Shown here piece by piece: positions 1 through 64,000 of a stretch of DNA of 64,000 nucleotides. Position 1 is the first letter of the stretch, and each line of letters begins with the position of its first letter. The DNA comes from Caldicellulosiruptor saccharolyticus DSM 8903. Lineage in GTDB: Bacteria > Bacillota > Thermoanaerobacteria > Caldicellulosiruptorales > Caldicellulosiruptoraceae. The position numbers were made by a program, and so were the translations under genes. The notes beneath the pieces were generated by a model that did no database searches, was not told the origin of the DNA, and was given only the letters and a program-made list of their open reading frames with translations. Location of the stretch: contig NC_009437.1 of assembly GCF_000016545.1 (NCBI RefSeq), positions 1 through 64,000 on the forward strand. The letters are read 5' to 3'.

Positions 1-123
1 TTTACCTTTTCTTTGATTTTAATAGGACTTTTCCTGAGCCTTTTTATAACCATCCAGAAAAACGTCCCAAACCCCCATACGTTGATTGAATTTCTCATTG
101 AAAAGCTTTACTCAATCTTTTGA
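1..123 (+). CDS. C-terminal end of a small membrane protein (partial)
   Basis: An open frame enters the window at base 1 and stops with TGA at 121-123. The 40 visible residues hold one hydrophobic stretch (LILIGLFLSLFITI) followed by a short amphipathic tail (LIEFLIEKLYSIF). The pattern of a membrane helix, then VPNP and an amphipathic helix, recalls the start of F0 ATP synthase subunit a. A complete subunit a would be far longer, so this would be a truncated remnant, and the resemblance is weak. The rest lies outside the window. Confidence 0.3.
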   Translation, partial: FTFSLILIGLFLSLFITIQKNVPNPHTLIEFLIEKLYSIF

Positions 124-199
124 ACTTAAAAGACTATATGTAAACCAATTATTTCCTCATTACTATTGAAAAGCAAAATCAAAATTCACAAATTAAAAT

Positions 200-641
200 T
201 ATGTAAACCTTTAAATTAAAACTTGTCCACAAATTCAAATTGGACAGGAAACAGCAAAGGTAGAATAAATTCTTTTGTGTTAACCATTGTTAAATTAGAT
301 TTCCACATGTGAAAAGTAGAATCCTATAAAACTAATCAACAGAAATAATCCACATATCCACAGATTTTATCCACAGGTTTTTAACAGGGTGTAAATAATT
401 TTTCCCCTGTGGAAAATTTGATTCTCGAAAAATATTTTCTTGTTGATGTGAATAATTTTTTTTGATATATTTAATATTGCTCTTAAGATTTAAAAACAAA
501 ATTTCGGTTGTGAAAAATACTTATCCACAACTGTTGATAACATTGTGGATAAAGCCTAAGAATTTAGGCGGTTATTTTTTTGTTTACATACTCGAGATAT
601 CCACAATTACTTACATTACATACAAAAGGGTGGATTTGAAA
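200..641. other. oriC, upstream DnaA-box cluster
   Basis: This AT-rich, gene-free stretch before dnaA carries many DnaA-box-like 9-mers. Perfect TTATCCACA boxes are at 367-375 and 521-529, and an inverted one (TGTGGATAA) is at 544-552. Near matches include ATATCCACA at about 354-362 and 595-603. DnaA binding here would serve both origin firing and dnaA autoregulation. It is one half of a bipartite origin; the other half lies between dnaA and dnaN. Confidence 0.85.
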
Positions 642-2006
642 ATGGTTGACTACGATGTTAACAAAGTATGGGAGGATATAAAGGAGGTCATTAAAAAAGA
701 GCTAAACCCAAGCCCGACAGATATTTCATACAACACATGGGTTGAGACTCTTGTTCCAATTTGTTTTGATGAGAATGACACATTCATATTAAAGGCGTTT
801 GCGGATTTCCACAGGGACATTGTCATAAACAGGTATTCACTTTTGATTTTAAACGCACTGAGGCAGCTTTACTCACCTCATTTGAGTTTAAAAGTAATCT
901 TGCCAAACGAGGTTGAAAAGTACAAAAAGTACATAAAGCAAAAACAAGAAGAAAAAGTTGAAGTCACAACAACCCTAAACCCAAAATATACCTTTGAAAC
1001 ATTTGTAGTTGGAAACAACAATAGACTTGCCCATGCTGCTGCCTTGGCAGTTGCAGAAACACCACCGGGAGAAAAGACATACAACCCACTTTTTATCTAC
1101 GGTGGAGTTGGGCTTGGAAAAACTCATCTTATGCATGCAATCGGCCACCATGTACTAAAGCTCTATCCTGATACAAAGGTCATGTATGTGACATCAGAAA
1201 TATTCACAAACGAGCTGATTGCAGCAATTCGCGATGAAAAGACTGATGAATTTAGGATGAAATACAGAAACGTCGACGTTCTTTTGATTGACGATATCCA
1301 GTTTTTAGGTGGAAAAGAAAGGACCCAAGAAGAGTTTTTCCACACATTCAACACACTCTATGAAGCAAATAAAAAGATAATTCTGTCCTCAGACAGGCCG
1401 CCAAAAGAGATAAACACATTAGAAGACAGGCTCAGATCCCGCTTTGAATGGGGACTTATAACTGATATACAGCCACCTGACTTTGAGACGCGAATTGCAA
1501 TCTTGAGCAAAAAGTGCCAGCTTGAAGGAACGCCAGTTCCACAGCACATTTTAGAGTTCATAGCCTCAAAGATTGAGACAAACATAAGAGAGCTCGAAGG
1601 TGCCTTAAATAAGATCTTAGCATACTCAAAGCTGATGGCACCAGACAAGGAAATCACCTTAGAGCTTGCTGAAAAGGCCCTAAAAGAGTTTATAGACACA
1701 AACACCAAAAAAGAGCTCACAATTGAAGATATTCAAGCAGAGGTTGCAGGTTATTTTAATATCAAACTAGAAGATTTTAAATCATCAAGAAGGTCTCGAA
1801 ATGTAGCATTCCCACGCCAAATTGCAATGTACTTAGCAAGAGAGCTCACAAATGTATCCTTGCCTAAAATAGGGGAAGCCTTTGGCGGAAAAGACCACAC
1901 AACAGTACTTCACGCTTGTGAAAAAATTAAAGAACTTATCAACAAGGATACTAACATAAGAAATACTGTGGAAAACCTAAAAAAACGACTTATCAACAGG
2001 GAATAA
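642..2006 (+). CDS. dnaA: Chromosomal replication initiator protein DnaA
   Basis: DnaA is the AAA+ ATPase that binds DnaA boxes at oriC and opens the duplex. The 454 residues show the expected domains: an N-terminal interaction domain (about 1-85), a linker, and an AAA+ core with Walker A GGVGLGKTHL near residue 154 and Walker B LLIDDIQF near 214. A C-terminal DNA-binding domain carries the DnaA signature (GGKDHTTVLHACEKI). The open frame runs upstream to 462, but that extension is hydrophobic and crosses DnaA boxes. ATG at 642 follows AAAGGGTGG and gives the normal family length. DnaA boxes on both sides imply autoregulation. It heads the origin gene cluster and lies on the leading strand. 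Confidence 0.98.
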   Translation: MVDYDVNKVWEDIKEVIKKELNPSPTDISYNTWVETLVPICFDENDTFILKAFADFHRDIVINRYSLLILNALRQLYSPHLSLKVILPNEVEKYKKYIKQKQEEKVEVTTTLNPKYTFETFVVGNNNRLAHAAALAVAETPPGEKTYNPLFIYGGVGLGKTHLMHAIGHHVLKLYPDTKVMYVTSEIFTNELIAAIRDEKTDEFRMKYRNVDVLLIDDIQFLGGKERTQEEFFHTFNTLYEANKKIILSSDRPPKEINTLEDRLRSRFEWGLITDIQPPDFETRIAILSKKCQLEGTPVPQHILEFIASKIETNIRELEGALNKILAYSKLMAPDKEITLELAEKALKEFIDTNTKKELTIEDIQAEVAGYFNIKLEDFKSSRRSRNVAFPRQIAMYLARELTNVSLPKIGEAFGGKDHTTVLHACEKIKELINKDTNIRNTVENLKKRLINRE

Positions 2007-2226
2007 ACAACTGTGGATAACTTATGTGTGAATTTGATTTTTCACAAGTGAATTTAGTTGAAAACCACTTAAATTATCCACAATGTTTTTAAGCTTCTCA
2101 AATTCACATTTTTCAAGGACTTGCACACATTTTTAACTTATCCACAGGTATTATTAGTACTACTACTGGTAGAGTTTTATTTAAGCTTGCGTGCAAATAC
2201 CCCCAATAAAAGAGGAGGGAACAAAA
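2007..2226. other. oriC, downstream DnaA boxes and DnaA-trio-like unwinding element
   Basis: The dnaA-dnaN gap holds several DnaA boxes: TGTGGATAA just after the dnaA stop, ATTATCCACA near 2074-2083 and TTATCCACA at 2138-2146. The last box is followed directly by a run of trinucleotides (TATTATTAGTACTACTACT, from about 2149) that fits the DnaA-trio pattern, in which DnaA loads onto one strand next to a box. This places the likely unwinding site here. The ribosome-binding site of dnaN (GAGGAGGG) follows at about 2211-2219. Confidence 0.8.
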
Positions 2227-3330
2227 ATGAGATTTGTTGTGGACAAAAGCACTCTGCAAGATAATATTTCCAAGGTAATACCTGCTGCAGCATCAACAAA
2301 GGTAACATCAGTTTTGGAATGTGTATTAATTGAAGCAGAAGATGTAGTTGTATTTACCACAAACGATATGAGGATGCAAATGCAAACAGAGTTTCAGGCA
2401 GAGATTTTAGAAAGGGGAGCAGCACTTGTCAAGGCAAAGCTTCTATCTGATATTGTAAAAAAGCTTCCTTCTGGTGACATTGAAATAATAAGAGAGGACA
2501 ACGAAGTAAAAATCAGGTGTCAGAAGATAGAATTTAGGCTCCCAACTCTTGACCCACTTGACTTTCCAAAGATGGACAGAAAGCCAATTGATAGCTTTTG
2601 TGAGTTTGCAGCAAACGAGTTTGAGGACGCAATGGACAAGGTTATATTTGCAACATCTAAGGATGAGACAAGGCCTACATTTACAGGAGTGCTTTTTGAA
2701 AGAGAAGGAGATAGTGTAAACCTTGTCGGGATGGACGGGCACAGGCTCGCAATTTGCAAATTAAAACCAATTGAAGTAGACGGCGAGTTTTCAAAGATTG
2801 TGCCAGCTGAGAACTTAGATGATATAACAAAGATAATAGACATTGAAGAAGCAGAAAAGGTAAGAGTTTCGTTCTTTGAAAATCAGGCTCTGTTTGAGAT
2901 AGGCTCGACCAGCGTCATTGTAACCCTCATATCAGGTAGATTTTTTGACTATAAAAATGTCATTCCGACAGAGTATTCAACAAAGATTTCAATCTCAGCA
3001 GATGTTTTAGAGAGCACACTTGAAAGAGCATCAATTGTTTCAAAGGATGAGAAAACAAATGTCCAAGCTGTTATATTTGAGGTTTCTGGTATGATGTTCA
3101 GGGTCATGTCATATTCAACAGATGGAAGATACGAAGAAGATGTTCTTTGCGATGTTGAAGGAAAAGACATCAGAATTGGGTTTAATGTTAAATACTTTTT
3201 AGATGTTCTAAAGGTTTTAGATGGAGGAGTAGACATTTACATTACATCACTTACAAGCCCGAGCGTTGTAAAGCAGCAAGGGGATGAGGGCTACATCTAT
3301 CTTGTGCTTCCTGTTAAGATGCCAGAATAA
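2227..3330 (+). CDS. dnaN: DNA polymerase III beta subunit (sliding clamp)
   Basis: DnaN is the ring-shaped clamp that tethers the replicative polymerase and recruits repair factors. The 367-residue product has the family length, starts MRFVVDKSTLQDNISKV and shows the threefold clamp-domain layout, with typical segments such as RPTFTGVLFE and VGMDGHRLA in the second domain. The frame is open from 2191, but ATG at 2227 sits 8 bases after AGGAGGG and matches known starts. It lies downstream of the second half of oriC and just upstream of recF, the usual Firmicute order. A yaaA-type S4 gene, often found between dnaN and recF, is absent here. Confidence 0.97.
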   Translation: MRFVVDKSTLQDNISKVIPAAASTKVTSVLECVLIEAEDVVVFTTNDMRMQMQTEFQAEILERGAALVKAKLLSDIVKKLPSGDIEIIREDNEVKIRCQKIEFRLPTLDPLDFPKMDRKPIDSFCEFAANEFEDAMDKVIFATSKDETRPTFTGVLFEREGDSVNLVGMDGHRLAICKLKPIEVDGEFSKIVPAENLDDITKIIDIEEAEKVRVSFFENQALFEIGSTSVIVTLISGRFFDYKNVIPTEYSTKISISADVLESTLERASIVSKDEKTNVQAVIFEVSGMMFRVMSYSTDGRYEEDVLCDVEGKDIRIGFNVKYFLDVLKVLDGGVDIYITSLTSPSVVKQQGDEGYIYLVLPVKMPE

Positions 3331-3357
3331 GCTTTTTTGATTTGGGGTTTTGAAAAG

Positions 3358-4407
3358 ATGATAATAAAGAGTATTTACCTTGAAAATTTTAGAAATCATA
3401 ATGAAAGGTTTTTTGAGTTCAAAGATGGAATAAATTTGATTTTAGGTAAAAACGCCTCAGGAAAGACAAACCTTCTTGAGGCTATATATTTTTGTCTTTG
3501 TGGAAAGTCTTTTAAATCAAAGGATACAAATCTCATCAGTTTCGATAGCGAATATTTTAAGCTTGAAGCAAGTGTTTTAGCAAATGACGTTGAATATGGT
3601 ATATTATGCTATGTAGACAGGCTCGGTCAAAAGAGAATAATGATAAATGAGAAGAAAATAAATAGGCTATCCGAGCTTATAGAAAAATTCAAATTTGTAT
3701 ATTTTGAGCCAGATTCGACAGAGCTTATAAAGCAAGACCCAAAAGTGCGACGAAAGTTTTTGGATATGGAGGTTGCAAAACTATACCCTTACATGATAAA
3801 AACCTTTCAAGACTATCAAAAAGCCTTGATGAGCAGAAACGCTTTTTTGAAAAGTTATGATAAAAAGGATATAATAGATGTGTATGATATTGAGCTTTCT
3901 AAATTGGGTTGTCAGATATTAAAAAAAAGAGAAGAGACAATAAAGAGGTTGTCTGAGGCAACAAAAGAGATTTGGTACAAAGTGTTTGAAGACAAAAGCA
4001 CAATTGATATTGTCTTCAGACCCTCTATTCCATCATCAAGTGAGGAAGAGTATTACAGCCAGCTTAAGAAGCAGTTTGAAAAGGATGTTCAGATGGGGTT
4101 TACAACCAAAGGTGTTCACAGAGATGATTTTGATGTTTTTATAAACGGCCAAAATGCAAAAGAATATGCCTCAGAAGGCCAAATTAAGTTTGCATGCATT
4201 GCAATCTCTCTTGCATCTGCAAAGCTTTTTGAAAAACCAGTTTTGCTTTTAGATGATATATTCTCAGAGCTTGACAGTGAAAAAAGAAAAAATGTTTTAA
4301 AGCTTTGTAAAGATTATCAAGCAATTATAACCTCTGCAGATGAGAAAGACAGTTTAGTAAAAACAGGGCTTTTGAGCCATGATATAAATAATCTTATTCA
4401 ACTTTAA
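3358..4407 (+). CDS. recF: DNA replication and repair protein RecF
   Basis: RecF is an SMC-like ATPase that helps load RecA at gapped DNA with RecO and RecR. The 349 residues begin MIIKSIYLENFRNH, a typical RecF start. Walker A (GKNASGKTNLLEAIYF) is near residues 32-47, and the C-terminal half has the ABC-type Walker B (VLLLDDIFSELD). The frame is open from a TTG at 3337, but the ATG at 3358 gives the canonical N terminus. Only 27 bases separate it from dnaN, so the two are probably co-transcribed. The ribosome-binding site is weak (GGGG at 3344-3347), which may mean low or coupled translation. Confidence 0.96.
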   Translation: MIIKSIYLENFRNHNERFFEFKDGINLILGKNASGKTNLLEAIYFCLCGKSFKSKDTNLISFDSEYFKLEASVLANDVEYGILCYVDRLGQKRIMINEKKINRLSELIEKFKFVYFEPDSTELIKQDPKVRRKFLDMEVAKLYPYMIKTFQDYQKALMSRNAFLKSYDKKDIIDVYDIELSKLGCQILKKREETIKRLSEATKEIWYKVFEDKSTIDIVFRPSIPSSSEEEYYSQLKKQFEKDVQMGFTTKGVHRDDFDVFINGQNAKEYASEGQIKFACIAISLASAKLFEKPVLLLDDIFSELDSEKRKNVLKLCKDYQAIITSADEKDSLVKTGLLSHDINNLIQL

Positions 4408-4442
4408 ATCTTCTTTTAAAAAATTCATAGGGATGTGAAGGT

Positions 4443-6691
<2,249 letters not shown>

Positions 6692-6710
6692 AAGGAGGCA
6701 AAAGTTTTAA

Positions 6711-9140
6711 ATGGAAGAGTTTGATTTCAGGATAATTCCTGTTGAAATACAAGAAGAGATGAAACGAAGCTATATAGACTATGCAATGAGCGTAATTGTG
6801 TCCCGTGCGCTGCCAGATGTGAGAGATGGCTTAAAGCCTGTTCACAGAAGAATACTTTATGCAATGAACGAGATAGGTCTTACACCTGACAAGCCTTACA
6901 GAAAATCTGCAACAGTTGTCGGGCATGTTCTTGCCAAATACCATCCGCACGGCGATGCTGCTGTGTACGAAAGCCTTGTTCGAATGGCACAGGACTTTTC
7001 CATGCGCCATCCGCTTGTTGACGGACATGGAAACTTTGGGTCGGTAGATGGAGACCCTCCAGCTGCTATGCGTTACACTGAAGCGCGTATGAGCAAAATT
7101 GCTATCGAGATGCTTCGCGACATTGAAAAAGAGACAGTTGATTTCATGCCCAACTTTGACGAATCGGCAAAAGAACCAAAGGTTTTGCCATCAAGGTTTC
7201 CTAATCTTTTGGTAAATGGCAGCCAGGGAATTGCGGTTGGTATGGCAACAAACATACCGCCTCACAACCTTGCAGAAGTGATTGACGCAATTGTGTACCT
7301 ACTTGACAATGAGAATGCAGGCTTAGATGACATAATGAAAATAATCAAAGGGCCTGATTTTCCAACAGGCGGGTATATCATCGGCAAAAAGGGTATAAGG
7401 GATGCTTATGCAACCGGAAAAGGAAAAATTATCGTACGGGCGAAAGCAACAATTGAGCAGACCTCCAAAGGAAGACAGAGAATAGTTGTAACAGAGCTTC
7501 CTTACATGGTCAATAAGGCAAGGCTTATTGAAAAGATTGCCGAGCTTGTTCACGAGAAAAGGATAGATGGAATTTCTGATATAAGAGATGAGTCTGACAA
7601 AGAAGGTCTTAGGATTGTAATTGAAATAAAAAAAGATGCAGATGCAAATGTAGTTTTAAAACAGCTATACAAAAACACCCAGCTTCAGGACAGCTTTGGA
7701 ATAATCATGCTTGCGCTTGTGGACAACCAACCAAAGGTCCTGACTCTTTTGGATATGCTAAATTACTACATTGAACATCAAAAGGATGTAATTGTAAGAC
7801 GAACAAAATATGACCTCAAAAAAGCTGAAGAGAGGGCTCACATCTTAGAAGGGCTCAAAAAAGCACTTGACCATATAGATGAGATTATCTCAATCATTCG
7901 TTCATCAAGGACAGTAAATGAAGCAAAGGAAAGACTCATTAAAAGGTTTGGATTTACTGAAGTCCAAGCTCAAGCAATACTTGATATGAGACTGCAAAGA
8001 CTTACCGGGCTTGAAAGACAAAAGATAGAAGAAGAGCTTGCAGAGCTTCTTAAGATGATTGAGTATTACAAGAACGTGCTTGCAAATGAGGCAATGGTGA
8101 AGGAGATTATTAAAAAAGAGATTTTGGAGATAAAAGAAAAGTACAAGGATGAGAGAAGGACAAAGATAATTCAAGATGAACAAGAAGATTTTGAAGAAGA
8201 AGAGCTTATTCAAGAACAAGACACAGTAATTACACTTACACACTTTGGATACATCAAAAGACTTCCACTTGACACATACAAGAGCCAGAAGAGAGGCGGT
8301 AAGGGTATAACGGGAATCTCAACAAGAGAAGAGGACTTTGTTGAAGAGGTATTTGTCACAACAACTCATCACTACATCTTGTTCTTTACAGACAAAGGAA
8401 AAGCGTATAGGCTCAGAGCATATGAAGTGCCAGAGGCATCAAGGCAGGCAAAAGGCACGGCAATTGTTAATCTGATTCAGATTGGCAAAGATGAAAAAAT
8501 CACAGCTTGCATGACTGTAAAGGACTTTAAAGAAGGTTTCTTGATGATGTGCACTAAAAACGGAACAATCAAAAAGGTGCTTTTGAGCGAGTTTGAAAAT
8601 ACAACAAAGGCGGGCAAAAAAGCAATAACTTTGGCCGAGGATGACTGCTTGATTGATGTAAAACTCACCTCTGGCAATGACGAGATGGTTCTTGTTTCAA
8701 GCGGAGGGTACTGTGTTGTTTTCAATGAAAATGATGTAAGAGTTATGGGGAGGTCAGCACAAGGCGTCAAAGGTATGACACTTGAAGATGGCGACTTTGT
8801 GGTTGGAATGGAAAAGGCGAGCGATGGAAAGTATCTTTTGTGCGTTACAGAAAACGGCTTTGGAAAAAGAAGCGATATTGAGGAATACAGGAAAACAAAA
8901 CGTGGTGCAAAAGGAGTTTTGACATACAAGGTCACAGAAAAGACGGGTAGAATTGTTGATATAAAGATGGTAAATGATGAGGATGAGATAATGCTTTGCT
9001 CAACAGAAGGAATTTTTATAAGGCTTGAGATGTCACAAGTTCCTGTTCAGGGAAGAAATACACAGGGTGTTAAACTTATGCGAATTGATAGCGATAGCAT
9101 AAAGGTTTCGTCAATTGCAAGGATAAAGGCTGAGCAGTAG
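6711..9140 (+). CDS. gyrA: DNA gyrase subunit A
   Basis: GyrA is the breakage-reunion subunit of gyrase. The 809-residue protein has the catalytic tyrosine in RYTEARM at residue 122, the same number as in E. coli. The fluoroquinolone-resistance region ([17 protein letters not shown]) precedes it. The C-terminal half has the DNA-wrapping beta-pinwheel, including the GyrA box QKRGGKG near residues 526-532. The ATG at 6711 follows a strong AAAGGAGG at 6691-6698. It ends the origin gene cluster and is followed within 25 bases by a rho-independent terminator. Confidence 0.98.
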
Positions 9141-9160
9141 AAAGACTTTGAGTGAATTAA

Positions 9161-9198
9161 AAAGGGATTACCTTTGTCGGGTAATCCCTTTCTTTTAT
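9161..9198 (+). terminator. Rho-independent terminator after gyrA
   Basis: AAAGGGATTACC and GGTAATCCCTTT form a 12-bp perfect stem with a short loop, followed by a T-rich stretch (TCTTTTAT). It closes the gyrA transcription unit 20 bases after the stop codon. Confidence 0.9.
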
Positions 9199-9304
9199 CT
9201 CCCTTTCTTAATCTAAGACAAAATAAAGAAACTGTGGTATAATTATAATTGAATAATAAAATCAGTTTGAAGCAAAAAATGTAAAAATGAAAGGAGCAAA
9301 TGTT

Positions 9305-9445
9305 TTGAGTGAAAATTTACCTCCAAAAGAACATCTCTATTTGAAAAAAATAAAGACACACAACATTTGTGCTTTTCTTTCGTTAAATTTTTTAGAAAGT
9401 GAGGGATTTGGAAAAGCAGGTGCAAAAGGAGAGATTTTTCAATGA
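9305..9445 (+). CDS. Possible small ORF coupled to the beta-propeller gene
   Basis: A 46-codon frame starts with TTG at 9305, 8 bases after AGGAG. It ends with a TGA that overlaps the ATG of the next gene (ATGA at 9442-9445), an arrangement typical of coupled translation. A TATAAT box lies upstream at about 9237. The peptide (LSENLPPKEHLYLKKIK... ending GAKGEIFQ) matches nothing I recognise. It could equally be the stub of a longer gene, for example a sigma factor that lost its middle. The support is the ribosome-binding site and the overlap only. Confidence 0.3.
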   Translation: MSENLPPKEHLYLKKIKTHNICAFLSLNFLESEGFGKAGAKGEIFQ

Positions 9446-11349
9446 TAAAAAGAATACTTTTTGGAGTGATTGTATTGCTACTGGCAACCTCTCTTATGGG
9501 AGTTTTTAGAGCCAAGCCAGATGAGAAGAAAAAAGAAAGCATTTTACCTAGAGTTGAAAACTTTAATAATTTTAAAAAGCTAATTGCAGATGCTCAAAAA
9601 AGACTTCCTTATTTTGAATTTTCAAGAGATTTTGTATATTGTGAAGGCAACTCCAGAATAGTTTACTCTCCAAATGTCTCTATCTCTGGCAACTCTGCTT
9701 CTGACTACTCTAAAACAAACGTTCAGGTTGAAGGTGTTGATGAAGCTGACAGAGTCAAAACAGACGGAGAGTATATTTATGTTATTGATGAAACTGCCAG
9801 AAAGCTCACAATAGTAAAAGCATATCCTGCACAGAAGATGCATCTTGTCAGTACCATCAAGTTCGAAGAAGATTTTTATCCAAAAGAGTTTTATGTGGAC
9901 AGCAAGTATTTAGTGGTAATTGGTGAAAACAAGGAAGTATATAAGCAAATTCCTTACAAAGAAGATGATTTAGACTCAAAGAAAATCTCAAACAAAATAT
10001 TAACTTATCCACCTTATTATACCGCAAAAGAGACAGTTTGTTTTATATATGACATCTCAGACAAAGCAAATCCCAAAAACATAAGAAAAATAACCCTTGA
10101 TGGTAGATATTTGACTTCAAGAAAAATCAAAGGAAGCATTCACATAGTTTCTTTAAAGTCTTTTCCGTATTATCTTATCGACAACAAAAATCTATCTGCA
10201 CAAGATTTTATGCCTTCGTACTCAGACACTGCTATGAAAGGTGCTCAAAAAGTCTATATTGGTTTTAATAACATAAGATATGTTCCTAACTTTGCAGATT
10301 TTAGCTACACGCTTGTTGGAAGTTTTGAACTAGAATCCGATACTTCTGTTTCAGTTGAATGCATCCTTGGTGCAGGAAGTTTAGTCTACTGTTCCAAAGA
10401 AAATCTTTACATCTGTGCCCAAGGGTATAAAAAGGTTTTTCTGCCTGCAAAAACTTTGGAGTCTTTTAGACCAAGATATTATTACAAGCCAGAGACAATG
10501 GTTTACAAGTTTGCATTGTCAAAAGGCAGGGCAGAAGTTTTGTGTGCAGGCTTTGTTGAAGGAAAGGTGCTAAATCAGTTTTCGATGGATGAGTATGATG
10601 GGTATTTCAGAATTGCCACAACAGTTGAATCACATTATTCATGGGAAGGGGATTTTCAGGAGTACAACGCTGTGTATGTTCTTGATAAAAACTTAAAAAT
10701 AGTTGGCAAGCTTGACAAAATTGCAAAGGGTGAGAGCATCTACTCTGCAAGGTTTATTGGTACAAGACTTTACCTTGTCACCTTCAAAGCGCTTGACCCG
10801 TTTTTTGTGATAAGTCTTGAGAATCCTCAAAAACCTGAGATTTTAGGGTATCTGAAGATACCTGGATATTCGACATATCTTCATCCATATGACCAAAATC
10901 ACATAATTGGATTTGGCAAAGACGCAGAGGATTTAAATGAAGAATATGCAATTCCTCTGGGACTCAAGATTGCAATGTTCAATGTTGAGGATGTAGAAAA
11001 TCCAAAAGAGCTTTTCAAGGTCATAATTGGGGGCAAGGGTACTAACTCTGAGCTTCTTAATAATCACAAAGCGCTTTTGTTTGATAAGACTAAAAATATT
11101 TTTGCATTCTCTGTAGAGGTTTACGACAAAAAAGGGCATAACTTCACAGGTGCTTTTGTATATAGCATAGATTTGAAAGAAGGTTTTGTTTTAAGGGGCA
11201 AGATTTCGCATGAAATTGATGATGGATATTGTGAGGAGATAGACAGGCTTTTGTATATTGGGGATGTGCTCTACTCAGTTTCAAACTCAATGATAAAAGC
11301 AAGCTCTCTTGAAAGCTTCAAGGAGATAGCAAGGTTGAGGTTGGATTGA
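9442..11349 (+). CDS. Secreted beta-propeller domain protein (PF09826 type)
   Basis: The 635-residue product begins with an N-terminal signal or anchor segment (MIKRILFGVIVLLLATSLMG) and then a charged linker. The motif VEGVDEADRVKTDGEYIYVI near residues 94-113 is characteristic of the secreted C-terminal beta-propeller family. Repeated segments such as IYDISDKANP and ISLENPQKPEILGYL look like propeller blades. It should sit outside the membrane; its ligand and role are unknown. ATG at 9442 follows AAAAGGAGAG with good spacing and overlaps the small frame before it. The gene downstream is wrecked, so its former operon context is lost. Confidence 0.8.
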   Translation: MIKRILFGVIVLLLATSLMGVFRAKPDEKKKESILPRVENFNNFKKLIADAQKRLPYFEFSRDFVYCEGNSRIVYSPNVSISGNSASDYSKTNVQVEGVDEADRVKTDGEYIYVIDETARKLTIVKAYPAQKMHLVSTIKFEEDFYPKEFYVDSKYLVVIGENKEVYKQIPYKEDDLDSKKISNKILTYPPYYTAKETVCFIYDISDKANPKNIRKITLDGRYLTSRKIKGSIHIVSLKSFPYYLIDNKNLSAQDFMPSYSDTAMKGAQKVYIGFNNIRYVPNFADFSYTLVGSFELESDTSVSVECILGAGSLVYCSKENLYICAQGYKKVFLPAKTLESFRPRYYYKPETMVYKFALSKGRAEVLCAGFVEGKVLNQFSMDEYDGYFRIATTVESHYSWEGDFQEYNAVYVLDKNLKIVGKLDKIAKGESIYSARFIGTRLYLVTFKALDPFFVISLENPQKPEILGYLKIPGYSTYLHPYDQNHIIGFGKDAEDLNEEYAIPLGLKIAMFNVEDVENPKELFKVIIGGKGTNSELLNNHKALLFDKTKNIFAFSVEVYDKKGHNFTGAFVYSIDLKEGFVLRGKISHEIDDGYCEEIDRLLYIGDVLYSVSNSMIKASSLESFKEIARLRLD

Positions 11350-11434
11350 GAGAGTAGATGATAAAAAACAAGAGACCCCCTTGGGTATTCCTGCAAAGGG
11401 ATGAAATTCGAAGTTGCAAGGAGGTAGAGAAATA

Positions 11435-11673
11435 ATGAAAGTTAAGAAAAAGAAGATAGGTAGTGTTATTATGATTTTTGCAATATTGTTGAGCGTTATT
11501 GTTCCAGTTTTAACGGCTACATATCAAAGTAAAAATTATTTAGAAACTACATAATTAAGTAAATTAGAGAATAACATAATTCAAATTGCTGCTGTAGTTT
11601 TTATTCCTTAGCCCTAAGGAGAGATGGCACAGTTTGGGCTTGGGAAAGTAATACAGATGGTCAGCTGGGGAAT
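11435..11673 (+). pseudogene. Remnant of a secreted RCC1-repeat protein
   Basis: An ATG at 11435, after AAGGAGG, opens a 39-codon frame with a clear signal peptide (KIGSVIMIFAILLSVIVPVL) that stops at 11552-11554. From 11611 another frame reads ALRRDGTVWAWESNTDGQLG, which is a near-consensus RCC1 repeat. The two parts look like the head and one surviving repeat of a larger exported RCC1-type protein. The middle has been deleted and the 3' side is cut off by an IS21 end at 11667. The start signals look intact but no functional product is expected. Confidence 0.65.
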
Positions 11674-11713
11674 TTTTAGTGTCATTTCTGATGATTTTAT
11701 TTTATCATTAACA
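11667..11713 (-). mobile_element. Solo end of an IS21-family element
   Basis: These 47 bases are the exact reverse complement of the left end of the complete IS21-type element at 43156-43202 (the outermost bases read TGTTAATGATAAAAT there). No transposase gene accompanies them. The fragment is what remains after loss of most of an element that had inserted in the RCC1 gene. Confidence 0.85.
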
Positions 11714-11758
11714 TAAAAGGCAGACATTGTCCTCTGCCTCTAAAATCTAAAAAGAACC

Positions 11759-12724
11759 TCAGTTAATCAACTCTTTTCTCAGTTCTTTTACCTTTTCTAT
11801 GTCTAATTCTGTAAGCTCTGCAATGTCTTCATCGCTAAAACCTCTTCTTATCATCTTCTTTGCTACCTCGATTTTCCCTTCAATTTTCCCTTCAATTTTC
11901 CCTTCAATTTTTCCTTCAATTTTTCCCTCATTGAATTTTCTCATCTGTACTTCGTCCAGTAGTTTTGCAACATTAGATACAAACTCACCCATTTGCCTAC
12001 TCCCCCCTTGTTCAACTCTTTGTGCAAGTTCGTCGTACTTTTCTTTGTCTTCCTTTACAAGCCTTGGTCGAATTACATTTCCTGCCCATATTAAGAATCT
12101 CTCTGCGTTGTTTTGGCTTAATTTCGTAAGCTTCGGTTCAATCTCTTTCAGTCTTTTTACAAGCTCTTCTGTGTCATCCCTTACCTGTTCTAAGTAGAAC
12201 ACTACTGGACTCAAGATATCCTCTTCCTCTTGAAGTAAAGTTTTGGCATCTAATTTCGAAATGTTCACAACTGCATACTTGAAAATATCATCCTTGAAAA
12301 TATCAAATTCGCTGATTATCTCCTGTGAAACATCCCAGTCCTTCTCAAGACCGTTGTATGTGACTATCGGGATTATTGCTGGAAGTTTCTTTACACCTTC
12401 TCTAATCTTCTTTGCCCATAGAAGGATCATGTATCTCAGTAGTCTTTCTGGCATGTCTTCAGCTACTGTTGATTGGTTTTCAATAATAATGTAGAAATAT
12501 ACTTCCCTGTCTTTTAGTCTTGCCTTTGCTATGACATCGGCTCTTTTCTGGTGAAAAGTTTCATCTACAAACTCTTTATCGGCAAGTTCTATTGAATCTT
12601 CTTTAATCTCTTTTGCCCAGCTGTAGCCTATTACATCTTTCACGAGGAAGAGAATATCTTTTGGGTGTTCAAATAAAAACTTAAAGGTTGAATCATGCTC
12701 CTGCGGTGGTAAACTGCTACTCAT
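11759..12724 (-). CDS. Rpn-family nuclease / putative transposase (PD-(D/E)XK)
   Basis: The 321-residue protein belongs to the Rpn/YhgA-like family, DNA nucleases with a PD-(D/E)XK fold linked to recombination and recently to defence. The family start EHDSTFKFLFEHPKDIL is followed by the catalytic region with FHQKRADVIAKA and EVYFYIIIENQST (residues about 55-85). Residues about 266-285 consist of five tandem GKIE units, encoded by an imperfect 12-base repeat at about 11877-11935. A helical tail with SDEDIAELTELDIEKVKELR follows. Degenerate relatives of this tail recur at 42.3, 53.5 and 57.7 kb. This copy is the only intact one in the window. A TATAAT box lies upstream on the minus strand near 12790. 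Confidence 0.85.
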   Translation of the reverse strand: MSSSLPPQEHDSTFKFLFEHPKDILFLVKDVIGYSWAKEIKEDSIELADKEFVDETFHQKRADVIAKARLKDREVYFYIIIENQSTVAEDMPERLLRYMILLWAKKIREGVKKLPAIIPIVTYNGLEKDWDVSQEIISEFDIFKDDIFKYAVVNISKLDAKTLLQEEEDILSPVVFYLEQVRDDTEELVKRLKEIEPKLTKLSQNNAERFLIWAGNVIRPRLVKEDKEKYDELAQRVEQGGSRQMGEFVSNVAKLLDEVQMRKFNEGKIEGKIEGKIEGKIEGKIEVAKKMIRRGFSDEDIAELTELDIEKVKELRKELIN

Positions 12725-12863
12725 TTCTTTACTTCTCCTTTGTTGGCAAACTTTAAAAGCATAAGTGCTTAACTCCTTCCACCTTTATTATACCACATCA
12801 AAAAACAATAAACACAGATCTTTGCACCGATAGCTTTTATTCTCTCTCTTTTATAAAGTTATC

Positions 12864-13187
12864 TCAAAAACACTCACTACTATCTGTTTTTGATGCAAGG
12901 TTTGAACTTGTCAGGTCGGACCACTTCAAAAATTCATCGCCGTTTTCTGACCAGTAAGGATTCTGATATGGCCGTTTGTCTGCACTGTATCCATCGTATT
13001 TGAATATAACTCTGGTTGCGCCAGAAGTATGAGCCGGCACTATTGTTGCAGTGTTCGGTTCATATTCTTTTATCCACCAGTAACCAATTGATGACGGTTT
13101 CCAGGGATTTGCACTGTAGCTTACTCTGCCTGCACCATAAGGATTGCCCGGTACACTTCCCGGCAGTCCATATACGAAGGTGCTCAT
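12864..13187 (-). CDS. Unrecognised protein fragment, probably cut at its 5' side
   Basis: A 107-codon frame (MSTFVYGLPGSVPGNPYG... ending TDSSECF) is rich in Gly, Pro, Tyr, Trp and Ser, like the C-terminal part of an exported or surface protein. I do not recognise it. The frame stays open upstream of its first ATG, straight into the coding sequence of an unrelated oxidoreductase that runs the other way. No ribosome-binding site is evident. It is therefore more likely the 3' part of a gene joined to foreign sequence by a deletion near 13190 than a complete gene. Confidence 0.35.
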   Translation of the reverse strand: MSTFVYGLPGSVPGNPYGAGRVSYSANPWKPSSIGYWWIKEYEPNTATIVPAHTSGATRVIFKYDGYSADKRPYQNPYWSENGDEFLKWSDLTSSNLASKTDSSECF

Positions 13188-13193
13188 GTAAAG

Positions 13194-13934
13194 TGTGTTG
13201 TTGAAATTATGCCATATTCTAATGGGCTTACGAGAAACATTGTTCAGTGTTTGAACGACTTTGATATACCTTTGTTACTAAGCCATACTGTTATAAATAT
13301 ACATGGTAAAAAACGTGTTGAAGGAGTGACAATTGCTAAAGTCGATGAAACCTTAAGACCAATACCAGGGACAGAAAGATATATTCCTTGTGATACATTG
13401 CTTTTGTCGGTTGGATTAATACCTGAAAATGAGTTATCTAAAATGGCTGGGATAAAGATTGATAGTGTGACAGGAGGACCTGTTGTAAACCAAAGAATGG
13501 AAACAACAGTGGAAGGAATATTTGCATGTGGGAATGTATGCCATGTTCATGATTTGGTAGATTTTGTTACTCGAGAGGCTCAGCTTGCTGGCAAAGGAGC
13601 AGCAATGTATTTAAAAAATGGTAAAACAACTCAGCATCATATAATAAAGGTAGAAGTTGGAGAAGGATTGCGTTATGTTCTTCCACATATGATTTCACCT
13701 GAAACGATGGTAAGCAATACTCAGAACTTTTTCATGAGAAGTATAGCTCCAATGAGTAAGGCGAGATTAACGATATCTTCAAATGAGGGGCTTATAAAAA
13801 GCCAGATTTTGAGATATGTAAAACCAAGTGAAATGATTAATATTATTATAAAGAAAGAAGAAATTTCAAATCCGAAAATTGAATTTATCAAATTCACGTT
13901 AAGAGAAGAGGGTGACACCTATGGAGGTTACTAA
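13194..13934 (+). pseudogene. 5'-truncated FAD-dependent oxidoreductase (glycerol-3-phosphate dehydrogenase cluster type)
   Basis: From about 13194 the frame reads VVEIMPYSNGLTRNIVQCL and continues to a normal C terminus. It includes CDTLLLSVGLIPENELS and TTVEGIFACGNVCHVHDLVD, the late FAD-binding segment of two-dinucleotide-binding oxidoreductases. The first ~150-170 residues, with the GxGxxG FAD site and the NAD site start, are missing. ATG at 13209 is the first available start but has no good ribosome-binding site. In related genomes this subunit lies between a glpA-like dehydrogenase gene and the DUF1667 gene, as the 3' neighbour here shows. The dehydrogenase gene is gone, so this is a broken operon. 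Confidence 0.8.
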
Positions 13935-14286
13935 AAAAGTTATTTGTATTGTCTGCCCACGAGGTTGTCATATAGATGTTAAGTTAATTGATAGCAGTAT
14001 TGTTGATATAGTAGGTAATGCTTGCCAAAGAGGTAGAACTTATGCAGAAGCTGAGGTGACAAATCCTAAGAGGGTTTTGACCACAACAGTATGCATAATA
14101 GATGTTGAGGGTGAAAAGAGATTGCCTGTTAGAACAAAAGAACCTATACCAAAAGAATTGCTTTTTAAGGCTATGCAAGAATTGGAAACTGTAACTGTAA
14201 AACCGCCAATAAAGATGGGCGATGTGATTTACAAAAACATTGCAGGTACTGGAGTAGATGTGATTGCTTCAAAGAGCTGGGAGTAA
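13921..14286 (+). CDS. DUF1667 domain protein
   Basis: The 121-residue protein has the DUF1667 cysteine pattern: CIVCPRGCHI near the start, then GNACQRGRTYAEAEVTNPKR. These cysteines probably bind a metal or an iron-sulphur cluster. The family is normally encoded next to FAD-dependent glycerol-3-phosphate dehydrogenase subunits, which fits the truncated gene overlapping it by 14 bases. ATG at 13921 lies 8 bases after AAGAGGGTG; a GTG at 13912 is an alternative. The gene looks intact, but its partners are lost or truncated, so it may no longer function. Confidence 0.8.
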   Translation: MEVTKKVICIVCPRGCHIDVKLIDSSIVDIVGNACQRGRTYAEAEVTNPKRVLTTTVCIIDVEGEKRLPVRTKEPIPKELLFKAMQELETVTVKPPIKMGDVIYKNIAGTGVDVIASKSWE

Positions 14287-14840
14287 TTAATTTAATACAT
14301 GATAAAAATTACTTATAATTTCATTTATAAAACTACAGCTTCAATTTTTAATTTTTTAGATAACTTTTTAATTATAAACTTATGAAAAACCTTATCCCTT
14401 TTTCTTTTGACTTTCTACCTCAATTTTTCCGTCATGAAACAAAGTGATTTCCTTTTCAATTGCAATAGCAAGCCCCACACCACCAGGGGCTTGTTTTTTT
14501 ACCACTGTAAAAGTGTTCAAAGATGTATGACAAGTCCTCTTTTTCTGTTTGTCTTAAAATTGCAAAAAAGCTTGACTATAAACTTAATAATGTGAGTAAA
14601 AAACTACATTGCTTGTCTGGGAACAATTGTAATAATTGAGTATAAGCCACATAACTTTGTTTTTGATAAATTTTTTAAGTTAAAATGAAATTTCTACAGT
14701 AAACTCTCTATTTTTTAATAAAATTTTTACCCTCAAAATAGACAGTTCTACTTTGTGTGGAAATGTTACAATATGGATATTTTTAGTTAAACTTTTACTC
14801 AATGTCTTTTAACTATTATCACTTTATTACTCTCCTGATA
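14287..14840. other. Gene-free AT-rich interval
   Basis: I see no credible gene here. The only clear signal is the terminator at 14470-14500. Short open frames in this stretch lack start signals and recognisable sequence. Confidence 0.6.
14470..14500 (+). terminator. Rho-independent terminator
   Basis: AAGCCCC (14470-14476) pairs with GGGGCTT (14486-14492) and is followed by GTTTTTTT. It would end the DUF1667 transcript, although it lies 180 bases after the stop codon. Confidence 0.75.
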
Positions 14841-14870
14841 GTTTCAATCCCCAAAGGGGAGGCTACAAAT
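14841..14870 (-). CRISPR. Lone CRISPR repeat
   Basis: This 30-base unit is identical to the repeats at 41808 and 41873 except for its last base (T for C). No second repeat lies next to it. The bases after it match the leader-like flank of the other short arrays, so this is a leader-proximal relic of an array that has lost all its spacers. The strand is given by the ATTGAAAC end of the repeat. Confidence 0.8.
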
Positions 14871-15170
14871 CCGTCGAAGAGCTTGATTTTATTATATCAA
14901 GATTATACACCCCTGTCAATGTTTTTATATCGGAACATCTATGGAAAGCTAAAATCAACCCAGAAAAATCAAGCGATAAAAGCTTATTGAACCTTTCCGT
15001 CTATCCAGCTGCTGCCAGAAGTTTTGTCAAATCCATGTGCTGCAAGTATGAAACCGTATACAAATCAAATCTTAAAATTTTGCCACCGGAGGTCGACAGA
15101 TATGACTTTTGGTCAAAATGTTAGTTTTATGCATATTTGCTGTATAAATTCCCACTTATCACCTGTATTT
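14871..15170. promoter_or_regulatory. CRISPR leader-like flank, type A (copy 1)
   Basis: The sequence starts with GAAGAGCTTGATTTTATTAT a few bases after the repeat. It also holds CCGTCTATCCAGCTGCTGCC and a GGTCGACAGATATGACTTTT block. The same ordered blocks follow the last repeat at 41903, 53112 and 57349. It lies on the side expected for a leader if the arrays are transcribed on the minus strand. This copy has diverged more than those at 41.9 and 53.1 kb. Confidence 0.65.
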
Positions 15171-15310
15171 GCCACATTACATATTTTACTTAATGAACGT
15201 TTCACACAAGTCAACTGAAATTTTGCAAGGGAAAAACTTAAAGAAGGCAAAAACAGGCGAGATAGAATACCTTGCCTGGTGCTTTTGCTACAAAAGATTG
15301 TTAAAAATAT

Positions 15311-15336
15311 AAAAGCAGAAAAGGTTTTCTGCTTTT
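15311..15336. terminator. Perfect 12-bp hairpin, probable terminator
   Basis: AAAAGCAGAAAA pairs with TTTTCTGCTTTT around a GG loop. It lies just before the promoter of the WYL genes and may insulate them from upstream transcription. Confidence 0.5.
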
Positions 15337-15347
15337 AGTAGAACCTT

Positions 15348-15374
15348 TTGCCTGCTTTTAGTTTCTGATATAAT
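15348..15374 (+). promoter_or_regulatory. Probable promoter of the WYL gene pair
   Basis: TTGCCT at 15348 and a perfect TATAAT at 15369-15374 are separated by 15 bases, a little short. The gene starts 91 bases downstream. Confidence 0.45.
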
Positions 15375-15464
15375 GTTATTAATATAACAAAGTTTTTTTC
15401 TTCTTTTAAACAGGCACAAAAATTCATAAATAAAGAAAAGTTTTAAAAGGGGAAGATAAAACCT

Positions 15465-16781
15465 ATGCCGGAGTTCAATCCTTTTATAAACGACTTTAAC
15501 AAGCTTAGAAACTTTTCACGACTTGTATATTTGTATGGATGTTATTCACGAGAAGACGCTGAGCTTTTTAGGATAGGGAAGAGAACATTTGATGAAGAGC
15601 TCAGGCGTATGAGAGTGTTTTTAAAAGAAAATGAATACCTGTCAGTCGAAAAAGAAGGCAAAAAGGTTTTGCCATGTATAGTTGAGGATTTTTTCAAAGA
15701 AGTAGAAAATCCGCTTATCAACATATATTTTTCAAAAACATCAACACCACTTCAAACAACTTTATTTTTCATAATTCTTCAAATTTTGAATTCTTCAAAA
15801 GACAAAAAAGCATCTACAAATGAGATAATGGATAAAGTTTGCTTTGCGCTTGACGAAAGGACAAAACGCAAAGACGTTGACTCAAGCATAAAAAGAACAT
15901 TGAAAGAGATGCAAAGAATAGGGGTTATTAAATTTCTAAAAAAAGAAAGGGTATATGTTTTGTCAAATACAATCAAAAGACTTTTTTCAGGGTTTTCAAA
16001 AGATGAGCTAAAAAACATCTACCTATCGGTGTTATTTTTTATAAACACAAATGTACCAAATGTTCCGGGATGGTTTTTAAAAGAGAGCTTGGAAAAATAT
16101 CTTTTGAAAAATGGCGAAGAAGAGTTTGTGCAAAAAGCAAATCAACTATTTTGGTTTACATATGTGCCCCATCATTATATTTTAGATGAAGAGCTTGTAT
16201 GGAAATTTTGGCAGGCAGCTTCAAGTGGCAGAAAAATAAAAGTTTGGTACTATCCAAGAGGCAAAAATGTAAGAAAAGAGTATACTTGTGTTCCACTCAG
16301 AATCATTTACGATGTAAAACTTGGCAGATGGTATTTTATTGTGCTTTTTGAAAAGGCAATAAATACTTTTCCTGCCTCAAGGGTAGAAAAAATAGAAATT
16401 TTAGATGAGACATTTGACAAAAACATTTTCAAAGAATACTGGAAAGTTATTGAAAAGTGCTTTTTTGTGTCTGTTCCACTCAAAAAGACAGGGTTTAAAA
16501 ATATAAAACTAAGGTTCATCTTCGATGATAAAGAGGCCAGCTTTAACTTTGTATTAAACAGGGTAAAAAGAGAGTTGAAAGATGCAAAAATAGATATAGT
16601 AAGCCAAGATGAATTTGTTGTTGAGTATGAACTTAGCAACCTAAAAGAATTCAAACCATGGCTTAGAAGTTTTTCACACAGAGTTGTTGTTGAAGATGGC
16701 AGCGAAGACTCAAGTAAGCTCAAACAAGAAATAATTGAGGAGTGGAAGGAGATTTTGAAGAACTATGGAAATATTCAGTGA
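15465..16781 (+). CDS. WYL-domain transcriptional regulator-like protein
   Basis: The 438-residue protein has an N-terminal winged-helix-like region (about 15-60) and a second helical domain. A WYL-type domain follows near residues 245-310, with KIKVWYYPRGKNVRKEYTCVPL and GRWYFIVLFEKAINTFPASRVEKI; a C-terminal extension domain comes last. WYL proteins sense nucleic-acid or nucleotide ligands and often regulate CRISPR-Cas or other defence and DNA-damage genes. ATG at 15465 follows AAAAGGGGAAG. It overlaps the next gene by 17 bases, and a second WYL-like protein is encoded there. Its target is unknown; it lies next to a CRISPR relic. Confidence 0.75.
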   Translation: MPEFNPFINDFNKLRNFSRLVYLYGCYSREDAELFRIGKRTFDEELRRMRVFLKENEYLSVEKEGKKVLPCIVEDFFKEVENPLINIYFSKTSTPLQTTLFFIILQILNSSKDKKASTNEIMDKVCFALDERTKRKDVDSSIKRTLKEMQRIGVIKFLKKERVYVLSNTIKRLFSGFSKDELKNIYLSVLFFINTNVPNVPGWFLKESLEKYLLKNGEEEFVQKANQLFWFTYVPHHYILDEELVWKFWQAASSGRKIKVWYYPRGKNVRKEYTCVPLRIIYDVKLGRWYFIVLFEKAINTFPASRVEKIEILDETFDKNIFKEYWKVIEKCFFVSVPLKKTGFKNIKLRFIFDDKEASFNFVLNRVKRELKDAKIDIVSQDEFVVEYELSNLKEFKPWLRSFSHRVVVEDGSEDSSKLKQEIIEEWKEILKNYGNIQ

Positions 16782-17766
16782 AGTAAAAAGCACATTTTAT
16801 AAAGCCTTAGAAGAGATTATAAATAAAACTTACGAGAATGGCAAAATTTTACAAAGGGATATACAGGAAATTTTGAAAAGGTACAATTGTAATTTTCCAA
16901 GCTTAGAGAAAAGAGTATTAGACAGGAACGAAGAAGAGAATAAAAACCTATATCTTCTGAAAAGAGAGGATGACTCTCAGCAATTAACTTTAAGAATTAA
17001 TGCACCAATTGAGCCTTATGTTCTTGATATGGAAATTTTGTGGTTAAAATTTATGCTATCCAGCCGCTATGTGCATCTTTTTTTGGAAGATGAAACAATT
17101 GAAAAGATAAAAAAGCTAAAGGTGAATAACAATTTTCTGTTTGACCCAGAAATTTTGCTTCCTAAAAACTACTCCAAAGTGGTAAAAAGGGAATGGGTAA
17201 GGGAGATTGGCAAGAAACTCAGAATTTTAATTCATGCAGCTTTAGAAAAAAAAGCTATAAACTACACTTACATAACAAGAAGTGGCTATCGGTTTAAAGA
17301 AACAGGGATTCCTGTAAAGATTCAATACTCTCTCAAGGATGATTTGATCTATGCAATCATTTACTCTATAACTTCTCACAGCTTCGCAAAATGCGTTGTT
17401 CAAAATCTGCATGATATTAGCTTAACCTCTGAAAAAGTTGACATGACGGAAATTTCAGAAGAGTATGAAGAATTTTTAAAAAAATCTTCAGCGCCAGAGC
17501 CAATTGTACTTGAGGTTATGAACACCAGAAATGCTTTAGAAAGAGCGTTTTGTCTTTTTTCATCATTCAAAAAATCAGCAAGGTTTTTGAGAGAGAAAAA
17601 CAAACACCAACTTACAGTCTATTACTACAACTTTGAAGAAGCAGAAGTTTTGTCAAGGATTTTGTATTTAGGAAAGGACGTTGTTGTAATATCACCTGAG
17701 AGGATAAGGAATGAGATAATTTCAAGAGTGAAAAAAGCTCTCGAGAGGTATGAGGAGAAGGTGTGA
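16765..17766 (+). CDS. WYL-like protein, second of a pair
   Basis: The 333-residue product starts inside the end of the previous gene (overlap 16765-16781), so the two are translationally coupled. A central segment (IHAALEKKAINYTYITRSG, then DLIYAIIYSITSHSFAKCVV) resembles the WYL fold, and a C-terminal part (VLSRILYLGKDVVVISPERIRNEI) matches the WCX extension of WYL proteins. The N terminus lacks an obvious winged helix, so it may depend on its partner for DNA binding. Paired WYL genes of this form are known in Clostridia. No direct evidence for a function is visible. Confidence 0.65.
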   Translation: MEIFSEVKSTFYKALEEIINKTYENGKILQRDIQEILKRYNCNFPSLEKRVLDRNEEENKNLYLLKREDDSQQLTLRINAPIEPYVLDMEILWLKFMLSSRYVHLFLEDETIEKIKKLKVNNNFLFDPEILLPKNYSKVVKREWVREIGKKLRILIHAALEKKAINYTYITRSGYRFKETGIPVKIQYSLKDDLIYAIIYSITSHSFAKCVVQNLHDISLTSEKVDMTEISEEYEEFLKKSSAPEPIVLEVMNTRNALERAFCLFSSFKKSARFLREKNKHQLTVYYYNFEEAEVLSRILYLGKDVVVISPERIRNEIISRVKKALERYEEKV

Positions 17767-17797
17767 GAGATAAGAGCCCTTCTCCTTATTTCTTTTT
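17754..17797. terminator. Terminator between convergent genes
   Basis: GGAGAAGG (17754-17761) pairs with CCTTCTCC (17778-17785), followed by TTATTTCTTTTTT. The stem spans the stop codon of the second WYL gene, and its right arm lies at the end of the convergent methyltransferase gene. Confidence 0.75.
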
Positions 17798-18373
17798 TAA
17801 TATAACATTCAACCATTTTTCATTCTCTCTTCCTTTTCTAACATCATTGGTGGTTTTCATCTCAAGTAGTCCAAAGTAAGGATGGTTTTTCAAAAGAGCC
17901 ATAAAAGAGCTTTCATCATAATTATTAAAAAATCGGCCATTACGGAATTCTTCGGTATTTCCATATTTATATGATGAATAGAAAATGCCGTTTTTCTTAA
18001 GGGCCAAATATATTTTTCTGAAGATTAAATCTATTTTGCTCCTTGGTACATGCAAAAGCGAGGCACATGCCCAAACTCCATCAAATTCTTCATAAAAGTC
18101 AAGTTGTTCAAATGTCATGTGAAAAGTTTGTTTCCCTGTGTACTGAGTAGAAAGTTTTACCATTTCAAGTGAACCATCTATTGCAACTGTGTCATACCCA
18201 TTTTGTAAAAAATATTTAGTATCTCTTCCAGAACCGCAACCTAAGTCAAGAATTTTTGATCCTTTGGGAAGGTATTTTAAAAACAATTCATATAATTCTT
18301 TCATATCTGCATTTTTTGTGTTTTCAAAGAATTCAATTGCATTTTCATCATAATATCTTATTGTTGGGTCCAT
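17786..18373 (-). CDS. Class I SAM-dependent methyltransferase
   Basis: The 195-residue protein has the Rossmann-type SAM site ILDLGCGSGRDTKYFLQNG (motif I) near residues 41-59. An acidic motif II (VAIDGSLEM) and a later FDGVWACASLLHVPRSK segment follow, like small-molecule methyltransferases of the Methyltransf_25/TehB type. The substrate cannot be told. Its ATG lies inside the last codons of the helicase gene upstream (16-base overlap, different frame), so the two should be co-translated. The helicase partner suggests a role in DNA transactions or defence, but this is inference. Confidence 0.8.
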   Translation of the reverse strand: MDPTIRYYDENAIEFFENTKNADMKELYELFLKYLPKGSKILDLGCGSGRDTKYFLQNGYDTVAIDGSLEMVKLSTQYTGKQTFHMTFEQLDFYEEFDGVWACASLLHVPRSKIDLIFRKIYLALKKNGIFYSSYKYGNTEEFRNGRFFNNYDESSFMALLKNHPYFGLLEMKTTNDVRKGRENEKWLNVILKKK

Positions 18374-21057
18374 TTTTCATATCTCTCCCTATAATATCGT
18401 TTTATTCTAAAGTCAATTGCATCTTTAAAGTGCACAAGAAAATATTCATTATTTATAAAATCAGCAAGTTTGTCATTTATGCAAAAATAGTCTCCATCCC
18501 AATAGAAAAATTCAGGATGAGAACTTATTAGATATTTTTCAGGATTATTCCTTGATAACTTAATATATTCTTCTTTCTGCCAATCCTTATAATTGCGAGT
18601 GCTTTTGTGAACTTCTAAATCAATTGCATTTGAAGGATTAGAGAAGAATTCTTTGAAAGCCTCATAGATATCGTCAGGTCCAACTTTCAATTTTATGTTA
18701 CCATTATTGTAGAACGCAAGAAGCAAGGGCATTTTATAAATCTTTGTCATCATTGTATTCTCAACTACTTTAATAAATTTATGTGCAAATGTATTAAATA
18801 AAGATTCTTCTCCTTCTTCTAATTGATTGTTAATTTTCAAAAAAGATATATAATCTTTAAACACGTTTATAAAAGGGTCAGAATATTTTTTCATACTTGC
18901 ATATATAGCAGTATCAATATATTTAAAAAATTCAACACGGCTTGGGCGTTTCCCAAGCATTTCTTTTATTCTCAAAAACTCTTCATAGACAATTTCTTGA
19001 ATATTCTTAAGACTTTCAGCTTGTTTTTTGAATATATCAATAATTCTGAAATCAAAATCCACAACACAACCATCAGGATACTCAAAATCATCAACAGAGT
19101 ATTTACTCTTTTGAATCTTTTCAATATCATATTCACCAGTGCTCAATAGAAATGGTATTAAGTTAGCACGTTTATAGTTCCCTATAAAATCTAATACTGT
19201 TAAGTAATTCTTATTTTTAGCTTTTCTCAAGCCACGGCCCAGCTGCTGTAAAAAAACTGTAGGTGACTCTGTTGGTCTTAAAAACATAACCATGTCAATT
19301 TCAGGGATATCAACACCTTCATTGAACATATCCACAGTAAAAATAACCTTTATTTGGCCATTTTTGAGCTTTCTTATTGCCTCACTTCTTTGCAGAGCAT
19401 TTTTTCCTTGTTCTCCACTATATACTGCACAGCATTTAACACCATTTTTGTTAAAATAATCAGCCATAAATTCAGCATGATTGCGAGAGCAACAAAAAGC
19501 CAAAGTCTTTTGCTTATTGAATTTTAAATAATTTTTCAATATCAAGTCTGCTCTTTTGTGTATCATCAGGACTTTTTCAAGTTCATCTTCTTTATACTTT
19601 CCGTTAATTTCTGGAATTTGAGAAAAATCTGTTTCATCATATATTCCGTAATAATGAAAAGGCACGAGATAACCTTTGTTTATTGCATCTTTGAGCCTTA
19701 ATTCATAAACAACATTGTAGTTGCAAAGTTCAAAAACATCTTTGTTATCCAACCTTTCAGGCGTTGCTGTGAGGCCCAAGAGAAATTTTGGCTTGAAATA
19801 GTTTATAATATTTTGATAACTTTTTGCAACTGCATGATGAAATTCGTCAATTATTATGTATTCAAAATAATCAGACGAAAAATATGTTGGATTTAAATAT
19901 TCCTCTTTTCCAAGAGTTTGAACAGAGGCAAAAATTATATCTTTCTCAGTTTCCTTTCTATCACCGGTGAAAAAACCAATTGTTGCATTTGATCTGATAG
20001 TCTTAAAAGATAAGGCAGCTTGTCTCAAAATTTCTTCTCTGTGGGCAACAAATAGCACTGTTTTAAATCCAATTGAATCAAATGCAGCTAAAAAGGTTTT
20101 GCCAATACCTGTTGCTGCAACAACAAGTGCTCTGTCCAGTCCCTCTTCACGACATTTTTTGAGCCAATACAATGCTTCTGTTTGAGCCTCTCTTGGATAA
20201 AGAGGTACGATTTTCCTTGAGTTTGGTTTTTTATGCTGAGTTTTTGATTGTTCAGTATCATCTTTTTCAGCAAATGTGGATTTATCATATTCAAGAACTT
20301 CTTCGGCTACCATGGAAATGTCTTTTGAGGATGTTGAATCTATGTCCTCAGCTGAATTGTCAGTATTTTCAACCTCAGCTTGAATTTCTTTAATTTCTAT
20401 GAAAATCTTAGGTCTTTTCCAGCTGCGACTGTACTTTCTCAAAAGCTCATCATCGATTTTTTCTGTACAGCTTTTTAGAATTTTGAAGAACTCTTTTTTA
20501 AATTGTTCGTAATCCTTCGGATTTGTAGTTTTCTCAATTCTATAATTCCACTCAATTCCATATGTCAACGCTGATTCTGATAAATTTGATGAGCCGATGA
20601 ATATATCTCCTTTTCCGCCTTCGTATTCGATAATGTATGCTTTGGGATGGAAAGGAATATTGTCATCTTTGAAAAATCTCAAGTCCACATAACTGCCAAG
20701 TCTGTCTTTGATAAGATAAAGAGCAGAAGGTTGAGTTATATTCAAATATCGACCAGTTACAATTCTTATGGGACAATTTCTTTTTTTTGCTTCTATTAAA
20801 TCTTCAATAATTAGCCTTACACCTGATTCTAACAAAAAAGATACAATCATATTTATCTCAACAGCTTTTGAAAATGCCTTTTTCAGCTCTTCAAGGAAAT
20901 TTTCATTTGCGCCGCAAAAACACTTTTGAATATCTATTCCGTGTTTTGAGAGTAATTGGTTATAAATATTTTCCAGATCTTTATATATCTCTGCGACATC
21001 TTCAATTGAAATTTTTGTTAAATGTTCTTGAATTGCTTTCAGCCTCTCTGAGTTCAT
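18358..21057 (-). CDS. Superfamily II helicase with N-terminal PLD-type nuclease domain
   Basis: The 899-residue protein starts with a phospholipase-D-like domain holding FHPKAYIIE and then IFIGSSNLSESAL, one HKD motif, near residues 135-165. After a linker comes a DEAD/DEAH-type helicase: AATGIGKTFL (Walker A), VLFVAHREEILRQA, IIDEFHHAVAKSY (Walker B, DEFH), GLTATPERLD, and in the second lobe FTVDMFNEGVDIP and QQLGRGLRKAKNK. This is the architecture of DUF3427-type or restriction-like helicase nucleases. ATG at 21057 follows AAGGTGAT with 7-base spacing; a GTG at 21066 overlaps that site and is less likely. It overlaps a methyltransferase gene downstream, which recalls restriction-modification-like defence pairs. 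No specificity subunit is visible. Confidence 0.85.
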   Translation of the reverse strand: MNSERLKAIQEHLTKISIEDVAEIYKDLENIYNQLLSKHGIDIQKCFCGANENFLEELKKAFSKAVEINMIVSFLLESGVRLIIEDLIEAKKRNCPIRIVTGRYLNITQPSALYLIKDRLGSYVDLRFFKDDNIPFHPKAYIIEYEGGKGDIFIGSSNLSESALTYGIEWNYRIEKTTNPKDYEQFKKEFFKILKSCTEKIDDELLRKYSRSWKRPKIFIEIKEIQAEVENTDNSAEDIDSTSSKDISMVAEEVLEYDKSTFAEKDDTEQSKTQHKKPNSRKIVPLYPREAQTEALYWLKKCREEGLDRALVVAATGIGKTFLAAFDSIGFKTVLFVAHREEILRQAALSFKTIRSNATIGFFTGDRKETEKDIIFASVQTLGKEEYLNPTYFSSDYFEYIIIDEFHHAVAKSYQNIINYFKPKFLLGLTATPERLDNKDVFELCNYNVVYELRLKDAINKGYLVPFHYYGIYDETDFSQIPEINGKYKEDELEKVLMIHKRADLILKNYLKFNKQKTLAFCCSRNHAEFMADYFNKNGVKCCAVYSGEQGKNALQRSEAIRKLKNGQIKVIFTVDMFNEGVDIPEIDMVMFLRPTESPTVFLQQLGRGLRKAKNKNYLTVLDFIGNYKRANLIPFLLSTGEYDIEKIQKSKYSVDDFEYPDGCVVDFDFRIIDIFKKQAESLKNIQEIVYEEFLRIKEMLGKRPSRVEFFKYIDTAIYASMKKYSDPFINVFKDYISFLKINNQLEEGEESLFNTFAHKFIKVVENTMMTKIYKMPLLLAFYNNGNIKLKVGPDDIYEAFKEFFSNPSNAIDLEVHKSTRNYKDWQKEEYIKLSRNNPEKYLISSHPEFFYWDGDYFCINDKLADFINNEYFLVHFKDAIDFRIKRYYRERYEKWTQQ

Positions 21058-23064
21058 CTGTATCACCTTATATTATTTATTAATTCGTCTATTTTCAATA
21101 AAATTATGCTTCGTGATTACTAAAAAACATTGGATGAGAACACAATTTTAGAAAAATATCTTAAAGGAATTTTAACATAAAATTAAGCAATCCTAAAGAT
21201 CTGTTTTTTAATATTTCAATCAAACTTATAATCTTTCCCTATTAAAATGTATGTTGACAATACATGCCAAGTAAATTAATATTTATTTAAAGTTAAACAA
21301 TTTCTTGGTAGAAGGTGACAACTAAATGGCTAACAATTTACAAAACGACATAATTTACGAAGAAGAGAAGAACCAATTAAAAAAGGTAGTGAAATATATT
21401 GATGAAAAAATAGAAAATAGAAAAAAAACAATAGACAAATTAAAAGAAGATTTAATTACATATCATTCACGATCAGCAGACGAAATTGAAGATTACATTG
21501 CTAACAGAAAAAAAATTAAAAGGATAAACGAAGAGATTTTGAAATTGTTAGAGCAAAGGTATATGCCATACTTTGCAAGAGTAGATTTGGAAAAATCTCA
21601 TGATAGTAAAAAAAGTATTGATGTTGTTTATATTGGCAAAAGTGCTTTGTTGGATAATAAAGGCAATCTTATAGTTAGTGATTGGAGAAGTGATATAGCA
21701 AAGACCTATTATCAAAACACAGAAATTGAGTTTAAGATAAATGATGTTTGGTGTTTAGTTTTGTTAAGAAGAAGTTTTGATATAAAAAACGGTGAGCTTA
21801 TAAGTTACAAAAACGAGTTTGTATATGATGGTTCTCTTCCTTCAAAGTATGACCAGTTGTTAGATCCATTTTTAGTTCAACTTATTAAGGAGAAAAGAAC
21901 AGAGGGCAAATTCACTGATATTATAAGAACAATTCAAAGAAAACAGATTGAGATAATTTATGAAAAATATGACCAAAATATAATTGTTCAAGGATATGCA
22001 GGCTCAGGCAAGACAATGATTTTGTTACATCGGCTTTCTTACCTTTTGTACAATAACAAAAATATAAACCCTCACAGCATCTGGATAATTACACCAAATA
22101 ACATTTTTAATAAACAAATCAAAGATTTAGCTCATGAATTGGAACTGGATTTGGTGAATAAAGGAACAATAGTTGACTATTATTTAGAAAAGTTAGACAA
22201 TTACGGATTCAAATTTGTTGAAAATATAAGAGCAAGGAGAAAAAATGAAGACGAATATATAAAAGCAGTAGAAGCATATTTGGGTGATGAAGACTCACTT
22301 CCAAAAGAAATGTTAGACTATTGTTATAGTGATGAATGCCTTGAAGAACTAAAAAATGCTTACAAACAATGGGTGAGGGATATAAAAAACTATCTTGAAA
22401 ATATAGGGTATAGAGAATTAATGCAAAAGAATAACATTAAAGTTGGAAATTACAGATTTTTTGATGAGGCTTTAAGAGAAATTTTAACCAATGTTAACTG
22501 GTTGATTGGAGAAAATGAAATTATTAGCCAAAAAATAGAAGATGTAAAAGGATACAAAGAAAATGTTGAAAATCTAATAGCCCAAACAAATAAAGGAATT
22601 CAGGAAATAGAAATAATAGCTAATAAACTGAAGAATAAAGAAAATATAAATGAGAAAATAGTTAAAAAATATGGTTTAAAGGACAGGGAAAATATAAATA
22701 CTCAGCTTTTGGTGTTAAAAGACAAATTAATTAAATTAAAAAAGAGACTAAAACTTTATCAACAGAAACTAGTTGAATATCAAACTGAGTTAGATAATCT
22801 AACTCAAAGAATGCTAAGTAAAGAGATTATTTATAAATTGGTTAAATTAAAACGTTTGATTCCAGAGTATGAAATTAAAGATAACAAAATTTATAAAGAT
22901 AATTTTTTAACTAAGGTTTACAAACCTTTAAGAGAAAAGATCTTTTTAAGATTTGGTCAAAAACTTACGAAAAATATCTTTTACAAATTTGATTTATATC
23001 TTATTTTAAACCTTTGCTGTGAGCATTTTGGTTTGCCTAATAAGCAGGAAAAATTAATTTTTAT

Positions 23065-24422
23065 CAAAAATTAAGCAATAAGACTCCATCTTCTACAAAA
23101 TGGAGATGAATTGCTAAAAATATGATATAATATTCCTCAGGTGATTAAAATGTACAAAACGCAGAAAAATCATATAAGATGTGATAAACAAACATACAGA
23201 CTGCTACGACAGCTTTGCCACCTTTCAAAAAACCTGTACAACTATGGTCTGTATCATATAAGGCAACACTACTTTAAAACTCAGGAATATCTGAGATATG
23301 AAAGTGTATACCATCTTGTGAAAGAGAACGAAAACTACAGGCTTTTGCCATCACAGGTTGCCCAGCAAACACTTATTTCAGTGATTGAGGCTTTTAAGTC
23401 TTTTCTGGGTCTTTTGAGAGCAAAAAAGAAGGAAAGGAAGAAGAGAAAGTTTCAATACCCAAATACCTGCCGAAGGATGGAATGTATCAGATAGTTTTTC
23501 CCAAGAACCAGTTCAAAATAGAAGATAAAAAAGTACGATTAAGTCTTGGCAGAAAGTTTGCAAAAGAGTCTGGGGTAAGGTACTTGTATTTTGAATTGCC
23601 GGCTACGGTTTTGGGTAAGAAAATTAAGGAAGTCAGGATAATACCAAGATTTAATGGTAGATGGTTTGAGATTGAGTATGTGTATGAAGACAAGCAGCAG
23701 CTTAATATTTTTGATTTGAGCAGATATTTAGGGATAGACTTAGGGCTTGACAATTTTGCAGCGGTGGTTGACACCATCGGGACTGCCTTTTTGATAGAAG
23801 GCAGGTTTCTAAAATCAGTCAACCGATGGTACAACAAAGAAAGGGCAAGACTGCAGTCGATTTACAGCAAGCAGGGGATAAAATGTAGCAGAAAACTTGC
23901 TTTAGTTTCTCGCAAAAGACAGCATATAATTGACAACTTTTTGAATCAGGCTGTAAGTTTGATAATCAAGCACTGTTTGAACAATCAAATATCTGCAGTA
24001 GTTGTTGGCAGAATGAAAGGTATAAAACAGGGAACAGAGCTTGGGGCTATAAACAATCAAAATTTTGTGGGGATACCGTATGATAAGTTCAAGAGGAAGC
24101 TAAAATCAAAGTGTATGAATTATGGTATAAGGTATATGGAAGTGGATGAAAGTTTCACCTCGCAAAGATGTAGCAGGTGTGGGATAGTAGATAAGAGCAA
24201 TAGGAAACACAGGGGACTGTATGTATGCAAGGGCTGTAGGAATGTAGTGAATGCGGATATAAATGGGGCGATAAACATACTTACAAAGGTAGCTGGTGAG
24301 TCTGCAGTAAAGCAGATAACCAGTAGTGGGTGTGTGAACCACCCTGTGAGAATAAGGGTAGCTTAAGATGCTGCCAAACTTCTCACTAAAGCCTCCACCT
24401 CTACAGGTGGATGGTAGTTCAC
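23065..24422 (+). mobile_element. IS200/IS605-family element with tnpB only (copy 1)
   Basis: The left end starts CAAAAATTAAGCAA after TTAT and carries a hairpin (CTCCATcttctacaaaATGGAG). The right end has CCACCTCTACAGGTGG and finishes with GTAGTTCAC. Removing this stretch restores the HelD frame exactly, with no target duplication, as expected for IS605-type single-strand transposition. No tnpA is present, so it must have moved with help from another copy. A second copy is at 34915-36284 and a wrecked third at about 42981. Confidence 0.85.
23150..24366 (+). pseudogene. tnpB: TnpB RNA-guided nuclease, frameshifted (copy 1)
   Basis: The product is a TnpB (OrfB) protein, the nuclease ancestor of Cas12. 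It starts MYKTQKNHIRCDKQTYRLLR. One A is missing from a run near 23425-23440 (six A here, seven in copy 2), which shifts the frame after about 95 codons. The rest is in the +1 frame, with RuvC-I YLGIDLGLDNF, the zinc ribbon CSRCGIVDKSN...CKGC, and RuvC-III NADINGAINIL. The usual RuvC-II glutamate position reads VVVGRMKGIKQ, while an E lies in DESFTSQRC, the rearranged-site subtype. Copy 1 is dead through the frameshift unless that is a recoding site. Confidence 0.8.
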
Positions 24423-25068
24423 TGATGAGGGGCAGGATATTACTTTAAATGAATATAAGCTATTTATAAAATTGAATGACAACAGAGCAGTGTTCAATAT
24501 TTACGGAGATTTGTTACAATCGATTTTAAAGAGTGGTTTAGGTGACTGGGAAGAACTGAAGAATATTTTGAATGCAAAATATTATGAACTTATAGAAAAT
24601 TATAGAAACTCCAATGAAATAGCCTGCTTTTGCAATGACAAATTCAATATTTCAATGCAGCCAATTGGAATTAATTCTTTTGCCGTCAAAGAGTTTACTT
24701 TGGAGAACATAAATATTCTAGAGTTTCAAAAGACTATAAATGAATTTGACGAAAATGGCTTGAGAGCTATTGTAGTAAAGGATTACTATCCTGAGCTTAT
24801 GGAAAAAATATTTAAATTGTTTCCAAAAGGAGAAATCAACAAAGTATCAGAGTCAAAAAGGTTGTTTCTTAGAAAATTCAACTTATTTGATATAAAGCTG
24901 GCGAAAGGATTAGAGTTTAGGCAATGTATTGTCTTTACTCAAGGTATGACGAACAATGAAAAATATGTTGCATTCACACGAGCTATGGATCATTTGATAA
25001 TTGTGAATTAGAATTTAAACTCATAATGAAAAAAATTGTATAATCTCTACATATAAATTTTAAAAATT

Positions 25069-26335
25069 TTGGAACTAAAAAATTCAAAAAATAAAGGTAT
25101 AATACAATGCAAACAATATCATTTAAAAGAAGAAACAAATTACTATAAAATTGATCCTGATTATGGCACAGAAAAAGATTTTCAAAACTTCCTTGGAAAG
25201 ACTCATAAAATGGGTTTTAAAGTTATACTTGACATGATGATAAATCACACAAGCAGTCAGCATCTTTAGTTTATTGAGGCTTCGACTAACAAGAACAGTA
25301 AATATAGAAACTGCTATATATGGGCAGATTCTAAAACAAATATAAATCAATTATCTGCGTTCGGGTCAAGACAGTGGTACAAAAAAGGTGATTCTTATTA
25401 CTATGCTTTATTTTGGTCTGAGATGCCTGATTTGAACTATGACAACAAAGCAGTAAGGCAAGAGATGAAAAAAATAGCTGAGTACTGGATTAAAATAAGG
25501 AGTAGATGGGTTTAGGCTTGATGGAGCAAAGCATATTTATCCTGCTGAAAGAGAAAAGGATACATTAGCATGGTGGGAAGAGTACGCAAATTATCTCAGA
25601 AGCATCAAAAAGGATATTTACCTTATTGCAGAGGTGTGGGTTAGACCTCAAAAAGTAGCTCCTTATACGAAGAAATTTGACTCTTGTTTTAATTTTCCAT
25701 TGGCTCAAAGTGTAATCAATAGTATACTTTATCAGGATTCAACCTATTTACAGGATACTAAAAAATCAATGGAGAGCATTTACAAAAAGTATAATAGTTC
25801 ATTTTACACAGATGCAATTTTCCTGACAAATCATGATATGAATAGAGTATATTCAGTACTTATTGACAAGACAAAGATGAAACTTGCTGCTACTCTTCTT
25901 TTGACCCTGCCAGTGAATCCTTATATTTATTATGGTGAAGAAATTGTTATGAAAGGTCAAAAGCCAGATGAATATATAATAGAACCATTTAAATAGTTTG
26001 GAAAGCCCGCAATCGGACAAACATTTTAGGAAGAGAGCATATATAACGCTTCAAGCGATGTTGAATTGCTTGAAAAACAACAAAAAGATAAGAAATCATT
26101 GATATCTTCTTACAAAGAGATGATAATCACTCAAAAAGTTCCGCTTGCCATGGCTAACGAAATCGATAGTGTACTTGTGATGCTGAATCTTTCAGATAAG
26201 CCTGTATCGGGCAATATACCAATTTATGCAAAAAGATTGAAGGGAAACTTAATAAAAGGGTTTGGAGATTTTTCTTTGAAAGGTTCAAATTTGAAATATG
26301 ACATAAAATCTCCTTCTTTTGTGATTATAGATTAG
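25069..26335 (+). pseudogene. Decayed GH13 alpha-amylase-family glycosidase
   Basis: Fragments in two frames together read as a GH13 enzyme. They show DMMINHTS (region I), GFRLDGAKH (region II with the nucleophile Asp), IAEVW (region III acid) and FLTNHD (region IV). At least four lesions break it: TAG at 25267-25269, a frameshift near 25500, and TAG codons near 25994 and 26028. The N-terminal ~100 residues, with any signal peptide, are missing. All catalytic residues survive, so decay is fairly recent. The closest use in this kind of organism is starch or maltodextrin degradation. Confidence 0.85.
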
Positions 26336-26441
26336 GTGGTATTTAAAAGTTCACTCAAAAAATTGTTTTAATTTTCTTCAAAGTGGGTATATATTTAATC
26401 AGAATATTAGTATATCTGCAATATTTCAAAGGTTGATTTTT

Positions 26442-29400
26442 ATGAAAAGGACTTTAAAGGTTATTATAATATCAATCCTGTTATTTTTTCTTACAAGCCA
26501 GGTTGCATATTGCTATCACAAAACAATAAAGTTTCAAGTAGATAAACAATATCCACCTTTTTCGTATGTTATAAATGGACGAGTGTATGGATTTTCAGGC
26601 GATTTGGCAAACTTGATTTTTGAGCCAGATAAATATTTTTTGAGTGTGAGTAGCGATACATGGGAAAATGTCTATAAAAGACTTGTAAGTGGCGAGATTG
26701 ACATCACTGGCCCTATTGTAATATTAGAGGAGAGAAAAAAAGATGTCTATTTCACAGATCCAATTTTTACAAGACATGTTGGGATTTATACAAGAAAAGA
26801 TTTTAACAAAGTTATAACGGTGAATAATTTAGCTTCTTTTAAGATAGGTGTAATGAAAAGTGATTATACAGAAACACTGCTAAAAGAAAGATTGAAAATT
26901 AAGAACTATCTTACCTTTCAAACCATTGAGGATGAGTTTGTAGCACTTTTAGAAGGCAAAGTAGATGCAGTTATAATCTCTCAAGAAATTGCTAATTACT
27001 TTTTAGTGAAGAACAATTATGCAGACCAAGTTGAGATCAAGTTGAAGGACATTTTTATACTTGAGAGTGGCTTTGGTATAAGCAAAAGACGTCCGGAGCT
27101 TGTTGGTTATGTGAATGCAAGACTAAAAGAGCTTATTAAAAATGGTATATTTGATCAGCTTTATTACAACTACTTTTCTACATACTCTTCGTACTATTAT
27201 GAGAAAAAGAACAGAGAAGTAGTGTTTTCAATACTTTATATTCTTTTTATAATTATCTTTGCCTCCAGCATTACAATATTTGTAATGAGAGGCATAAACA
27301 AGAAGCTTCAGCAGGGAAAAGAAGCTTATGAAAAATATGCAGAGCTTTTAGCATCTAACGCAAATGTAATAGTACTTACTCTCAATCTAAAAGGTGAGAT
27401 TATCTTCTTCAACAGATTTGCAGAGGAGGTCACAGGGTATAAGAAGGAAGAGGTAGTAGGGAAAAGGTGGGTTGATTTATTCGTTCCAGAGTTCAGGCGT
27501 GAGGATGCTGAGAAACTATTTTCAGAAATTGCCGAAAAAAAGGTTTTGAATAACTATGAGAGTGAAATTATTACCAAAAATGGGGATACATGCTGGATAA
27601 TTTGGAACAATGTGGTTGTTGAAAATTCATATCTAAATGAACCGTTGATTATTTCAACTGGGCTTGACATTACGCCTATTAAAAAGAATCAGCGTCTTTT
27701 GGAAGAAAGCTATGAAGAGCTTGAGGAGACAAATCAGGAGCTGGTAAATACCTTAGAAATTCTAAATAAACAGACAGAGCTTTTGAAAGAAGAGGAAGAG
27801 AGGTATAAATTCATAGTTGAAAACATTTCAGATTGTATTTGGGAGTTTGATGTTGCTGAAAAAAGGATTGAGTTTTATGGGAATCTCAAGGACTATTTTG
27901 AAACAGATAAGATTAACCCAAAAATTGACTATTACGCATGGCTTGAGCTTTACCATCCAGATGACATAAAAGCTGTGATGGAAAAGATTCAAAGAGCTTT
28001 TGAGCTAAGAGACGAGAAAATAGAGTACGAAGCGCGGATAAAAGACAAAAATGGAAATTATAAGTGGGTCTCAGTACATATAAAGGTATTCTATGATAAT
28101 AGAGGAAAGCCAGAAAAATTAATAGGGATTAATATTGATTATTCAGCCAAAAAAGAGTATGAAGACAGGATAAAGTATCTTGCGTATTATGATGATCTTA
28201 CAAATCTACCTAATAGAAAACTTTTTGAAAATAAATTAAGCGAGTTAATCAAAAAAGCAGCTCAAACAGGTAAAATTGGAGCTGTTATATTAATTGACAT
28301 TGACAATTTCAAGGATATAAATGACTTGTATGGTCATGAAGTTGGCGATGAATGCCTAAGAACAATTTCCCAGAAAATAGCTGAGTATCTGAAAGGCTTG
28401 GAAGTTCAGAACTACTTTAGCAGAGTTGGTGGTGATGAGTTTGCTATAATTCTAAATGGTCTTGAAAAGAAAGACTTTGTCATAGAGGTTTGCACAGAGA
28501 TTCAAAAAATTTTTGAAAATGAGATATTTTTAGAAAAAATAGAAAGAGGTCTTTACACAACAATCAGTATGGGGATATCATTCTACCCTGATGATGGAAG
28601 GGATACAAAAGAGATTCTTCGAAATGTAGATATGGCACTCTCTCTTGCTAAGGAAAATGGAAAAAACGATTTTCAGATTTTTATGCCATTTTTGCTATTG
28701 AAAAATCTAAATAAGATAGAGATAGAAAAGAATTTAAGAAAAGCAATAGAAAATGATGAGTTTGTACTTTACTATCAGCCAGTTGTAAACCTTGAAAATA
28801 TGGAGATACACAGTGTTGAGGCGCTGATAAGGTGGTTTTTGCCACATAAAGGAATGGTATCACCACTTGAATTTATACCAGTTGCAGAGGAAAGCGGACT
28901 TATTGTAAGAATTGGAGAGATGGTAATTGAAAAAGCCTTGAAAGACCTCAAAGATTGGGAGCGAAAAGGTATAAATGATATTCATATAGCAATAAATCTT
29001 TCTGCCCGCCAGTTTAAAACAAAATATTTTGAAAACACGGTTGCAAAACTCTTAGAAAAATACTCTGTTGACCCAGTTAAGGTGTCCTTTGAAATTACCG
29101 AAACTGGTGCTGTTGAAAACTTTGATGTGTCTTTAAAGATTTTGGGCTTTTTATGCCAGATGGGGATAAAATTTTTAATTGATGACTTTGGGACAGGGTA
29201 TTCATCGCTTATATACTTAAGGAAGCTTCCAATTAGTGGTGTGAAAATTGACAAAAGTTTTATATCTGAGCTTATGTTCTCAAAGGAGAGCAGGGCAATT
29301 GTAGAGGGAATTATCCTGATGGCGCACAAGCTTGGTTTAAAAGTTGTTGCAGAGGGAATAGAGAACAATAAACAGCTTGAGATTTTAAAAGAGATTGGCT

Positions 29401-29489
29401 GTGATTTTGGACAAGGATATCTTTTTAGCAAGCCAGTTCCCAAAGAAGAAGTTGAAAAGTTTCTTTTACAAAAGAAAGTTTTAATATAA
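26442..29489 (+). CDS. Periplasmic-sensor PAS-GGDEF-EAL protein (cyclic-di-GMP turnover)
   Basis: The 1015-residue membrane protein starts with a signal segment (KVIIISILLFFLTSQVAYC). A periplasmic SBP_bac_3-like solute-binding domain (about 25-245) and a membrane helix (about 258-283) follow. A first PAS domain (about 290-405), a coiled-coil linker and a second PAS domain with a PAC tail (about 450-565) lead to GGDEF and EAL domains. Both catalytic signatures are intact: GGDEF at about residue 663 and EALIRW at about 793, with DDFGTGYSSL later. No RxxD inhibitory site is seen before GGDEF. It could make and degrade cyclic-di-GMP in response to an external amino-acid-like ligand. ATG at 26442 follows AAAGGTTG; a TTG at 26433 is unlikely. 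Confidence 0.88.
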   Translation: MKRTLKVIIISILLFFLTSQVAYCYHKTIKFQVDKQYPPFSYVINGRVYGFSGDLANLIFEPDKYFLSVSSDTWENVYKRLVSGEIDITGPIVILEERKKDVYFTDPIFTRHVGIYTRKDFNKVITVNNLASFKIGVMKSDYTETLLKERLKIKNYLTFQTIEDEFVALLEGKVDAVIISQEIANYFLVKNNYADQVEIKLKDIFILESGFGISKRRPELVGYVNARLKELIKNGIFDQLYYNYFSTYSSYYYEKKNREVVFSILYILFIIIFASSITIFVMRGINKKLQQGKEAYEKYAELLASNANVIVLTLNLKGEIIFFNRFAEEVTGYKKEEVVGKRWVDLFVPEFRREDAEKLFSEIAEKKVLNNYESEIITKNGDTCWIIWNNVVVENSYLNEPLIISTGLDITPIKKNQRLLEESYEELEETNQELVNTLEILNKQTELLKEEEERYKFIVENISDCIWEFDVAEKRIEFYGNLKDYFETDKINPKIDYYAWLELYHPDDIKAVMEKIQRAFELRDEKIEYEARIKDKNGNYKWVSVHIKVFYDNRGKPEKLIGINIDYSAKKEYEDRIKYLAYYDDLTNLPNRKLFENKLSELIKKAAQTGKIGAVILIDIDNFKDINDLYGHEVGDECLRTISQKIAEYLKGLEVQNYFSRVGGDEFAIILNGLEKKDFVIEVCTEIQKIFENEIFLEKIERGLYTTISMGISFYPDDGRDTKEILRNVDMALSLAKENGKNDFQIFMPFLLLKNLNKIEIEKNLRKAIENDEFVLYYQPVVNLENMEIHSVEALIRWFLPHKGMVSPLEFIPVAEESGLIVRIGEMVIEKALKDLKDWERKGINDIHIAINLSARQFKTKYFENTVAKLLEKYSVDPVKVSFEITETGAVENFDVSLKILGFLCQMGIKFLIDDFGTGYSSLIYLRKLPISGVKIDKSFISELMFSKESRAIVEGIILMAHKLGLKVVAEGIENNKQLEILKEIGCDFGQGYLFSKPVPKEEVEKFLLQKKVLI

Positions 29490-29524
29490 TCTCAGTATAG
29501 TAAGTTTTTAAGTTGAATAAGAAA

Positions 29525-29575
29525 AGGAGCTGCAGATTTTGAAAAGAAGTAAGTAAAGCAGCTCTTTATTTTTTC
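29525..29575 (+). terminator. Terminator after the GGDEF-EAL gene
   Basis: GAGCTGC (29527-29533) pairs with GCAGCTC (29558-29564), then TTTATTTTTTC. The loop is long (24 bases). Confidence 0.6.
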
Positions 29576-29694
29576 TCTGTAACTTCACATGAAATTTGGA
29601 TTTTAAAAAGTACTCTATGAGGGTATAAAAATAGTTGTGAAGAACTTTTTTGTCACACAAAAGATCATGTCAGAAAAGAGGGGATAGACAGAAT

Positions 29695-30090
29695 ATGGGA
29701 TATATAACTACTAATCTCCAAGAGATTGCTGATATTGTCCTTAAAAATATTTCTCTTCCTGATTTAATAAAAGAAATAGATATTGATGGTAGCGAAATAA
29801 ATGTTAAAATAAAACCTGTGACTATTTTGCCGGAGATAGCTTTAAAATTTACCATTACATCAGAGGCTGAAAAGATAGTGGTTCTATTTGATCCTGCAAA
29901 GAGTGTTATCATCTACGGATTTTTACTTGGGAAATTGAAAGATGAGCAAATTCCAGGAATAACTCTTTTTAAAGAGAGGTTAGAAATTGATTTGCAAAAG
30001 CTACTTTTGCAGAATATAAAAGGGATAAAGATTCAGAATGTCTTTGTTACCAGCAGCGGAGAGATAAAAATAGATTTTTCCTGTGGTTAA
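29695..30090 (+). CDS. Unknown protein of 131 residues
   Basis: The ATG at 29695 lies 12 bases after GAGGGG; an earlier in-frame start at 29650 lacks a site. The sequence (MGYITTNLQEIADIVLKNISLP...) alternates hydrophobic and charged residues, with segments EINVKIKPVTILPEIALKFTI and IQNVFVTSSGEIKIDF that look like beta strands. It has no signal peptide or membrane helix. I do not recognise a family. It is single, between the GGDEF-EAL gene and spoVS, and ends at a bidirectional terminator. Confidence 0.65.
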   Translation: MGYITTNLQEIADIVLKNISLPDLIKEIDIDGSEINVKIKPVTILPEIALKFTITSEAEKIVVLFDPAKSVIIYGFLLGKLKDEQIPGITLFKERLEIDLQKLLLQNIKGIKIQNVFVTSSGEIKIDFSCG

Positions 30091-30119
30091 AATGCTTTAT
30101 TATGCGAGCATGAAAAAAC

Positions 30120-30163
30120 AAATGGGCTGCCAACCTTTTTGACGGACATTTGACAGCCCATTT
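30120..30163. terminator. Bidirectional terminator
   Basis: AAATGGGCTG (30120-30129) pairs with CAGCCCATTT (30154-30163). It lies between two convergent genes and is flanked by A-rich sequence on one side and T-rich sequence on the other, so it can serve both. Confidence 0.8.
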
Positions 30164-30181
30164 GGCATGTTTCTTTTTACT

Positions 30182-30442
30182 TTATCTTGACTTTACGATG
30201 AATTTGATAGCTGTTTTCTTTTCACCGTCTATTAAGATATCTGCAAATGCAGGTATTACATAAAGGTCTATTCCGTTTGGAGCAACCTTACCACGAGCAA
30301 TTGCGATAGCTTTAACAGCTTGATTTACAGCAGAAGCACCAACAGCCTGAAGTTCTGCTTCTCCTTGTTCTTTTACAATAGCAGCAAGCGCATTTGCAAC
30401 CTTCTGAGGCATTGATGAAGCAGCAACTTTTAAAACTTCCAT
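30182..30442 (-). CDS. spoVS: Stage V sporulation protein S
   Basis: The 86-residue protein (MEVLKVAASSMPQKVANALA... ending IKFIVKSR) matches SpoVS in length and sequence, including the conserved GEAELQAVGASAVNQAVKAIAIARG core. SpoVS is an Alba-like nucleic-acid-binding protein that acts in spore coat assembly and septation. It marks a spore-forming lineage, though Caldicellulosiruptor-type organisms keep it without forming spores. A GGGGTGG-type ribosome-binding site precedes the ATG on the minus strand. It stands alone. Confidence 0.95.
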   Translation of the reverse strand: MEVLKVAASSMPQKVANALAAIVKEQGEAELQAVGASAVNQAVKAIAIARGKVAPNGIDLYVIPAFADILIDGEKKTAIKFIVKSR

Positions 30443-30619
30443 ACAACCACCCCTTCAAATTCTTTTTTTGATAAAAACAAAGAAGAATTTTAAGATATAT
30501 ACTTTTACAATATAAATTTTAATGGAAAAAAGTATAATTTTGCAAGAGTCAAAATGAAAGAATTTTGTTATCAAGGTTTGTAATTTCAGCTGAGATAAGA
30601 TAAAATAGAATTCAAAAAG

Positions 30620-31333
30620 ATGCTTATTAAAGATACTTTTAGAGGAGTGGGAGAAATTTTAAACTTTTCAAGTTTTCTAAATACTGTCATACAAAAGAAC
30701 AAGTGGATATATACAAAAGAGTTTTTAGAGAAAAACCGTATTCCAGTACCAACTGAACAGCAGCTAAAAAACTTTGATATTGCAAATGCCTTTTACAAAG
30801 AGTTTTTATATATTGTCTATTCTCCTGACATAATATCCATGCTAAATTCAATGAAGATCTGGGCGGCAAACAATAATTTTGATATGTTTACAGATTTGAC
30901 TCTTGATATGATTCCTATTATCTGGCTTGGCGAAGGTTATTATGGAATTGTGGAAAAGAATAAAGAGAGAATTATAATGCCATGTGCACTTTATCAGTAC
31001 TTTGATGATTTGTATAAAAACTTTCCAGTTTCGAACTTTTCTGTACTTGACATTTGTGAGGCTTATAAAAGACTTTTTGAAAGTGAAGAAAATGTTGCAA
31101 TGAACATTGTATATGCAAAAACTATTGAGGATCTTAAAAGGGAATTTAGCAAGAATTTTAAAGACTTTGACATACTTTTTGAAGGACCTGGTTATTACGA
31201 CCTTTATTTCAGTCCTGTTTCAAAAAGGTACATTGTTGCCCCAATTAGGGAGATTTTGAAGAGGATGTTTGAAATGCAGCTTGTATATTTCCACAAACTG
31301 CTCAATATTCACGAAAGGTTCAAAGAAAAGTAG
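30620..31333 (+). CDS. Unknown cytoplasmic protein of 237 residues
   Basis: The protein (MLIKDTFRGVGEILNFSSFL...) has no signal peptide or membrane helix. It has aromatic-rich helical segments such as FDILFEGPGYYDLYFSPVSKRYIVAP. I do not recognise a family. The ATG at 30620 has only a weak purine run before it. It is the first of three closely spaced genes on the same strand (gaps 40 and 94 bases) that may form an operon with a zinc-binding protein at the end. Confidence 0.65.
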   Translation: MLIKDTFRGVGEILNFSSFLNTVIQKNKWIYTKEFLEKNRIPVPTEQQLKNFDIANAFYKEFLYIVYSPDIISMLNSMKIWAANNNFDMFTDLTLDMIPIIWLGEGYYGIVEKNKERIIMPCALYQYFDDLYKNFPVSNFSVLDICEAYKRLFESEENVAMNIVYAKTIEDLKREFSKNFKDFDILFEGPGYYDLYFSPVSKRYIVAPIREILKRMFEMQLVYFHKLLNIHERFKEK

Positions 31334-31373
31334 AGATTGATTTTAAAAAGGGAGCTGAGCAACAATTAGAAAA

Positions 31374-31883
31374 GTGACAATTACATTTTTTAGCGAAGCT
31401 GTTTTAGAGAATTTCAAGGCCGTTTTTGGTGATGTAAAGATAGGCATGTTTACAGAGATTTCGCCTACATTTGAGGTTTTTATTGACAATCTCATACAAG
31501 CATTAAAATCTATAAATTTGAATATCAAAAAAGAGATAGTTGATGATATAATAATAGAAATAAAACAAGTGCAGGTACACTATATGGGTTCTTCAAAGAA
31601 TGTTACAGATGTTTTAAGAAAGCTTACTTTTCTTTACCAAAGGGATTTTTTGGAGTGCATAGTAAAATGCAATATATTTTTAAAAAGCAGGGCTGATACA
31701 ACATTTGCTGTCAAAAACCTTGAAGTAAAATATAAGCCCTTGCAAAGGTATAATGATACAGTGAGGACATTAGCAAAAGAAGTTTTAGAATACCTTCCGC
31801 TAAGAGATATGCTGGAGAAAGATTTTGAATACACAAAAAAGGCACTTGAATGGATAGAAGACAATGGTGTGGTATCATCTTGA
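31374..31883 (+). CDS. Unknown protein of about 169 residues
   Basis: The frame from GTG at 31374 reads MTITFFSEAVLENFKAVFGDVK and ends EWIEDNGVVSS. GTG is 19 bases after the only purine-rich site (GGGAG at 31350-31354). An ATT at 31365 in the same frame lies 10 bases after it, so a rare ATT start is possible; a TGA at 31356 limits extension. The family is not recognised. It is the middle gene of the unknown cluster 30620-32790. Confidence 0.6.
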   Translation: MTITFFSEAVLENFKAVFGDVKIGMFTEISPTFEVFIDNLIQALKSINLNIKKEIVDDIIIEIKQVQVHYMGSSKNVTDVLRKLTFLYQRDFLECIVKCNIFLKSRADTTFAVKNLEVKYKPLQRYNDTVRTLAKEVLEYLPLRDMLEKDFEYTKKALEWIEDNGVVSS

Positions 31884-31977
31884 TACAGAGATTTAAGAGA
31901 TTTATTTTTAAAGTGATTTGGCGAGGGTTGTTTGGTTAAAAAGTGTAGTTTGAATCAGAAAAGAGGCTGATATTCTT

Positions 31978-32790
31978 ATGGAAAAAAGAAAAGATAAAGA
32001 TAAATTTTCTGTAAACACATCAAATAAAGAGACAATACTTGATTTTGTTGAAAGAAAGCTTTCAGAAAATGCAAGTATAAGAGAGCTTATGAAAGATGAG
32101 TTTGTAAGATTTACAAGCATAAGAGACTTTCTGTATTTTAAATTTTGCCCAGGTTATTTTGGCATGTGTCCAAATAGTAAAAACAAAAAAGACAAGATGT
32201 GCAATCCTGCAAACTGCTGGGAAAGAAGATTTGCAGCCCTTTTTCCACATGGTTTTGACAATGACTATATCTTCTATTACAATCTTGTAAAAGACACAAT
32301 CACTCCAAGTATTTGCTACAGTTGTGGTAGCAGCAGTGTTGAACTTGAGTGGCAGGATGAAGGGTATCTTGCCAAAATAGGACTTATTAACTTTGCTGAT
32401 ATAGCTTATGTCAGATGCAATAGCTGCAAAAAGAAATACATGTCTCATGCAGACAACTTTGCAATAGAATTTATTGTAAAGCTCTTTTTGGCAAAACCCA
32501 GCAAAAGATCGCCAATAAAGCCTGGTCAGACAGTGGTGCTTCCAAAAGATAAGGTTGGGCTTGAGATATTTATAAAGCACTTGAACGAGACAAAAGACAT
32601 TAAAACAGTGTGGCAAAAACTTGATCCATTTTCTGTAGCAAACCAGTTTGAAGAGCTTGACTTAAGCCTTGCTACTTCTGATTTTCTGTGCGACTATTAT
32701 AACATTGATTATTCAACTGAAGATGATATTCCTCTTGAGGATTTTGAGGATATTGATATAAAGGATTTGTTTGATGACTTTGAAGAATAA
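31978..32790 (+). CDS. Unknown zinc-ribbon-like protein with acidic tail
   Basis: The 270-residue protein has four cysteine pairs: CPGYFGMC (58-65), CNPANC (75-80), CYSCG (112-115) and CNSCK (147-150). The last two form a CxxC...CxxC pair typical of a zinc ribbon. The C terminus is very acidic (EDDIPLEDFEDIDIKDLFDDFEE). Such a layout suggests a protein that binds nucleic acid or polymerase, but I do not recognise it. ATG at 31978 follows AAGAGGCTG with 11-base spacing. It closes the three-gene unknown cluster. Confidence 0.65.
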   Translation: MEKRKDKDKFSVNTSNKETILDFVERKLSENASIRELMKDEFVRFTSIRDFLYFKFCPGYFGMCPNSKNKKDKMCNPANCWERRFAALFPHGFDNDYIFYYNLVKDTITPSICYSCGSSSVELEWQDEGYLAKIGLINFADIAYVRCNSCKKKYMSHADNFAIEFIVKLFLAKPSKRSPIKPGQTVVLPKDKVGLEIFIKHLNETKDIKTVWQKLDPFSVANQFEELDLSLATSDFLCDYYNIDYSTEDDIPLEDFEDIDIKDLFDDFEE

Positions 32791-32889
32791 GTGAATAAAC
32801 TGAACCTGAATAAAGGCTGCCCAGCAGTGAACTGCCCCCTGTCAAGTAGACAGAGAAAATAATAAAAATTTTTTTCAGATAACACCAAC

Positions 32890-34206
32890 GAGACTTGTCA
32901 AGAATTTTGTGTTTCCACATCAATAGCGTATATTGTAGAGCTGTAATATATTGTAACTACATTTTTTAAGAATAGGTACTCCGTTTTTCCACTTGCCTCG
33001 ACGCAAGTTTTTTCTTTGTAAATATATGTTTATCTCTAAAACTTCTACAAATTGGAAATAACCGCCTGAGTTTATTCTTATCTTTTCAATCATACTGTTT
33101 ACGCTTTCTACAGCATTAGTAGTATAAATGTACTTTCTTAAATCTTCAGGATACTTCATATGTGCAACATAGAACTCTGCTTTTTCGTAATTACCCTTTA
33201 TGAATCTGGGGGTATTTTGAGGAATAATGATTACAAAGTTCTTTAAACTTTAAAACTGCTTAATCGAAGTCAGAAGAGGAAGTTCTTAATTTATAAAGCT
33301 CTTTGTTGAAAACGGAAGCGTCATCTTTTGCCATATGTTTTCTGACATTGCGTTGAAGGTGAACAAGCTTACGGTCGGCAATGGGATAAGCGAGTCTAAC
33401 AGCATCGATTATACCTGGGAAATCATCGCTTACGACTATTAAGGCTTTTTAAGACCTCTTGTAATTAAGTCGTCAAAGACTTTCATCCAATCAGCTTTGT
33501 TTTCTTAACCGAAGAAAGGGCAGAATACCGAAGATATCTTTTTTACCTTCTAAATCGATACCGAGGCTGGCATTGCAAGTAGCTTGTTTAACTTTTGAGT
33601 TATCTTTATTTTTTCTTTTGAATAACTGTCAATGATGAGAGCAAAAGTATTTTCAGGAAGTTCTCTTTGTTTGAAAAGTTGAAGCTCGTTTTTAAGATGG
33701 CTTTTGATTTTTTCGATTTCGTCTTCAGATAAGGCAGGTTCATACTTTTAAGAGTTTGGACAAGAGAACGCTCAAGAGGAACCATTGGCAACTAAAGACA
33801 TAAGCAGGGAAGTAGTTGAGCTGTCAACCCTTTTGTAGCGAAAAGAAGAGAATAGAAGGTCGAAAGGTTCTAAGTGGGTGTACGAGGAACAGAAATTTCA
33901 AGACACAAGGCAGATGTTGCAGGTTTTACTTCAATAAAAACCATTGCCTTTGTCTTTTTCGTTTTTAGCAAGGTAAACAGTTCTTTCTGATAACATAAAG
34001 CAATCGAGCAAGTTTTACTTTTAGCTGTTTTAGAGCTGGGCGAGTAGGATCATCACAGGAAGCAATACATATTTATATTTAGCACTTGTTCGATAGCCAT
34101 ATTTTTAGCGGTCTCAAAAATTTCATTTTTCTCCATGATTGTGAGCCCCCTTTGGTGATTATTTCAACACTAATTATACAGTGGACACAATTTTATTTTA
34201 ACTCCC
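32890..34206 (-). pseudogene. IS256-family (mutator) element with wrecked transposase
   Basis: The whole stretch matches the intact IS256-type element at 57862-59170 in reverse. Ends GAGACTTGTC and TAACTCCC are the same, and ATG/GAGAAAAATGAAATTTTTGA of the transposase is recognisable at 34139. Several small deletions and frameshifts break the frame; open pieces remain at 32920-33159 and 33606-33791. The two sides of the insertion do not show a matching target duplication, in line with the deletion of most of the host IS3 element. Confidence 0.85.
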
Positions 34207-34497
34207 GATAGAGGATTTCAGTATACAAACAAAGCATTTAAAATTAAGCTTGAGGATAAATGAATGATACAGAGCATGTCAAGGGTTGGTTGTTGCATAG
34301 ATAATGGACCTATGGAAGGATTTTGGGGGATATTGAAATCAGAGATGTATTATTTAAATAGATTTGATGATTATGATAGTTTGAAGAAGGCGATTAAAGA
34401 TTATATAGATTATTACAACACGAAGAGGTATCAGAAGCGATTGAAATGCATGTCACCGATGGAGTATCGCAATCATCTTCTTAGTATATCAGGATAA
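34207..34497 (+). pseudogene. C-terminal fragment of IS3-family transposase OrfB
   Basis: The first codons (DRGFQYTN) match the second catalytic Asp region of an IS3 integrase, then comes a stop near 34260. The frame from 34264 has GCCIDNGPMEGFWGILKSEMY, the catalytic Glu region, and ends RYQKRLKCMSPMEYRNHLL, the classic IS3 (IS150-like) C terminus. The upstream part is missing. Confidence 0.85.
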
Positions 34498-34914
34498 TAT
34501 AGGTAACACCAACCGCATTGGTTGGTGTTACCAGAAAAAATTTTAAAAAAATTTTTATTATTTTCTCTGTCTACTTGACAGGGGGCAGTTCATTATTATT
34601 AAGGGGCAGCCTCAGAAAGTTGTATTTTAATGGACTGGAATAGGAGAAAAGCAAATTGAAGGATATTGTGAGGTGAGAGAAAATTAGAGATGTTCGAGAA
34701 AGAGAGAGTAATAAAGAGAATGTTGGTAGTATTAGGTACAGCGTTGTTAGGAATATTCATGGTAAGGTTTATATGGTATACAACAGATTTGCTTGAGTTG
34801 GGGTTAAGAACAAATACTGACAGTTTAAAGGTATGGGGGATAATAGGTGGGCAGCTTTTTTTGTTATTGGGAAGTTTTTTACTAGTGACAGTTGGAATGC
34901 CAGGTGTAATTTAT

Positions 34915-36284
34915 CAAAAGATTAAGCAAGAAGACTCCATCTTCTGCAAGATGGAGATGAATTGCTAAAAATGTGATATAATATTCCCCAGGTGATTAAA
35001 ATGTACAAAACACAGAAAAATCATATAAGGTGTGATAAACAAACATACAGACTGCTACGTCAGCTTTGCCACTTTTCAAAAAAACTTGTACAACTATGCT
35101 CTGTACCATATAAGACAACACTACTTTAAAACTCAGGAATATCTGAGATATGAGAGTGTATATCATCTTGTGAAAGAAAGCGAAGACTACAGACTTTTGC
35201 CATCGCAGGTTGCCCAGCAAACACTTATTTCAGTGATTGAGGCTTTTAAGTCTTTTCTGGGTCTATTGAGAGCAAAAAAAGAAGGAAAGATAGAAGAGAA
35301 AGTTTCAATGCCCAAATACCTGCCGAAGGATGAGATGTATCAGATAGTTTTTCCGAAAGACCAGTTCAAGACAGAAGGCAAAAAAGTACGATTGAGTCTT
35401 GGCAGGGGTTTTGCAAAAGAGTTTGGTGTAAGGTACTTGTATTTTGAGCTGCCACAAACTGTTTTAGGTAAAAAGCTTAAAGAGGTCAGGATAGTGCCAA
35501 GGCTGGGTGGTAGATGGTTTGAGATTGAGTATGTGTATGAAGACAAGCAGCAGCTTAATATTTTTGATTTGAGCAGATATTTAGGTATAGACTTAGGGCT
35601 TGACAATTTTGCAGCGGTGGTTGATACCATCGGGACTGCCTTTTTGATAAATGGCAGGTTTCTAAAATCAGTCAACCGATGGTACAACAAACAAAGGGCA
35701 AGACTACAGTCGATATACAGCAAGCAAGGGATAAAATGTGGCAGAAAACTTGCTTTAGTTTCTCACAAAAGGCAGCATATCATTGATAACTTTTTGAATC
35801 AGGCTGTGAGTTTAATAATCAAGCACTGTTTGAACAATCAAATATCTGCAGTAGTTGTTAGCAGAATAAAAGGTATAAAGCAGGGGATAGAGCTTGGGGC
35901 TAAAAACAATCAAAATTTTGTGGGGATACCGTATGATAAGTTCAAGAGGAAGCTAAAATCAAAGTGTATGTATTATGGCATAAGGTATATGGAAGTGGAT
36001 GAAAGTTTTACGTCGCAAAGATGCAGCAGATGCGGGCAAGTTAGCAAAAGTAGCAGAAGATACAGGGGATTGTATGTATGCAAGGATTGCGGATATGTAG
36101 TAAATTGCGGATATAAATGGAGCGATGAATATACTTTTGAAGGTATAAGGTATAAGGTAGAGTCTGCGAGGAAGCAGATAGCCAGTAATGGGTGTGTGAA
36201 CCACCCTGTGAGAATAAGGGTAGCGTAAGATGCTACCAAACTTCTCTACGTCACCTCCACCTCTACAGGTGGGTGGTAGTTCAC
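34915..36284 (+). mobile_element. IS200/IS605-family element with tnpB only (copy 2)
   Basis: The left end (CAAAAGATTAAGCAA after TTAT) has the same hairpin as copy 1, here CTCCATcttctgcaagATGGAG. The right end carries CCACCTCTACAGGTGG and finishes GTAGTTCAC. It is 80-90% identical by eye to copy 1 over its length. Both known copies insert after TTAT. Confidence 0.85.
35001..36228 (+). pseudogene. tnpB: TnpB RNA-guided nuclease, frameshifted (copy 2)
   Basis: An extra base in an A run near 35080 shifts the frame about 27 codons after the ATG. The rest (from 35032 in its own frame) reads a normal TnpB body with RuvC-I YLGIDLGLDNF and a zinc ribbon CSRCGQVSKSS...CKDC. A second insertion (AATTGCGG where copy 1 has AATGCGG) destroys the RuvC-III motif, so NADINGA becomes NCGYKWSDE. 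Copy 2 is therefore catalytically dead by two separate changes, neither shared with copy 1. Confidence 0.8.
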
Positions 36285-36515
36285 TTCATGCAATTCTACT
36301 TGATTGAGGTACTCTTCTTTCTTATGCACTTTTTCAAATCTCATAAATGGTCATTCCTTCTTAATTTGATTACAAAAATTCTAAGATTGCTTATAAAAAT
36401 TATATTACTTTTCCTTAAATTGGTCAATGAAAGAAGTAGAGTAATCTAAAACTACATGGAATCAAATAAATTGGAAACACAAAGAAAAAATTTTTAGCCA
36501 TAGTCCAAAAACATT

Positions 36516-36543
36516 TTGACAACCCTCATACCTTAAATATAAA
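36516..36543 (+). promoter_or_regulatory. Promoter of the trpB2-like gene
   Basis: A perfect TTGACA (36516-36521) and TATAAA (36538-36543) are spaced 16 bases apart. The ATG is 45 bases downstream, with GAGAGGAGAAAG as ribosome-binding site. Confidence 0.7.
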
Positions 36544-36587
36544 ATAAAACTATCAACCAAAACTCAAGATGAGAGGAGAAAGATAAG

Positions 36588-37943
36588 ATGAGAAAAGAGC
36601 GTTACAAGGTCTTTTTAAGTGAAGATGAGATACCACATAGTTGGTACAATATTACTGCTGACTTAAAAACTCCACTTGATCCGCCGCTTGACCCATCAAC
36701 AAGGCAGTTGATTGACCCAAATAAACTCAAAGTAATTTTCCCTGAAGCGCTAATAAAGCAAGAGATGGCAACAGAGGCATTTGTGCCAATTCCAGAGGAA
36801 GTGTTAGAGTTTTACAAGCAGTACAGACCAACTCCGCTTATCAGAGCAAAACGATTGGAAAAAATTCTTGATACTCCTGCCAAAATATTCTATAAGTATG
36901 AAGGTGCAACTCCGTCTGGAAGCCACAAGTTAAATACTGCTATACCACAGGCATATTATAACAAAAAGGAGGGAATAAAAAGGCTTGCAACAGAGACAGG
37001 TGCGGGGCAGTGGGGGTCTGCTTTGGCAATTGCCTGCAACTTCTTTGGACTTGATTGCACAGTGTACATGGTAAAGGTAAGCTACAATCAAAAGCCTTAC
37101 AGAAGGATATTAATGGAAACATTCGGAGCAAAGGTAATACCAAGTCCGAGTGAGTTTACAGAGGCAGGAAGAAAAATTCTTGCTCAGGATCCAAACTCAC
37201 CCGGAAGCCTTGGCATTGCAATAAGCGAGGCAGTGGAGGATGCTGCAACTCATCCTGATACAAACTATTCCTTAGGAAGTGTTTTAAATCATGTTATTTT
37301 GCATCAAACTATAATCGGAGAAGAAGCAAAACTTCAAATGGAAAAGATAGATGAATATCCCGACATAGTTATAGGATGCTGTGGTGGTGGCAGCAATTTT
37401 GCAGGAATTAGCTTTCCTTTCTTGAGGGATAAATTAAGAAATGGAAGGAATGTAAGAGCTATAGCAGTTGAACCTGCGGCATGTCCAACTTTAACAAAAG
37501 GTGAGTTTGCCTATGACTTTGGAGATGTTGCAGGGCTTACTCCTCTTCTTAAAATGTACACGGTAGGAAGCCAATTCGTTCCGCCAAGTATTCATGCAGG
37601 TGGGCTGCGATATCACGGTGATTCGCCAATTGTCAGCAGGCTTTATAAAGATGGAATAATTGAGGCAATAGCATATAAGCAAAGAGAAGTATTTGAAGCA
37701 GCCATTTTGTTCGCAAGATCAGAAGGTATTATTCCAGCACCTGAGTCTGCTCATGCTATCAAAGCTGCAATAGATGAAGCAATCAAAGCACGTGAAGAAG
37801 GTGTCAAAAAGACAATTTTAATTTCACTGAGCGGACATGGTCACTTTGATTTAGCTGCATATGATGATTATTTAAACGGCAGGCTTGAGGATGTTGAGAT
37901 TTCTGATGAAGACATTAAAAAGACATTGAGCAAATTGCCATAA
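36588..37943 (+). CDS. trpB: TrpB2-type PLP-dependent tryptophan synthase beta-like enzyme
   Basis: The 451-residue protein matches the TrpB2 subclass, which is longer than TrpB1 and is not made with TrpA. The N-terminal extension ([16 protein letters not shown]) is typical of TrpB2. The PLP lysine is K114 in SGSHKLNTA, and [11 protein letters not shown] is the phosphate-binding loop. The enzyme likely condenses indole or a related molecule with serine, or makes tryptophan by salvage; its physiological substrate is not clear. It is a single gene with its own promoter and a terminator, not part of a trp operon. Confidence 0.93.
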
Positions 37944-37956
37944 AACAGCAGAAAAA

Positions 37957-37988
37957 CTAAAAGGGCAAGGCTACTTTCCTTGCCCTTT
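37957..37988. terminator. Bidirectional terminator
   Basis: AAAAGGGCAAGG pairs with CCTTGCCCTTTT across 7 bases. It lies between trpB and the convergent WG-repeat gene and overlaps the last codons of the latter. Confidence 0.85.
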
Positions 37989-39458
37989 TAATACAAGTCC
38001 TACTTTGTTTGATTTTTTGTCAATCACAACATAGCCGAATTTAGGGAATTTAAGTGTATATTTATAAAGCTGATAATTTGTTGAATTTAGTGTAGAGTCC
38101 AAAGAATATCTGAACCTGTAAGTTTCACTGTCCACAAAAGAATATTGAGAATTCTTGGCTGAAAATTTTACTACAAATCTGCCTTTTGTATCTATAAGCC
38201 CTACACAATCCTTTGTGGCAACAGCGGCCATCTGAGCAAAAAATGAGCTTGCTTTAGTATATTGAGGCTTTATAACAATTTTTCCAGAAGAATTGATATA
38301 TCCCCATAAATTTGACTTCATTACAGCTGCGTATCCTTCAGAGAAGTTTTCTGCTTTGTCAAATTGAGGTTTTATAGCAACTTTAAAGTTTTTGTCCATA
38401 AATCCCCATTTTCCATTTTGTTTAAAAGCTGTAAATCCTTCGCTGAGTTCTTTTATATCATCAAATTGAGGTTTTACTACATATTTTCCGTTTATATCAA
38501 CAATTCCTCATTTTTTATTTTTACAAACTGCTACCAATTTATTTACCTCAACAAATTTGGCATTTTCATATACTTCTTTGCTTTTTATATATACATAACG
38601 TCTATTAATATGTTTTTCAAATGTAAGGTAATATTTATTATTTTCAATTACGTATGAAACAATATTGGATGATAATTCGTCTGATTTATTTTCACCTGAA
38701 GATGGTGCAGAATTTGATTTATTTGCTAACATAGCCTGCACTGCCTCTGCAAATTTACTGTCTGCCAAAGCTTCTTTAAAAGAATTATATTTAAACTCTA
38801 CAACCACATTTCCATTTGTATCAACAGCACCGCACTTTCCATCTTTAGAAACAAGAATATATTCTAAATATGAATTTGGCCAAACGCCTTCTTTCAAGTC
38901 AACAGCTTTAAGAGTAACTTCCTTAGGGTTAGGATATTTTACGCTTGGATCGTATAAAGCATAGACAAAATTCATCTTTTCAAACTGAGGACTGACATAA
39001 ATTTTTTTACCCAGATTAAAAAAACCGTATTTGTTATCTTTATTGCAAACATATATACCTATCCATGGATTTATAACATCAAGAGAGTCTAACTCTGGTT
39101 TTACAATAATTTTTGCATTTGTATCAATAAATCCTGCTTTCCCGTTTTGCCAGACAACGAAGATATCTTTATAGAATTTATCTTCAATGCCCATTATTGA
39201 GGCACCATCATAAACTATAGGCTCTATTTTATCAAACTGCGGTTTTAAAAGGATATTTCCAGATGAACTTAAAATTCCCCATTTTCCATCCTGAAGATAA
39301 GAAATCCAACCATTTTCCCAGAACATAACATTTTCAAACTGCGGTTTTATATATACAAAATTTCGAGAAGTGGCTTGCTGAGCATTTGTTAGAGTCAGAA
39401 TGCTAATTGAAAGAATAAGTACCAGTAAAAAGCAAATAAAGATTTTGACTTTTTTCAT
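37971..39458 (-). pseudogene. Secreted WG-repeat protein with one internal nonsense codon
   Basis: The 495-codon frame has a signal peptide (KIFICFLLVLILSISILTL) and many WG (KWG/GxxNxxG...KPQFD) repeats such as GKWGILSSSGNILLKPQFD. It is broken only by TGA at 38508-38510, where the repeat pattern demands Trp (KKWGIVDINGKYVVKPQFD). A single TGG to TGA change explains it; the frame and repeats run on intact to 37971. The 5' part alone (316 residues) would be a shorter secreted protein. Sequencing error or recoding cannot be excluded. Such proteins form repeat platforms at the cell surface; their function is unknown. Confidence 0.85.
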
Positions 39459-39705
39459 AAAATTTTTCCTCCTTTTTTGAAAGGTTTCATTAAAAATATT
39501 TTTTAATTTACATTTAAATCTGCTTATACCAGAAAATCAATATAAAATAAATCACTATATAAGGTATTATAATCATATTTTAAAATAAATTCAACCATGT
39601 ACAAAAAATACATATTTAATATTTAAGATGAGATTTGGTACAATTAAATAGTGGGTATATATATTCTTGTAGCAAAAAATATATTTAGGGAGGAGAAGTG
39701 AAAAA

Positions 39706-40275
39706 TTGAAAAAAGGCACAAAGATCCTTTTAACTATTTTAATTTTGATTGTAGTAGCTGTCATGTACACCTTTTCGACGTATAATAGCCTTGTTCGTAT
39801 GGCAGAAAATGTTGACAACAAATGGAGCCAAGTTGAAAATCAGCTGCAAAGAAGGGCAGACTTGATTCCAAACCTAGTTAATACTGTAAAAGGCTATGCA
39901 AAACACGAAAAAGAGATTTTTGAAACCCTTGCCCAGGCACGGTCTAAACTCTTGAATGCAAATACAGTAGAAGATAAGGCAAAAGCAAACGATGAGCTTT
40001 CATCTGCAATTTCAAGGCTTTTGATGATAGTTGAAAACTATCCAAATCTCAAAGCAGACAGAACATTTGTCCAGCTTATGGATGAACTTGCAGGTACAGA
40101 AAATAGAATTGCCGTTGCAAGAAAGGATTACAATAATGCGGTAAAAAGTTATAACATGAAAGTAAAAGTTTTTCCGAACGTTTTGATTGCAAGAATGTTT
40201 GGATTTGAAGAAAGGCAGTATTTTCAAGCATCAAGCCAAGCTCAGAGCGTGCCTTCGGTTGACTTTTCAAAATGA
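39706..40275 (+). CDS. lemA: LemA family membrane protein
   Basis: The 189-residue protein has one N-terminal membrane helix (ILLTILILIVVAVMYTFS). The LemA core follows: NSLVRMAENVDNKWSQVENQLQRRADLIPNLV and the closing FPNVLIARMFGF. The start is TTG at 39706, after AGGGAGGAG. It overlaps the next frame (ATGA at 40272), and LemA with a TPM-domain protein is a widespread pair. Their joint function is not established; roles in envelope homeostasis have been proposed. Confidence 0.93.
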   Translation: MKKGTKILLTILILIVVAVMYTFSTYNSLVRMAENVDNKWSQVENQLQRRADLIPNLVNTVKGYAKHEKEIFETLAQARSKLLNANTVEDKAKANDELSSAISRLLMIVENYPNLKADRTFVQLMDELAGTENRIAVARKDYNNAVKSYNMKVKVFPNVLIARMFGFEERQYFQASSQAQSVPSVDFSK

Positions 40276-40292
40276 AAGGGAGAATATTGGTG

Positions 40293-41162
40293 ATGAAAAT
40301 AAAAGCAAGTTTAGTTCTGAGAGTACTTGCAGCAGTGTTGGCAGTTGCAGTTTTAAGCCTTCTGTTTGTATCTTTTGCTGCAGCTTTTGCTCAGATACCC
40401 AAAAAGCCTGTTGAAAATGTCTACATTTTTGACTATGCAGACTTGATTGATAGTTCTGATGAGGATGAAATGAGGGCTTTGGCAAAAGAGATAGAAGATA
40501 AATCAAAGGCCGAGATAGTGGTTGTGACTGTAGAAACTCTTGGCAGCTATACAATAGAAGAGTATGCAAATGAGCTTTTCAATAGCTGGGGGATTGGCGA
40601 CAAGGAACTTAACAATGGCGTTTTGATTTTGGTGAACAAAGAGAATTTGCTATCTGGCAAAAGAGGGAGAATAAGAATAGAAGTTGGATATGGTTTAGAA
40701 GGTGCGATAACAGATGGCAAGGCAGGAAGAATTCTTGATGAGTATGCTATACCTGCATTTGAGAATAAAGAGTATTCAAAGGGAATAAGGGATACATTCT
40801 TTGCTGTTGCAAGCGAGGTTGTAAAGGAGTATGGGCTGAAGATAGAAGGACTTTCTGGCTATGAAGTGAATGAAAGTAGTGATACTACATCAACAGAAGT
40901 TCAGGTAGGCGACCAGGGCTCAAATCAAGAGACTGATATTCCGGATTTTGTAATTTTTGTTGCTGTAGTTTTAATAATAATATTTTCATTTATTGGTAGA
41001 AGACGAAAGAGAATTTATTGGTGGGGACATGACCCGTGGGACGGAGATGATGACCACCACCATTTTGGCGGATTTGGTGGGTTTGGCAGAGGCTCAGGAA
41101 GCTCTGGTGGATTTGGTGGCTTCGGTGGAGGTTCTTCTGGCGGTGGTGGCGCAAGCAGGTGA
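40293..41162 (+). CDS. TPM-domain membrane protein (YgcG-like)
   Basis: The 289-residue protein has a signal peptide (VLRVLAAVLAVAVLSLLFVS) and a TPM domain (about residues 35-170, with YIFDYADLIDSSDEDEMRAL and GRIRIEVGYGLEGAITDGKA). A membrane helix (FVIFVAVVLIIIFSFIG) and a Gly/Ser-rich tail (GGFGGGSSGGGGASR) complete it. The frame is open from ATG 40272, which overlaps lemA, but ATG 40293 gives the cleaner signal peptide. Its terminator overlaps the stop codon. Paired with lemA it should act at the membrane. Confidence 0.85.
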   Translation: MKIKASLVLRVLAAVLAVAVLSLLFVSFAAAFAQIPKKPVENVYIFDYADLIDSSDEDEMRALAKEIEDKSKAEIVVVTVETLGSYTIEEYANELFNSWGIGDKELNNGVLILVNKENLLSGKRGRIRIEVGYGLEGAITDGKAGRILDEYAIPAFENKEYSKGIRDTFFAVASEVVKEYGLKIEGLSGYEVNESSDTTSTEVQVGDQGSNQETDIPDFVIFVAVVLIIIFSFIGRRRKRIYWWGHDPWDGDDDHHHFGGFGGFGRGSGSSGGFGGFGGGSSGGGGASR

Positions 41163-41188
41163 AAAAGCCTGCTTGCGCAAAATTTTTG
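41149..41188 (+). terminator. Terminator overlapping the TPM stop codon
   Basis: GCGCAAGCAGG (41149-41159) pairs perfectly with CCTGCTTGCGC (41168-41178), then AAAATTTTTGTTTT. The left arm is the final Ala-Ser-Arg codons of the gene, so coding and termination share sequence. Confidence 0.85.
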
Positions 41189-41211
41189 TTTTAAAAACTT
41201 TTCTTTCCTCA

Positions 41212-41424
41212 TCAGTCGTCCCACTCATAATCAAAAGAATCCCAAAAATCAGGGTCGTCAACAATATCGTCCATTTCGCTTGACATCTCATAGTCCGCAT
41301 CGAAAAGGTCAAAGTCATCTTCCAATTCTTCTTTGAAATATTCATCTTCTTCAAAAAAGTGTTCTTCCACTTCTTCTTCGGTTTGCGGTTCGATATAATT
41401 TTCAATCTGTTTGCCTTTTAGCAT
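41212..41424 (-). CDS. Small acidic protein of 70 residues
   Basis: The frame encodes a strongly acidic peptide (EEEVEEHFFEEDEYFKEELEDDFDLFDADYE...) with no signal peptide. No family is recognised. The ribosome-binding site is weak. It runs into the terminator of the TPM gene on the other strand. Length and low-complexity acid content leave real doubt that it is a gene. Confidence 0.45.
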   Translation of the reverse strand: MLKGKQIENYIEPQTEEEVEEHFFEEDEYFKEELEDDFDLFDADYEMSSEMDDIVDDPDFWDSFDYEWDD

Positions 41425-41742
41425 TTTTTATATTTTTCACTAAATGTGGAAATGCAGTACAGGTTAAGGACATATTCGGGATCGTGTGACAGGTAACACT
41501 TTCCTTCTATTCTTTTTTTAAACTCTAATTAGGCTTGATATTCAAGTAAAATCTGGGCATAGACTTCCTTTGAACTTTTTGGAATAGAAGATAAATGTTA
41601 TCTCTCCCTTCTTATAAGAGAGATATTCCTCTTGTAATAATAAAATTGGAAAAGCAGGAATTGAAGTTAAATCTTTTGCGAAATTTAGACATTAATGCGG
41701 GCTACAACTGTGAAAAAATATGTTTGAAAGGCAGAAAATAAA
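41425..41742. other. Gene-free interval before mini-array 1
   Basis: No credible gene is seen. A small inverted repeat, TATCTCTC (41599-41606) with GAGAGATA (41618-41625), is the only structure. The stretch is AT-rich. Confidence 0.5.
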
Positions 41743-41902
41743 GTTTCAATCCCCAAAGGGCAGGCTACAAACATGAGTCACCTGACTTTCCCAGGTTGCA
41801 AATAGCTGTTTCAATCCCCAAAGGGGAGGCTACAAACTTAAAGTTAGATGAAGAGACAGCAAGAGCTTTCCTGTTTCAATCCCCAAAGGGGAGGCTACAA
41901 AC
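41743..41902 (-). CRISPR. CRISPR mini-array with 3 repeats and 2 spacers
   Basis: Repeats are at 41743-41772, 41808-41837 and 41873-41902; both spacers are 35 bases. The first repeat differs by one base (GGGCAGG), as expected at the leader-distal end. On the minus strand the repeat ends in GATTGAAAC, the type I-B-like orientation, so the leader lies at higher coordinates. The last two repeats match the lone repeat at 14841. Confidence 0.95.
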
Positions 41903-42230
41903 ACGTTGAAGAGCTTGATTTTATTATATCAACTTTATGCACACCTGTCAATGTTTTTATATCAAAACATCTGTGGAAAACTAATATCAGCTAAGGAAAG
42001 TCAAGCGATAAAAACCTATCAACCCTTTCCGTCTATCCAGCTGCTGCCAGAGATTAAAGCAAAACCACGTACTTCAAATCTGAAACCGTATACAAACCAG
42101 ACCTCTAAATTTAGCTACCTCAGGTCGACAGATTTGACTTTCGGTCAAATTGTAGACTTTATACAATTTTGCTGTATAAATTCTCAAAACCAAAATTCTC
42201 TGTGCAGCTTTTCTTGTATTTGTTTTTATC
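41903..42230. promoter_or_regulatory. CRISPR leader-like flank, type A (copy 2)
   Basis: The sequence after the last repeat starts ACGTTGAAGAGCTTGATTTT and carries CCGTCTATCCAGCTGCTGCC. It also has the GGTCGACAGATTTGACTTTC block followed by GGTCAAAT, which makes a TTTGACTTTCGGTCAAA inverted repeat. It is nearly identical to the flank at 53112 and similar to those at 14871 and 57349. Confidence 0.7.
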
Positions 42231-42303
42231 CTGCAGCAAAAACAAAAAAGGAAGCCAGCCTCAATCAGAAAAGCCAGCTTCCTTTTTCTCAAAAAAGCCT
42301 TTT

Positions 42304-42695
42304 TTAATTTTTCAACCTTGCACGAATCTCTTGTATCTTCTCAAGAGAAAGACCAGTTATATCTGCTATCTCTTAGTCACTATATCCTTTCATAATCATA
42401 TTCTCTGCTGTTTCTATCTTCCCCTGTTCAAATCCTTGCTGAATTCCTTGCTGCAGCCCTTGCTGAATACCTTGCTGTAGTCCTTGCTGAATTCCTTCAA
42501 AAGTAAGCTCTTCTCTTATCTTTCGCAAATTCTGAAAAAGTGACATGACCTTACCACCTTAGTTTCATTGTCAAGGTTTTTGAGGATTTCAATCTCGTCA
42601 AGCCTTTTCAAAAGCCTGAGGAAAATGCTTTTGTTGGAGAATACATATTTGTACTCAAGGTCATTTATATTATGAGGAAGCTGATTGTTATTCAT
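42304..42695 (-). pseudogene. Rpn-family nuclease remnant (copy 1)
   Basis: On the minus strand, pieces read MNNNQLPHNINDLEYKYVFS and, in a second frame, EGIQQGLQQGIQQGLQQG with the tail GLSLEKIQEIRARLKN, the typical repeat-rich Rpn C terminus. A TAA replaces a codon after MKGYSD, and a frameshift separates the two parts. The PD-(D/E)XK catalytic domain is missing. The same stop occurs in the copy at 53514-53905. Confidence 0.75.
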
Positions 42696-42809
42696 TTCAT
42701 TATTTTCACCACAAAAGTTTTCTTAAGAACATTATAGCAAACAGAATGGAAAATATCAAACATATTTTCTTATCCATAGGCTAAAGTGGCAACATGTGCT
42801 TCGATATCT

Positions 42810-42979
42810 TTATTCTATCTCCACCGACTCTGCTATTTTATCAATTTCTTCAATCGAAAAACCAAATTCCTTAACAACTTCTTCAAACGTCGAACAATTT
42901 TCTTGATTAAAATTCTTGGTTATCTTGAGTGCTAATTGAAGTAGTTTATAATCTTCCTGAGATAGAACAGGTTCATCTT
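42810..42979 (-). pseudogene. 3' fragment of an unrecognised gene, cut by a TnpB element
   Basis: About 56 codons (DEPVLSQEDYKLLQLALK... ending KIAESVEIE) end in a normal TAA at 42810-42812. The frame runs into the left end of the wrecked IS605-type element at about 42981. No matching 5' part is seen on the other side. The helical, charged character gives no family hint. Confidence 0.4.
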
Positions 42980-43282
42980 ACAAAAAAACAGTAAGAAGAC
43001 TCCATCTTCTTCAAGATAGAGATGAATTGCTAAAGATATGATATAATATTTTTCAGGTGATTCCAAATGTACAAAACACAAAAAAATAATATAAAAAGTA
43101 GATAAAAAAGTTTTGTTGCCGAAAAACCTGCAAGTGGATGGGATGTTTCAGATAGTGTTAATGATAAAATAAAATCATCAGAAATGACACTAAAAATTCC
43201 CCACCTGCCACTTAAAAAGAAGCCTTCTGTAGTGTAGAATGGAAAGTATGGGAAAACTACAGAAGGAGAAGATAACAAGAAA

Positions 43283-44776
43283 ATGTTGGGGGTTGCAATG
43301 CACACAACAATCTACACACTTTTCAAACGGGGATACAACAAAAGTCAAATAGCAAGATTGTTAGACGTGGATAGAAAAACTGTTAGAAAAGTAATCCATG
43401 ACATTGAACAGAAAGGAGAAGTCGAGAGAAAATCAAAAGGTTCTGTATTAGATAATTACAGGGAGTTCATTGAGGTAAAGGTTAATAAAGGACTTTCAGC
43501 AAAGAAAATACATCAAGACTTGAAAGCGGAATTTGGTTTTGAAGGAAGCTACTCGAATGTAAGAAGATATGTCCAAAAGGTAAAACAAAAGATAGCAAAT
43601 TCAAAGGTGTACATGGTTTTAACAACACTGCCTGCAGAAGAAGCTCAAGTTGATTTTGGATATATAGGCAAGATAAAAGTTGATGGCAAATTCAAAAAAG
43701 CATGGGTATTTACAATGGTTTTAAGTTATTCAAGATATATGTATGCAGAGATAGTATTTGAGCAGACAGTTGAAACATTTATACAGTGTCATAAGAACGC
43801 ATTTAAGTATTTTGGTGGGGTAGTAGAAGTTGTAAAGATAGACAACTTAAAAGCAGGTGTATTGAATGTTGATTTTTATGAGGCGCAAATACAAAAAGAT
43901 TATGCAAGTTTTGCAAGCCACTATGGATTTTTACCTCAGCCATGTAGGGTATACACACCGACTGATAAAGGCAAAGTAGAATCAGCAATTAAGTATGTTA
44001 AGCAAAATTGTTTTTCTGGGGAAGAATTTAAGGATATTGATGAGGCGAGGGAGTATTTAAAAAACTGGCTTGACAATGTAGCAAATGTGAGAGTACATGG
44101 CACAACCAAGAAAGTTCCCAAAGAAGTTTTCATCTCAGAAGAGAAAGAGAAGTTAATAGCTCTTCCTGTTGAGGAATATTACATATCAAGAAGTTCAATT
44201 CATAAAGTAGCTACTAACTGTCATCTCATATACAAAGGGAACTATTATTCAGTGCCATATGAGTATGCAGGAGGTGAAGTAGAGGTAGTTGAGATTGGCA
44301 GTTTTTTGAGGGTGTTCTTTGAGGGTAAAGAAATAGCCCTTCATCAGATTGTCAAAAACAATGAGAAGGGCAAATACGTAACCAACAAAGAACACTATCC
44401 CTCGTCTAAGAATATAACAATTGAGGATATAATGTCAAGACAGAGGGAGCAAATGGCAGAAATTGGGGAGTGGGCGTTGAAGTTTTTTGAAGAATTTACC
44501 GAGCAAGAAGGATTTAAGAAGTATGACTACAGAAGCATAAGTGGGATAATAGCATTAAAAGAAAGATATGGATCAAAGATGGTAGACAATGCGTGTAAGA
44601 GGGCTTTAAAATTCAGAGGATTGAGTTACAAGCTTGTGAAGAATATATGTGAAAAAGGGATAAGCGATTTACCTGAGTATGAAGATGAGAGCTATATTAA
44701 TGAGGAAAGAACAGAGCTTTACAGGGATATCAGGGAATATGACAAATTGCTTGAGATAGGAGAATTGCAAAGATGA
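43283..44776 (+). CDS. istA: IS21-family transposase IstA
   Basis: The 497-residue protein has an N-terminal helix-turn-helix (YNKSQIARLLDVDRKTVRKVI). An rve-type DDE core follows, with AQVDFGYIGKIKVDG (first Asp), VKIDNLKAGV (second Asp) and TDKGKVESAIKYVKQN (Glu), and then the C-terminal domain. ATG at 43283 is 14 bases after AAGGAG; ATG at 43298 with GGGGG at 6 bases is a good alternative. It overlaps istB by ATGA. All catalytic residues are present, so the element may be active. Confidence 0.93.
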   Translation: MLGVAMHTTIYTLFKRGYNKSQIARLLDVDRKTVRKVIHDIEQKGEVERKSKGSVLDNYREFIEVKVNKGLSAKKIHQDLKAEFGFEGSYSNVRRYVQKVKQKIANSKVYMVLTTLPAEEAQVDFGYIGKIKVDGKFKKAWVFTMVLSYSRYMYAEIVFEQTVETFIQCHKNAFKYFGGVVEVVKIDNLKAGVLNVDFYEAQIQKDYASFASHYGFLPQPCRVYTPTDKGKVESAIKYVKQNCFSGEEFKDIDEAREYLKNWLDNVANVRVHGTTKKVPKEVFISEEKEKLIALPVEEYYISRSSIHKVATNCHLIYKGNYYSVPYEYAGGEVEVVEIGSFLRVFFEGKEIALHQIVKNNEKGKYVTNKEHYPSSKNITIEDIMSRQREQMAEIGEWALKFFEEFTEQEGFKKYDYRSISGIIALKERYGSKMVDNACKRALKFRGLSYKLVKNICEKGISDLPEYEDESYINEERTELYRDIREYDKLLEIGELQR

Positions 44777-45564
44777 ATGATCTTTTGTTGGGGAAGTTAA
44801 AGGATTTGAAATTATCCGGGATAATAAAAAGTTTTGATTTAAGAGTAGAGGAAGCTATTAAGAATAACTTTTCATATCAAGAGTTTTTTGAGATATTGAT
44901 AAATGATGAAGTGAGTAACAGGAGAATAAACAGTAATCAAAAGAGGATAAGCAAAGCGAAGTTTCCATGGCACAAGACGTTAGAAGAATACAATTTTAAT
45001 TATCAGCCTTCAATTAATAAAAGGTTTATATACAATTTGGCGACCTGTGAATTTGTCCGAAAAAGGGAGAATGTGGCCTTCATAGGACCGCCAGGGACAG
45101 GGAAGACACATCTTGCAATAGCTATAGGACTTAAAGCTGTAGCACTTGGATATAGAGTTTTGTTTACCACAGCAAATGAGATGTTAGAAGAGTTGTATAT
45201 TTCAAGAGCGGATAATTCGTATCAACAAAAGCTAAAAAACTATGTTAATGTGGATTTGTTAATAATAGATGAGCTGGGCTTAAGGAAATTTAATCAAAGC
45301 AGTGTAGATGATTTTTATGAGATAATATCAAAGAGATATGAGAGAGGATCGATAATAATAACCACAAACAAAGTATTTGAAGAGTGGGCGAGGATATTTT
45401 ATGATCCAGTTTTAGCGACAGCGATTTTAGATAGATTTGTACATCATTGTCATTTTGTGGTTATCAAAGGTGAAAGTTATAGGATGAAGCAAAGGGAGGG
45501 TGCTATAAAAGCTTTAACATATGATTCCAAGAATGACTCAAATCAGTTAAATAATGATAATTAA
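44773..45564 (+). CDS. istB: IS21-family helper ATPase IstB
   Basis: The 263-residue AAA+ ATPase has Walker A FIGPPGTGKTHLAIAIG near residue 100 and Walker B LLIIDELG near 160. IstB selects the target and regulates IstA. Its ATG overlaps the istA stop (ATGA), the normal IS21 arrangement. Length and motifs are complete. Confidence 0.95.
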   Translation: MNDLLLGKLKDLKLSGIIKSFDLRVEEAIKNNFSYQEFFEILINDEVSNRRINSNQKRISKAKFPWHKTLEEYNFNYQPSINKRFIYNLATCEFVRKRENVAFIGPPGTGKTHLAIAIGLKAVALGYRVLFTTANEMLEELYISRADNSYQQKLKNYVNVDLLIIDELGLRKFNQSSVDDFYEIISKRYERGSIIITTNKVFEEWARIFYDPVLATAILDRFVHHCHFVVIKGESYRMKQREGAIKALTYDSKNDSNQLNNDN

Positions 45565-45920
45565 ATTTTTTTTGAAAACAGGTGGGGAAAAAATATTATC
45601 AAAAGTGGGGAAAAGGTATTGACAATAACACAGATAGTTTTTTTCCAAAGAATCAGATCAAAATAGAGGGCAGGAAGATACGATTGAGTCTTGGCAGGGG
45701 TTAGCAAAAGAGTTTACAGTAAAACATTTGTATTTTAAACTGCTAAAGTACATCATTGGTTAATAGCTCAATGAAGTCATAATAACACCGAAGTTTTGCG
45801 GCAGATGGTTTGAGATTGAGTATATCCATGAAAGAGAAGAAGCACATGATTATTTTGATTTGATTAGATATTTGTTTGAAATAACTTTAAATAAAACTAA
45901 AAACATAGGGAGTGACATAA

Positions 45921-46319
45921 TTGAACAAGCTGTTTTTGATTTTTAATCATACTCTTACAGAAGATCAGGAAAAAGAAGCAAAAGAATTGTTAAAAGTAAC
46001 CCAGATTATTCCTCTTCCTCAGCACCTGCAGAAGTTATGGAGTAATATTCCACCTGATAAAGATTTGAGCAGCGATTTATTTTTTCCAATTACATCTTAT
46101 TTGCTTGCAAACAAGGGTGAAGATAAAAATTATTGTCTCATTCAAGGTGATTTTGGTGCAATGGTGTATCTTGTCAGCTGGTGTTTCAAACACGACTTTA
46201 TTCCAATTTATGCAACAACCAAAAGAGTGGCTCAAGAAGTTATAAAGCCAGACGGTTCTGTTGAACTTATAAAGGTTTTCAAGCATGAGAGATTCAGAAG
46301 ATATATCCTTTGCATATAA
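45921..46319 (+). CDS. csx20: Csx20-like CRISPR ancillary protein (putative ring nuclease)
   Basis: The 132-residue protein starts with TTG at 45921, 8 bases after AGGGAG. Its pattern fits the Csx20 family: an early PLPQHLQKLWSNIPP, then LIQGDFGAMVYLV, IPIYATTKRVAQE and a closing HERFRRYIL. Csx20 is predicted to cleave cyclic oligoadenylate and so switch off type III CRISPR signalling. That role comes from family knowledge, not from this sequence. It heads a three-gene group with two CARF-HEPN genes (gaps of 45 and 79 bases). Confidence 0.75.
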   Translation: MNKLFLIFNHTLTEDQEKEAKELLKVTQIIPLPQHLQKLWSNIPPDKDLSSDLFFPITSYLLANKGEDKNYCLIQGDFGAMVYLVSWCFKHDFIPIYATTKRVAQEVIKPDGSVELIKVFKHERFRRYILCI

Positions 46320-46364
46320 AAGCTTTTTTCAAATAAATTTTTTGAGGAAGAGAGGGAACTTTAA

Positions 46365-47786
46365 ATGAAGATTATTTATCAGATTGGACGGCTTGATAAT
46401 CCAGGGTCGGCAAAGAAAGAGTTTTTTATAACCAGATTCAAAGGAGAGATTGTAAACTTTTCAAGAGAATCAGAACTTTCTGCCTTTGTTTTGAGAGATT
46501 TTTTGAACTCTCAAGGGAATGAGGCTAAGACGGTGGTGATTTATCCTATCAGCATTCTTTTAAATGAAAAGATTAAAGATTACGTCGAAGATGAGGATTT
46601 AAAAAAGGAGCTTAAAAACATTTGCGAAAATCCTTCACAATACCTCAAATCTCCTTTTGATATAATAAACAGGCTACCTCTTGAAAGTTTAAGAGATGAT
46701 GCGCTTGTAATTCATTCTCTGGGGACATATCTGAATAACGTAGAACTTGATGGCAGCTATGATGACATAGTCCTTGAAATTTTGTTTGACATGATAGAAA
46801 GGTATATGAAAGAAGATATAGATGAGATTTATCTTGACATTTCAAGCGGGCACAATATATACATATCCGCAATGATCGAGGCATCAAGGCATTTTGCGGT
46901 TTTAACAAAGCTTATGCACTGGATTCACGAAGAAAAGCGCCCCAGTATATACGTTGTATTTTCAGATCCTATTATGGGAAGTAGTGCAAAAACTTTTGAA
47001 ATACACATCCAACCGCAAAGCTATACAGCATTTTTCTCATCACCGATAAGCAAGAAAGAAGCGTGCGACCACAACTTTTCGTTTTTGCGAAACATTTACC
47101 AAGAACCGCAGGACGATACGAAAGGCAACAATAAAGTTTTGCAAAAACAGCAGATACGACAGAAAAGAAAAGCTTTGAAAGAAAAGATAGAAATGTTTAC
47201 TATTTTATTTTCTGCAATCAAAAACAACGTCCCGTTATACCTGTATTACCATACATACCATTCAATAGATGAAATAAAAAATGAGCTTGTAAATCTTATT
47301 AATCATGCTAAGGATCAGCTTATAAAAGACTTTGAAGTTTCGCCAAAACTTAACAAAAAAGCATATCTTGATGCAATTTTTAGCCTTTGTTTTTACATGG
47401 GGATTGTTGAGGTTCTGGAAAGATACAATATAACAATGTTTTGCCAGCAGACAGGTTTTGATTTAGAAAAACTTGGACAGACCTTTGCACAGATTTACAC
47501 AATATTTGGTATTCCAATGAACTATACAATGCTTGGGAATGAGATTTCGAACGACACTGAAAAAATACAACAGCATGGTGAAATAGATAAGTGGACAAGG
47601 CTGAGAAAAATTGTCGACCCGGTAAAATCTATTTCAGATGAGCCTGATGAGAGAAACTTTTTTGCTCATTCAGGGCTTGAAGGCAATGTTACAGAAGTAA
47701 GATATGACGGTGAAAAAGTTTATGTCAGATACATTCAAGTACTTCCACAGAGCACGATAGACTGCTGGCTTAAGAAAAGAGTATGA
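46365..47786 (+). CDS. csx1: CARF-HEPN ribonuclease, Csx1 family
   Basis: The 473-residue protein has a CARF-type N-terminal domain with IYQIGRLDNPGSAKKEF at the start and IYLDISSGHNIYISAMIEASRH near residues 155-177, the ligand-binding strand-loop. A helical C-terminal HEPN domain carries RNFFAH (R430, H435), the Rx4H nuclease motif, intact. Csx1 proteins are RNases switched on by cyclic oligoadenylate from a type III effector. ATG at 46365 follows GAGGAAGAGAGGG. Its own type III complex is not in this window. Confidence 0.88.
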   Translation: MKIIYQIGRLDNPGSAKKEFFITRFKGEIVNFSRESELSAFVLRDFLNSQGNEAKTVVIYPISILLNEKIKDYVEDEDLKKELKNICENPSQYLKSPFDIINRLPLESLRDDALVIHSLGTYLNNVELDGSYDDIVLEILFDMIERYMKEDIDEIYLDISSGHNIYISAMIEASRHFAVLTKLMHWIHEEKRPSIYVVFSDPIMGSSAKTFEIHIQPQSYTAFFSSPISKKEACDHNFSFLRNIYQEPQDDTKGNNKVLQKQQIRQKRKALKEKIEMFTILFSAIKNNVPLYLYYHTYHSIDEIKNELVNLINHAKDQLIKDFEVSPKLNKKAYLDAIFSLCFYMGIVEVLERYNITMFCQQTGFDLEKLGQTFAQIYTIFGIPMNYTMLGNEISNDTEKIQQHGEIDKWTRLRKIVDPVKSISDEPDERNFFAHSGLEGNVTEVRYDGEKVYVRYIQVLPQSTIDCWLKKRV

Positions 47787-47865
47787 CGTAAACAGCAAAA
47801 AACTAAAAAGATTTAAAGAAAATGGCAAATCGTTTTTTAACTTCTATGTAAAAGGGGGTTTTTAA

Positions 47866-49179
47866 GTGACAAAAAATAATATAACAAACGTTCTAATTTC
47901 TGTTATAGGCAAAGGGCGATTGAAAAAAGACCAGACAGTAGGGTACGAACAAACTGAGTATGTTTTCAATCCTGATACAAATAAAAAGTATGTTGCCTCA
48001 AAAACAGCTTTTTTTGGAATTGCACTTTATGAATATTTTAAGGAAGTAGAAAAAATACAAATTGACAAGTTCATTTTAATTGGCACTGACCGGTCAGCAT
48101 GGTCAGAGCTTTACCAGATATTGCCTCATGATGTGCAAAATTCAGAAGATATAACTGCGATGTGCTTAAAAGTGTATGAAGAAGAAAAGAAAGGTATTCA
48201 AGACAGTACACTTTCGGTGTGGCAGAACACTCTGACAAAGTACGTACCGAAGCTGAAATTTTACAAAATAAAGCCGCTTGAGCTTGGCAGAGGTATTGAT
48301 ATACTTTTGCAAGAGCTTGATAAAGATGGTGACTATAACATAATCTTTGACATGACGCATGCATTTAGGAACATTCCTGTTGTTTTTTCATATGGAATAA
48401 TGCTTTTGAAGTATTTGAGAAAAATAAATAGTGTAAGAATATTTTACGGTGCGCATGATATGATAAATTATTTTTCTGACCTTGTGAGTGGACAATCCCC
48501 GGTCATTGAGATTCCTTTAATAGACAAGCTTGTAAGGCTAATAGAATCGATGGCAACATTCCAAAACTCAGGTTATTTTGTACCGTTGCTTGAGCAAATA
48601 GGTTTTGGCGACAGAGAAAAGACTTATTTCAAGCTTGAGATGAACCGCCAGCCACGAAGAGAAATTGAAGAGATAATAAAAGAATTTGAAAACAAACAAG
48701 AAGCGGTTAAACATGCTTTTGAAAAAGAAATAGTTGAAATAATGTACAAAGAGTTTTGTGAGATGAACAGGCAGGAAAAACTTTATCAAAGGATGTACAA
48801 AAGATCAAAGTTTTTCTATGAAAGAAGGCAGTATCTCAAAGCACTTGTTCTTCTTTATGAAGCAATAATTGTTCTTTTTGCAGATGTGTATAATATAAAA
48901 GATAATATGAATTATGATGCACGTGAAAAAGCCAGAGATAAACTATTTTTAGAAATAAAAAATATTAAAAACAAAAAGTCAGATTTAAATAAATTAATCA
49001 AGGAACAGGATGAAGCAGATACAGTAAAAGAACTGGAATATGTAAGGAATGCTGCAGTGCACGGTTCATCACCGCGCGGCAATCAGGAATACCTTGAAAA
49101 TGTAGAGAAATTCAAAATATTATTAAATTCGGCCATAAATTTGTTTGAAAAGATGTTAAAAAGAAGAAGCGAGAGTTAA
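47866..49179 (+). CDS. csx2: CARF-HEPN protein, Csx2/TM1812 family
   Basis: The 437-residue protein starts with GTG at 47866 after AAAGGGGG. The CARF part has VLISVIGKGRLKKDQ and, near residues 163-175, IIFDMTHAFRNIP, the DxTHG-type motif of the TM1812 family, here with Ala for Gly. The HEPN motif RNAAVH (R394, H399) lies in the C-terminal helical domain and is intact. It should be a second cyclic-oligoadenylate-activated RNase beside Csx1. A strong terminator follows. Confidence 0.88.
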   Translation: MTKNNITNVLISVIGKGRLKKDQTVGYEQTEYVFNPDTNKKYVASKTAFFGIALYEYFKEVEKIQIDKFILIGTDRSAWSELYQILPHDVQNSEDITAMCLKVYEEEKKGIQDSTLSVWQNTLTKYVPKLKFYKIKPLELGRGIDILLQELDKDGDYNIIFDMTHAFRNIPVVFSYGIMLLKYLRKINSVRIFYGAHDMINYFSDLVSGQSPVIEIPLIDKLVRLIESMATFQNSGYFVPLLEQIGFGDREKTYFKLEMNRQPRREIEEIIKEFENKQEAVKHAFEKEIVEIMYKEFCEMNRQEKLYQRMYKRSKFFYERRQYLKALVLLYEAIIVLFADVYNIKDNMNYDAREKARDKLFLEIKNIKNKKSDLNKLIKEQDEADTVKELEYVRNAAVHGSSPRGNQEYLENVEKFKILLNSAINLFEKMLKRRSES

Positions 49180-49233
49180 TAAAAGCAGATAAGTAAAAAG
49201 TGAAAAATTCAAAAAGAGTCCTCAAACAGATAA

Positions 49234-49296
49234 AAAACCTCCTTCTTGGAGATTTTTCGCTTTCTGAGTTTTGCCAAGAAGGAGGTTTTATTATTT
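49234..49296 (+). terminator. Strong terminator after the csx genes
   Basis: AAAACCTCCTTCTTGG (49234-49249) pairs over 16 bases with CCAAGAAGGAGGTTTT (49274-49289), then ATTATTT. The stem includes a Shine-Dalgarno-like AAGGAGG on its right arm. Confidence 0.85.
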
Positions 49297-49503
49297 ACAA
49301 ATATAACTTTTGGTAAAATTTCTATTTTACACTTTTTTACTGCATATATTTACAATTACTACTTGTTAGTACCAAATAACACATTTATTTACTAATATTA
49401 TCATCTTTCATACATAATCAAAAACAATCATATTCAGCCTTTTTGCGAACTTCGCAGATTTTTTGGTTCGTAATTTTCAAAAGCAGCTTGTAAAATTATT
49501 TTT
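49297..49503. other. AT-rich gap before the DDE element
   Basis: No gene or strong signal is seen. The last 13 bases (49491-49503, TAAAATTATTTTT) are the left copy of the direct repeat that flanks the element. Confidence 0.5.
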
Positions 49504-50618
49504 CAAGTTGTTGAATAAATAATTATACCATTAATGTTACTATATAGAACTATAAATTATTCCACGTGTATTTAAAAGAAAATTTACAGTTTTCAATTTT
49601 TTGAATATAGACCTCTATCAAATAAGTAATCATAATCCAGTCTACATGCTTCTTATATGTTCTAAAACCTCTTAACCTTACTTGTTCTAAATTGTATTCT
49701 CCTTTTAACTTACCAAATAATCTTTCTATTTTTGTCCTCTGCTTATATAACTTTTGTCCTTCTTCGCTTCTTAAAAATTCCATATTTTTTATCCTCAAAA
49801 TATTTTTTACATTACTGAAATCCTTACTATTTCTCTTATTTACCGCCGCTACAAACTTCATCCCAAGTCTATCTGACACCTCAAACCATTTCGCACAATC
49901 ATAACCTGCATCTGCCAATATCACTTCAGGTCCAAATATCTTAGCTTCATACAAAAGTTCTACTACTTTACTGTCATGGATATTTGCACATGTCAACCAC
50001 CATACTATAGGTATAACCTCGCTTTCAACTGTTGCTAACACATGTAATTTATACCCATTGTAAAAACCTAAACTAACACATACTCCTACTTCTGCCTCTT
50101 TGTCACCCCTCGAGCTTCTCAAAGGTGTAGAATCTATAGCACAAACTTTTGTCTGCGGATCTATTTCTCTCACTAAAATTCTTGCTATCCCTTCTATATA
50201 TTCTTCTTCAATTACTTTTGCCCATTTCGAAAAATATGTATGATCGGGGCTCTTTTCTATCCCTATAGCCTTTTTAAATTCTTCATCTTCATTTATCTTG
50301 TATTCTAATTCCCTGAAACTGTTTATCTTGTTTTTGACTTTGTAAACAAAACAAGCTATTATATGGCTTAGCTTAAATTTCTTCGGTCTTCCTCTCCTGC
50401 TACTTTTTATCTTTAATCCCAAGGCTTTTATTACTTTCTCAATTGTCATAAGTATCTTTAAAAATTTTTGTTTTTGTGTTTTAATAAAATTAGTCATTGC
50501 CATCCTCCTTAGTTACGTGTTTTTAGTCTTCTCTTGCTATAATTTTACCTTAAGGAGGATGGCTTTTTATATATATCTATTTATTGTCTTTTCTGTTAAT
50601 CTGTTTTATTCAACAAGC
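49504..50618 (-). mobile_element. DDE insertion sequence of IS4/IS5 type
   Basis: The element is bounded by short inverted repeats (TTGTTGAATAAA at the left, TTTATTCAACAA at the right). A 13-base direct repeat, TAAAATTATTTTT, flanks it at 49491-49503 and 50619-50631; that is rather long for IS5 but looks like a target duplication. It encodes one transposase on the minus strand. Confidence 0.8.
49550..50497 (-). CDS. DDE transposase (IS4/IS5 type)
   Basis: The 315-residue transposase has a basic N-terminal region. Three DDE motifs follow: VCAIDSTPLRSS (first Asp), VILADAGYDCAKWF (second Asp) and KQRTKIERLFGKLKG (Glu). ATG at 50497 lies 7 bases after AAGGAGG; the upstream ATG at 50503 directly abuts that site. 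The protein looks complete, so the element may be active. Confidence 0.88.
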   Translation of the reverse strand: MTNFIKTQKQKFLKILMTIEKVIKALGLKIKSSRRGRPKKFKLSHIIACFVYKVKNKINSFRELEYKINEDEEFKKAIGIEKSPDHTYFSKWAKVIEEEYIEGIARILVREIDPQTKVCAIDSTPLRSSRGDKEAEVGVCVSLGFYNGYKLHVLATVESEVIPIVWWLTCANIHDSKVVELLYEAKIFGPEVILADAGYDCAKWFEVSDRLGMKFVAAVNKRNSKDFSNVKNILRIKNMEFLRSEEGQKLYKQRTKIERLFGKLKGEYNLEQVRLRGFRTYKKHVDWIMITYLIEVYIQKIENCKFSFKYTWNNL

Positions 50619-50668
50619 TAAAATTATTTTTATCAATCAAGCAGGAGTTTCACAAGGGAGTGAAAAAG

Positions 50669-51598
50669 ATGTGTCTGCTTGTATATGATGTAATAAGGAT
50701 GGCAAAATGTAATCACTCTTCTGTGTGTGTTCAGCATTCAAATTTATTCTATCAGATTAAAAGCACTTGTGAAAAGTGTCTTCCGAAGGTTCATTTTAGA
50801 AGAAAGAACAACGGCAATCTTCGTGATTATGACTGTAAAAATATGATATACTATTACTGCGGAAGGTACTCACTCAAGCATTCAGGCGAGGTTTTTCTAC
50901 TTCTTCAGCAAATTAGTCACAGAATACCAGATAATCTCAGAGTTCTTTCGATAGGCTGCGGTCCCTGCACAGACCTTTTAGCATTTGATGCTTATTTAAA
51001 AACGCACAAACAAAATGGAAAAATTGAATATCACGGACTTGAAAAAAGCAATCTCTGGAATGATATTCACAATTTTATCATACAGAATAGTGAGAAACAT
51101 AATTTGTCAAAAGTTAAAATAACATACTTGGATGTGGTCGAACAATTTAGAGAAGTGGAAAATATCATAAAAAACGAAAAGCCAAACATTATATCATTCC
51201 AATATGTACTTTCAGATATGGCAAAATATTACCATGTTGATTTTGTAAAGGAATTTGCAGATAAGTTTGTTGAAAAAGCCTTTGAGATATTACCCGGTTC
51301 TACTATAATAATTTTCAACGATACAAACGTTACGCAAAGTTATGCTAAAAAAAATCCTGATGAAGTCAAAGGAAGAATTATCCTTGAATTTTTAGCAAAA
51401 AAATATTGGAGTAAAAACTATGTATCAGTACTCAAATATTATTTTCCTTACAAAAACGACAAGAGTCTTGAATTTGGCAAAGCTCAATCCAAGTGCAAAG
51501 TTGAAATGAAAAAAGTACCAGAAGATTTAAAAAACTATTTTGAGATGTGGACCGAGTACCGAAGCATACAACTTGTATTAATTAAAGAGTATATATGA
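50669..51598 (+). CDS. SAM-methyltransferase-like protein with cysteine-rich N terminus
   Basis: The 309-residue protein has a class I methyltransferase motif I (LRVLSIGCGPCTDLLAFD) near residues 87-104. Its first 60 residues hold six or seven Cys (CNHSSVC, CEKC, YYYCG), which suggests metal binding, perhaps for nucleic-acid recognition. The later text (ISFQYVLSDMAKYYHVDF) fits methyltransferase motif IV. ATG at 50669 is 8 bases after AAGGGAG; GTG at 50660 and ATG at 50699 are alternatives. It precedes the DUF1848 gene by 35 bases and lies in a CRISPR island. I do not recognise a closer family. Confidence 0.65.
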   Translation: MCLLVYDVIRMAKCNHSSVCVQHSNLFYQIKSTCEKCLPKVHFRRKNNGNLRDYDCKNMIYYYCGRYSLKHSGEVFLLLQQISHRIPDNLRVLSIGCGPCTDLLAFDAYLKTHKQNGKIEYHGLEKSNLWNDIHNFIIQNSEKHNLSKVKITYLDVVEQFREVENIIKNEKPNIISFQYVLSDMAKYYHVDFVKEFADKFVEKAFEILPGSTIIIFNDTNVTQSYAKKNPDEVKGRIILEFLAKKYWSKNYVSVLKYYFPYKNDKSLEFGKAQSKCKVEMKKVPEDLKNYFEMWTEYRSIQLVLIKEYI

Positions 51599-51633
51599 TA
51601 AATTTTTGATTAAAAACAGGAGTTGGTAGTAAG

Positions 51634-52731
51634 ATGATTATAAGTGCGAGCAGAAGAACAGATATTCCGGCATTTTATGGTGATTGGTTTATAAACAGGA
51701 TAAAAGAAGGATTTGCAATGTATAGAAATCCAATGAGACCTACTCAGGTTTTTGCAGTGTCTCTTCATCCAAAAGATGTTGATGCGATAGTATTCTGGAC
51801 AAAAAATCCCAAAAATTTTTTGGACAAGTTAAAATACTTAGAAGAGTATATTTATTATTTTCAATTTACAATCACGCCTTATGGGAAAGATTTAGAACCA
51901 GGGATTCCTTCAAAAGATGAGGTTATCCAAACCTTTATAGAGCTTTCGAACATGATAGGGAAAAAGAGAGTTATCTGGAGATATGACCCGATAATTATAA
52001 ATGATAAAATGCCTCTCAGTTACCATAAAGAGAAATTTGAAGAGTTTTGTGAAAAACTTTCGCCATATACCCTCAAGTGTATAATTAGCTATGTTGACTT
52101 TTACAGCAAGGCAGTGGATGAGCTAAATAAAATAAATGCAAAAGACCTTACGGCAGAGCAGCTTTACAATGTCTTTACTGAAATAGGAAAGATAGGCAAA
52201 AGATATAACCTGAGTGTTGAGACATGTGCAGAAGAGGTGCCGGTCGAAGAGCTTGGCTTGAGGAAAGCTCACTGTGTGGACGGAGAACTTATAAATGAGC
52301 TCGGAAGAGAAAAAGGTTTTAAAGATGATACAGAATATAAAAAGGATAGCAATCAGAGAAAAGCATGTGGATGTGTTCAAAGCGTAGATCTTGGTATATT
52401 CAATACCTGCAAGCATTTTTGCACATACTGCTATGCAAATTTCAGCAGAAATTCAATTCTGAAGAATGTGCAAAAATATGATGCAAACTCACCGCTTTTG
52501 TGCAGTTTTCTTGACATTGAAAAAGATGAGATAAGAATAAGGCTAAAAGAAGGTTCGCGAAAGCTTGATATAAAAGATATTCAAGATGGGAAAGTAAATG
52601 GCATAGAATCGTATTATGGACAGATTAGCTTCTACGATAGTAATAAAGATTTGTCTGAAAAATTTGATGGCTGGCTTGAGAAAAAGGTTTTGGAGTACCT
52701 GGAAAGGAGTAATCAAAGACATTGCTATTAA
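51634..52731 (+). CDS. DUF1848 family protein
   Basis: The 365-residue protein shows the DUF1848 signature: MIISASRRTDIPAFYGDWF at the start, FWTKNPKNF, WRYDPIIIND and a C-terminal cysteine cluster (ACGCVQSVDLG...NTCKHFCTYCYANFS). These cysteines probably bind a 4Fe-4S cluster; the family is often described as radical-SAM-like, but the substrate is unknown. ATG at 51634 follows CAGGAG. It is the last gene before mini-array 2 and shares a strand with the methyltransferase-like gene. Confidence 0.8.
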   Translation: MIISASRRTDIPAFYGDWFINRIKEGFAMYRNPMRPTQVFAVSLHPKDVDAIVFWTKNPKNFLDKLKYLEEYIYYFQFTITPYGKDLEPGIPSKDEVIQTFIELSNMIGKKRVIWRYDPIIINDKMPLSYHKEKFEEFCEKLSPYTLKCIISYVDFYSKAVDELNKINAKDLTAEQLYNVFTEIGKIGKRYNLSVETCAEEVPVEELGLRKAHCVDGELINELGREKGFKDDTEYKKDSNQRKACGCVQSVDLGIFNTCKHFCTYCYANFSRNSILKNVQKYDANSPLLCSFLDIEKDEIRIRLKEGSRKLDIKDIQDGKVNGIESYYGQISFYDSNKDLSEKFDGWLEKKVLEYLERSNQRHCY

Positions 52732-52951
52732 TCGGACAAAATCAGGATAGCAAATTGCTAAAATAACTCAAAATTTAATAAATTTTTATTGTTTTCTGCC
52801 AGAACGTGAGACACCGCAAAGGTCTATACAGATTTATATAATGAGATAAGAAAGAGATTGAAGAAGACTTAAAAGGGAAGGCAAATATAAACATCGACAG
52901 GAAGAGAGGAACTAAAAAACCTCTCTTCCTGTTTTTTTATATAAAGCACCT
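52732..52951. other. Interval before mini-array 2
   Basis: Only a terminator is seen here. No gene is evident. Confidence 0.4.
52897..52940 (+). terminator. Terminator after the DUF1848 gene
   Basis: ACAGGAAGAGAGG (52897-52909) pairs with CCTCTCTTCCTGT (52920-52932), then a T run. Confidence 0.88.
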
Positions 52952-53111
52952 GTTTCAGTCCCCAAAGGGGAGGCTACAAACTTAATGGTAGCCGATGGTT
53001 GTGTTCACGGCTGGCAGGTTTCAGTCCCCAAAGGGGAGGCTACAAACATGTATATGAAGTAGGACAAGAATTGGAAAGAGAGTTTCAGTCCCCAAAGGGG
53101 AGGCTACAAAC
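52952..53111 (-). CRISPR. CRISPR mini-array with 3 repeats and 2 spacers
   Basis: Repeats at 52952-52981, 53018-53047 and 53082-53111 all read GTTTCAGTCCCC at the start, where the others have GTTTCAATCCCC. The spacers are 36 and 34 bases and differ from those at 41743. The array is minus-oriented, with the leader-like flank at higher coordinates. Confidence 0.95.
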
Positions 53112-53440
53112 ACGTTGAAGAGCTTGATTTTATTATATCAACTTTATGCACACCTGTCAATGTTTTTATATCAAAACATCTGTGGAAAACTAATATCAGC
53201 TAAGAAAAATCAAGCAATAAAACCCTATCAACCCTTTCCGTCTATCCAGCTGCTGCCAGAGATTAAAGCAAACTCACATTCTTAAAATCTGAAACCGTAT
53301 ACAAATCAAACATCAAAATTTAGCCACCTCAGGTCGACAGATTTGACTTTCGGTCAAATTGTAGACTTTATACAATTTTGCTGTATAAATTCTCAAAACC
53401 AAAATTCTCTGTGCAGCTTTTCTTGTATTTGTTTTTATCC
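53112..53440. promoter_or_regulatory. CRISPR leader-like flank, type A (copy 3)
   Basis: It has the same blocks as copy 2 (ACGTTGAAGAGCTTGATTTT, TCCGTCTATCCAGCTGCTGC, GGTCGACAGATTTGACTTTC) with a few base changes. Confidence 0.7.
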
Positions 53441-53513
53441 TGCAGAAAAAACAAAAAAGGAAGCCAGCCTCAATCAGAAAAGCCAGCTTCCTTTTTCTCA
53501 AAAAAAGCCTTTT

Positions 53514-53905
53514 TTAATTTTTCAACCTTGCACGAATCTCTTGTATCTTCTTAAGAGAAAGACCAATTATATCTGCTATCTCTTAGTCACTATATCCTTT
53601 CATAATCATCTTCTCTGCTGTTTCTATCTTCCCCTGTTCAAATCCTTGCTGAATTCCTTGCTGCAGCCCTTGCTGAATACCTTGCTGTAGTCCTTGCTGA
53701 ATTCCTTCAAAAATAAGCTCTTCTTTTATCTTTCGCAAATTCTGAAAAAGTGGCATGACCTTACCACCTTAGTCTCATTGTCAAGGTTTTTGAATATTTC
53801 AATCTCGTCAAGCTTTTTCAAAAGCCTGAGGAAAATGCTTTTGTTGGAGAATACATATTTGTACTCAAGGTCATTTATATTATGAAGAAGCTGATTATTA
53901 TTCAT
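53514..53905 (-). pseudogene. Rpn-family nuclease remnant (copy 2)
   Basis: This is the same fragment as at 42304-42695, with the same TAA after the MKGYSD codons and the same frame break. Its QQG-rich repeat and EKIQEIRARLKN tail identify an Rpn C terminus. The catalytic domain is absent. Confidence 0.75.
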
Positions 53906-54007
53906 TTCATTATTTTCACCACAAAAGTTTTCTTAAGAACATTATAGCAAACAGAATGGAAAGCATCAAACATATTTTCTTATCCATAGGCTAAAGTAGC
54001 AACCTGT

Positions 54008-54037
54008 GCTTCAATCTCCAAAGGGCAGGCTACAAAG
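54008..54037 (-). CRISPR. Lone degenerate CRISPR repeat
   Basis: GCTTCAATCTCC...GGCTACAAAG differs from the consensus by about four bases. It is followed at once by a relic of the leader of the large array, not by type A sequence. Confidence 0.7.
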
Positions 54038-54100
54038 CTTTTGCTGTCAACCTCCGGAGGTTTTTGGGGGGATTGGAGCTCGACAGCAATTGGTAAATAC
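54038..54100. promoter_or_regulatory. Relic of the type B leader stem-loop
   Basis: TTGCTGTCAA (54041-54050) and TCGACAGCAA (54080-54089) form an imperfect stem around CCTCCGGAGGTTTTTGGGGG. The same arrangement, with TTGGTAAAT after the right arm, is at 62173-62230 beside the 30-repeat array. Confidence 0.65.
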
Positions 54101-54398
54101 AAAAATTAAATTATCTTTCATTTATCAAATACACAAGACAAAATGGAATAATATAACATAACATAAATAACAATAAATGTACATATAAGAAGTTTGTAAA
54201 AATCTAAAAAATTAATAAAAATAGAAGATTTTACAATGAAATGTTGAAAGATATTATATAAAAAATACGTAAAGAGGCATGATTGGCTGTGTCAAAGCTC
54301 TCTCAGATGTATGGAAATTGGGGAAATTCAAAAAAAGCTTCAATGTATTAAGATAGAGATTATAATATTAAAAATAATCCACACGATGGCACATAAAA
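54101..54398. other. AT-rich gene-free interval
   Basis: No credible gene is seen between the CRISPR relic and the operator-like palindrome. Short ORFs lack start signals. Confidence 0.5.
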
Positions 54399-54431
54399 TA
54401 TACTTTAAAGTATAATAAAATAGAGTATAAT
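54399..54431 (+). promoter_or_regulatory. Palindromic operator and promoter of the ATPase gene
   Basis: TATACTTTAAAGTATA (54399-54414) is a perfect 16-base palindrome in the -35 zone. A TATAAT box is at 54426-54431, and the ATG is 18 bases later. A repressor binding the palindrome would block the promoter. No recognisable repressor gene is next to it, though the ATPase's own C-terminal half often includes a winged helix. Confidence 0.5.
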
Positions 54432-54449
54432 AAACATGAGGTGATTTTT

Positions 54450-55841
54450 ATGAAAAGATTTATAAACCGCAGACAGGAACTTGATTTTTTAGAGAAACAG
54501 TACCGAGAGCAAAATTCATCACTTGTTATTATTTATGGGAGAAGGAGAATTGGCAAGACTGCACTTATTAAAAAATTTATTGAAGATAAGCCAGCTATTT
54601 ATTTTTTGGCTTCTGAGGAGGCAGAGAGTCAAAACATAGAGTATTATAAAAAAGCTGTAGGCAATTTTTTAAAAAATCCTTTGATTGAAAGGTTATCTGG
54701 CGTAGGTTGGGATGATATTTTTGATGTTATAATAAACGCAAAAATTAATAAAAAAACGGTGATAGTATTTGATGAATTTCAAAACTTGTGCAAAACAAAC
54801 CCAGCCTTTGCTTCGATTGTTCAAAGAATCTGGGATGAGAAACTAAAAAACCACAATTTTATGCTTATTTTGAGTGGTTCTTTGGTTGGCATGATGCAAG
54901 AACATGCTCTTTCTTATTCAAGTCCTTTGTACGGTAGAAGAACAGGACAAATAAAGCTGAAGCAGTTTTCATTCAAAGAAGCAAAAGAGTTTTTCCCTGA
55001 AGCATCAGATGACCAATTTATATGGATATATTCCATCGTTGGCGGTGTTCCAAAATATTTAGAGATGTTCAAGTTTGAAGGCGATATTTACAAGGCAATT
55101 GAAGAAAATATTCTAAGCAGACAGAGCTTTTTATATGAAGAGCCTTTGTTTTTGCTTGAAAAAGAAGTTCATGAGGTAGGAAGCTATTTTTCGATAATTA
55201 AAAGCATTGCTCTTGGGAACCATAAACTCAGCCAGATTGCCCAGAGCCTTTCTACAGCGCAAACAAAACTTACAAAGTATTTAAATACTTTGATAGACCT
55301 TGATATTGTAAGAAGAGAGGTTCCAGTAACAGAAGAGTATCCAGAAAAGAGCAAAAGAGGGTTATATTTTATAAACGATAATTTCATAGATTTTTGGTTT
55401 AAGTTTGTATATCCATACAGAGAACAATTAGAACTTGACAATACTGAATATGTAATTGAAAATATCAAGTCAAAAATTGTGACAAATCACATAAGTTTTA
55501 TTTATGAAGAAGTTTGCAGGCAGATTTTGATGGATTTAATAAAAACAAAAGAGATTGATATTCAGTTAGACAGAATAGGCAAGTGGTGGGATTCAAAGTC
55601 AGAGATTGATATAGTAGGAATTAGTAAAAACACAGGCCATGTTGTTTTTGGTGAATGCAAATATTCGCAAAGAGTAGTTGATATTGATGTATTTTTTAAC
55701 TTAAAGAAAAAAGCAGAAAATATAAAAGTATTTCCTGAGCAAAAAGAACTTTATATTCTCTTTAGCAGAACAGGATTTTCAGAAAGGCTTTTGGAGTTTG
55801 CGAAAGAGACAGAGAATTTGATACTGATAAAGTTTCCATAG
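54450..55841 (+). CDS. AAA-type ATPase of the DUF234 (archaeal ATPase-like) family
   Basis: The 463-residue protein starts MKRFINRRQELDFLEKQY, followed by Walker A (IIYGRRRIGKTALI) near residue 31 and Walker B (TVIVFDEFQNL) near 105. A winged-helix-like middle part precedes a C-terminal PD-(D/E)XK-like part (EIDIVGISKNTGHVVFGECKYS) of the DUF234 type. The E-x-D and ECKY motifs suggest a nuclease core. ATG at 54450 follows GAGGTG; the GTG at 54441 is an alternative. Its role is unknown. It precedes a CARF gene by 80 bases. Confidence 0.75.
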   Translation: MKRFINRRQELDFLEKQYREQNSSLVIIYGRRRIGKTALIKKFIEDKPAIYFLASEEAESQNIEYYKKAVGNFLKNPLIERLSGVGWDDIFDVIINAKINKKTVIVFDEFQNLCKTNPAFASIVQRIWDEKLKNHNFMLILSGSLVGMMQEHALSYSSPLYGRRTGQIKLKQFSFKEAKEFFPEASDDQFIWIYSIVGGVPKYLEMFKFEGDIYKAIEENILSRQSFLYEEPLFLLEKEVHEVGSYFSIIKSIALGNHKLSQIAQSLSTAQTKLTKYLNTLIDLDIVRREVPVTEEYPEKSKRGLYFINDNFIDFWFKFVYPYREQLELDNTEYVIENIKSKIVTNHISFIYEEVCRQILMDLIKTKEIDIQLDRIGKWWDSKSEIDIVGISKNTGHVVFGECKYSQRVVDIDVFFNLKKKAENIKVFPEQKELYILFSRTGFSERLLEFAKETENLILIKFP

Positions 55842-55921
55842 ATATAGCTCAGGTAGCAAGAACGTTTATATGGGCAAAAAGGATTGTCAAAACACTAAGA
55901 TAAGGAAAGGAGAATATTTTA

Positions 55922-56617
55922 ATGCCAAAGTATTCTAACATTGTCATGACAGGTGGAATTTCAGTATTTTTCTAAAATGAAAAAAAGAGCAATATTTTTT
56001 GTGAATATTTTAAAGAATTCTCTAAAAATAAAAACTCATACAAGGGACAAGATTTGAACAAAGTTTTGGCAGAGATATGTAAAGAAAAAGGGCTTACAGA
56101 TGAGGAAATAAAAAGATTGGTCAAAGAAAGACCCAACCAAGTAAGTGCAGAATTTTCAATGTTAAATGGTCTAAAAGAAAAAGAATTATTGGATGACAAA
56201 TTTAGTGTTTCGATTATACATTCTGATACTCCAGATGGCATTATGGCTGCGCTGATTAATAAAAAAGTAATAGAACTTATTTTTGAAGGTTCTATAGTTT
56301 TTATGGCAGAGGTAGAAGATGTGGATGTTTCAAATGAAGTGAAGTTGCAAAGGTCCTTAGGGAATTTTATGCAAGTTGTTGCAAAAGAACTGTTAAAGGG
56401 TTCAAAAGAAACAACTTTTTTTGCGCCAATTGGTGGTTACAAGTACATGACTTATCTGGGATATGTTGCAGGTGCTCTTTTTGGTTATCCGTCTGGGTAT
56501 ATGTACGAAAAAGATCAAGAGTTGCTTGTTGTGCCCCCAATTCCTATTGAAATAAATTTTGATTTAATTGCAAAAAACAAAAATTTTATAGCTAACTTGC
56601 TTAAAACTGGGCAATGA
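55922..56617 (+). pseudogene. CARF protein of APE2256/TIGR02619 type, with a nonsense codon
   Basis: ATG at 55922 follows AAGGAAAGGAG and opens a frame that reads MPKYSNIVMTGGISVFF. It meets TAA at 55973-55975, then continues in phase as NEKKSNIFCEYFKEFSKN and on to 56617. The N-terminal strand and TGGIS loop match the ligand-binding first strand of the CARF fold. Late in the protein, APIGGYKYMTYLGYVAGALFG and YMYEKDQELLVVPPIPI match the APE2256 pattern (PTGGYK...LPPLP). The 231 codons would bind cyclic oligoadenylate. The largest open part starts at TTG 56054 (187 residues) and lacks the first strand. Its stop overlaps the next ATG by 4 bases. Confidence 0.75.
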
Positions 56618-57147
56618 GTTATCAAGAACTTAGTAATGCTGAAAAAGAAGTTGTAGACACAATGCCGTATTTCTTCGAAAAAATAGTAGTTGACGGTCAA
56701 GAGATTGTAAGCCCAAATGCTTTTGCACAGTTTATTTTTGAAGATTACATTAATACAACAATAAAAGTAAGTACAGAGGTAAAAGAATTAATAAACAAAA
56801 ATAAACAGTATAAAAATTTTATTCATAATCAGTTGATGGAACTTTTAAAAAAGGTAAAGCTGTATTTCAACAATTACAGAGAGTATCAGGGTTTAAAAGG
56901 AGAACTGCAACACAATGAAAATTGGGGAATAAATAAACCATATATTTACAAAGACCCATCGAGGGGTGGTAAATTTATATTCAGATGCGCCTATGATTTC
57001 GACAATATCAACAGCATCTTATTAATATACAAAATTTGGCTTAATCATGAACAGTATGAAGAAGAATGTGAGAAAATTGTAAAAGGAGAAAAGATAATAG
57101 ATATGGATAAAAATAAATTAGTTGAAATAGATATTGAGGAATGGTGA
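56614..57147 (+). CDS. Unknown 177-residue protein coupled to the CARF gene
   Basis: The ATG overlaps the CARF stop (ATGA, 56614-56617), so the two are translationally coupled. The product begins MSYQELSNAEKEVVDTMPYF, has helical charged middle parts, and near residues 118-150 has SRGGKFIFRCAYDFDNINSILLIYKIW followed by LNHEQYEEECEKI. The beta-hairpin then short-helix pattern loosely recalls the end of RelE/ParE-type toxins, the effector joined to CARF in Cami1, but this is weak. I do not recognise it with confidence. It would be the effector or the partner of the CARF sensor. Confidence 0.7.
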   Translation: MSYQELSNAEKEVVDTMPYFFEKIVVDGQEIVSPNAFAQFIFEDYINTTIKVSTEVKELINKNKQYKNFIHNQLMELLKKVKLYFNNYREYQGLKGELQHNENWGINKPYIYKDPSRGGKFIFRCAYDFDNINSILLIYKIWLNHEQYEEECEKIVKGEKIIDMDKNKLVEIDIEEW

Positions 57148-57169
57148 AAAAATTAAACTAAAAACTTTA

Positions 57170-57216
57170 AAACCACAGGCATCGCAAAACAAGTTAATGC
57201 CTGTGGTTTTTTATTC
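57170..57216 (+). terminator. Terminator after the CARF pair
   Basis: AAACCACAGGCAT (57170-57182) pairs with ATGCCTGTGGTTT (57197-57209), followed by TTTATT. Confidence 0.88.
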
Positions 57217-57252
57217 AATCACAAACAAAAAATCACAAAATCACTCAAACTA

Positions 57253-57348
57253 CCACCAATTTCCAAAGGGCAGGATACAAACAATCGGATTATCAAGAAA
57301 AAATTTTAGAAGCAGACGGTTTCAATCCCCAAAGGGAAGACTACAAAC
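57253..57348 (-). CRISPR. CRISPR mini-array with 2 repeats and 1 spacer
   Basis: A degenerate repeat (57253-57282, CCACCAATTTCC...GGATACAAAC) and a near-consensus repeat (57319-57348) flank one 36-base spacer. The leader-distal degenerate copy and the flank at higher coordinates agree with minus-strand orientation. Confidence 0.85.
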
Positions 57349-57600
57349 ACGTCAAAGCTTAATTTTATTATATCTAATTTATACATTCCTGTAAATATTT
57401 TCATACCAAAACATTTGTAAAAAACTCAAATCAGCCAAAAAAAATCAATCGATAAAGACCTATCGAACCCTTCCGTCTATCCAGCTGCTGCCAGAAGTTT
57501 TGTCAAATCCATGTGCTGCAATTCTGAAATCGCATACAAATTAAATCTTAAAATTTTGCCACCGGAGGTCGACAGATATGACTTTTGATCAAAATGGAAA
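57349..57600. promoter_or_regulatory. CRISPR leader-like flank, type A (copy 4)
   Basis: ACGTCAAAGCTTAATTTTAT, then TCCGTCTATCCAGCTGCTGC and GGTCGACAGATATGACTTTT are in the same order as in copies 1-3. It is the closest relative of copy 1. Confidence 0.65.
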
Positions 57601-57669
57601 TAATATAAGTCATCTTTTGAATAATATTCAAAAACTATAATCTGTATTACTTTTGCTTTAAAAAACAAA

Positions 57670-57709
57670 AACCACAAGCCACTTTTTAACTCTAAAGCCA
57701 CTTGTGGTT
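57670..57709. terminator. Terminator hairpin before the Rpn pseudogene end
   Basis: AACCACAAG (57670-57678) pairs with CTTGTGGTT (57701-57709). It would end minus-strand transcription of the Rpn gene. Confidence 0.6.
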
Positions 57710-57861
57710 AAATTCTCTTGCTGTCAATTCAAAAGCTCTTTTCTCAATCTCTTTATCTCCTCAATATCAAGTTCGGTCAGCTCTGCTATCTCTTCATCTC
57801 TTATACCCTTTTGTATCATCTTCTTAGCTATTCTAATTTGACTTTCACGAATACCTTGTTG

Positions 57862-59170
57862 GGGAGTTAAAATAAAATTGTGTCCACTGTATAATTAGTG
57901 TTGAAATAATCACCAAAGGGGGGCTCACGATTATGGAGAAAAATGAAATTTTTGAAACCGCTAAAAATATGGCTATCGAGCAAGTATTAAATATGTATTG
58001 CTCCAAAGATGATCCTACTCGCCCAGCTTTAAAACAGCTTTTGGAAAACTTGCTCGATTGCTTTATGTTATCAGAAAGAACTGTTTACCTTGCTAAAAAC
58101 GAAAACGATAAAGGCAATGGTTTTTACGGCAGAAAACTTGCAACACCTGTTGGCAGCCTTGAAATTTCTGTTCCTCGCACACGCTCTGGTAACTTTCGAC
58201 CTTCCATTCTCCCTGACCGCTACAAAAGGGTTGACAGCTCATACACTGACCTGCTCATGTCTTTAGTCGCCAATGGTTACTCAGAAAGTTCTCTTGTCCA
58301 AACTCTTAAAAGCATGAATCTGCCTTATTCTGAAGACGAAATCGAAAAAATCAAAAACGATCTTAAAAACGAGCTTCAACTTTTCAAACAAAGAGAACTT
58401 CCTGAAAGTGCTTTTGCTCTTATCATTGACGGTTACCATTGCGAAATTAAAGATAACTCAAAAGTTAAACAAGCTACTTGCTATGTCGTGCTTGGCATTG
58501 ATTTAGAAGGCAAAAAAGATATCTTCGGTATCTACACTTTCTTCGGCAAAGAAAACAAAGCCGATTGGATGAGAGTCTTTGACGACTTAATTACAAGAGG
58601 TCTTAAAAAAGTCTTAATAGTTGTAAGCGATGATTTTCCAGGCATTATCGATGCTGTTAGACTCGCTTATCCCCTTGCCGACCATCAACTATGTTTTGTT
58701 CACCTTCAACGCAATGTCAGAAAACATATGGCAAAAGATGATGCTTCCGTTTTCAACAAAGAGCTTGATAAACTAAGAACTTCCTCTGCTGATTTTGACG
58801 AAGCTATTTCAAAGTTCAAACTTCTTTGTGAGCAATACTCCTCAAAATATCCTCGATTCATAAAAGGTATTTGCGAAAAAGCAGAGTTCTATCTTGCACA
58901 TATGAGGTATCCTGAAGATTTAAGAAAGTACATTTATACTACTAATGCTGTAGAAAGCGTAAACAGTATGATTGAAAAGATAAGAATAAACTCCGGTGGT
59001 TATTTTCAATCTGTAGAAGTTTTAGAGATAAACATATATTTACAAAGAGAAAACTTGCGTCGGGGCAAGTGGAAAAACGGAGTACCTATTCTTAAAAAAT
59101 GTAGTTACAATATATTACAGCTCTACAATATACGCTATGAAATGGAAACACAAAATTCTTGACAAGTCTC
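57862..59170 (+). mobile_element. Complete IS256-family (mutator) element
   Basis: The element runs from GGGAGTTAAAATAAAATTG to ...TTGACAAGTCTC, whose reverse (GAGACTTGTCAAGAATTTTG) is an imperfect match of the left end. An 8-base direct repeat, CCTTGTTG, flanks it at 57854-57861 and 59171-59178, as expected for IS256. It disrupts an Rpn-type gene. A decayed copy is at 32890-34206. Confidence 0.9.
57933..59162 (+). CDS. IS256-family (mutator) transposase
   Basis: The 409-residue protein has the mutator layout, with PVGSLEISVPRTRSGNFRPS, then FALIIDGYHCEI (first Asp), VLIVVSDDFPGII (second Asp), DHQLCFVHLQRNV (the C/H motif) and the IYTTNAVESVNSMIEKI Glu segment. Length and motifs are complete, so it should be functional. 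ATG at 57933 follows GGGGGG. Confidence 0.92.
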   Translation: MEKNEIFETAKNMAIEQVLNMYCSKDDPTRPALKQLLENLLDCFMLSERTVYLAKNENDKGNGFYGRKLATPVGSLEISVPRTRSGNFRPSILPDRYKRVDSSYTDLLMSLVANGYSESSLVQTLKSMNLPYSEDEIEKIKNDLKNELQLFKQRELPESAFALIIDGYHCEIKDNSKVKQATCYVVLGIDLEGKKDIFGIYTFFGKENKADWMRVFDDLITRGLKKVLIVVSDDFPGIIDAVRLAYPLADHQLCFVHLQRNVRKHMAKDDASVFNKELDKLRTSSADFDEAISKFKLLCEQYSSKYPRFIKGICEKAEFYLAHMRYPEDLRKYIYTTNAVESVNSMIEKIRINSGGYFQSVEVLEINIYLQRENLRRGKWKNGVPILKKCSYNILQLYNIRYEMETQNS

Positions 59171-60109
59171 CCTTGTTGCAGTCCAAGGTTGAAATCTTTT
59201 GCTCTTGCTTCATCAAGAAGTCTTGCTACATTTGATATAAATTCACCCATATTTTTGCCACCCCCTTGTTTAACTCTTTCTGCTACCCTTTCATACTCCT
59301 CTTTTTGCTCTTCCAGCAGCCTCGGTCGTATTATGTAATATGCCCACCTTAAAAATCTGTCTATGTTCTCATTGCTCAGTTTCTCTACATTCTTCTCAAC
59401 CTCTAAAAGCCTTCTTATAAGCTCATCCCTGTCTTCTCTTACCTGCTCTAAATAAAATATTATCGGCGTTAGCAAGTCCTTCTCCTCTTGAAGAATCTTT
59501 TTGACATCTACTTCAGACACATCTACTACTCTGTATCTGAATACATCATCCTTGAAAGTCTCAAATGCTTCCATTAAATCAGTAGAAAGATTCCATTTTT
59601 CCTTTGTTCAGTTGTACACAACTATGGGTATGACAGGCGGAAGGTTCTCTGCCCCTTTGCTAAGTTCCTTCCACCACAGGCTTACCATGTACTTCAGTAT
59701 CTTCTGTGCCATATCCCTTTTCACTGTCGACTGGTTCTCTATCAGGATATAAAAATATACTTCTCTTCCTTTTAGCTTTGCTTTTGCAACAATATCAGCT
59801 CTGAGCTGGGATAGCTTCTGTGTTACAAATTCGCTGTCATCAAATTCTATAGACTCCTCATCTATTTCATCTGCCCAGCTGTATCTGAGAATGTCTTTTA
59901 CAAGCACAAGTAGCTCTTTTTTGTCTTTGAGCAAGAACTTAAAAGTGGTATCACGCTCCATTGGTGGAATTTCAGAGCTCAAGGCAATTTCACTCCGATT
60001 TATGGATTTTTTCAGAACAAAATTCTACACTCTGTAGCCAAAGATGTTGAGTTTGTTTTATTTTTTGTCCAATTTAATTATACCACAAAAGCGGTCTCAC
60101 AGTTTCATT

Positions 60110-62054
60110 TTTTTAATCTTCAAAGGGTAGGCTACAAACCAATGGTTTCCACAGAATTCAAGCACTTGTTGATATCAAGTTTCAATTCCCAAAGGGGAGG
60201 CTACAAACTATCAAAGCAAATGCAAATATGGGTGATGAGCAAATTTTCAATCCCCAAAGGGAAGGCTACAAACTTGCTGTGTCAAACCACGTTCTTTTCT
60301 CAATTCTTTGTTTCAATCCCCAAAGGGAAGGCTACAAACAAGGAAGGCTAAAGGACTTACACAAGAAGAGATGGCGTTTCAATCCCCAAAGGGAAGGCTA
60401 CAAACCTGCAAAAGCTTATTCGCTATCGTCTGTGCCATAGCGTTTCAATCCCCAAAGGGAAGGCTACAAACTGTTGCGCTTCGCCTGTAGAGCTCCAGCT
60501 TCGCCTGGTTTCAATCCCCAAAGGGAAGGCTACAAACCCGTTGGGGTTGAAAAAATAAAAAAAAGGGAGGGTTGTTTCAATCCCCAAAGGGAAGGCTACA
60601 AACCAGAAATAATAAGTACACTATAGCGGTTGATATCGGTTTCAATCCCCAAAGGGAAGGCTACAAACAGAGGAAGATGAAAGCAATTTTGGTTGATGAA
60701 AACAGTTTCAATCCCCAAAGGGAAGGCTACAAACCGTTATGATAGCGCTCTCTATAAAAGACAGTTGAAGAGTTTCAATCCCCAAAGGGAAGGCTACAAA
60801 CCGGTAAAAAGGGTGACAAAGAGATATTGCACATGCGGTTTCAATCCCCAAAGGGAAGGCTACAAACAACAGTTCATACAACCACCCTCCATTTTTATTT
60901 TTTGTTTCAATCCCCAAAGGGAAGGCTACAAACTATGGAGTAGGGGCAAGCCCTACTCCTCTACCTCAAGTTTCAATCCCCAAAGGGAAGGCTACAAACC
61001 AGATATAATTTTTAAAATTTCTTCTCGCATTTCATGTTTCAATCCCCAAAGGGAAGGCTACAAACTAACTCTTGTGTAATTTGTATCGCACCCCATCTGT
61101 GTTTCAATCCCCAAAGGGAAGGCTACAAACTGTAACTGCCTCACTTGTCTGTATGCCGTTTTTAGTGTTTCAATCCCCAAAGGGAAGGCTACAAACAAGG
61201 AATACTTGAGCAGCATAGGGCTTGACCCAAGAGTTTCAATCCCCAAAGGGAAGGCTACAAACGCATTGTAGGAAGTGATGCAGGTACTAGCTTGAAGTGT
61301 TTCAATCCCCAAAGGGAAGGCTACAAACTTTGACAGTGCTATCACAGCGTATCCTTCTGCTTGAGTTTCAATCCCCAAAGGGAAGGCTACAAACTCAAAA
61401 TCAACAAGAGCGATATGACGATTACTTGCATGTTTCAATCCCCAAAGGGAAGGCTACAAACTTTCTTAGAAAGCTTTTTTTCCTTTCTGAAATTTTCGTT
61501 TCAATCCCCAAAGGGAAGGCTACAAACTTTGCCTTACCTGTTACTTCAGCTTTTTCTAAAAACTGTTTCAATCCCCAAAGGGAAGGCTACAAACTTATAA
61601 GAATTTCACAATCTAACAATCGCTTCAAGTGTTTCAATCCCCAAAGGGAAGGCTACAAACCAGTCATCTTAAATCATCCTCCTCACTTTGATTTTCGTTT
61701 CAATCCCCAAAGGGAAGGCTACAAACTTTTTTAATCAACTCATCCAAATGATTGTATCCAAGTTTCAATCCCCAAAGGGAAGGCTACAAACCAGTCATCT
61801 TAAATCATCCTCCTCACTTTGATTTTCGTTTCAATCCCCAAAGGGAAGGCTACAAACTTTTTTAATCAACTCATCCAAATGATTGTATCCAAGTTTCAAT
61901 CCCCAAAGGGAAGGCTACAAACTGACGTTGAATTTGATATTTTCTTTAATAAGAAAGAGTTTCAATCCCCAAAGGGAAGGCTACAAACATAGCACTGCCC
62001 AGAGTCCCTGACTCATTGCAAGTTGTTTCAATCCCCAAAGGGAAGGCTACAAAC
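60110..62054 (-). CRISPR. Large CRISPR array: 30 repeats, 29 spacers
   Basis: Repeats of 30 bases begin GTTTCAATCCCC and end GGAAGGCTACAAAC on the plus strand; the period is 65-67 bases, with 34-37-base spacers. The first three repeats (60110, 60179, 60244) are degenerate; from 60310 all appear identical. This marks the left end as leader-distal, so the array is read on the minus strand with its leader at the right. Two spacers occur twice as a tandem block (61661-61922). The spacer at 60934-60969 holds a strong hairpin. Confidence 0.98.
61661..61922. repeat. Tandem duplication of a two-spacer block in the array
   Basis: The pair of spacers at 61661-61696 and 61727-61761 is repeated exactly at 61792-61827 and 61858-61892, each with its repeats, a 131-base unit in direct order. 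Slippage or recombination between CRISPR repeats explains it better than two identical acquisitions. Confidence 0.93.
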
Positions 62055-62383
62055 CCGTAGATGGCTTGAGAAATCTTACAAGGAACAAATGGTTAAGTTT
62101 TCAAGCTGCTGTAGGTTATTTCTATTATACTCCACAAGCTCTTGAAAGTCAACACATACCAGAAATTACCTTTTGCTGTCGATCCCCGGGGGTTTTTGGG
62201 GGGATTACAGGTCGACAGCAATTGGTAAATGCAAAAGTCAAAATACATCACAAATCTCAGAGTACATAATTAAAAATAGCAATTTTTGCACAAGCAAAAA
62301 TAATATAAAATGAAAAAAATGACATATAAAGCTAATTAACTTTGCATAAAATTTGACCTTAATAATTAAATGATGGTATGTAA
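62055..62383. promoter_or_regulatory. Leader of the large array (type B)
   Basis: The sequence at the leader end starts CCGTAGATGGCTTGAG. It has a 10-bp inverted repeat, TTGCTGTCGA (62173-62182) with TCGACAGCAA (62212-62221), around a G/C-rich loop CCCCGGGGGTTTTTGGGGGG. After it the DNA is very AT-rich up to the IS481 element at 62384. The promoter of the pre-crRNA should lie here on the minus strand, but I cannot place it confidently. Confidence 0.65.
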
Positions 62384-63588
62384 AATTAAAAAGTGTACTA
62401 AGTAACGAGGATTGCAAGTTCAAAATGGTACGTGGTGAAGACATATTTACCACCAAATTTATTACAGAACAGAGAATAGAAGGTGCCTACTTTTTTCATA
62501 ATATCCTCAAGAAGTAATGTAGGAAATTGAAATATATGGGAGGAGACCAGAGATTTTGAAGCTATGAATTTTTCGAATGGTGTCCTCCCGTTCATTCCTT
62601 TACCATTATGAGGTCTGAAAAAGTTCCATGTATCTTGCCATTTCTGGGCTCTTTGAATAAATTCATCTTTTGTTTTACATCTTTCAGCATGAATCATTAA
62701 AAAATACTCATCATCAGCTCTATGTGAATTTTCAATTATACCCATTAAATGCTTTGCTTTTGGTGGAATAGGATTTAGTTCTACACCCAAAAATGACAGC
62801 ATCTCATTCCACTGCTTTAACTTTCTTTCGCTTCCTCCACAAAATTCTGCTCCATTGTCTAATCGGATCTTTATTATATTTCTTACATTATGAGTTCTTA
62901 ACCATAATGCAACTAAGGATATGAACATAAATCCAAAAGCGGATGAAAGTTCGTAAGAATAGGCTGTAAATCTTGTTCTTGTTGCAACATCTATTATGTT
63001 CCACTCATAGCAAGGCAAATTGTATCTTTTCATATGTTCATATACCTCCTTGGGAAGACTTTCTTTGTCTAAAAGATGTTTTGTATCAAGCTGAAATTCA
63101 GAAAATGGGATAAGAGTTTCATAATCGTATAGACTTCTTTCACCTTTTTTTGTTCTTTTTGTTTTTCGAGCTACAGAGTTTCTTCTAAGAATTGACTTTA
63201 TTGTGTTTTCACTTATTTTGATACCATATTTTCTGAGAAGATAAAAAGACAAACGTCTATATCTAAAACCAGTTTTTTTAGACTCTTCGACAATAAAATT
63301 TTCGAGTTCAGAAGAAAGCTTTTTGGGAGAAGATTTAGGTTTTTTTGATTTATCTTCAAGAGGACCGTAGACAGCTCTTCTTACGGTATGTCTTGATACA
63401 CCTAATATTTTAGCAGTTTTTGATACGTTTTTGTTATTTGATTCAAAGACTTTTCGAACTAATTCTCTAGCTTTTTGAGGGGATATTTTTCTTAGTTCGT
63501 GGTATGATATAATATTCATAGTAGGCTGTCCTCCCATCCTGGTAGTTTTTCTATTTTTCTTTTGAATATTAGATTACACTTTTTAATT
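62384..63588 (-). mobile_element. IS481-type element between leader and cas genes
   Basis: Inverted ends AATTAAAAAGTGTA (62384-62397) and TACACTTTTTAATT (63575-63588) match exactly over 14 bases. One transposase gene fills the interior on the minus strand. No flanking duplication is clear. Confidence 0.78.
62398..63519 (-). CDS. IS481-family transposase (rve integrase core)
   Basis: The 373-residue protein has an N-terminal helix-turn-helix (NVSKTAKILGVSRHTVRRAV) and an rve DDE core with FQLDTKHLLD (first Asp), IKIRLDNGAEF (second Asp) and HLMGIIENSHRADD (Glu). ATG at 63519 lies 9 bases after GGGAGGAC; the upstream ATG at 63537 has no site and is unlikely. It appears complete. Confidence 0.85.
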   Translation of the reverse strand: MNIISYHELRKISPQKARELVRKVFESNNKNVSKTAKILGVSRHTVRRAVYGPLEDKSKKPKSSPKKLSSELENFIVEESKKTGFRYRRLSFYLLRKYGIKISENTIKSILRRNSVARKTKRTKKGERSLYDYETLIPFSEFQLDTKHLLDKESLPKEVYEHMKRYNLPCYEWNIIDVATRTRFTAYSYELSSAFGFMFISLVALWLRTHNVRNIIKIRLDNGAEFCGGSERKLKQWNEMLSFLGVELNPIPPKAKHLMGIIENSHRADDEYFLMIHAERCKTKDEFIQRAQKWQDTWNFFRPHNGKGMNGRTPFEKFIASKSLVSSHIFQFPTLLLEDIMKKVGTFYSLFCNKFGGKYVFTTYHFELAILVT

Positions 63589-63703
63589 ATATCAAACAGG
63601 AGGGAGGCAGCCTCAACTCTTTTTATGAAATTTTCTTCTTCGTACATTCTTTCGCTGTGGTAAATATCTCTACACCTATTCGAGTTGCAAGTTCAAAATT
63701 TGG

Positions 63704-63732
63704 TTGTATCTTGAAAATAAAATTGGTATAAT
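63704..63732 (+). promoter_or_regulatory. Promoter of the cas8b-like gene
   Basis: TTGTAT (63704-63709) and a perfect TATAAT (63727-63732) are 17 bases apart. The start codon lies 20 bases after the -10 box, with GTGAGGTGAG as ribosome-binding site. Confidence 0.65.
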
Positions 63733-63752
63733 TAACATAAAAGTGAGGTGAG

Positions 63753-64000
63753 ATGCTATTGATAGAGGAAATAGTTGAGATTGGTGATGTTCTAATTGGT
63801 GATGCATCTGGAAATGATGCCCATTTATCTGTTCTTACAGAAGATATTGAGGTTCCATCTGGGGATGAAAAGAGATATGTTGCAAAAATTGACTTTTCTA
63901 CAAATGAGAAAAAGATTAATATAGACTGTGCTGAAGAAATTGATGATGAAACTGCTAAAAAATATGTTTATGTTGGTTCGGCAGAAGGGGCAAATTCGTC
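63753..64000 (+). CDS. cas8b: Start of a Cas8b/TM1802-like protein (partial)
   Basis: The frame from ATG 63753 runs off the window. The 82 visible residues begin MLLIEEIVEIGDVLIGDASG and contain KRYVAKIDFSTNEKKINI and KKYVYVGSAEGANS. The LIEEIxEIG start and the YVYVGSxxGAN segment agree with the TM1802 family of type I-B Cas8b large subunits, and the place next to a large array supports a cas operon. The family is recalled by eye only. It would be the surveillance-complex subunit that recognises the PAM. Confidence 0.55.
   Translation, partial: MLLIEEIVEIGDVLIGDASGNDAHLSVLTEDIEVPSGDEKRYVAKIDFSTNEKKINIDCAEEIDDETAKKYVYVGSAEGANS

Follow-up and report, generated by a model that had tools for sequence, protein, structure and literature searches.

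In the window, by which we mean the whole 64,000-nucleotide stretch of the Caldicellulosiruptor saccharolyticus DSM 8903 genome (G000) analyzed here, two forward-strand reading frames follow each other between positions 55922 and 57147. The first starts with an ATG at 55922, preceded by a good ribosome-binding site (GGAAAGGAG), and is interrupted after 17 codons by a TAA at codon 18 (55973-55975). Past this stop the frame is open until a TGA at 56615-56617, which overlaps the start of the second frame in an ATGA (56614-56617). The second frame runs from the ATG at 56614 to its end at 57147 and comprises 177 residues. The first-pass annotation had placed the TAA and the overlap at these same positions, and had read the locus as a stand-alone CARF sensor co-produced with a separate effector. 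The coordinates proved correct, and the locus is described here as one broken gene with the following features:

55862..55897, forward strand: type III-D csm2 fossil, consisting of the C-terminal end of the gene (ending FIWAKRIVKTLR and a stop codon) and located immediately before the CARF start (identity to G001 at 65 of 77 bases, E-value 9e-21)

55922..56614, forward strand: CARF half of the broken single-chain CARF-RelE gene, codons 1-231 (PADLOC CARF7--CARF_RelE, positions 1-211 of 369, 7.7e-86; 94% identity to the CARF part of the intact 408-aa protein of G006)

55973..55975, forward strand: premature TAA caused by a nonsense substitution (in a DNA alignment with G006 and G001, the intact relative G006 has a sense codon here; tblastn counts one TAA inside)

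56608..56617, forward strand: frameshift at the CARF/RelE junction, creating the TGA stop and a fortuitous ATG (one base shorter in the DNA alignment than all three relatives, which read through in one frame)

56614..57147, forward strand: linker and RelE-like effector half, belonging to the same gene and open over 177 residues (PADLOC CARF7--CARF_RelE, positions 217-368 of 369, 2.1e-53; AlphaFold2 model and fold matches)

Read across the TAA, the first frame matches Pfam Cas_APE2256 (PF09651) at 9.1e-13 as well as the CARF7 families of PADLOC, in agreement with the APE2256-type CARF identity proposed earlier. The sole PADLOC family match of the 177-residue frame is the C-terminal part of the very same profile, PDLC01935 (CARF7--CARF_RelE). 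Jointly, the two frames span positions 1-368 of 369 with a short gap at the junction, and two neighboring frames that cover one profile end to end are the signature of a split gene. The profile describes one chain, whereas the window copy carries a stop and a frameshift. Pfam and NCBIfam searches gave no useful family name for the 177-residue part, and a PDB sequence search with the RelE half alone returned chance matches only. A weak match of this part to Pbs27 (0.0046, below the cut-off) was likewise rejected as chance.

An AlphaFold2 model of the 177-residue part, computed with 14 homologues, reached a mean pLDDT of 91. Its best PDB matches in Foldseek were four Cami1 chains (8phj, 8phb; E-values 0.007-0.025), followed by the toxins YoeB, RelE and HigB, which places a RelE-like (BECR) nuclease domain at the C-terminus. 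HEPN and PD-(D/E)XK folds, against which a comparison had been suggested, were absent among the listed matches. The modest E-values of the model probably reflect the small size of the RelE domain and a different linker geometry, and the ranking is consistent. The RelE-like core with a loose resemblance to Cami1, suspected from the letters of the sequence, is thus supported by both the profile and the predicted fold. A model of a full-length homologue from Pseudothermotoga (pLDDT 85) matches Cami1 along about 410 alignment columns with E-values from 1e-16 to 1e-14, followed by the CARF protein SSO1393 and the ring nuclease Sis0811. At the level of sequence, the family profile matches Cami1 from the CARF part into the beginning of the linker (6e-17).

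Traits expected of Cami1-type CARF-RelE effectors are activation by cA4, ribosome-dependent mRNA cleavage and recruitment by the ribosomal stalk. Like the family described here, Cami1 (8PHB, 8PHJ) is a single chain of ~400 aa in which RelE follows CARF, and it ranks first among the fold matches of the RelE half as well as of the intact full-length homologue. It differs in that the structural alignments show 12-17% identity, the sequence match ends before the RelE domain, and the window copy is broken. According to the citation of Mogila et al. 2023 in PMC11229360, Cami1 binds cA4 through its CARF dimer and cleaves mRNA on the ribosome with its RelE domain. A second known system is SyCsm6 (sll7062) from Synechocystis, a CARF7-RelE fusion whose gene closes a type III-D operon; this protein additionally breaks down the cyclic oligoadenylate that it binds (PMC9676260). 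Likened by description and not by sequence, SyCsm6 corresponds to the intact relative in G001 in architecture, operon position and subtype; the window copy differs in having neither the operon nor the frame.

Same-genus relatives were obtained from a search of 40 related genomes. G006 encodes the full protein in one frame of 408 aa, with 94% (CARF) and 88% (RelE) identity to the window halves, and G001 does so in 401 aa, with 80% (CARF) and 67% (RelE) identity. In a third genome, G002, a single frame holds the RelE half together with most of the CARF half, and 210 bp including the start and the first codons are deleted; as judged from the sequences, G002 broke the same gene independently of the window lineage. 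A scan of genome contigs added 14 further homologues, each a single open frame, from Geobacillus, Anoxybacillus, Ureibacillus, Bacillus, Caryophanon, Caenibacillus, a Pseudothermotoga bin, Spirochaetes, Myxococcota and others. No relatives were found with same-genus query sequences in viral contigs or in the first genome-contig scan. A sample of 399 genomes from the phylum contained 24 with a match; of these matches, the few that are close to this subfamily are single frames except those in G000 and G002. In another genus of the class, a CARF-RelE relative (L012, genome G029) is also frameshifted, seemingly in two places, in a fragmented assembly.

All 16 complete homologues, two from the same genus and 14 from elsewhere, carry both domains in one polypeptide, and because of this the apparent overlap is a frameshift inside one gene. 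An intact two-gene pair, which the first-pass annotation had suggested looking for in other genomes, was not encountered: the supposed neighbor is always part of the same protein as the CARF domain. The idea of a free-standing sensor with a separately made effector is not supported on these grounds. The same applies to a toxin/antitoxin-like pair, since a type II toxin-antitoxin system consists of two co-translated separate proteins conserved as a pair and none of the homologues found is split. We conclude that the window locus is a broken, non-working member of the known CARF-RelE (Cami1-like) effector family.

The surroundings connect the gene to a type III-D system. In G001 the type III-D operon is complete, with cas6, cas10, RAMP genes, a csx10-like cas5 and csm2 (Csm2 III-D by PADLOC, 1.6e-47), and the intact CARF-RelE gene comes last. 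In the window, 36 bases of csm2 are left in frame with their own stop; the same frame in G001 (L018) ends in FAWTKRIVKTQR and a stop codon, and the 65 identical bases of 77 extend from the csm2 end through the CARF start. Neither the remainder of csm2 nor a III-D Cas10 turned up in the genome of the window. The type III-D Cas10 of G001 (L018:13682-15679) has SGED where the GGDD cyclase motif is expected, so that a different Cas10 of G001 may be the source of the signal.

In the window, a gene for an AAA ATPase/DUF234 protein (54441-55841) now lies upstream of the broken gene, and G006 and G002 show the same arrangement. From this shared order it appears that the III-D operon was probably lost before the species of the window, G006 and G002 split, or in a common donor. 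The fates of the three orphans differ: the gene is intact in G006, has its start deleted in G002, and carries a stop and a frameshift in the window.

Type III components are still present around the window copy, which lies beside a CRISPR array as well as the csm2 fossil. An HD- and GGDD-containing Csm1 (G000:82903-85329), 19 kb past the window, and intact Csx1 genes are retained in the genome, so loss of the signal is not the obvious cause of the decay. An intact ancillary cassette of Csx20 (ring nuclease), Csx1 (CARF9-HEPN) and a TIGR02221 CARF2-HEPN protein lies between insertion sequences at 45921-49179, and a second Csx1 of the same type as the CARF9-HEPN protein is located at G000:95658-97082. 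The main CRISPR array (60114-62073) contains a block (61631-61761) of repeats and two spacers whose tandem duplicate at 61762-61892 is 100% identical. Small clusters or single copies of the same repeat are found away from the main array at 57257-57350, 41751-41902, 52960-53111, 54016-54037 and 14849-14870. Two degenerate repeat units directly follow the broken gene, and between these and the main array lie an IS256-like transposase gene (57933-59162) and Rpn-type fragments. Beside a gene for an IS21-type transposition helper, a cas3-like gene has apparently been cut short to 146 aa (L021:3597-4863; G000:67597-68863).

In a DNA alignment with G006, G001 and the third relative, both lesions are private to the window. 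The TAA arises via base substitutions and not via a homopolymer slip, and the frameshift is a lesion of a different kind: the single missing base generates both the TGA and the ATG. The housekeeping frames of the window, which we take from their sequences to be dnaA, dnaN, gyrB and gyrA, are uninterrupted at 514, 379, 643 and 809 aa, respectively. A substitution-type stop, two kinds of lesion in one gene and intact housekeeping frames favor real decay over a sequencing artefact, and G002 independently lost part of the same gene. It is therefore unlikely that either lesion, or both, stems from faulty sequencing or assembly and that the living organism carries an ordinary working Cami1-like effector, even though purifying selection over most of the divergence, the retention of all checked key residues and a Csm1 that could supply the signal would fit such a gene. 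Of the explanations offered before for the TAA, namely decay, error or recoding, decay is the one favored here. Recoding was rejected, as the intact relative G006 has a sense codon at this position.

Over the whole divergence from G006, dN/dS is 0.13 for the CARF half and 0.28 for the RelE half. Both halves still look constrained in this comparison, and the decay must therefore be recent. All ten checked invariant or near-invariant family residues are kept in the 177-residue frame (F21, F37, F40, H100, K113, R124, W142, H145, Y148 and E149), and this half could in principle still be translated. However, among the changes private to the window lineage, the ratio of nonsynonymous to synonymous changes is 19:13 in the RelE half versus 3:13 in the CARF half (Fisher p 0.013), and the conserved G of the KGxSNG motif, following K113, is changed. 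Compared with the RelE half of the sister genomes, the private changes give p 0.09. These sequence comparisons are suggestive of relaxed constraint on the RelE half in the window lineage.

A functional split, with coupled translation yielding separate CARF and RelE proteins or recoding yielding a full-length product, is very improbable. The tight ATGA overlap and the fully open RelE half with its key residues speak for it, but the excess of amino-acid over silent changes and the altered KGxSNG glycine do not, nor does the complete lack of split genes among the 16 complete relatives. A product started downstream of the TAA would lose the first CARF strand and the ligand-binding motif, and inspection by eye revealed no slippery sequence at the junction. 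The window is A+T-rich, and across its six frames 697 of 7084 stop codons (9.8%) have an ATGA overlap, so that such an overlap alone is weak evidence for coupling. We give even less credence to a RelE protein that is made separately through the frameshift, free of CARF control, and tolerated or newly used by the cell.

Taken together, the locus very probably encoded a Cami1-like effector in a single chain until its recent decay, and is an orphan of a type III-D operon. In the intact protein, a linker would connect the CARF sensor at the N-terminus with a ribonuclease of RelE fold at the C-terminus. Homology to Cami1 suggests that Cas10 would produce cyclic tetra-adenylate and that the CARF dimer would bind it, upon which the RelE domain would cut mRNA in the ribosomal A-site and translation would halt during infection. 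The gene would formerly have been the last of the operon, whose loss left the csm2 tail upstream; the orphan would then have decayed by acquiring a nonsense codon immediately behind the first ligand-binding strand and a frameshift of one base where the two domains meet. With these two lesions no full-length protein is possible, and most likely no working protein is made from the window copy.

The lead toward a new sensor/effector gene pair is thereby closed as false. We rejected the idea that decay is special to CARF-RelE because CARF9-HEPN genes in the class also have fragmentary copies. The locus is an anecdote and not a general result on the turnover of abortive-type CRISPR effectors; broken copies of CARF-HEPN genes exist in the same genus as well. 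It is a clear case of a cA4-type effector decaying after loss of its own type III-D operon: among four sister species with the gene, one has it intact within the operon; in the other three it is an orphan, still intact in one species and broken in the remaining two, by lesions that differ.
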